Virus record (IMG/VR): IMGVR_UViG_3300008120_000314
Coordinates: 1-26,273 of that record
DNA: 26,273 nt
Reading direction: 5' to 3' (one strand)
Origin: a virus
Part shown: one piece after another, positions 1 to 26,273 of the stretch
How the letters are laid out: every line of letters begins with the position of its first letter
How positions within the stretch are numbered: position 1 is the first letter of the stretch
Position numbers and translations under genes: made by a program
Notes under the pieces: generated by a model
The model's database searches: none
The model's input: only the letters and a program-made list of their open reading frames with translations
Told to the model about the DNA's origin: nothing

Positions 1-105
1 GAGGTTGCTGCTTCACTCATTACACCAAATCTTAAAGCAAAAATTCATGAACAAGCAGAACGTTTGAATATGTTGAAAGTGAAAGGCAATCGTTTACCGA
101 TATGA
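1..105 (+). CDS. gp33: gp33-like late-transcription coactivator, C-terminal 34 residues (partial)
   Basis: The frame is open from the first base of the window to a TGA at 103-105, giving 34 residues that begin EVAASLITPNLKAKIHEQAE and end in NRLPI. I compared this from memory with the end of T4 gp33, which bridges RNA polymerase and the sliding clamp for late transcription. The pattern of an Ile/Pro pair followed by a charged helix (KIHEQAERLNMLK here, KIQSEAIDENLLR in T4) is similar. Gene order supports the call, because in T4 gene 33 directly precedes 59 and 32, as here. Its stop overlaps the next start as ATGA. The T4 C-terminus ends in a hydrophobic clamp-binding tail; here it is only RLPI. 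The identity rests mostly on context, since the N-terminus lies outside the window. Confidence 0.5.
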   Translation, partial: EVAASLITPNLKAKIHEQAERLNMLKVKGNRLPI

Positions 106-713
106 CAGGATATGAAGCATTCTGTATATACACTTCTCTTAAACTCCACTTTAATTCAGATTCTTACGATTACTTTAAGTACAATGGTAAGGTAAGCACA
201 AGCATTGGTGCATTTGAGAATCGTAAAGATAAGTGGCACTTTTATAAACTCAGTCGGAGATTCACAAATGTTGACATATGCCGTGATTATATTGTTGCTA
301 ATTTGGTGCATAACCATGATGTCTGGATAGGCCATCTTCTGACCAATGATGCAGACATTGAGTATCGTAAACGACAGAAGATTGTACAGTCATTGACCTA
401 CACATTCACAAACGAAATTGAATCATTAATAAGTCAGGAGAATCCAAATGACTCATTAATGGTACAGGATGGTGAGTATCCAGAATTACTACAGAAACTT
501 TTGCATGATGAAATTTCGCTGGAATCAATTTGTATACTGAATAAGATACTTAACTTCTTACCGTTATGGGATAAGAAAATCAGTGACACGATTCATTATC
601 CTAATGTCAGTCGAAAAATAAAGAAATACACACCGTTCATACCATTCGAACCAACAAAATACAAACTAATACTCAAAAAGGAATACGATGCGAATACAGA
701 AAATATATCTTGA
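102..713 (+). CDS. gp59: gp59-like replicative helicase loader
   Basis: 203 aa, against 217 in T4. gp59 loads the gp41 helicase onto gp32-coated forked DNA at replication and recombination forks. The N-terminal half follows the T4 pattern: YDYFKYNGK near residues 22-30, then RKDKWHFYKLSRRF (about 41-54), then a NLVHNHDVWIG stretch (about 67-77) corresponding to NLVANQDAWIG in T4. The remainder is helical and basic, ending in a Lys-rich tail. The start overlaps the end of the gp33-like gene by four bases (ATGA), and its own last 26 bases overlap the HAD gene, so the three are probably translationally coupled. The location between gp33-like and gp32 genes matches T4 order, apart from the inserted HAD gene. 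Confident on family; the match is from memory, not a search. Confidence 0.82.
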   Translation: MTGYEAFCIYTSLKLHFNSDSYDYFKYNGKVSTSIGAFENRKDKWHFYKLSRRFTNVDICRDYIVANLVHNHDVWIGHLLTNDADIEYRKRQKIVQSLTYTFTNEIESLISQENPNDSLMVQDGEYPELLQKLLHDEISLESICILNKILNFLPLWDKKISDTIHYPNVSRKIKKYTPFIPFEPTKYKLILKKEYDANTENIS

Positions 714-1230
714 TATGGATGGTGTATTGTCTGATTTCAATAAAAGATATAAAGAAGTCTTCAAAGAAAAAGCGGCAAGCAGCCGTGAACGTGGTGAGAA
801 ACATGATGATAAATGGAATCAGTTCGTAGACGGCAAAAACTTTGAAACACTGGATTGGTATCCGGGTGGTAAAGAACTATTGAAGTACATTATCTCACTT
901 GATATACCTGTAGAGATACTTTCTTCTTCTGGGGGCCGTATGCATCATGAAGAGGTGAAGCGGCAGAAAAAGGTTTGGTTGAAACGTCATCACATCGACT
1001 TTACAGCCAATATCGTACCTGGTCGTCATTTAAAAGCAAACTATGCCAAATCTGATATTATACTTATTGATGATACCCAAGATGTCATTGATGACTTTAA
1101 TATGGCAGGCGGCATAGGCATTCTTCATAAAGAAACGGCTAAAACGATAAAAATTGTGCAATCTGTTCTTGACGACACATATATACAAGTATATAATGAA
1201 ACACGTGGACAAGACGCACATACATTTTAA
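688..1230 (+). CDS. HAD-superfamily 5'(3')-deoxyribonucleotidase-like phosphatase
   Basis: 180 aa. HAD phosphatase motifs can be read in order. Motif I is LDMDGVLSDFN, with nucleophile D9 and acid/base D11. Motif II is the EILSSSGGR segment with Ser79-81. A candidate motif III lysine is K116 or K121. Motif IV is the acidic pair D128-D129 in ILIDDT. The size, the DMDGVL start and a helical cap at about residues 18-60 fit the small 5'-nucleotidase (NT5C-like) group, which removes phosphate from nucleoside monophosphates. In a phage the likely role is nucleotide-pool salvage during DNA synthesis, though the substrate cannot be read from sequence. The gene starts inside gp59 (26-base overlap). 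Its last 60 bases contain the promoter of gp32. In T4 no gene of this kind sits between 59 and 32, so it looks like an insertion into the block. Confidence 0.8.
   Translation: MRIQKIYLDMDGVLSDFNKRYKEVFKEKAASSRERGEKHDDKWNQFVDGKNFETLDWYPGGKELLKYIISLDIPVEILSSSGGRMHHEEVKRQKKVWLKRHHIDFTANIVPGRHLKANYAKSDIILIDDTQDVIDDFNMAGGIGILHKETAKTIKIVQSVLDDTYIQVYNETRGQDAHTF
1169..1197 (+). promoter_or_regulatory. sigma70-type promoter for gp32
   Basis: TTGACG at 1169-1174 and a perfect TATAAT at 1192-1197 are separated by exactly 17 bases. The -35 box matches the TTGACA consensus at five of six positions. Transcription would start near 1204, inside the last codons of the HAD gene, leaving a leader of about 50 bases with GAGG at 1245-1248 before the gp32 ATG at 1255. 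This would let the host polymerase express gp32 early and separately from upstream genes. Inferred from sequence only. Confidence 0.72.
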
Positions 1231-1254
1231 CAACTAACTTATACGAGGTAAATT

Positions 1255-2112
1255 ATGTCAGACTTTTCTAGTCTCAAACGCAATCGCAATTCGTTCGATA
1301 AACTCACCAAAGCGATTGAATCAATCAATACGCCCGCCGAAGGTTCCAAAGAAGATGATCGCTTCTGGCAACCCGAAGTAGACAAAGCAGGTAATGGTAT
1401 GGCAATTATTCGTTTTTTGCCAGCACCAGCAGTAGATGGTGATGATGCACTTCCTTGGGTTCGTGTCTTCAATCATGGTTTTCAAGGTCCAGGTGGATGG
1501 TACATTGAAAATTCTTTGACTACTTTGAATCAGAAAGACCCAGTATCAGAATACAACTCTGTATTGTGGAACTCTGGTATTGAAGCAAACAAAGAAATCG
1601 CACGTAAGCAAAAACGTCGCCTTACATACATTTCAAATGTGCTTATCGTTTCTGATCCCAAGAATCCGGAAAACGAAGGTCAAATCAAACTGTACAAGTT
1701 TGGTAAGAAAATCTTCGACAAACTGACAGAGGCAATGAATCCTCAGTTTGAAGATGAGAAGGCAATTAATCCATTTGACTTCTGGGATGGTGCAAACTTC
1801 AAAATCAAGATTCGTCAAGTTGAAGGTTATCGCAACTACGACAAGTCTGAGTTTGAATCTTCTTCAGCATTGTTTGATGGTGATGATGCAAAACTTGAAG
1901 CACTATGGAAAAAAGAATACTCACTCAAAGAGTTTCTTGATCCTAAACACTTCAAGTCATATGATGTGTTGAAGGCAAAACTTGATAAAGTTCTTGGTCT
2001 TGATGGTGCCGCACCTGTGTCTAAGACAAAGGCTGAAGACTTTACACCACGCTCTTCACCCGACATTGAAGATGAAGAACTTGATTACTTCAAGTCTCTA
2101 GCAGAAGATTAA
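1255..2112 (+). CDS. gp32: single-stranded DNA-binding protein gp32
   Basis: 285 aa (T4: 301). gp32 coats ssDNA cooperatively during replication, repair and recombination. The parts are in the usual order: a basic N-terminus with KRNRNS (residues 8-13), the counterpart of the cooperativity (LAST) motif; an OB-type core with WVRVFNHGFQ (68-77), WYIENSLTT (82-90), INPFDFWDGANFKIK (171-185) and NYDKSEF (194-200); and an acidic tail (DIEDEELDYF, 270-279) of the kind that recruits partner proteins. In T4 the core binds zinc through one His and three Cys. Here the His is kept (H74), but the protein contains no cysteine at all, so the zinc site is lost. I recall the same change in marine T4-like phages. 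It has its own promoter (1169-1197), a GAGG ribosome-binding site and a terminator directly after the stop, so it can be expressed as a single-gene transcript. Confidence 0.93.
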   Translation: MSDFSSLKRNRNSFDKLTKAIESINTPAEGSKEDDRFWQPEVDKAGNGMAIIRFLPAPAVDGDDALPWVRVFNHGFQGPGGWYIENSLTTLNQKDPVSEYNSVLWNSGIEANKEIARKQKRRLTYISNVLIVSDPKNPENEGQIKLYKFGKKIFDKLTEAMNPQFEDEKAINPFDFWDGANFKIKIRQVEGYRNYDKSEFESSSALFDGDDAKLEALWKKEYSLKEFLDPKHFKSYDVLKAKLDKVLGLDGAAPVSKTKAEDFTPRSSPDIEDEELDYFKSLAED

Positions 2113-2117
2113 ACTGC

Positions 2118-2144
2118 AACGCCACCTTCGGGTGGCGTTTTTTT
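2118..2144 (+). terminator. intrinsic terminator after gp32, UUCG tetraloop
   Basis: Bases 2118-2126 pair perfectly with 2131-2139 (AACGCCACC / GGTGGCGTT, nine pairs). They close a C(TTCG)G loop, one of the most stable RNA tetraloops, and the T run extends to 2144. It begins six bases after the gp32 stop codon. The convergent gene on the - strand has its stop at 2143-2145, inside the T run. Read on the - strand the hairpin is followed by GCAGTTTAAT, so it would be a weak terminator in that direction. Confidence 0.92.
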
Positions 2145-3957
2145 ATGCTGGCACTGCAACGTTTGTTCGTTTCGTTTCTGCTACAACGTTGTTTGTTGTA
2201 CGTGCGTTAATGTAAGTTGGATTCTGCGGTTTGGATTGTTCTCTTTGTTCTTTTGATAGTTCAGATGAAGATTTTCCTATATCATAATCTGGCGCCTGTT
2301 TTCCTGTTGCCAAGTCAACGGGTTTTCCAGATTTGTTTGGAACAATGTCACCATCAGGTGTGGGTAGACTTTTCAAAGGAGTTACGTGCCAATCTTCTCT
2401 CTTAGAAGGATCTTTTCCCTGTTTTATTAGGAAAGAGGATGTGACTGGTCTTGTAAGCCCGAATTTTTCTAACCAACCTTTAGGGTTGTCAACGTCACCC
2501 GCTAACGTTCCAAACATTTGACCTTTTGCTTGAATATCAATAGCAGTACCACCTGTGTGTGGTGATCCCGCACCAGATGTACCATCAGCACCTTTTAGTG
2601 GTGCAGCAGGTCGAGCAACGACACCTCCTTTTTTACCAGATGCAATCCATTTGTCGTAGAGTTCTTTTTGTTCTTGATTTGAACGATATGCTGAGTTGAT
2701 AAGAAGTTTTTGTCCTGTTTCTTTTGTGTATGCTGTTGCCATTTGCACCAAAAGTTTTTCAAATTCAGGCTTCAATCCAGAATAATCAATAGGAGTAAAT
2801 TTTGGTGAATTGTCTTTAACAACCGATTGCAAACTGACCGATGAAGATGGTTCTTTTGCTGGCTCGGGCAAAGGTGCCATTGTTCCATCTGACGGTGGAA
2901 CTTTATTTACGTCAATTTTAGGTTCTTCTTTTTTCGGTGCAGGAGTTGGTGTTACGGGTCTTTCTTCAATCGGAGGTAATTTTTTTTCTTCTTTTCTGAA
3001 TAAACGTTCCAGAAAAGGTTTCTTTTTTTCTTCTTCAAGTCTTCTTTGTGCCTCTTTTTCAGCTTCTTCTTTTTGTTTTTTCTTCTTCTCTTCTTCTAGT
3101 TTTTGTTTTTCTTTTGCTAGGTTATCTTTTTTTTCCGTTAAATCTTTATCTTCCCGATCAAGTTTTGAATACTCTTCTTCCAACTCTTTCGATTTTTTTA
3201 CTAGAATTTCTCTTGTTGTTCGTCTTTCTTCCAGTTTGTCAACATCGACACCAAGAACATCTATGGCAAACACCCTTCCTAATTGTTGAAGTCTTGGAGA
3301 TAACCATTCTACAGCCATTTCAATATATTTTCCAATACCCTTAATCATTTCTTTATAAAAAGAACCTGCTTGCATAATATAATTACCAACTTGTTCTTCA
3401 CTGATTAAACCGAAACTCAAAAAACTCAAATACTTTTTGAAGGAAGATTCAAATAAATTTAGCCAATCAGTGTTTTCGTATAACGATTTTATCCCATCAG
3501 ATATAAAACCTATTCCTTCTTTTACTTTCGAAATTAAGTCTTCAACATATGGAGTTATGATTTCAGTTACTTTGTATACGATATATCCAATTGAAAGTAG
3601 AGTTCCAATAAACAAGAGTTTAATTAATGTAACTAATTTGTCTAATATTCCGGCCAAAAAAGTTCTCTTTTTTTCTTTACCGTATTTTTTAACTTTAATA
3701 TTGGCAACTTTTATTTCTTTTGATTCGGAAAGTGATTTGGTTAAATCAGATATTTGTCCACCAACGGCAGGTTGAATGTTATGTAACTTTACAAATCTAG
3801 AGAAAGTATTGCTAAGTGATCTTAGTTGTTTTGCCATTGATGGAAACAACAAAGTTTCTTTGGCGACAATACGCATCGCTGCTATACCTTTTGGTGTAGC
3901 AGTATCTTTTACTACTTTACTTTCTGGATTTGTTTTATTAAAAAGTTTATCAAACAT
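2143..3957 (-). CDS. tail-associated structural protein with M15 zinc peptidase domain (third paralog; tape-measure candidate)
   Basis: 604 aa. The C-terminal third (about residues 390-530) is an M15-type (VanY/L-alanyl-D-glutamate or D,D-carboxypeptidase-like) domain. It shows SAYRS at 422-426, SPHTGGTAIDI with zinc ligands H467 and D474, and EDWH with catalytic E521 and zinc ligand H524. Such enzymes cut peptidoglycan peptide bridges. Before it come a helical N-module (about 25-60), a hydrophobic membrane-like segment (about 105-130), an amphipathic central region with GLISEEQV (183-190), a Lys/Glu coiled coil (about 250-315) and a Pro-rich linker. The N-module, membrane segment, central region and QREQ...TNN tail (571-590) are shared with the 700-aa protein and more weakly with the 573-aa protein. 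The start overlaps the previous stop as TAATG. Likely role: a virion protein that opens the cell wall during DNA entry. The tape-measure role is inference; an ejected internal protein is the alternative. Confidence 0.8.
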   Translation of the reverse strand: MFDKLFNKTNPESKVVKDTATPKGIAAMRIVAKETLLFPSMAKQLRSLSNTFSRFVKLHNIQPAVGGQISDLTKSLSESKEIKVANIKVKKYGKEKKRTFLAGILDKLVTLIKLLFIGTLLSIGYIVYKVTEIITPYVEDLISKVKEGIGFISDGIKSLYENTDWLNLFESSFKKYLSFLSFGLISEEQVGNYIMQAGSFYKEMIKGIGKYIEMAVEWLSPRLQQLGRVFAIDVLGVDVDKLEERRTTREILVKKSKELEEEYSKLDREDKDLTEKKDNLAKEKQKLEEEKKKKQKEEAEKEAQRRLEEEKKKPFLERLFRKEEKKLPPIEERPVTPTPAPKKEEPKIDVNKVPPSDGTMAPLPEPAKEPSSSVSLQSVVKDNSPKFTPIDYSGLKPEFEKLLVQMATAYTKETGQKLLINSAYRSNQEQKELYDKWIASGKKGGVVARPAAPLKGADGTSGAGSPHTGGTAIDIQAKGQMFGTLAGDVDNPKGWLEKFGLTRPVTSSFLIKQGKDPSKREDWHVTPLKSLPTPDGDIVPNKSGKPVDLATGKQAPDYDIGKSSSELSKEQREQSKPQNPTYINARTTNNVVAETKRTNVAVPA

Positions 3958-6059
3958 TAGGTTGTTCTATTTGCCAATGCTTCTGTTGGGTCTGTTTTTT
4001 CTACTGACGCTACGTTTTGATTATTTGTTTTCTTGATGTTATTTGTTTTACTTGCGTCAGCTACATTCACATCTTTAGGCTTCATTTGTTCTCTTTGATT
4101 TTGAGCTAATTGTTTCGATTCTTCACCAATATATTTTCCAGCAGATGCAACTTTTGTTGATGATAAAATTGATGCTAATGCTACCGAACCTTGTTTGTCG
4201 TTAGCAGCACCAGAACGAATTAAACTTACTGTTGCCGGCGCTCTGTCTCCAACTTGTTTGTACCATTTACTTGCTTTAAATTCATCGGCAGCTTCTTTAA
4301 ATTTACCTTCTTTAAGTAAACCAGCAGCAATTTTAAATTTTTTGTACCAATATCCGCCCATGTTATAGGTTAAATCAATCAAACCTGCTTTACCTGCTTC
4401 GTTTGCTATATCCCAACCGGGTGCTTTTTTAGCAAGGTCTAAATGTTCTTTAAAATCTTTTTCAAATAATTCACGAACTTCTTGATTTGAAAATTCTCTG
4501 TCCCATTCTTTAGGTAAAGTTTTTCCGTCACCAATCAAGTGTCCAACACCAACTGTCCACAGCCCACGTGAATCTTTGTAGGGCTTATTTTTCCATCCTT
4601 CATTTGCGATTACCATTTGTTTAATGGCTTCATATTCGCCGCTTGTTGCTGATGGTTTAGAAGTTGTTGGTGTTATCGCTGGCGTTGGTTTTGTTGCTGC
4701 TTTAATCTCTTCTTTTTTTGTTGCTGGTTTAACTACAGGTTCGGTTTTAACTTTCTTTGAAATTTTTCTTTCATCATCACCAGCATCACCTATGCCTTCA
4801 AATTGTTCTGTTCGTTCTTTTTCCAGTGCAACTAATTTTTGTTCTTCTTTTGCCTTTTCTATTTTAGCTTCTTGCAAACGAGCCTTTTCTGGACCTTCGG
4901 TCATCTCAGTTATACTATATTCCAAAACCGAAATTTCAACTTTTAATTGTGCAATTCTTGTTTTTTTTCTTTCAATAGATTCACTCATCTGTTCAAAATA
5001 CTTGCCGTATTTTTCAAACATTTCAGCATCATCTTTCAAACGTTTTTCATTTAACTCTTCAAAAGAGGATTTGTAATCTTCGGGTCTAGACTGTGTTGTA
5101 AATAAAGACTTTGCTTTACTAATGATGAATGTGGCAAAACTAGTAACCTTTTCTTCAACAAATTTGATGGCACTGTCAATAGTATTAAATACTTTCATTG
5201 CCATCGTGTCTATCCATTCGACAAAAGAGTCCTTAAAGTTTTTTATATTGTCTTGACCAAATATACCAAACGTAAGAGAATCAATTACACTTACAATAAA
5301 TTTGTCAATAAAATCTTCACCTTTTACAAATGCTTCCCATGTTTCTTTTATGGGTTCCCATAAAATCAAACCAATTAAAACAGCACCGGCGACAATAGGC
5401 AAAAATGGACCTGACCAAACTGACGCCAGTATTGAAACAGATGCTCTTTGAATTAACTTAGTTAAACCTTTTTGCATAAAACGTTTAATGGCATTTGTAA
5501 ACATCTCAATTAGAGGTTTCATTATTTTTGATGTGTTCTTTTTAAACCACTCCAGAAACATCTTTTTAATGTTTAATTTACCTAATAAATTTTTCAAGCC
5601 AGACATTACTTTTCGTTTAAAACGAATTAACTTACGAATGGCTGTTAATTTTCTATAACGTTTTAATACTGCTGCTGTTAGATTTCGTTCAAACTTTCTT
5701 GATACTTTATATCCAATAAACGCTGCAACTAAAGTTTTTGCCCAGCCTTTGTTGCCACTTGTGCCGTCTTTTGCACCTGGAGATATTTTTGAACCAACAT
5801 ATTTTTCACGTAGAACATTGAATTTTTTTGCACGTTCATCATCTTTGAGAAGATGCATATCAGGTGTGCCTTTAACCTTCACACCTTCCATTGCTAAGTA
5901 GCGTGAGAAATTTAACTTGACTAGTTTCAGCTCTTCTGCCATTTTACCTATGGCAAGATAATTAATTGCTGTTTTTTTAAGCGCACCAACTACTGGTGAT
6001 GGGGATGATTTGTTTAAGTCACCCTTGTCTATTGTAAGACCAAGAAGATCGGATAACAT
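3957..6059 (-). CDS. tail-associated structural protein with T4-type lysozyme domain (second paralog; tape-measure candidate)
   Basis: 700 aa. Residues about 475-620 form a T4-lysozyme-like (glycoside hydrolase 24) muramidase. ANEGW...YKDSRGLWTVGVGH places the triad at E487, D496 and T502, with the same 9 and 6 residue spacing as E11, D20 and T26 of T4 lysozyme. Further on, LIDLTYNMG and KWYKQVGDRA match its later helices. In front lie a helical N-module (about 24-58), a long basic helical stretch (120-205), a hydrophobic segment (about 207-233), a central motif FGIFGQDNI (264-272), a coiled coil (about 335-420) and a Lys/Pro/Thr linker. The tail has QREQMKP (655-661) and TNN (672-674), as in the 604-aa protein. 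Both ends join neighbours by TAATG overlaps. Because gp5 here lacks lysozyme, this is the best candidate for the tail lysozyme used at entry rather than a holin-dependent endolysin. The tape-measure role is inferred. Confidence 0.83.
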   Translation of the reverse strand: MLSDLLGLTIDKGDLNKSSPSPVVGALKKTAINYLAIGKMAEELKLVKLNFSRYLAMEGVKVKGTPDMHLLKDDERAKKFNVLREKYVGSKISPGAKDGTSGNKGWAKTLVAAFIGYKVSRKFERNLTAAVLKRYRKLTAIRKLIRFKRKVMSGLKNLLGKLNIKKMFLEWFKKNTSKIMKPLIEMFTNAIKRFMQKGLTKLIQRASVSILASVWSGPFLPIVAGAVLIGLILWEPIKETWEAFVKGEDFIDKFIVSVIDSLTFGIFGQDNIKNFKDSFVEWIDTMAMKVFNTIDSAIKFVEEKVTSFATFIISKAKSLFTTQSRPEDYKSSFEELNEKRLKDDAEMFEKYGKYFEQMSESIERKKTRIAQLKVEISVLEYSITEMTEGPEKARLQEAKIEKAKEEQKLVALEKERTEQFEGIGDAGDDERKISKKVKTEPVVKPATKKEEIKAATKPTPAITPTTSKPSATSGEYEAIKQMVIANEGWKNKPYKDSRGLWTVGVGHLIGDGKTLPKEWDREFSNQEVRELFEKDFKEHLDLAKKAPGWDIANEAGKAGLIDLTYNMGGYWYKKFKIAAGLLKEGKFKEAADEFKASKWYKQVGDRAPATVSLIRSGAANDKQGSVALASILSSTKVASAGKYIGEESKQLAQNQREQMKPKDVNVADASKTNNIKKTNNQNVASVEKTDPTEALANRTT

Positions 6060-7780
6060 TATGGCACAGCGTAATAAGAGTTAATAAATTCACTGTTATA
6101 TGCGCCAGCAGTTTCTTTAGGTTTTTTACCTGTGCTTGTTGAACTGTTGTTCACCGTTCCAGCATCAACATACACTCCAGCATCAGCAGCCGAATCCATT
6201 CTTTGTCCTTCAGCAACTTCAGATGATGTTGATGATAATGCAGCACCCGAAGTCGTTGGGGAAGATGCTGCTGGTGAAGGGGATGATTCTGAAGGTGTAA
6301 CAGAACTTGCTGTACTAGGTGCGCCAGACATTCCTGTTGCACCACTGGCACTTTTTGCCTCAGTAGAACCAGCATCAGTGGTAGTACCAACTGCACCAGT
6401 TGATGTTGCAGCTTTAACTTGTTCTGGAGAAGTTTCTTTACTTCTTATTACTTTTAAAATTTTATCAGGATTACCACCTTCGTCAGCAATTGCTTGTCTT
6501 ACTGCTTGTTCGGATATTTCAAAGTTTGTGCCTACTCTTGAAAATCCAGTTTTAGAATTTGGGTCTATTTGTACAAAGGCTTTTTTTCTTAGAAACTCTA
6601 TTGCTGCTTCTTTATTTGTTTCGGCTTTTGTTGCTAAAGATTCTTTAGACGCTGTTCCAGTTTTACCTTTTTCTTTTGTGGGTTTACCTGCTGATGCATC
6701 TGATGAAACTACGTTGCCCGCAGCATCATAAGTTGTTTCTCCTAGTGCTGTTTTTCCTTTGCCCAAATCTTCTTTTGGTGGCGGCACCGGTGCAGTTGCA
6801 CCGGTTGGCTGCACAGTAACACTTTCTTTTTTCTTATCGAATGGTCTGAAACCAGGAACTTGAATATCTGAAAAACCCAATCCAATTTTTTTCAGAAGAT
6901 CACCAACACCAGGTATATCATTTATTTTTGAAAGTGGTATCGTAAACGGATCCCAACCAACATTATCTTTAAGCCAACTAACAATTTTATTAAATGTCTC
7001 ACCCATAACATCAATCATTGGTGCTAGATATTCCGACAGACTATCTAAAGACTTACGTAACTCTTTTTCACCAAATAAACCCGCAGTGATAAAATCTAGA
7101 AATTTACCAACGCCTTTAATTAGAGTTTCTTTTACTATATCTGTTTCTGTTATTTTTTGCCAACCTTCTTTAATTGTTTCAAATAATCCTTCAATCAATG
7201 GTAATGGATTTAATTTGTCTGCAATGTCAGACATTAACTTGCCAAGATCGAAAACTTTAAGAAATGCCATACCCAAACCAATAAACAAACCACCCAAAAT
7301 ACTTTTAATCAGATCCCAAAGAAAACTGAGAATACCTTCTTCTTCACCACCTTTTTCCATTCTTTCTTTTTTGGCTTTACCTTCTCTTTCTTGAATTGGC
7401 GCAGTTTCTTGTTTACGTGCTGCTTCTAATTCTGCCTCACGTTGATCTTCTGACTTAAAGAATTTGTCTGCTTTTGTAAGAGCTTCTGCATTTTTTAGTT
7501 TTACCAACTTGACGATATTTTGACGAAGCACATTCATGTCTCTTGCCATACCAGGCAAAGCAAGAGAGTTTTTAGCAATGATGTTTAGAAAAGGTATGAT
7601 ATCTTCACTGATTGAACCTTCTGATGGATTGCCCACCTTAGTTGGTGAAGTTGAACTTTTTCTTTTTTTGGAAAAGATAGACTCAGCTAGGCTTTTACCT
7701 CTACCTATCGTTCTTTTCATATCAGCGAAACTTATATAACCAAGTTCTTTCGCTAAGTCTTCAAACGTTTTATTTGCCAT
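6059..7780 (-). CDS. tail-associated structural protein, first paralog, no enzyme domain (tape-measure candidate)
   Basis: 573 aa, close to the 590 aa of the T4 tape measure gp29, though I see no direct similarity to gp29. Residues 62-95 (IPFLNIIAKNSLALPGMA and following) align without gaps with the N-modules of the 604- and 700-aa proteins. A hydrophobic Gly-rich segment lies at about 150-177, and a helical central region with AGLFGEKEL (233-241) matches their central motifs. Residues 385-455 form a small helical domain I do not recognise. About 455-525 is a low-complexity Ser/Thr/Ala/Pro linker. The end carries a degenerate tail module (QR at 526, VNN at 543-545). It lacks the hydrolase present in its sisters. 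It is the first gene after gp26 and its -1 frame extension, and its ATG overlaps that frame's TAA. This is where tape-measure genes sit relative to tail-assembly chaperones. Confidence 0.7.
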   Translation of the reverse strand: MANKTFEDLAKELGYISFADMKRTIGRGKSLAESIFSKKRKSSTSPTKVGNPSEGSISEDIIPFLNIIAKNSLALPGMARDMNVLRQNIVKLVKLKNAEALTKADKFFKSEDQREAELEAARKQETAPIQEREGKAKKERMEKGGEEEGILSFLWDLIKSILGGLFIGLGMAFLKVFDLGKLMSDIADKLNPLPLIEGLFETIKEGWQKITETDIVKETLIKGVGKFLDFITAGLFGEKELRKSLDSLSEYLAPMIDVMGETFNKIVSWLKDNVGWDPFTIPLSKINDIPGVGDLLKKIGLGFSDIQVPGFRPFDKKKESVTVQPTGATAPVPPPKEDLGKGKTALGETTYDAAGNVVSSDASAGKPTKEKGKTGTASKESLATKAETNKEAAIEFLRKKAFVQIDPNSKTGFSRVGTNFEISEQAVRQAIADEGGNPDKILKVIRSKETSPEQVKAATSTGAVGTTTDAGSTEAKSASGATGMSGAPSTASSVTPSESSPSPAASSPTTSGAALSSTSSEVAEGQRMDSAADAGVYVDAGTVNNSSTSTGKKPKETAGAYNSEFINSYYAVP

Positions 7781-7917
7781 TATCGTTTTTGTTTTTGTGC
7801 GTTAATACGTTCTTTTTCTTCTTCCAAATAATTAACTAACAGACTAATGTAGATGTTTCTTTCCCAAGGTAGCATTTCTTCTAGTTCGGTCAAACTATAC
7901 TTGTGATGCTGCATCAT
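7780..7917 (-). CDS. small helical ORF; probably the C-terminal domain of a gp26 -1 frameshift product
   Basis: From ATG at 7917 the frame gives 45 aa beginning MMQHHKYSLTELEEMLPWER and ending at a TAA (7782-7780) that overlaps the ATG of the 573-aa gene. No Shine-Dalgarno sequence precedes the ATG. The same frame is open further back to the end of gp26, and the extra upstream residues (LIFRYDTLANYYQTNFA) also look protein-like. The natural reading is therefore a 63-residue extension (7971-7780) joined to gp26 by -1 frameshifting. The pattern SLTELEEMLPWER followed by an amphipathic helix and a charged tail resembles the downstream parts of frameshifted tail-assembly chaperones in other phages; this is my recollection of a general pattern, not a search. 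The alternative is an independent 45-aa protein made by reinitiation. Confidence 0.68.
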   Translation of the reverse strand: MMQHHKYSLTELEEMLPWERNIYISLLVNYLEEEKERINAQKQKR

Positions 7918-7964
7918 TGCAAAATTTGTCTGATAATAATTAGCTAAAGTGTCATAACGAAATA

Positions 7965-8696
7965 TTAGGCGAAAAAATTTTGGAGTCCTTTAACCACCAT
8001 GTCCTCCTTATACCCACACTTTGGACAATCAAATTCAAAATCTTTTTTAATTTCAGGCATCGTGTCAAAGAACATACGAATTTTTTCTAAATCTTTTTGT
8101 TGCATAGAATCTACAAACTCTTCCAATTCTTTACGAGAAGAGTCTTTGGCATAGTATACTTGATCATCGTCGTAGAGATAATCAATACAGTCAACCAAAA
8201 TATTAACCATAATATCATTCTCTTCCATTTGTTCATATTTTTGAACCATCTCAAAAGTCGGATACTTTAAACAGATGCCAATTTTATCATTCAACATAAA
8301 CTTATTTGAATGTTCATTATGTTTTGTTGGCTGAATTTCTAAGAGATTGACATTAAATTCTACAGTACCGTTACAAACAGTGTCTTCACCTTTGTCATTT
8401 TTTACCGTGTTGTTACATTTGTATTTTAAATTTACAACTTCTTCTACCGATCTTGCACGTAGATTCATGAACAGATATTCAAGATCAAATGTGGGCAACG
8501 AATCAATATCAATATCATCTAGTACACAGTTCTTTAGAACTTGCTTAATTGTATTAATTGTTTCTTTGGAATCTTCTGATTCTGCTGCCATTAAAAAAAG
8601 TTTCTGTTCTTTGACCAAAAATGGTCGAATTCGAACTTCTTTTCCTGTCGAAATCAAATTTACAGAATAAAGTGGTACATCAAGTTTTGGTAACAT
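7965..8696 (-). CDS. gp26: gp26-like baseplate hub / tail-assembly protein
   Basis: 243 aa (T4 gp26: 208). It begins MLPKLDVPLYSVNLISTGKE and continues IRPFLVKEQKLFLMAAES, typical of the conserved T4 gp26 family (Pfam name T4_baseplate, from memory). Four cysteines in two pairs, C94/C108 and C224/C227 (CPKC), could form a zinc ribbon. Context agrees: as in T4, gp26 lies on the strand opposite gp25. A good ribosome-binding site (AGAGGA, 8706-8701) precedes the ATG. Classical T4 work places gp26 in hub assembly with gp51, which acts catalytically. The end of the gene carries a -1 slippery sequence that would produce a longer form of about 305 aa. That makes an assembly-chaperone role (like lambda gpG/gpGT) more likely than a purely structural one; this is inference. 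Confidence 0.8.
   Translation of the reverse strand: MLPKLDVPLYSVNLISTGKEVRIRPFLVKEQKLFLMAAESEDSKETINTIKQVLKNCVLDDIDIDSLPTFDLEYLFMNLRARSVEEVVNLKYKCNNTVKNDKGEDTVCNGTVEFNVNLLEIQPTKHNEHSNKFMLNDKIGICLKYPTFEMVQKYEQMEENDIMVNILVDCIDYLYDDDQVYYAKDSSRKELEEFVDSMQQKDLEKIRMFFDTMPEIKKDFEFDCPKCGYKEDMVVKGLQNFFA
7971..7980 (-). promoter_or_regulatory. candidate -1 ribosomal frameshift site at the end of gp26
   Basis: On the - strand gp26 ends CAA AAT TTT TTC GCC TAA. Two slippery heptamers fit in the reading frame: A AAT TTT (7980-7974) and T TTT TTC (7977-7971). The second allows both tRNA-Phe to re-pair on TTT TTT after slipping back one base, after which the ribosome enters the frame that stays open to 7780. 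The site lies just one sense codon (GCC) before the normal stop. An AAAGGA (7991-7986) eight bases upstream could act as a Shine-Dalgarno-like stimulator. I see no clear downstream stem-loop. Confidence 0.62.
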
Positions 8697-8713
8697 AATT
8701 TCCTCTCAAATTA

Positions 8714-9445
8714 TTAAAATAAACTTCTTCCAATTGTCGAAATGGCTCCAGCACCAAGTGTTGTAAGAGTTTGACCAATATCAAAACTACCTTCATAAAT
8801 TGGGCGATATTTTTGATACGCAAAACTTATTGACAGTCGATGAAATCCATCATCACCCCAATTCAATGCTTGTGGGGCAATACCTACTGGAAATGCATCA
8901 ATTAGTTCGACGGCAAAAATTTGACGAACTAAATCATCATATTGTATAATTTTTATGTTTGTCAAATATCTCGATGCATTACTTTTTGGAAATCTGATAT
9001 TGTTTGTGTCTGATGGAATAATTGCCTCCATCCAACGATCAAACAATTTGCGTTCATAAAAATCGTTTGTACAAATAAAGGTAAAATTTGTATCTGAATA
9101 CTGCATACGATAAGGCACTTTAAATGATGGACCATAGATTCGTACATCAGCAGTTTCTAATGTTCTGCCTGGCAGTTCTGCTGCTTCGCATTGAAGTGCC
9201 AAGTATCTAGACACAGTTGGATTTGCACCATTGCTGCCATTACCAGTGCCTAGAGCCTGATTGATTGCGCTTGAAACATCACTAAAAATTGAATTCGGAA
9301 AATTGAGAATTTTTTCTAATACAGAGTTTCCAACTGCTTGAGCAATGTATGCCGGCAAAGGTATAATAACTTCAAAACGACAAGGGCGTGCGGGACCGCC
9401 CTTTGCATTCATATTCGACAAAAATAGATTAGGTGAAAACGACAT
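8714..9445 (-). CDS. gp54: tail-tube-fold protein, probable baseplate tube initiator gp54 (gp19 family)
   Basis: 243 aa. It starts MSFSPNLFLSNMNAKGGPAR and contains the tube-family stretch CEAAELPGRTLETADVRIYG (about residues 85-105), followed by a TFICTNDFYERKLFDRWMEAI segment. The family includes T4 gp19 (tail tube) and the tube-initiating gp54, which share a fold. Here it sits among baseplate genes, between the gp4 cluster and gp26 and away from any sheath gene, so the gp54-like initiator on top of the gp48 ring is preferred over the major tube protein. It is longer than T4 gp19 (163 aa) and shorter than T4 gp54 (320 aa). Its ATG overlaps the upstream stop as TAATG. A 17-base gap carrying the gp26 ribosome-binding site follows. 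Confidence 0.68.
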   Translation of the reverse strand: MSFSPNLFLSNMNAKGGPARPCRFEVIIPLPAYIAQAVGNSVLEKILNFPNSIFSDVSSAINQALGTGNGSNGANPTVSRYLALQCEAAELPGRTLETADVRIYGPSFKVPYRMQYSDTNFTFICTNDFYERKLFDRWMEAIIPSDTNNIRFPKSNASRYLTNIKIIQYDDLVRQIFAVELIDAFPVGIAPQALNWGDDGFHRLSISFAYQKYRPIYEGSFDIGQTLTTLGAGAISTIGRSLF

Positions 9446-10026
9446 TAAAATTTATCCTCTGATTCTGACCAGACTTTGCTGGCAGTTGCTTTTGCAAATG
9501 ATTCTACTGGTAACATGACGGCAATATCCCACTCATCTGCTGTTATTTCAAGAAAACGAGACTGCACATGTCCAGACAAGTATCGTTTGATACACGGCGT
9601 GGCTTCATAAATTTTAGATGCTCGTTTTAAAAAATCATAACTAATTCTGAATCTTGTACTCTCATCATATCGATGATCCGTTAAGATTGTGCTTAACTTG
9701 TCGAGAAGAATGATTCGTCGCTTTGGGTGAATGTAATGTAGATTCAACCCTAGAAAGCCGTCTGAGTATCGTTCTATTGGAATAACCAATGGGAACCTAT
9801 CGTAATATGGCAACGAATCTTTCGTCTTTGGATCATAATAATAAAAGTACATACGACCTATGATAGACTGATTTTTTAATCGTTCACGGTCACTCATCAA
9901 TTGGCCTTTGGTAGGTCTGAGTGCCGGAACTTTGGATTTTAACCAGGCACGTGCTTCACGTGACCGTGGTGCATATCCTGATTTTGCAAGGGATTCCTTG
10001 ATTCTATCAATAAGTCGTTTCGCCAT
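9445..10026 (-). CDS. conserved T4-like phage protein, possibly gp2-like (function uncertain)
   Basis: 193 aa. The N-terminal 50 residues are basic and helical (MAKRLIDRIKESLAKSGYAP). A distinctive aromatic core follows at residues 57-99: RMYFYYYDPKTKDSLPYYD, then FPLVIPIERY and GFLGLNLHYI. I recognise this pattern as recurring in T4-like phages of aquatic bacteria but cannot attach a proven function. In T4 the gene beside gene 4 is gene 2, the DNA-end protector that stays with the packaged genome ends, and the position here is equivalent. However, T4 gp2 is longer (about 274 aa) and I cannot confirm similarity, so gp2 is only a suggestion. The start is seven bases after the gp4 stop, and the stop overlaps the tube-initiator ATG, so it is co-expressed with head-completion and baseplate genes. 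Confidence 0.6.
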   Translation of the reverse strand: MAKRLIDRIKESLAKSGYAPRSREARAWLKSKVPALRPTKGQLMSDRERLKNQSIIGRMYFYYYDPKTKDSLPYYDRFPLVIPIERYSDGFLGLNLHYIHPKRRIILLDKLSTILTDHRYDESTRFRISYDFLKRASKIYEATPCIKRYLSGHVQSRFLEITADEWDIAVMLPVESFAKATASKVWSESEDKF

Positions 10027-10033
10027 CTTATAT

Positions 10034-10468
10034 TTATCTGATACCTAAGTGTCTTTCAGTCAAAATTAGAAATTGCCAGCCATGGTCTTTGCAAAATTCA
10101 GTAGCGGCGTACCACTTTGCTTTGTTGACTTCGTAAGTAATCGCTTCTTGTAGAAACGTCTTAGTCTTGCGCTTCTGTGTGGGTGGTTGAGTTTGTTTTT
10201 CAGGCTTGACTTCTATGACATAGGTCATTACGGTACCGTCTGCTTTACGCATCTTGGCGATAAAGTCTGGAAAGTAACGATGCTTTTTTCTGTCAACCGG
10301 ACTGAGATAGGGTATAGGAAGTTCTTCCGAACCCCACCAAATGACGTTCGGATTCTCATCTAAATAATTCATTACCTTTATTTCCCAAGTAGACCTGTAG
10401 ATGATGTTGTTTGCATCACCCTTGTACTTTTGTGGGTTTTTCGGTCTAAACTTTCCTTTATTTGACAT
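10034..10468 (-). CDS. gp4: gp4-like head completion nuclease
   Basis: 144 aa (T4 gp4, also called gp50: 150). T4 gp4 acts on filled heads before tail joining. The pattern KYKGDANNIIYRSTWEIKVM (residues 14-33) and WGSEELPIPYL (45-55) is the T4 pattern. RYFPDF (64-69), followed by VIEVKP (84-89), gives a PD-(D/E)XK-type nuclease core with D68, E86 and K88; E29 is a likely additional acidic residue, as in TnsA-like enzymes. KRKTKTFLQEAITY and GWQFLILTERHLGI complete the family signature. It is the first gene of the - strand operon. The start codon overlaps the divergent late promoter at 10466, and I see no clear ribosome-binding site for it. Confidence 0.88.
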   Translation of the reverse strand: MSNKGKFRPKNPQKYKGDANNIIYRSTWEIKVMNYLDENPNVIWWGSEELPIPYLSPVDRKKHRYFPDFIAKMRKADGTVMTYVIEVKPEKQTQPPTQKRKTKTFLQEAITYEVNKAKWYAATEFCKDHGWQFLILTERHLGIR

Positions 10469-10478
10469 AAATACTATC
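10466..10478 (+). promoter_or_regulatory. T4-type late promoter for the gp48-gp8 operon
   Basis: CATAAATACTATC matches the extended T4 late consensus TATAAATACTATT at 11 of 13 positions. T4 late promoters need only this -10 element, used by the gp55 sigma-like factor with gp33 and the sliding clamp. Transcription would start near 10479, giving a leader of about 23 bases that contains AGGA (10491-10494) seven bases before the gp48 ATG. The first bases of the element are the complement of the gp4 start codon, so the divergent operons share this short stretch. Confidence 0.75.
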
Positions 10479-10501
10479 TAGTCAACAAATAGGAATTTCT
10501 T

Positions 10502-11731
10502 ATGCCATTTTTCGGTCTGTCAGATATCACGATAAAACAAGAAGGCACACGTGGACCTCTTAGTTCATTGTTTGAAAATGCTAACAAAAAAAATCTTTTT
10601 CGTTATCCAGCCGATGTTGGTAATTATGATAAAGCACACTACATGGTTATTCATGTATTCAAACAGAAAAGTTCAAAATATAGTGGTGTTCAATCGTCAG
10701 GTGATATACCAACTTCTTTTACAAATACTGGTGGAAAAACTATACCGTCTTTACCCAATATTAAAGAAAAATTTTCGGGTGCAATTAATGGTGGCGTAGA
10801 CAAGGCTTTCAATTCAATTAATCAAGCATTGGGTGGAAAACTTAGTTTTTTTAAACCAGCAGGTTCTTCATTTAGTTCTGCAAGAGAAGCACAAAACACA
10901 AACAACTCTTCCTACATTCAAAGTGTTGAAAAAATAAAAAGAACAGCACTAATTGACACTACAGTTCAAACAAGTGACTCAATTGCACTTTACATGCCAG
11001 ACACGGTGCAATTCACATATTCACAAAACTATGAAAGTTTAGAGTTAGGTAAAGAACTTGCTGGACAAGCATTTGCAACAGGTTCTTCTCTTTTTGAAAA
11101 AATGAAATCAGGAGAGGATTCTAATCTTGGTGGTACAATTAAAGCAGCACTTGCTGCTACAACAGCAAAAGGTGCTGGTGCTTTATTTGGAGCTGAACAA
11201 ACAACAAAAGTAGGTTTGTTTTTAGGTACGGGTGGTGCAGTTGTTAACCCAAGAATGGAAATTTTATATACATCACCAAATTTTCGTGAGTTTACTTTTG
11301 AATTCATGTTCTATCCACGTGATGAAAGAGAAGCTTTAGAAGTTCAAAACATTATAGAAACTTTAAGATTTCATCAAGCGCCAGAATTGGATGATTCATC
11401 AAACGGCCTATTATTAATTGCACCATCAGAGTTTGAAGTTGAATTTTTTTATGCGGGCAAAATTAATCCAAACGTACCCCAAATGACTCGTTGTATTTTA
11501 CAAAATATATCTGTAAACTATGCGCCCAATGGTTGGTCAACATATGAGATGCCATCGGAGTTAAGCCCTGCTTTGGGTAGAACAGGTATGCCTTCAGCAA
11601 TTCAAATGACACTTGATTTTAAAGAGACTCAGTTTCTTACTAAAAGAGACTTCAGATCAAAGACTGGTGGACAAAGACCAGATGTAGAAGGAATGAAAAA
11701 GAATATTTTTGCAAATCCTAAGAGACCCTAA
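10502..11731 (+). CDS. gp48: baseplate tail-tube cap gp48
   Basis: 409 aa (T4: 364). gp48 forms the ring that caps the hub and, with gp54, starts the tail tube. Recognisable parts are RYPADVGNYDKAHYMVIHVF (about residues 34-53) at the N-terminus, PDTVQFTYSQNYE (about 166-178), and a C-terminal tube-fold domain with NPRMEILY, FTFEFMFYPRDEREA, FEVEFFYAGK and NGWSTYEM. A Ser/Gly/Ala-rich stretch lies between the first two blocks. It is the first gene behind the late promoter, with AGGA as ribosome-binding site. gp53 follows after ten bases. Partner: the gp54-like protein encoded on the other strand. Confidence 0.85.
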   Translation: MPFFGLSDITIKQEGTRGPLSSLFENANKKNLFRYPADVGNYDKAHYMVIHVFKQKSSKYSGVQSSGDIPTSFTNTGGKTIPSLPNIKEKFSGAINGGVDKAFNSINQALGGKLSFFKPAGSSFSSAREAQNTNNSSYIQSVEKIKRTALIDTTVQTSDSIALYMPDTVQFTYSQNYESLELGKELAGQAFATGSSLFEKMKSGEDSNLGGTIKAALAATTAKGAGALFGAEQTTKVGLFLGTGGAVVNPRMEILYTSPNFREFTFEFMFYPRDEREALEVQNIIETLRFHQAPELDDSSNGLLLIAPSEFEVEFFYAGKINPNVPQMTRCILQNISVNYAPNGWSTYEMPSELSPALGRTGMPSAIQMTLDFKETQFLTKRDFRSKTGGQRPDVEGMKKNIFANPKRP

Positions 11732-11741
11732 GAGATAAAAA

Positions 11742-12422
11742 ATGGCAAAATATTTTAATTATTTCCCAACGACATTTTATAGTAATTCAAACACATCGAT
11801 AGAACTCGATACGGTAACAAATATTATTGCTCGTTTTGCTTTTGAAAATTCACTAAAAGAAAACAGTTCTATTTTTTATCCATATGATATTCAGGATGGT
11901 GATACACCAGAAATAATTGCAAATAAGTATTATGGTTCACCAGAAAAGCATTGGATAGTTTTATTGTTTAACGATATTATTGATCCTCAGTATGATTGGC
12001 CACTAGATCAAAGAACATTTGTTAGTTATGTTAATGACAAATATTCAGCAAACGGTGCTGCAAATACTACCGTACAAAGTGGCATAGTTTGGGCGCAAAG
12101 TACGAACAATGTAAAAAGTTATTTCAAAACAATTTCAAGAGTAAGTTCTGACCCAACAAAAGATACGATTACGGAAAAAATAGAAATAGATGCTAACTCA
12201 TATGCTAATGTTATAGTATCCTCAACCGAATATACTTTGGCAAATGGCAAAAAAATTACAGAAACCATTTCAAAATCAAAACAAACATATTATGAATATG
12301 AGTTGGAATTAAATGAATCTAAAAGGGAAATCAAATTACTAAGGTCGGAGTTTGTTACACAATCTCGTTCTTTCTATCAAACAGGTTTGATGGATGAGTT
12401 AATTAGAGTGCTTAATGAATAA
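11742..12422 (+). CDS. gp53: baseplate wedge protein gp53
   Basis: 226 aa (T4: 196). The diagnostic block is at about residues 46-93: YPYDIQDGDTPEIIANKYYG, then HWIVLLFNDIIDPQYDWPLD. It corresponds to the LysM-like segment of T4 gp53 (PEELANAIYG...YWVLLMCNDNYDPYYGW). gp53 clamps the wedge around gp25/gp6. The C-terminal third is Glu/Lys-rich and helical and ends LMDELIRVLNE. Translation is coupled to the next gene by TAATG at 12420-12424. A weak AAGAG precedes its start. Confidence 0.88.
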   Translation: MAKYFNYFPTTFYSNSNTSIELDTVTNIIARFAFENSLKENSSIFYPYDIQDGDTPEIIANKYYGSPEKHWIVLLFNDIIDPQYDWPLDQRTFVSYVNDKYSANGAANTTVQSGIVWAQSTNNVKSYFKTISRVSSDPTKDTITEKIEIDANSYANVIVSSTEYTLANGKKITETISKSKQTYYEYELELNESKREIKLLRSEFVTQSRSFYQTGLMDELIRVLNE

Positions 12423-13765
12423 TGAGTAAACAAGTTTCTGCATCTTCTAAGTTTGTTGTAAATGAACTTGCTATAATTACTAAAGCAGGCAAGTTTGATA
12501 TATCCAAAATTTATGAAGAAATAAACATCTTTGATGCCCTTCTAGTTCCAATAGTTACCGGTTCAGTTTTAATAGTTGACTCTGTTGGTCTTTCTTCTGC
12601 CCTCTTGTTTGATGGTTCAGAATCTATTTTAATTGATTTAGCAAAATCTTCTGATAATGATAGTTTAAAGTTTAAAAAGGCCTTTAGAATTTTTAAACAA
12701 AGCAACAGAATGAGTGTTAATGAAACTACAGAAACTTATGTTCTTCATTTTGTTTCTGATGAATTAATGTATTCCGATCAACAGTTGGTAAATCAATCAT
12801 TTAATTCTTCATATTCAAAAATAGTTGAAGTAATACTTACAAATTATTTAAAGACACCGGCAAACAAATTAAAAGGTCTTTTTGAAGAGACTACAGGAAT
12901 TCGTGACATTGTAATACCAAACTTAAAACCTTTAGATGCAATTGAATGGTGTGCAAAACGAGCAATCGATGAAAAAAGATCGCCCAATTATGTGTTTTTT
13001 GAAAATAATTTGGGATACAATTTCGCATCATTATCAAGTTTGTTGAGTGCGCCATCTTTGTTTGATATTAAGTTTCCACCTAAAAATATACAAGAAACAG
13101 GAATTACCGATGATCTTTTGAGCCCCAAAGATTATGAAATAATTTCTCAAGTTGATAAAATTAAAACGACACGTTCGGGTGTGAACTCTGGCACTTTTAT
13201 AGGATTCGATCCTATTACTAGAACGATTGGCGTTAAAAAGATTACCTATGAAGATCACTATTCTCAAATGAATCATGGTAACAAAAATCCTAATTATTTT
13301 GCTTCAGTCAATCGTGGTGGTACAGACGCATCACAAGCATACGACTCTAAAAAAACTGTAAGTCCTTTTGGTGCATTTAGAAGTGAGAGTAAGTATATAA
13401 AAAAATACGACCCCACTTCAATTTCAAAAGTTGAAACACAAGAAGACTTTGTGTTTCAGAGAAAAGCCATATTTAATAATTTAATGAACAAAAGAATTAA
13501 ACTGGTTATGGCTGGTAATTTTCAACTTACATCTGGTTTTAATTTGACATTAAATTTCCCTAGTTTTTCTATTCGTGAAAAGGGTGATGATAACAAAGAT
13601 CGTTCTTTGAGTGGTAAGTATTTAATTGTTGCCACAAGACACATTATAGGTTATCAAAAACATGAAACCATTTTAGAATTGGCCACAACATCTAATGACT
13701 TACAATTTATTCCATCGGCAACATCAGCAGAGACAAGAGAAATAGAACAATATGGAACAATCTGA
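12422..13765 (+). CDS. gp27: baseplate hub protein, gp27-like
   Basis: 447 aa (T4 gp27: 391). It is assigned mainly from order, directly upstream of gp5 in the spike operon, and from general layout. The N-terminal half starts with strand-rich SKFVVNELAIITKAGKFDIS and a second domain at about 90-190, where KPLDAIEWCAKRAI and YVFFENNLGYNFAS resemble the hub-domain pattern of gp27 and Mu gp44 relatives. The C-terminal part has MNKRIKLVMAGNFQLTSGFNLTLNFPS and GKYLIVATRHIIGYQ, typical of phage hub proteins that form the tube-like trimeric ring. The trimer would connect gp5 below to gp54/gp48 above. It overlaps gp53 by one base and gp5 by 14. No close residue-level match to T4 gp27 is claimed. Confidence 0.68.
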   Translation: MSKQVSASSKFVVNELAIITKAGKFDISKIYEEINIFDALLVPIVTGSVLIVDSVGLSSALLFDGSESILIDLAKSSDNDSLKFKKAFRIFKQSNRMSVNETTETYVLHFVSDELMYSDQQLVNQSFNSSYSKIVEVILTNYLKTPANKLKGLFEETTGIRDIVIPNLKPLDAIEWCAKRAIDEKRSPNYVFFENNLGYNFASLSSLLSAPSLFDIKFPPKNIQETGITDDLLSPKDYEIISQVDKIKTTRSGVNSGTFIGFDPITRTIGVKKITYEDHYSQMNHGNKNPNYFASVNRGGTDASQAYDSKKTVSPFGAFRSESKYIKKYDPTSISKVETQEDFVFQRKAIFNNLMNKRIKLVMAGNFQLTSGFNLTLNFPSFSIREKGDDNKDRSLSGKYLIVATRHIIGYQKHETILELATTSNDLQFIPSATSAETREIEQYGTI

Positions 13766-14858
13766 AGATAATAAAAATTTTGCTGGTAAAAACGGTTTTA
13801 CTTGGTGGATTGGTATCGTTGAGAAAATTAACGATCCACTAAAACTGGGGCGATGTAGAGTTCGCTGTGTTGGTTGGCATACTGATAACAAATCTTTGTT
13901 ACCTACTGATTCTTTGCCTTGGGCACAATCTGCTTTACCAACAAACAATACAAACACTTATTCACCACGTGAAGGTGATATGGTGTTTGGTTTTTTTGCT
14001 GATGGGGAAAATGCTCAAGAACCAATAATTTTAGGTGTATTGCCTAGTATACCAATTGTTGCCGCAAATTATCAACAGGGATTTAGTGACGCAAGAACAT
14101 CCTCTGAATTGCAAAATTCACCAAGAACACCAGCATCAAAAACATATAGCACTGATGGTTCGGGTATCAAGATCACAGAAAAGTCTGCTGCTGAATCTTA
14201 TCCACGAATATTAGATGAACCAACAACATCACGATTAGCACGTAATGATGAAAACATGAATAAAACTTTTATTCAGGAACGTAAAGATAATGTAGTTAAA
14301 TCTATTCCCGTTGCTGAAACTAGTGCTTGGACAGAACCAACAACGCAATATGCTGCAAAGTATCCATACAACAATGTTACTGAAACTGAGTCTGGGCACA
14401 TTATGGAATTTGATGATACTGTTGGTAAAGAACGTATTCATCTTGCACACCGTAATGGTTCATTTCAAGAATGGTTTCCGGCTGGTGATAAAGTAGAAAA
14501 GATTACTAAAGATAATTATGAAATTGTAATGGGCAATGACCGTGTGTACATTATGGGTAAGTGTTTTGTTACGGTGCAAGGAGATGCTGAAGTTTATGTA
14601 AAAGAAAACGCTTACGTCAAAGTAGACAAAAATGTTAAAATGACTGTTGGTAAAAATGTTGATGCCACAGTCAAGGGTGATGTTACTGCTACAGTTGATG
14701 GTAATCTGAATGGAACAATTAAAAAGAATGCTACACTGGCTGTAACTCAAAGACTGAGAGCTACATGTCAAACTTTAGATATTCAAGCAAGTGGTTCTGC
14801 AACAATTAAATCTGGCGGCACAATGACTATACAAGGATCAATAATTAGACTGAACTAA
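13752..14858 (+). CDS. gp5: central spike protein gp5, lacking the lysozyme domain
   Basis: 368 aa (T4 gp5: 575). Residues about 15-100 are the OB-fold: FTWWIGIVEKINDPLKLGRCRV, then the LPWAQSALP and SPREGDMVFGFFADG strands. Residues 100-212 are a polar linker. Residues about 213-368 are a VgrG-like triple-stranded beta-helix spike, with the connecting GHIMEFDDTVGKERIHLAH followed by short repeats of V-x-V pairs (VTVQGDAEVYVKE, VKVDKNVKMTVG, ATVKGDVTATVDG). In T4 the lysozyme lies between the OB-fold and the helix; here that space has no GH24 motif, which explains the shorter length. The protein should trimerise under the gp27-like ring, with the PAAR protein encoded downstream at its tip. 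Its start is inside the end of the hub gene. Confidence 0.88.
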   Translation: MEQSEDNKNFAGKNGFTWWIGIVEKINDPLKLGRCRVRCVGWHTDNKSLLPTDSLPWAQSALPTNNTNTYSPREGDMVFGFFADGENAQEPIILGVLPSIPIVAANYQQGFSDARTSSELQNSPRTPASKTYSTDGSGIKITEKSAAESYPRILDEPTTSRLARNDENMNKTFIQERKDNVVKSIPVAETSAWTEPTTQYAAKYPYNNVTETESGHIMEFDDTVGKERIHLAHRNGSFQEWFPAGDKVEKITKDNYEIVMGNDRVYIMGKCFVTVQGDAEVYVKENAYVKVDKNVKMTVGKNVDATVKGDVTATVDGNLNGTIKKNATLAVTQRLRATCQTLDIQASGSATIKSGGTMTIQGSIIRLN

Positions 14859-14860
14859 AC

Positions 14861-15058
14861 ATGAAACATGAATTTATTATTTTACTGAATGGTGAGTTGA
14901 AAACTTACGAACGTTGGGAAGACATACCCAAAAAGTTTGATGCTGTGATTAAATTTAATCCTTACATGCCACCGCCACCACATACAAAAGAAGATCATGA
15001 GGAAATAGAATCTTGGATGCCAAGATTTCAAGAGTTAATGAAAAGAGGAACACTGTAA
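14861..15058 (+). CDS. small conserved protein between gp5 and the PAAR gene (unrecognised)
   Basis: 65 aa, starting MKHEFIILLNGELKTYERWE and containing a FNPYMPPPPHTKEDHEEIESW stretch. The first 30 residues could form a small beta-hairpin fold; the rest is a Pro loop and an acidic helix. There is no signal peptide, membrane segment or cysteine. The start is two bases after the gp5 stop, and the next gene begins three bases after its own stop, so it is tightly embedded in the spike operon. No ribosome-binding site is visible, suggesting coupled translation from gp5. Possible roles are a spike or hub assembly helper or a minor virion protein; I cannot choose. Confidence 0.7.
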   Translation: MKHEFIILLNGELKTYERWEDIPKKFDAVIKFNPYMPPPPHTKEDHEEIESWMPRFQELMKRGTL

Positions 15059-15061
15059 GAG

Positions 15062-15739
15062 ATGGCTTTATCGATATATGGCACACAGTTTAGAGTGATA
15101 CCTGATGGTGAAACTGTAGAGTTCTCTCATGCTAAAACTTTGGTTGATATGGGACAACCAGTAAATGTTTCGTTTGTTAGTGCTATAGCGGATAAAGGAC
15201 TATCGACACAAGGTGTAATAACTGGCGTTACGATGACAAATACGAGTTGCATTCTTACTGGCACTATATCACAGTTTTACATAACAACTTACACTCTGTC
15301 TGGAAAATATGGAGATGATCTAACAACAAGAGATGTCTATCAGGTAATTAATACAAATAATTATGATCCAAACGCATCTAGTTTTTATGGTTCGGAAGCA
15401 AAACCGACTGGTGACTTTCAAGTGACCACATATAATTCATATTCTGCATTAGTTGCAGCAAGAGCAACTTCAAGCACATCAACGACTGGCTGGAATAATA
15501 TTGTGAAGTTTTATCCTGAAGATACGCCAGAAAAACTTGTAACTTATACTTTTACGGCGCAGGGAGAAATTGTAGAATTTACTCAAATGGTACATTTAAT
15601 ACCTACCAGACATTTCACCAGATTACAGTCACTTGTACAAGGAATAGCACCAGGTAGGGTTATACAAGATGCTTCAGGTAACGTTATAACACCAACTTAT
15701 ATTTCAGACCCACCTGGTTGGGTTGAACCAGCAGAATAG
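15062..15739 (+). CDS. unrecognised beta-rich baseplate-operon protein
   Basis: 225 aa. The composition is Thr/Ser/Val-rich with predicted short strands (VNVSFVSAIADKGLSTQG, CILTGTISQFYITTYTLSG), a more hydrophilic middle with SSTSTTGW, and a Pro-rich end (YISDPPGWVEPAE). It has one cysteine, no signal peptide and no membrane segment. It lies between a small unknown gene and the PAAR protein, within the spike/wedge operon, so a virion or spike-associated role is likely. I do not recognise the family. The start at 15062 is preceded by AAGAG; the PAAR gene follows after nine bases. Confidence 0.75.
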   Translation: MALSIYGTQFRVIPDGETVEFSHAKTLVDMGQPVNVSFVSAIADKGLSTQGVITGVTMTNTSCILTGTISQFYITTYTLSGKYGDDLTTRDVYQVINTNNYDPNASSFYGSEAKPTGDFQVTTYNSYSALVAARATSSTSTTGWNNIVKFYPEDTPEKLVTYTFTAQGEIVEFTQMVHLIPTRHFTRLQSLVQGIAPGRVIQDASGNVITPTYISDPPGWVEPAE

Positions 15740-15748
15740 GAGAAAATT

Positions 15749-16039
15749 ATGCCAGCAGCATGTAGAATTGGAGATATGGACATTACACATTGTTCAACAC
15801 CATCAAGAGCCCAAGGTTCAACAAATGTTTTGGTAAACGGTATACCTTGGAGTTGTCAAGGGCATATTAACACACCACATCTAATACCAAATGATAATCC
15901 ATGTTCAGTGCATGTGGCAGCAATTTCGTCTGGTTCCAGCACTGTAAGAGTTAATGGTAGAGGTGCTGGTCGTGTTGGTGATGGTATTGGGGGATGCACT
16001 GCCGTCGCATCTGGTTCACCAAATGTTTTTGCCGGTTGA
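15749..16039 (+). CDS. gp5.4: PAAR-domain spike tip protein (T4 gp5.4-like)
   Basis: 96 aa. PAAR proteins form a small cone that sharpens the tip of gp5/VgrG spikes. The sequence shows the PAAR layout: ACRIGDMDITH at the start, STNVLVNGIPW, a Cys/His-rich middle, then SSTVRVNGRGAGRVGD and a Gly-rich SGSPNVFAG end. Candidate metal ligands are C5, H14, C15, C36, H39, H44, C52, H55 and C83; PAAR tips usually hold one metal with three His and one Cys. It starts behind a clear AGGAG ribosome-binding site. No effector extension is present, so it is a plain tip. It should bind the end of the gp5 beta-helix. Confidence 0.9.
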   Translation: MPAACRIGDMDITHCSTPSRAQGSTNVLVNGIPWSCQGHINTPHLIPNDNPCSVHVAAISSGSSTVRVNGRGAGRVGDGIGGCTAVASGSPNVFAG

Positions 16040-16050
16040 ATAAATAAACG

Positions 16051-16473
16051 ATGTCAACAACAATTACATCAAACAACCCTTCAATAGTTTCTGAAAGAAG
16101 CTATAAAGATTTGGATTTAAATTTTACCCCACATCCTGTTAAAAAAGATGTGAATAAACACGTAAATGAACGTGCAATAATTAATTCAGTAAAAAACTTA
16201 GTATCCACTAACTTTTATGAAAGACCCTTTAGACCAGAGATAGGATCGGGCATCAGACAAATTTTATTTGAGTTGGTGGATTCAATTTCTGGCGCAGCAT
16301 TAGAAAGACAAATTGTAGAAGTAATTCAAAATTTTGAGCCTAGAGTTGAAGTTGATAGTATTACAGCATCTCCTGCTCCAGATGATAATGGTTATTACGT
16401 AACAATGCAATTTTTCATTATAAATTTGCCAAATCCAATAACGATTAACTTCTTTTTAGAACGCATAAGATAA
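16051..16473 (+). CDS. gp25: baseplate wedge protein gp25
   Basis: 140 aa (T4: 132). gp25 joins the gp6-gp53 wedge and provides the platform for sheath polymerisation. Signature: VKNLVSTNFYERPFRPEIGSG (residues 47-67), IRQILFE (68-74), and the conserved EPR triad at 96-98 in NFEPRVEVDSI, followed by two C-terminal strands ending FFLERIR. Length and motifs match the gpW/gp25 family. There is no Shine-Dalgarno sequence; instead AATAAATA stands four bases before the ATG. gp6 starts one base after its stop codon. Confidence 0.93.
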   Translation: MSTTITSNNPSIVSERSYKDLDLNFTPHPVKKDVNKHVNERAIINSVKNLVSTNFYERPFRPEIGSGIRQILFELVDSISGAALERQIVEVIQNFEPRVEVDSITASPAPDDNGYYVTMQFFIINLPNPITINFFLERIR

Positions 16474-16474
16474 A

Positions 16475-18532
16475 ATGACCGAACGTTTAAGAGTAACTGA
16501 ACTTGATTTTGACCAGATAAAACAAAATCTAAAAACATATTTACAAGCACAATCAGAGTTTACAGATTACGACTTTGAGGGTTCGGGTTTGTCAGTTTTG
16601 CTTGATATTCTTGCTTATAATACACACTATCAGGCATATTACTTAAACATGATTGCCAATGAGGCCTTCATGGATACGGCTTTACTTAGAGACTCTGTAA
16701 TTTCTCATGCTAAGGTTTTGGGTTACGTTCCTTATTCTCGTAAGGCACCCAGTGCAACAATTAATTTTACGGTAAATACTACTTCAAATGTTGCATCGAC
16801 AATCACCATACCAAAAGGATTTAGATTTTTATCTAGTGAAATTGATGGCGTTAGTTATAGTTTTGTTACTTTAGAAGAAACGATTGTAACAAAGTCAAAT
16901 ACAAATTTTACATTTCCAAATTTAACAATACATGAGGGACAATTAGTAACTTATACTTACACCTACACTCAAGCAACTAATCCAAAACAAATCTTCACAA
17001 TTTTGGATGATGGAGTAGATACTTCTACAATAACGGTGTCTGTTCAGCCATCTTCTACAAATACATCTTCTGAGGTTTATACACTAGCATCTGATGCATC
17101 AGAAACAACAACAACTTCTCCAGTTTTTTATATTCAAGAGGGAAAAAACAGAAGATACGATATCTATTTTGGTGATGATGTAATTGGAAAATCAATATCT
17201 GATGGTTCATTAGTTTCAATTTCTTATTTAATTACAAATGGAACTTTGGCTAATAAGGCAAATAATTTCGTTGCTACTGCATCTCTCGTTGATTCTTTAG
17301 GAAATTCTCAAACTAATTTTGTAATTGATCCAGTAAGTGAAGCTGCCGGCGGTGCCGAAAGAGAATCGGTAGACAATATTAAATTTGCCGCACCTCTGCA
17401 ATTTACAACACAAAATCGTTTAGTAACTTTTTCGGACTACGAATCATATATTCAAAAAAATTATCCATCAATTGATTCTGTATCTGTATGGGGTGGTGAA
17501 GATGAATCGCCGCCAAAATTTGGAATTGCTTATATTTCATTAAAACCTAAAGAAGGTTACTATTTGTCTGATACAGAAAAACAGCGTATTATCGATGAAA
17601 TTATTAAACCAAAGGCAATAGTTGCTATTCAAACTGTAATACGTGATCCTGAATTTTTATATTTGCTTGTTTCACCAACAGTAACTTATGATCCTAAAAA
17701 AACTGTTTTGACTCAGCAACAACTTAGAACAGCAATAAGAACATCAATTTTGTCTTACAAAGAAACTAACTTAGATAAATTTTCTTCACAGTTTATTTTA
17801 TCAAAAGTTCAAGATGCGGTTGACTCTGTAGATATAAATTCAATTATAGGATCTAACATATCTGTTCGATTACAGAAAAGATTTGTGCCAACTTTAAATG
17901 CATCGACTCCTTATACGATTAATTTTAATTCACCTTTACGCAGAGGTACAATTGGTAACAAATTAACTTCAACAATTTTTACTGTTACAGATTCAAGTGG
18001 CATTAATCGTGAAGTGCAATTTGATGAAATACCACAATCGTTTTCAGGAATTTCTTCTATTCAAGTTACAAATCCTGGTGCAGGATTTACATCTTTACCT
18101 GTAGTAACAATTGATGGTGATGGAACTGGCGCAAATGCTTCAGCAACCATAGTAAATGGGCAAATACAAAGTATTGAAATTGTAAATCGTGGTATCGATT
18201 ATACACGTGCCACTGTAAGCATTAGTGGTGGTGGGGGATATGGTGCAACAGCTTCGGCAGTCATCGATGGAAGAACTGGTACAATTCGCACGGTTTATTA
18301 CGACTCATTTTCCCAAAGGCAAGTTGTTGATGAAAATGCTGGTGAAATTGACTATGATACGGGAACAATTAAAATTTTTAATATAAACATAAAAGACACT
18401 CAATCTGTTGATGGCGATGTTCGAATTTCAATTGAATCGGAAAAAGGCATTATAAGTACACAAAAAAATACTATTATAACTATAGATGAAGATGATCCAA
18501 CATCAATTAGTACAACTTTAGAAACTGTATAA
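16475..18532 (+). CDS. gp6: baseplate wedge protein gp6
   Basis: 685 aa (T4: 660). gp6 dimers form the inner ring of the baseplate that moves on contraction. The N-terminal block LSVLLDILAYNTHYQAYYLN (about 44-63), with EAFMDTALLRDSVISHAK, is the strongest family signature. The baseplate-J-like core has ERESVDNIKFAAPLQFTTQN (about 292-311) and FSDYESYIQKNYPSIDSVSVWGG. The C-terminal region holds an inserted pair of glycine-rich beta repeats (about residues 525-610), which also occur in gp7 and gp8 here. Its TAA overlaps the gp7 ATG (TAATG), so gp6 and gp7 are coupled. Partners: gp25, gp53, gp7. Confidence 0.92.
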   Translation: MTERLRVTELDFDQIKQNLKTYLQAQSEFTDYDFEGSGLSVLLDILAYNTHYQAYYLNMIANEAFMDTALLRDSVISHAKVLGYVPYSRKAPSATINFTVNTTSNVASTITIPKGFRFLSSEIDGVSYSFVTLEETIVTKSNTNFTFPNLTIHEGQLVTYTYTYTQATNPKQIFTILDDGVDTSTITVSVQPSSTNTSSEVYTLASDASETTTTSPVFYIQEGKNRRYDIYFGDDVIGKSISDGSLVSISYLITNGTLANKANNFVATASLVDSLGNSQTNFVIDPVSEAAGGAERESVDNIKFAAPLQFTTQNRLVTFSDYESYIQKNYPSIDSVSVWGGEDESPPKFGIAYISLKPKEGYYLSDTEKQRIIDEIIKPKAIVAIQTVIRDPEFLYLLVSPTVTYDPKKTVLTQQQLRTAIRTSILSYKETNLDKFSSQFILSKVQDAVDSVDINSIIGSNISVRLQKRFVPTLNASTPYTINFNSPLRRGTIGNKLTSTIFTVTDSSGINREVQFDEIPQSFSGISSIQVTNPGAGFTSLPVVTIDGDGTGANASATIVNGQIQSIEIVNRGIDYTRATVSISGGGGYGATASAVIDGRTGTIRTVYYDSFSQRQVVDENAGEIDYDTGTIKIFNINIKDTQSVDGDVRISIESEKGIISTQKNTIITIDEDDPTSISTTLETV
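18047..18303 (+). repeat. glycine-rich beta-repeat module inside gp6
   Basis: Two tandem copies of a unit read roughly as I-x-V-x-N-x-G-x-G-F/Y-x4-P-V-V-x-I-x-G-D-G-T-G-A-x-A-x-A. The first has PGAGFTSLPVVTIDGDGTGA and the second has NRGIDYTRATVSISGGGGYG. Seventeen bases of DNA (GATGGTGATGGAACTGG, 18113-18129) recur exactly in gp8 at 23722-23738. The repeat is part of the protein and does not interrupt the frame. Confidence 0.75.
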
Positions 18533-21500
18533 TGTCAGTAGATTTAAAAACATCGATACTTGTTAGTCGTCAAGTTCCTGAATTTGTACGTGACGAATAT
18601 CCAAAATTTATTTTATTTTTAGAAGCATATTATGAGTTTCTTGAGGCTCAGGCTAATACTACGCTCACATCAAACAATCTAGTCACAACGGCAAAAACGT
18701 TAAGAAACATTAGAGATGTTGATGATTCTTTAGACAGATTCGAAAAAAGTTTTTATAATACTTATGGTGCGCTAGTTCCACTTGAAGTACAGTCAAACAA
18801 AGCACTTCTTTTCAAACATCTTCTTCCCCTTTATAGAACAAAGGGTTCTGAAAATTCATTTAAACTTTTGTTTCAACTTGTCTTTGGTGAAGACATTGAC
18901 GTTATTTTACCGAAAAATAATGTTCTTCGTGCATCAGCTAGTAACTGGCAAATAGATAATCGTTTAAGAATTAATCCTGATATCTCAAGTCGTTATGTTG
19001 GAAATGGAACAAACAAGACATTTTACTTGGCACAAAAATCTGGAAAAGATGAGATAAGTGTTTATGTAAATGATGTGCTTAAAATTCCAGATGTTGATTA
19101 TTTTATTAATAAAGAATACCGTCAACTAAATTTTGTTGTTGCTCCCGCTAACGGATCAATAATCAATGTAAATTATGACAATTTTGATATAGATTTATTA
19201 AACAATCGCAAAGTTACCGGCATTACTTCAAAGGCGTCTGCTATTATCGAAACGGCAAGCCGAAGAATCATCTCTGATACTCTGAATCTTGGTTTACCTA
19301 TTGAACTTTTAATTAATGTAAAGTCGCTCAGAGGCAATTTTTTAAATGGTGAAATAGTTACGATACCAATCAATGATGAAACAAATAACATTTCGATTGA
19401 TATTCGTGCTTCAACATTTTCTATTGTTAGACAATTTAATTTAATTAATGCTGGAAATAACTATAGTGTTGGTGATTCAGTTTTCGTGTTTGGTGGTAAT
19501 GCATCAGTCAATGCCTTTGGCACAGTCGAAAGAGTCATTACTGGAGAAATTGATACCATAAGTGTTGTTCACGGTGGTGCTGTATTTTCAAACGCATCAC
19601 CTATTTCTGTATACGGTAACAGTTCATTCACAACAATGACTGTTGTTGTTGATAACATTGACACATCTGGCGCCAATGCAGCCAATTCATTTAAAGTATC
19701 TCCAGACGTAATATCAAATTTAAGTTTAAATGTTGGTGGCACCGTTTACGTAAACAGTTCGAATTTTGGTGCAGTGTTTGCAAAATCAAACATAAGTGCC
19801 GCCAATTCGATTGCTAATGCTTTTAACTATGTTACACTCACTGTAGGTCCGATAAGTAACGTTAAAATTCTTTCTTCTACTGTACCACTTACAGAAAAAA
19901 ATTCAACATTTTTAGATGCTGCTGGCGCACAGTATGCAGCAAATGCTCCGTTTCGTTATTCAAAAAGTCTGAAGTCAATTGGTCGTTACAAAATTAACGA
20001 TGGTGGATTGAATTATCAAATTGGAGATGAAGTTATTTTTAATGCCAATCCACCAGGCACATATGGTCAAATGGCGGCGGCTGTTGTTGGTAAAATTTCA
20101 GTGGGTGGAGCAATTCAGAGAATTGATTCTGCTAATAGTAGAATTCGTGGTGTGGGTGCAGTTACGGCAGCATGTAATGAAATTACCGGCACAGGAACTT
20201 TCTTTACACAAGATTTAAAAGGTGGCGATCTTGTAGATATTAACAATGAGTCTAGAATTGTTTCTTCTATCACAAGCGACACTATTGCTACAGTTTCATC
20301 AGTATTTACGTACTCAGCATCAAACAAAAAAATTGGTGTGTATGATCGTTGGCCACTTGGTGGTTATGGTTACACACAAGGTAAGTTTCCTACGATTTCA
20401 GTTAGTTCTAATACAGGTTCGGGTGCGAATATTCAAATTGATTCGCTAATAGGTGATGGTGAAACATTAACACCAACAGGATTTACTGCCAATGGACAAA
20501 TTATTTCAATTAAAGTTATTAATCCTGGTTCTGGTTATGAATATAACCCGACCGTAAGTATTGTTGGTGGAGATGGCACAGCAACAGCAACAGCAGAAAT
20601 TGAACGCTCGTATTCTTCTGCGCCCGGTCGTTGGACAACATCCGATTCTATATTGTCTTCTTTCGAAAGAAAACTTCAAGGCCAAGATTACTACGTTGAT
20701 TATTCTTATGTAATTTCTTCAAAAACAGAGTTCAGCAAATACAAAACAATGCTGAAGCAACTGTTACATCCTGTTGGCATGGTCAACTATGCTTTATATA
20801 ATAAAGAAAATCTGGTTGAACTTACTGATGTTGCAATTCAGAGTTTTACGGCAAATACAATTGCTGGCACAGTCAATGTTGGAAATGGTAGAGTTGTTGT
20901 TACTGGAAATAGTACAAAATATAATATCGCTAACACAAAAGGTATTTTGTCATTAGGTTCACTGATTGCGGTAAATGGTGAAATTAGAAAAATTAACACG
21001 ATTGTCAGCAACACATCTTTAATTACGACATCAAACATTTCTAATTTAAGAATTGCAAATGCTGGTTCCGGATACTCAAATGGTTATCTAGTATTTTCAA
21101 ATGGTGGCGGCCAAATTACAAGTCTCACAATCACTGCTGGTGGTTCTGGATATGAAAATGGTGTAATGACATTCTCTGGTACAGATGAAGCAATACCAGC
21201 AATCGCAAACGTAGAAGTATTTAATTCAAATGGTACAATTCGAACATTAACATTTGTATCTGGTGGTTTGTATGCTAATAAACCAATCGCTATACCAGAT
21301 AGTAATCCACATCGTGTTGTATATGCAAATGGTATTAGTATACCAATTCGTGGTCAAGGTTATGCAAATGGTTGGCTGGTATTCTCTGGCGGTTCACCAT
21401 TGAGAGATGCAAACGTAAGATTAATTGTTCATCCAAACACGGTTGTCAACACAGTTGAAGTGATTGATTCTGGACTGTATCAATCTACACCAACTGCCAG

Positions 21501-22845
21501 ACCAAATACAAACGCAAATGCTGTAATTTCTTCGGTTACTGTAAACAGTACAGGTAACGGACATTCAAATGGCGTTCTTGTAATTTCTGGAGGTGATCCA
21601 AGTCGTCAAGCAACAATTCGTGTTGAAACATTCCCACCATTATCTGCACAAGTAAACTCAATTTCTGTAAACGCCTTTGCATATGGTGTAAATGGATACG
21701 TTCAATTTAGTGGAGCAGGAAGTGACAACGTTGGTGCAAATGCTATAATTGTTGTTAATTCCCAAGGCCTTGTATACAACGTGCATTTGGTAAGTGGTGG
21801 TTTATACAAAGGTACACCATTAGCAACAGCAAATGTTGGTAATGCTTCGTTCACATTAGAAATGAAACCTTTGGATGGACAAATTCGTAAGATTACGATT
21901 GTTGATCCTGGTTTGTATGCTAATGGTTCTACACCCACTGCTATTTTAAATACAGCACCAAACTCTGTAATATCGGTTGTATCAAACACTGCTGGAAATC
22001 TTTTCACGGGAAATAGTCTTGCGAATGGGTATCTGGTGTTTAGCGGTGGTCTTCCTGTTAGGGATGCGAATGCAACTTATACTGTGCATTCAAACGGTGC
22101 AATTAATATAGAATCAATAGTAGTTACCGATGTTGGTTTATACAGAATTCCACCAACAACCGTGACACCAAATGTGACAACCGTTTCGGTGACAGAAGTT
22201 CGCCCAATTGTTGGTGGTTCGGGATACGTAAATGGTAACGTGGTGTTTTCGACAACACAAGCAACTGCAAACATTCGTGCAAACTGTACGGTTGAGGTTA
22301 ACGGTGCTTTTGGTGCGATTGTAAGAACCACTGTGAATCATGTTGGCTTATATGCAAATGGTGCAGATATTATTGTTGTGGGAATTCTTGACCCGGCCAC
22401 TGATACATTGCAGTCACCATCAACTGTAGCATCTTTTATCATAGGATATAGTGCTAATGCAAAAGCAGCAGCAAACTTAGTAGTTAATACTTCGGCAAAC
22501 GTTGGTCAGACTGCTTCTGTGACACTTACAGCAAACAGTAACTCATATACAAACGCCGTATTTACAATTACGCCTGTTGCGAACGATCAAACAAATGCAG
22601 TAATTACCGTTGGATTTACTGGTAGAAATACCGCAGCTAATGCGCTTGTTGAAGTTTATCCTGGTAATGGTGCAATTCGTAAAGTTACACTAAATAGCAA
22701 TAGTGTTTTGCAAGGTGCTGGAGAATATTACTATACTCCAGATGTTGCACCTAATAGTGCCGGTTCTGGTGCTGTCATTACAATTAATCCTGTGTCTTGG
22801 TATCAAACATCCAATGCACAAACAGCAATCATATTTAAGCAATAA
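18532..22845 (+). CDS. gp7: baseplate wedge protein gp7, rearranged, with long beta-repeat tail
   Basis: 1437 aa (T4 gp7: 1032). Residues about 10-135 (VPEFVRDEYPKFILFLEAYY, LPLYRTKGSENSFKLLFQLV) correspond to the conserved region near the C-terminus of T4 gp7 (FEAFCEAYIQYL...STKGIEASYKFLFKVL). A second matching piece, SSFERKLQGQDYYVDYSYVI with LLHPVGMVNYALY (about 710-760), corresponds to the T4 segment ending in RFVHPVGFGF. Between them lie inserted glycine-rich repeats (about 300-690). After them, roughly 670 residues are almost entirely beta repeats. The T4 N-terminal two thirds is therefore absent. gp7 bridges wedge components and contacts gp8, gp10 and gp53; the tail may replace peripheral contacts or bind receptors (inference). 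A fusion of a gp7 core with a fibre-like tail is another way to describe it. Confidence 0.8.
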   Translation: MSVDLKTSILVSRQVPEFVRDEYPKFILFLEAYYEFLEAQANTTLTSNNLVTTAKTLRNIRDVDDSLDRFEKSFYNTYGALVPLEVQSNKALLFKHLLPLYRTKGSENSFKLLFQLVFGEDIDVILPKNNVLRASASNWQIDNRLRINPDISSRYVGNGTNKTFYLAQKSGKDEISVYVNDVLKIPDVDYFINKEYRQLNFVVAPANGSIINVNYDNFDIDLLNNRKVTGITSKASAIIETASRRIISDTLNLGLPIELLINVKSLRGNFLNGEIVTIPINDETNNISIDIRASTFSIVRQFNLINAGNNYSVGDSVFVFGGNASVNAFGTVERVITGEIDTISVVHGGAVFSNASPISVYGNSSFTTMTVVVDNIDTSGANAANSFKVSPDVISNLSLNVGGTVYVNSSNFGAVFAKSNISAANSIANAFNYVTLTVGPISNVKILSSTVPLTEKNSTFLDAAGAQYAANAPFRYSKSLKSIGRYKINDGGLNYQIGDEVIFNANPPGTYGQMAAAVVGKISVGGAIQRIDSANSRIRGVGAVTAACNEITGTGTFFTQDLKGGDLVDINNESRIVSSITSDTIATVSSVFTYSASNKKIGVYDRWPLGGYGYTQGKFPTISVSSNTGSGANIQIDSLIGDGETLTPTGFTANGQIISIKVINPGSGYEYNPTVSIVGGDGTATATAEIERSYSSAPGRWTTSDSILSSFERKLQGQDYYVDYSYVISSKTEFSKYKTMLKQLLHPVGMVNYALYNKENLVELTDVAIQSFTANTIAGTVNVGNGRVVVTGNSTKYNIANTKGILSLGSLIAVNGEIRKINTIVSNTSLITTSNISNLRIANAGSGYSNGYLVFSNGGGQITSLTITAGGSGYENGVMTFSGTDEAIPAIANVEVFNSNGTIRTLTFVSGGLYANKPIAIPDSNPHRVVYANGISIPIRGQGYANGWLVFSGGSPLRDANVRLIVHPNTVVNTVEVIDSGLYQSTPTARPNTNANAVISSVTVNSTGNGHSNGVLVISGGDPSRQATIRVETFPPLSAQVNSISVNAFAYGVNGYVQFSGAGSDNVGANAIIVVNSQGLVYNVHLVSGGLYKGTPLATANVGNASFTLEMKPLDGQIRKITIVDPGLYANGSTPTAILNTAPNSVISVVSNTAGNLFTGNSLANGYLVFSGGLPVRDANATYTVHSNGAINIESIVVTDVGLYRIPPTTVTPNVTTVSVTEVRPIVGGSGYVNGNVVFSTTQATANIRANCTVEVNGAFGAIVRTTVNHVGLYANGADIIVVGILDPATDTLQSPSTVASFIIGYSANAKAAANLVVNTSANVGQTASVTLTANSNSYTNAVFTITPVANDQTNAVITVGFTGRNTAANALVEVYPGNGAIRKVTLNSNSVLQGAGEYYYTPDVAPNSAGSGAVITINPVSWYQTSNAQTAIIFKQ
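19420..20615 (+). repeat. glycine-rich beta repeats inserted within the gp7 core
   Basis: Three stretches of the gp6/gp8-type repeat lie between the two halves of the gp7-like core: NAGNNYSVGDSVFVFGG at about 19447-19500, NDGGLNYQIGDEVIF at about 20000-20040, and NPGSGYEYNPTVSIVGGDGT at about 20521-20580. They interrupt what is a continuous region in T4 gp7. Confidence 0.65.
21046..22400 (+). repeat. C-terminal repeat array of gp7
   Basis: A degenerate repeat with two landmarks alternates along the tail. One landmark is G-x-GY-x-NG-x-LVFSGG (GYSNGYLVFSNGG, GYANGWLVFSGGS, GHSNGVLVISGGD, LANGYLVFSGGL, GYVNGNVVFS). The other is GLY-x3-P (SGGLYANKP, DSGLYQSTP, SGGLYKGTP, DPGLYANGS, DVGLYRIPP). 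I count about seven copies. Spacing is commonly 66-70 residues but irregular, so units have been lost or gained. The DNA copies are too diverged to be recent duplications. Confidence 0.75.
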
Positions 22846-22853
22846 ATATAATT
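22841..22853 (+). promoter_or_regulatory. possible late-promoter-like element in front of gp8
   Basis: AATAAATATAATT matches the T4 extended late consensus TATAAATACTATT at 10 of 13 positions. With usual spacing, transcription would start next to the gp8 ATG at 22855, giving an almost leaderless mRNA. No Shine-Dalgarno sequence is present. It may be a promoter or simply an AT-rich initiation region. Confidence 0.3.
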
Positions 22854-22854
22854 T

Positions 22855-23898
22855 ATGACTTCAGTTACGACTAAAAAAATACCATATATCTCTGCGGTTC
22901 AGTTTAAAGAATCTTTTTATGAACCTGCGCCAGAAATTGGTTACGTTTTTATTGGCAATCACTTACCTTATTTTGACGAAAATGTTCCCAATTCAATCGT
23001 AGATTCCGTGAACGATGAAAAACTTGCATGGGAAAATATGATTGCAGCCAAAAAGATTACTGGTAATGATGTTGAACTTGTCATACCTAAAATATCTTGG
23101 ACGGCAAATACAAAGTATAAACAGTATGATGATTTGATTGACTTGGATGAGTTGCTAACTGGAAACAATTCACTAAACGTCAAACCGATGTATGTTTTCA
23201 CATCTGAGCGAAATGTTTACAAGTGTCTGTCTAACAATGTATCCGCAAATTCAACCGTAGAACCTACTGGCGATTATACATCTTCTAATGGTAACATCGC
23301 AACCTCTGATGGTTACATTTGGAAGTACATGTTTAATGTTAAGCCATCGAATAAATTTTTGGCAGACGATTGGATTCCAGCCCCATCAAGTACAAATCAA
23401 TTAGACTATAACATAAATCTTATTGGTGTTGTTGATGGCGAACTTACAACAATCGTTGTCGAAAATATGGGTTCCGGTTTTTATGAGAATAATGTAGCAG
23501 TCATTCCTGTTTTTTCTTCTGGTTGCACAAGACTGAATTTAGCCAACACAACAAACGTTACGGCCAACATGACAGTTTCGGGTACAGGAATAGCACCTGG
23601 CACATTCATTTCCAGAATAGATGTGCCTAATAATAACATATTTTTATCCACTGCGACAACTTCTGCTGGCGGTGGAAATACAACCGCAAATCAAATCGCA
23701 CTAACAACACGAATCTTTATCGATGGTGATGGAACTGGTGCCGTGGCTGCCGCATCAATTAATGCTAATGGATTTTTAACTAAAGTAACTGTAACTACGA
23801 TTGGAATTAATTATTCAAGAGCAAATGCTTTTGTTTATGGTACAGGTTCAAATGCGTCTATTCGTGTAATTCGTGATATGAAATATGGGTTCTTTTGA
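22855..23898 (+). CDS. gp8: baseplate wedge protein gp8, N-terminal part (frame broken)
   Basis: 347 aa before a TGA. gp8 dimers sit on the wedge and contact gp7 and gp10. Family features: IPYISAVQFKESFYEPAPEIGYVFIG at the start, and GNIATSDGYIWKYMFNVKPS with DDWIPAPSS (about 150-180), corresponding to DGYVWEYLFEIPP...VPWP in T4 gp8. The second half contains the shared glycine-rich repeat (MGSGFYENNVAV; FIDGDGTGAVAAASINANG). The reading frame ends at TTC TTT TGA (23890-23898), but the expected C-terminus of gp8 follows in the -1 frame (23889-24056). From memory of related gp8 proteins, a conserved stretch just before that C-terminus seems to be missing as well. The protein as written would lack its final domain. 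Confidence 0.8.
   Translation: MTSVTTKKIPYISAVQFKESFYEPAPEIGYVFIGNHLPYFDENVPNSIVDSVNDEKLAWENMIAAKKITGNDVELVIPKISWTANTKYKQYDDLIDLDELLTGNNSLNVKPMYVFTSERNVYKCLSNNVSANSTVEPTGDYTSSNGNIATSDGYIWKYMFNVKPSNKFLADDWIPAPSSTNQLDYNINLIGVVDGELTTIVVENMGSGFYENNVAVIPVFSSGCTRLNLANTTNVTANMTVSGTGIAPGTFISRIDVPNNNIFLSTATTSAGGGNTTANQIALTTRIFIDGDGTGAVAAASINANGFLTKVTVTTIGINYSRANAFVYGTGSNASIRVIRDMKYGFF
23710..23877 (+). repeat. glycine-rich beta-repeat module inside gp8
   Basis: This encodes FIDGDGTGAVAAASINANG followed by GINYSRANAFVYGTG, the same unit as in gp6 (18047-18303) and gp7. It contains the 17-base string shared with gp6. It ends about a dozen bases before the point where the gp8 frame breaks. An earlier half unit (ENMGSGFYENNVAVIPV) lies at about 23461-23510. 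Confidence 0.7.
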
Positions 23899-24056
23899 GA
23901 GGAGCTAGTTCTGGTGTTTCTGATCGTCTGGTTGTAACTGTACAGAATCCAGAATTTGAACCATATTCAGGTGATATTTTATATACGCAAAATGCGACTA
24001 AGACCACAAGAGCAGAAGGTCAGGCTGAAAATATCAAACTTATTGTTAGATTTTAA
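23889..24056 (+). pseudogene. gp8 C-terminal piece in the -1 frame
   Basis: Starting at GTT CTT TTG (23889), the -1 frame reads 55 residues, VLLRGASSGVSDRLVVTVQN followed by PEFEPYSGDILYTQNATKTT, and ends IKLIVRF before TAA at 24054-24056. The final part matches the end of T4 gp8 (SGEMIYMENRPP...DQTEEINILFTF) in layout, so it belongs to the gene upstream. It has no ATG and no ribosome-binding site of its own, so it is either an unexpressed remnant, a frameshift product, or the result of a sequence or assembly error. Confidence 0.65.
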
Positions 24057-24066
24057 AGGTTAATAA

Positions 24067-24546
24067 ATGGCACTTACTACAAATTTTAATCAAGATCCTT
24101 ACTACGACGATTTTGACGACGATAAAAATTATTATAGGGTTTTGTTTAAGCCGGGAAATGCTGTTCAATCCCGTGAATTGACGCAACTTCAAAGTACCTT
24201 ACAAGATCAGATTAAAAAGTTTGGCGACCATGTGTTCAAAACTGGTTCCGTAGTTACAGGTGGGCAAATCACAATTCAAAATGTAGCGTATATTAACATT
24301 GCTTCAAGTTATTCCGGCCAAGATATTTCATATTTAAATTTTGATAAACAAGTAATTATTAATTCGGCCAATACAAAACGTGCATATGTTTTAAAATCGT
24401 ATGGTGCTGTTAGTGCAAATAATGAGCCAATCACATTTATTGTCAATCAATTATATGGCGATCCATTTACAGTTAATGAAACTATCTACACTTCAAATAC
24501 TGACCCACAAGCAATAACTTATTATGCAAATACTGCTTCGTTTTGA
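24067..24546 (+). CDS. DUF4815-like virion structural protein, N-terminal part (frame broken)
   Basis: 159 aa, opening MALTTNFNQDPYYDDFDDDK, then NYYRVLFKPGNAVQSRELTQ and LQDQIKKFGDHVFKTGSVVTGG. This is the hallmark start of a large structural protein found next to baseplate genes in T4-like phages of marine bacteria (DUF4815 family by memory); its exact role, probably a peripheral baseplate or fibre-anchor protein, is not known to me. AAAGG 8 bases before the ATG is a good ribosome-binding site. The frame ends TCG TTT TGA at 24538-24546. The rest of the protein continues in the -1 frame from the same place. Related proteins as I remember them have a further conserved block of about 70-90 residues here (a segment with ...GVFFV.GFFV... 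and ...APGADR...), which is absent. Confidence 0.72.
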   Translation: MALTTNFNQDPYYDDFDDDKNYYRVLFKPGNAVQSRELTQLQSTLQDQIKKFGDHVFKTGSVVTGGQITIQNVAYINIASSYSGQDISYLNFDKQVIINSANTKRAYVLKSYGAVSANNEPITFIVNQLYGDPFTVNETIYTSNTDPQAITYYANTASF

Positions 24547-26273
24547 TGACACTGGAGACAAGACCGATTGGTAGCACAGATTTGAAACAATTTGTGGAGT
24601 TAAGCATCATGGATGGTGGTGTTCCACAAAAAACTGTTAATACTCCAATCTATGCTTCTTTAGGTGATGAATTTGCCCGCAGAACAGAAGATGAGTCTGG
24701 TGATTATGTTATTAAAAATTTCCCATTAGAACTCACCGACAGCGTTTCGAATTCGGCTTTTGCTAATGTTACTTTAGGTTCAGGTAAAGCATATATTAAA
24801 GGTTATGAATTTAGAACTGATGCACCAACAACAATAACTGTACCAAAACCAAGAACTACGGAGACTGTAGAAAATCGTAGAGTTGAGGTTGATTACGGTT
24901 ATTATATTTTTGCCAATGGCATGTATGGTAATTTTGCAACAAACCAATATGCTAATGCCGATATTTCATTATTGAATACCGGTCAAATAACTAATTATGT
25001 TGGAACAGGAAATGCTGCAATTTACGCAAACACAACAATTGGAAACACAAAAATTAAAGTTGTTTCTTTTTATTCCGTTTCGGGCAACACAAGTGAGAGT
25101 AATAACTATATTTACAAAGTATATTTAACTGATGTAAATACTCGTCCTATAGCGGCAAATGGTGGTTATGGTATAAATGCAACAGGTGGCTCCACAAGCA
25201 CAGTGGTATTTCCTACTGGATTTGCTGCAAATAATGATGTATATAAAGGCTTGTCATTGAGAATTGTTGGTGGTGCGCCACTAAACTCACCTAGCGATAA
25301 TTCAACAAGAATCATTACTGATTATGTTGGATCAAGTTTAACTGCTACCGTTTTCCCACCTTTTAGCACCGCAGTTGGAGCCAATTTTAGATTCATACTT
25401 GATCCTAAATTCGCTGATGCTGAATCTCTTGTTAGATTGGGTGCTGGAAATTCTCGTATTGCATTGGCAAATGTTTCACCTTTATCAAAAGATGAACAAA
25501 TTGGTGTATCTACAACCACACTTGTTCAATCTAAAGGGCTATTTCAGCCTGCTTCAATTAGAGATACAATAAGAGAACCTTTGTTAATTAGAGTTGGTGT
25601 AGAAAATGTTGCTGATAATACTATACGTGATTTTTCATACTCATATAAGAGATTATATCAAACTGTCACATTTACCGGCGGAGTATCGCAAGCATTATCT
25701 TTAGGTACTGGTGAAACTCTACAAAGTGCAACTACAACTGATTCAAAACAAAGATATTATCAAGTTATCCCAACTAATTCTGGCACAAGTTGGTATCAAG
25801 TAGGTAGAACTATTCCGGCTGAAAACTTTACTGTTGATACTTCATCAAGAACAATCACGGTAACAGATGGTGCGAATATGACAGCAAACATTTATGCTGT
25901 TGTAAATGCTTCTAACCCAACTTCAAAAACAAAAACATTTGTTAAAGCAAACACCCAGTTAGTTGACCCAGGATGGGGTATAGGCCTAGGAACTTACGTA
26001 AAAGTTTTTGCTGCTAACAATAATGCGAACGTGGCTCCATTTGATGGTCAAACTATTATCAATCAATCAATAGTTGAAAGAAGACCAGGGCAACCACAAT
26101 GGTTATACGTAACGGATGTTCATTCAATTAATGCTATTTTTGATTTAAATGGTGCTAACGTAACTACATCTGTATACAATGCTCTCACCGAGTCATCAAA
26201 CGTTACTGCCAGATATATTTTGAATACTGGACAAAAGGATTCTTATTATGATTGGTCATCGATTACTTTAAGA
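24546..26273 (+). CDS. DUF4815-like virion structural protein, C-terminal part (runs off the window)
   Basis: From ATG 24546 (overlapping the TGA of the previous piece as TGATG) the frame is open without a stop to the last base, 576 codons. I read it codon by codon. It begins MTLETRPIGSTDLKQFVELS, continues with ARRTEDESGDY and LGSGKAYIKGYEF, and near the window end has ARYILNTGQKDSYYDWSSIT. All of these are the family pattern (Arg-Arg-Thr-x-Asp-Glu-Ser-Gly, Gly-Lys-Ala-Tyr-x-Lys-Gly, and Gly-Gln-x-Asp-x-Tyr-Tyr-Asp). It is clearly the continuation of the 24067 gene. The TGATG could allow reinitiation to make it as a separate chain, but there is no Shine-Dalgarno sequence. The C-terminus is outside the window. 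Confidence 0.75.
   Translation, partial: MTLETRPIGSTDLKQFVELSIMDGGVPQKTVNTPIYASLGDEFARRTEDESGDYVIKNFPLELTDSVSNSAFANVTLGSGKAYIKGYEFRTDAPTTITVPKPRTTETVENRRVEVDYGYYIFANGMYGNFATNQYANADISLLNTGQITNYVGTGNAAIYANTTIGNTKIKVVSFYSVSGNTSESNNYIYKVYLTDVNTRPIAANGGYGINATGGSTSTVVFPTGFAANNDVYKGLSLRIVGGAPLNSPSDNSTRIITDYVGSSLTATVFPPFSTAVGANFRFILDPKFADAESLVRLGAGNSRIALANVSPLSKDEQIGVSTTTLVQSKGLFQPASIRDTIREPLLIRVGVENVADNTIRDFSYSYKRLYQTVTFTGGVSQALSLGTGETLQSATTTDSKQRYYQVIPTNSGTSWYQVGRTIPAENFTVDTSSRTITVTDGANMTANIYAVVNASNPTSKTKTFVKANTQLVDPGWGIGLGTYVKVFAANNNANVAPFDGQTIINQSIVERRPGQPQWLYVTDVHSINAIFDLNGANVTTSVYNALTESSNVTARYILNTGQKDSYYDWSSITLR

Follow-up and report, generated by a model that had tools for sequence, protein, structure and literature searches.

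Three tandem paralogs of probable tape-measure type behind a predicted frameshifted chaperone gene in a T4-like phage fragment

Results

Three paralogs in one tandem array

Analysis of a 26,273-base IMG/VR fragment of a T4-like phage (hereafter the window, meaning the whole stretch of DNA analyzed) revealed three tandem genes, P1, P2 and P3, which probably form a family of tape-measure type and occupy the slot of the tape-measure gene. The interpretation that fits the data best is that the three products may jointly make up a hetero-oligomeric tape measure; we rate its chances as even. The minus strand encodes, in this order, gp4-like, gp2-like, tube-like and gp26-like proteins followed by P1 (573 aa; 6059..7780), P2 (700 aa; 3957..6059) and P3 (604 aa; 2143..3957), whereas the plus strand carries gp48, gp53, gp27-like, gp5, gp25, gp6, gp7-like and gp8; gp32 lies beyond P3 and is convergent with the array. 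All coordinates given here for individual features refer to the minus strand. An earlier note on this DNA had described three paralogs joined by TAATG overlaps downstream of a chaperone-like gp26. Both the overlaps and the position were confirmed, and TAATG was found at all three junctions, that between the gp51 frame and P1 included.

The paralogy also held. First, P3 matched P1 by tblastn (E=1.6e-8). Second, profile-profile comparison by hhalign linked all pairs with probabilities of 95-98% (P1-P2, 97.2%, E 4e-11; P1-P3, 97.9%, E 6e-13; P2-P3, 94.8%), and the alignments of P1 with P2 and P3 covered about 220 columns spanning the N-module, the hydrophobic segment and the central motif. Reversed-profile controls for these pairs gave 6% or less, and none of the 80 pairs between slot families and the gp48, gp5, gp27 and gp32 families exceeded 1%. 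At the level of sequence, P1, P2 and P3 are thus true paralogs.

The shared N-module was gapless, in the register proposed earlier, and its exact stretches were residues 69-97 of P1 (AKNSLALPGMARDMNVLRQNIVKLVKLKN; 7490..7576; iterative HMM), 31-59 of P2 (5883..5969) and 32-60 of P3 (3778..3864). The iterative HMM found this module in 62 ORFs; hits within anchored gp26-slot loci were slot ORFs without exception, and the three matches listed outside the slot were these same genes again, in duplicate or partial loci. The hydrophobic segment (residues 150-168 of P1, 7277..7333; 219-237 of P2, 5349..5405; 100-118 of P3, 3604..3660) and the central motif (GLFGEKEL at residue 234 of P1, 7058..7081; GIFGQDNI at residue 265 of P2, 5244..5267; GLISEEQV at residue 183 of P3, 3388..3411) were likewise shared as claimed, and the motif reads [ST]FGLIDKE in second-type relatives. 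The C-tail was present as QREQ...KTNN in P2 (4038..4112) and QREQ...TTNN in P3 (2188..2262), and in the expected degenerate form QRMD...TVNN in P1 (6146..6220). Both P2 and P3 have the second-type tail (QR.Q.KP...TNN), of which Q571, R572 and Q574 were invariant in 13 second-type proteins.

With regard to cargo, the earlier note had assigned none to P1, a T4-type lysozyme to P2 and an M15 peptidase to P3, and the two enzymes stood. The second-type paralog P2 contains a GH24 lysozyme that belongs to PF00959 (residues 487-607; 4239..4601; E 2e-12), with the triad E...D(+9)...T(+15) intact as read by eye from the sequence. The other second-type paralog, P3, contains a VanY D-Ala-D-Ala peptidase that belongs to PF02557 (residues 395-525; 2383..2775; E 1e-7), with the zinc motifs SPHTGGTAID and EDWH intact, also read by eye. 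On the other hand, a small folded domain was predicted in P1 (residues 376-452; 6425..6655; pLDDT 92-96 over 381-440) and is kept in its close orthologs L011 and L012. The AlphaFold2 model of P1, of low confidence overall, was helical over residues 62-274 and showed this confident domain at about 380-446 (pLDDT >90), so P1 is not strictly cargo-free. Foldseek searches of PDB and BFVD with the P1 model returned nothing at E 0.001 or better, and tblastn of P1 against phage records gave zero matches. The P3 model, also of low confidence, was mostly helical up to residue 312, including a predicted long helix at residues 239-312 (3022..3243; pLDDT about 70-87 over most of it).

A predicted frameshift upstream of the array

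The gene preceding P1 encodes a gp26-like baseplate/tail-assembly chaperone (7965..8696; PF12322, E 3e-62; phrog_150). At its end we found an in-frame slippery heptamer, T TTT TTC (7971..7977), a putative -1 frameshift site that would lead into a gp51-like extension (HHKYSLTELEEMLPWERNIYISLLVNYLEEEKERINAQKQKR*; 7780..7971) whose stop overlaps the ATG of P1. In 89 of 91 related loci, the last gp26 codons read TTTTTT[C/T/G] in the register of a -1 slip; there the slot genes accordingly lie behind a tail-assembly chaperone gene with a predicted frameshift. The slip site opens into a conserved frame of about 60 residues (HHKYSLTELENM.PWER.IY), which stops close to, or right at, the beginning of the following gene and corresponds to the 'gp51' of annotated cyanophages. 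By sequence, with a slippery heptamer and a -1 extension beside the slot, gp26/gp51 has the lambda G/GT-type layout directly upstream of the P1 slot, and a G/GT-like frameshift chaperone upstream is an established marker for tape-measure genes (PMC3556154; PMC2147016). The same slot in HTVC008M is occupied by one large gene annotated as a putative tape measure, whose product matched several tape-measure PHROGs (best E 8e-12), and cyanophage slot proteins likewise matched several tape-measure PHROGs.

Copy number and cargo in related phages

The gp26-gp32 interval of related contigs contained one, two or three large ORFs. A 41.9-kb contig from this phage (G005) carried exactly three N-module copies, relatives of 169 kb (G001), 162 kb and 64 kb (G002 and G006) carried two each, and a 92-kb relative (G004) carried one; the matches of this set that were checked for position fall in the slot. 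Among cluster C cyanophages, S-CRM01 has one slot gene, and S-H34, S-N03, S-B68 and S-CREM2 have two. As a rule, the T4-like cyanophages examined have two chains, here called A and B; versions with one chain also exist. Two apparent three-gene cases were rejected. In L036, the first two ORFs (185 and 431 aa) appear to be the pieces of a single, broken first-type gene, and this locus was not counted as three; the candidate third cyanophage paralog, a gene of about 460 aa behind A and B, encodes a gp27-like hub protein (phrog_350).

The expectation that cargo would change while the modules stay was borne out in related genomes, where GH24, GH19, VanY (M15), M23, SLT and tail lysozyme domains vary across slot loci. 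In two loci (L030 and L034), GH24 and VanY occur within one second-type protein that aligns with P2 and with P3. With both enzymes on a single chain in these relatives, P2 and P3 resemble the two products of its split, and we infer duplication of a two-enzyme second-type chain followed by complementary loss, in which P2 kept GH24 and P3 kept VanY. In a tree of the N-region, P2 and P3 lie on long, unresolved stems and are too long-branched to be placed firmly.

Chain lengths and tail lengths

Over 51 two-gene genomes, the log lengths of the A and B chains (whole proteins, cargo included) were strongly correlated (r 0.87, and r 0.74 with p 6e-10 by independent contrasts). No significant correlation was observed between slot-chain lengths and the lengths of gp54-like, gp48, gp53, gp27-like and gp32 proteins (contrast |r| ≤0.27). 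The S-PM2 tail measures 161 nm. Published tail lengths are 129 nm for S-H34, 138 nm for S-N03, 165 nm for S-CREM1, 173 nm for S-SCSM1, 113.6 nm for S-SZBM1 and 418 nm for S-CREM2. In these seven cyanophages, S-PM2 included, tail length tended to rise with chain length (rho was 0.82 for chain A, with p 0.02, and 0.75 for chain B, with p 0.05), and neither trend was significant when S-CREM2 was left out. The six cyanophages other than S-CREM2 gave 1.27-1.82 Å per residue for chain A and 1.46-2.15 for chain B, whereas S-CREM2 gave 2.67 and 2.87, respectively, which breaks the 1.5 Å rule. Summing A and B as a series did not help, since S-CREM2 then fitted at 1.38 Å per residue but the other six fell to only 0.68-0.84. 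Both S-CREM2 chains are unusually long (1565 and 1456 aa), and the extra length consists partly of low-complexity repeats.

Discussion

How three chains could share the tape-measure role

We propose that the gp26 and gp26-gp51 chaperones would hold all three chains, that P1, P2 and P3 would sit next to one another in the gp27/gp5 hub, docked there by their shared end module, and that they would extend together up the lumen of the tail tube, jointly setting its length. At ejection the chains would leave the virion first, so that each virion would deliver one enzyme that cuts glycan (P2), one that cuts peptide bonds (P3), and segments active on membranes. Taken together, a tape-measure-type trio with such joint docking, measuring and ejection, plus the split origin of P2 and P3, appears marginally favored. 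A more specific version, in which ruler and ejection plug are one hetero-oligomer of three products in a fixed ratio, either 1:1:1 if the hub is threefold or 2:2:2, derived by stepwise duplication from a homo-oligomer and giving one tool set per virion, is offered tentatively, at somewhat below even chances. The low-confidence AlphaFold2 models of P1 and P3 had only about 210-290 helical residues per chain, the remainder being linker and folded cargo, which is not enough to measure a tail of about 100 nm by helix throughout.

The idea of a split tape measure, as put forward in the earlier note, survived in part. The slot, the paralogy, the swapping cargo, the virion homologs and the co-variation of A and B all speak for it. 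Its further suggestion that the trio could replace a homotrimer needs recasting: the arrangement is not unique to the window, and with two chains as the rule in the cyanophages and one-chain versions elsewhere, the trio is better described as one end of a 1-2-3 copy-number series. Two-chain phages on a threefold hub need a 2:1 ratio or a hexamer.

The main rival to joint measuring is that P1 alone measures, and that P2 and P3 are tape-measure-derived riders with docking modules that deliver wall enzymes from the lumen or hub. This would suit the conserved first-type sequence of P1 and its lack of a known enzyme, and among cyanophages chain A lies nearer to 1.5 Å per residue than chain B (mean about 1.5 vs 1.75) and correlates more strongly with tail length. 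However, a lone ruler does not sit well with the strong co-variation of A and B after phylogenetic correction, which neighboring genes do not share, or with the unusual length of both S-CREM2 chains; in addition, the single S-CRM01 chain is homologous to both H34_A and H34_B, and the A and B chains of S-PM2 belong to the same PHROG. On this evidence we consider measurement by P1 alone rather unlikely.

Could the tape measure lie elsewhere?

Under a second alternative, a diverged gp29 encoded outside the sequenced part of the genome would be the real tape measure, and P1-P3 would be tail-associated enzymes and scaffolds. The window covers just 26 kb of the genome, divergence among T4-like tape measures is rapid (PMC2147016), and the similarity of the slot proteins to gp29 is weak: none matched phrog_1283 significantly (S-CAM1 slot B reached only E 0.0025), and hhalign gave 63.9% for P3 and about 15% or less for the other families, with reversed controls at 7% or less. 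Homology of the slot family to gp29 is only suggestive at the profile level. Nevertheless, no separate gp29 (phrog_1283) was detected in complete S-SM1 and HTVC008M or in three contigs of 131-169 kb, with T4 positive as a control. Among ten long ORFs scanned in the 169-kb relative, no other tape-measure-like ORF was recognised; most were assigned, though two had no family match. The authors of a previous study could not find a tape measure in T4-like cyano- and pelagiphages either (PMC7029224). Since P1-P3 are also chaperone-proximal, with a frameshift site, and the HTVC008M slot protein matches tape-measure families, a tape measure elsewhere seems improbable.

Homologs of the slot proteins are found in virions. 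Both S-CREM2 slot proteins were detected by mass spectrometry (73 and 71 unique peptides; PMC10665884), at a number of unique peptides per residue, admittedly a crude measure, similar to that of hub proteins in the same table, and the S-SCSM1 slot proteins are virion proteins (PMC9602691). That P1-P3 are endolysins or capsid-internal enzymes, as PHROG labels ('endolysin') and the encapsidation suggested by the authors of PMC10665884 would have it for homologs, is highly improbable, because lysis enzymes would not be expected to lie between hub genes and chaperone, to have an N-half and a C-tail that are large, conserved and non-enzymatic, or to include a first paralog so poor in enzyme domains.

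Comparison with known systems

The proposed tape-measure-type trio resembles T4 gp29 (phrog_1283) in its operon neighborhood (gp26, gp51 and hub genes), in its inferred tail-lumen role and in length (590 aa vs 573-700 in the window). It differs in that gp29 is a single gene, the PHROG match for the T4 protein names no enzyme domain, and the homology is only suggestive; gp29 is present in three copies per tail according to a review (PMC3004832). The putative tape measure of HTVC008M shares the slot behind gp26 and gp51 and the same slippery layout, but is one gene, and profile comparison did not link it to the window family. A further parallel is the cyanophage pair A/B (phrog_790, phrog_1200, phrog_5453 and phrog_7; labelled endolysin or unknown), which are also tandem paralogs with swapping cargo in the same slot and are found in virions; the pair has two chains, which are longer and carry other enzymes, and its link to the window family is mostly indirect, via intermediates. 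A wall enzyme inside the tape measure that is delivered on ejection is known from phiCbK gp95 (CHAP domain) and mycobacteriophage TM4 (PMC3556154), where one chain bears the enzyme and no paralogs are described. Lambda G/GT, in which two frames overlap at a -1 slippery site and the tape-measure gene follows directly, provides the model for the layout predicted here from the sequence. In the open-access literature, our search for pairs of tape-measure proteins or for paralogous ones turned up no paper that describes paralogous chains.

Our results indicate one particular slot as the place of the tape measure in T4-like cyano- and pelagiphages. They also suggest that many a gene now annotated as endolysin or unknown codes for a tape-measure chain. 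Were the task divided among several chains, a tape measure could be something other than a homo-oligomer, and duplication together with the splitting of enzyme domains would be a clear evolutionary route. If the chains work together, they would represent a new way to build the tail-measuring, host-ejected part of the virion, and it becomes a testable question how many chains, and in which ratio, set the length of a contractile tail.

Apparent frame changes in the window

In the window and related phages, gp51 looks like a -1 frameshift extension of gp26, judging from the putative frameshift region with its slippery TTTTTTC/T/G (7780-7977, minus strand). The same gp26-gp51 layout, with TTTTTTC/T/G, was found in 89 of 91 related loci; cyanophage and pelagiphage records annotate gp51 as a small gene on its own. 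The VrlC-like gene (phrog_358; 24067-26273, plus strand) is split, with 159 aa in one frame and, from 24504, 590 aa in another frame that stays open to the window end; either a sequence error or a real frameshift could account for this.

Unusual proteins behind gp26/gp51 in other loci

The place directly behind gp26/gp51 holds one to three tape-measure-type paralogs. In L036 (2450-6635), the first of these appears to be broken in two (ORFs of 185 and 431 aa), with the conserved N-module apart from the C-tail. L064 (7691-12220) and L079 (9935-14485) each encode one protein of ~1,510 aa, far above the length of other single proteins at this place.

Among two-gene cyanophages, the second protein (B chain) of S-CREM2 (L193, 19185-23555) carries short FQQSMGSVAPAG-like repeats spanning ~500 residues; this phage has the longest cyanomyovirus tail reported. 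The first protein (A chain) of S-PM2 (L194, 9886-13389) contains an ADP-ribosyltransferase-like domain (residues 66-218; PF01129, E 1e-5), N-terminal to the region in which the two chains are paralogous. The domain may be cargo that a tape-measure-type protein carries into the cyanobacterial host.

Follow-up and report, generated by a model that had tools for sequence, protein, structure and literature searches.

The window, by which we mean the whole stretch of 26,273 nucleotides analysed here (IMG/VR virus record IMGVR_UViG_3300008120_000314, positions 1 to 26,273), carries gene 26 on its minus strand (7965-8696). Its product, gp26 (243 residues), matches PF12322 (E 3e-62; 210 bits against a curated cut-off of 24.5) and phrog_150 (E 2e-68), gave an AF2 model with a pLDDT of 87.4 and is probably the short form of a tail (hub) assembly chaperone. 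The gene for the tail tube protein lies directly upstream (8714-9445, minus strand; phrog_45 tail tube, E 3e-35), as it does in other tail assembly chaperone (TAC) loci. The gene that follows (6059-7780, minus strand) encodes a 573-residue protein with a hydrophobic segment, a candidate tape-measure or hub protein on account of its position; hhalign aligns it to T4 gp29 only weakly (probability 20%). Past it are two large genes (2143-6059, minus strand) encoding a phage lysozyme domain and a VanY peptidase domain, which suggests tail-borne wall-degrading proteins adjoining the hub genes.

Read on the minus strand, gp26 ends CAA AAT TTT TTC GCC TAA, with the stop codon at 7967-7965. Two heptamers are in the gp26 frame, A AAT TTT at 7980-7974 and T TTT TTC at 7977-7971, the latter in codons 241-242. 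From here the -1 frame can be read through 63 codons to a stop (7971-7780 with the stop, minus strand). The last A of that stop, TAA 7782-7780, is shared with the ATG of the next gene, giving TAATG at 7778-7782 (minus strand). Both the in-frame heptamers and the 63 open codons up to TAATG had been described in a first-pass annotation of the window and are confirmed by the sequence. On the other side, a TAA at 7992 shuts the -1 frame seven codons short of the slip site, so that far-upstream starts inside gp26 in that frame cannot reach the extension.

The first-pass annotation treated the extension as an extra domain alongside gp51. By homology, it is instead gene 51 itself, and no new domain. 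Residues 2-62 match phrog_634, 'baseplate hub assembly catalyst', which is gp51 (E 9e-27), and a tblastn search with the extension matched annotated gp51 beside gp26 in cyanophages, with identity of up to 64%. In T4 gp51 a PF12322 domain occupies residues 1-201, and the tail behind it matches phrog_150/634. In profile comparisons gp26 aligns to residues 5-204 of T-even gp51 (probability 96.6, E 5e-10) and the extension to residues 206-245 (probability 89.6, E 2e-6). The two matches are adjacent and gp26 plus the extension thus corresponds to all of gp51, the 63 codons representing its C-terminal domain.

Conservation of the slippery run and of the -1 extension reaches well outside this branch of T4-like phages. 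In the 80 IMG/VR loci closest to gp26, TTTTTTC precedes the stop and the -1 frame stays open without exception; contig ends truncate five of the extensions. When 80 loci were collected with the extension alone, 79 have gp26 in a frame that needs a -1 shift, none in frame and none at +1; the 80th is incomplete, yet the run is present. A reciprocal scan of 80 loci led by gp26 gave 79 with new locus ids, from which the incomplete L268 was dropped; each of the 78 that could be read combines T6 with an open -1 frame, the extension being homologous in 76 and cut short in two. We also hand-picked 19 isolates (four tblastn matches, 14 from a list of 60 rows, and T4), 16 with gp26 and the extension adjacent and three with two genes; the 16 include Kyanoviridae, Schizotequatrovirus, Ceceduovirus, Emdodecavirus and Pootjesviridae among others, and 15 of them have T6 or longer. 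When the loci are pooled, leaving aside the reciprocal scan, the run occurs in 175 of 176 and always begins at codon position 3; L132, where gp26 is cut by a contig end and T6C is present, was left out of the 176. These raw counts include partly identical contigs returned by the IMG/VR scans (for example, L007 and L101), whereas removal of sequences more than 90% alike over 150 nucleotides left 116.

Among these 116 the heptamer is TTTTTTC in 100, TTTTTTT in 10, TTTTTTA in four and TTTTTTG in two. The pattern of programmed -1 frameshifting, X XXY YYZ, is present as T TTT TTN in the zero frame (175/176 loci). Codon choice around the run is skewed. The codon preceding the two phenylalanine codons is always NNT (73% in comparable codons), the first phenylalanine codon is always TTT (70%) and the second is TTC in 100 of 110 (30%). 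The last bias fits the -1 frame, in which TTC keeps an arginine (99 of 115).

Two other heptamers were considered. A AAT TTT was rejected as the slip site since its second A varies: among 47 deduplicated close relatives codon 240 reads AAT 42 times and AGT five times, while both phenylalanine codons at 241-242 are invariant. Within gp26 a further in-frame heptamer, T TTT TTA at codon 34 (8592-8598, minus strand), is retained in only one of the 47 and is probably accidental. The run at codon 241, kept in 47 of 47, is by this comparison conserved beyond chance.

The exception to the pooled count is Pseudomonas phage Cygsa01 (L094, 1490-1503), which is without the T6 run and carries CATTTTCACCTAATG, with TAATG at the gp26 stop. 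It may represent a third solution, reinitiation in place of a frameshift. Separately, a T-even gene 51 in IMG/VR (L189, 2001-2746) changes reading frame mid-gene, through either a sequencing error or a real shift; A4 was built without this sequence, on account of the frame change, and without L183.

Selection on the extension was considered ahead of the window's first ATG. Codons 4-18, which separate that ATG from the gp26 stop, have a pN/pS of 0.152 when read in the -1 frame and of 1.14 and 1.26 in the other two, values taken from uncorrected proportions over 529 non-independent pairs of 115 sequences (one of the 116 was dropped for length). By this measure purifying selection ahead of the first ATG acts in the -1 frame alone, and positions 7962-7918, which make up most of this region, evolve as -1-frame protein. 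In addition, within 150 nucleotides the -1 frame has a stop in none of the 115 sequences and each other frame in all 115. The readings of the overlap as accidental, as an assembly error or as a decayed gene are refuted by conservation and have practically no chance of being correct: nothing turned up in their favour, independent contigs and isolates share the arrangement, and pN/pS is about 0.15.

Could gp51 be a short gene in its own right, with a start of its own reached by internal initiation or by termination-reinitiation? The records might be taken to say so, since 11 of the 16 isolates with the adjacent arrangement have a separate ORF annotated, and TAATG occurs at the gp26 stop in phi-Grn1, D486, RL2RES, RHph_I1_9, Cygsa01 and a few IMG/VR loci, the form in the two Rhizobium phages named here being TGATG. 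Homologues, however, have no conserved ATG or ribosome-binding site for the extension, none being common among the 115-116 deduplicated sequences. The first in-frame ATG falls anywhere from codon -18 to codon 34 (115 sequences); before codon 19 there is an ATG in 29 of 115 and any of ATG, GTG or TTG in 54 of 115. Starts in the -1 frame with a Shine-Dalgarno (SD) energy of -5 or lower number five in 116. In the window the extension had been credited with a single ATG, 18 codons in and lacking a ribosome-binding site. There are in fact three, at codons 19, 20 and 33; the ATG at 7917 scores -1.1 kcal/mol, compared with -6.0 for the gp26 start. Scores are also weak for some other genes of the window (1.3 for the 573-residue gene and -1.5 for those of 700 and 604 residues) and so a weak SD alone does not rule out a start. 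The strong -1-frame selection on codons 4-18, ahead of the first ATG, and the invariant T6 would nevertheless be left unexplained, and we consider a separate gene improbable. Some lineages do have TAATG or another start close to the junction, from which gp51 might also be translated by itself.

The strongest SD-like site of the region is AAGGAGG (8009-8003) followed by an in-frame ATG at 8000, within gp26 (7998-8009, minus strand; -11.3 kcal/mol). As a general start for gp51 this internal frame-0 site was rejected, since internal starts in frame 0 at an SD energy of -6 or lower occur in five of 116 sequences, as an ATG only in the window and L017. The T4 record annotates an internal in-frame product, 26'; the internal site of the window gp26 is not conserved.

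A different SD-like element, AAAGGA (7986-7991, minus strand), is positioned upstream of the slip site as a possible stimulator of frameshifting. Pairing with the 16S tail peaks 5-9 nucleotides upstream of the heptamer and reaches -4 kcal/mol or lower in up to 85% of the 116 sequences. The best SD-like energy averages -6.38, against -5.50 (s.d. 0.13) with synonymous codons, a contrast that is conservative because the synonymous codon pool was drawn from the same genes. The spacing is near that known to stimulate ribosomal -1 shifts. No consensus RNA structure was found downstream by RNAalifold on 112 of the 115 sequences (three were left out for spacing), and single-sequence folding of +6 to +96 gave a mean z of -1.24 over the 115.

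These details also bear on slippage of RNA polymerase, rather than of the ribosome, as the source of a fusion. In its favour are the homopolymer T run and the 7-8 T of 10 of 175 loci. The run is exactly six in the other 165, however, which is short for transcriptional slippage; the phase is always that of the X XXY YYZ heptamer, and the SD-like element lies upstream. Polymerase slippage appears to us as improbable as a separate gene.

Taken comparatively, the evidence that points to -1 frameshifting is very strong. We propose that in this T4-like phage genes 26 and 51 very probably form a single chaperone gene, in which a -1 slip yields a gp26-51 fusion and hence a short and long chaperone pair. 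Most ribosomes would terminate at TAA 7967-7965 to give gp26 of 243 residues. A minority would shift by -1 on U UUU UUC (7977-7971) and continue to 7780. The product of slippage would be a fusion of 305 residues (242 + 63), the equivalent of the long gene 51 protein that T4 encodes separately. The short and long forms are probably tail assembly chaperones that load the tape-measure or hub protein. The signals and their conservation, the selection on the -1 frame, the homology to T4 gp51 and the fold match are observed; the slippage itself, how often it happens and the role as chaperones are inferred. The first-pass suggestion that gp26 and the extension form the chaperone pair of this T4-like branch is thus supported, at the level of sequence and models, by the conservation, the -1-frame selection and the fold.

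The fold comparison deserves some care. The top Foldseek match of the window gp26 model in the PDB is the HK97 tail assembly chaperone, at an E value of 0.81 that is not significant (probability 0.80). VIA-align of the gp26 N-terminal domain likewise ranks the HK97 TAC first among solved structures (2ob9; Z 7.5, r.m.s.d. 3.6, 83 residues aligned), followed by 3klu (Z 7.3, r.m.s.d. 3.1, 84 aligned) and 3fgx (Z 7.1, r.m.s.d. 3.8, 85 aligned), which we take to be TAC relatives, and 5ir0 (Z 5.6, r.m.s.d. 4.3, 82 aligned); the following match scores only 2.9. A Z of about 7 can be a common structural arrangement and, with Z below 8, the match is supportive rather than conclusive. A model of T-even gp51 (pLDDT 80.8) had no Foldseek match in the PDB at E of 0.001 or lower and a best VIA Z of 4.2, and TACs were not retrieved. 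Against BFVD at the same threshold its named matches are mostly baseplate hub proteins of the gp26/gp51 type, the others being unnamed or uncharacterized. Searching the PDB by sequence gave no matches for gp26 and one, at chance level, for T4 gp51. TACs typically come as short and long forms with a common N-terminal domain, the long one arising via a -1 frameshift or a fused second gene; at the sequence level the locus has this hallmark, with a predicted -1 frameshift. Further traits of TACs are binding to the tape-measure protein, absence from the virion and a low, constant proportion of long to short form.

The first-pass annotation knew of no description of a frameshift in gp26. The idea is probably not new. 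Judging by its title and the papers citing it, the work of Vladimirov, Gautam and Davidson (2022) identified the chaperone genes of T4-like phages. An excerpt of the PRFect paper cites Vladimirov et al. (2022) for T4-like phages with a short gene and a long fusion gene, and one of PMC12846349 credits them with poly-T slippery sequences in T4-like TAC genes. On these citations, that study likely covers gene 26 of the cyanophage-like branch. In the partial texts that a literature search returned, no other paper described a gp26/gp51 frameshift. What the present analysis adds is breadth, the evidence of selection and the SD-like element.

Two annotated T4-like genes, one of them a 'catalyst' of unknown action, would then become one frameshifted chaperone pair. 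For annotators we advise a joined CDS, which none of the 16 isolate records with the adjacent arrangement has. A diagnostic junction peptide (tryptic GLQNFFR here) can be searched for in existing infection proteomics. It may further be that frameshifting from gene 26 into 51 is the general T4-like state, seen in cyanophages, vibriophages, Aeromonas and Rhizobium phages and most uncultured relatives, with the T4 two-gene layout having arisen from it by duplication and by loss of the slip site from each copy, and with the SD-like stimulator acting alone, without downstream structure; we regard the case for and against this broader reading as evenly balanced. In a tree of 23 gp26/gp51 domains, whose root and direction of change are unsettled, frameshift gp26, split gp26 and gp51 each group.

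T4 gp26 and the window gp26 belong to one family (PF12322), and the last 40 or so residues of T-even gp51 are homologous to the extension. Unlike the window, T4, Aeromonas phage 44RR and Stenotrophomonas phage IME13 have the short and long forms as two divergent genes, and at the ends and junctions inspected these split-gene phages are without the T6 run (TTC TTT GAG at the end of T4 gene 26; GTG TTT AAG at the T4 gene 51 junction). T4 and its relatives thereby offer a natural comparison of duplicated with frameshifted chaperones. Both T4 gp26 and gp51 are listed as hub assembly chaperones in an excerpt of PMC3004832. In cyanophages and marine vibriophages gene 51 and its arrangement are as in the window, with records giving gp51 as a separate or missing ORF, and their gp51 is described as being without the first 200 or so residues (Sullivan et al., 2010; PMC3037559), in an excerpt where frameshifting is unmentioned. 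The missing residues are the part that a frameshift would supply from gp26, which would account for the truncated look of cyanophage gp51.

The TAC locus of Pakpunavirus Adele, as excerpted from PMC12846349, has a poly-T slippery sequence and an uninterrupted -1 frame as in the window, although the motif is GTTTTT and the phage belongs to a different family, Vandenendeviridae. Compared with the HK97 chaperone, gp26 is about twice as long and has a further beta-rich part. In lambda, the G/GT gene comes right after the tail tube gene, with a slippery site near its 3' end and a -1 extension. The window shares this layout with lambda G/GT and other -1 frameshifted tail assembly chaperones, and the closest solved fold to gp26 is that of the HK97 chaperone.
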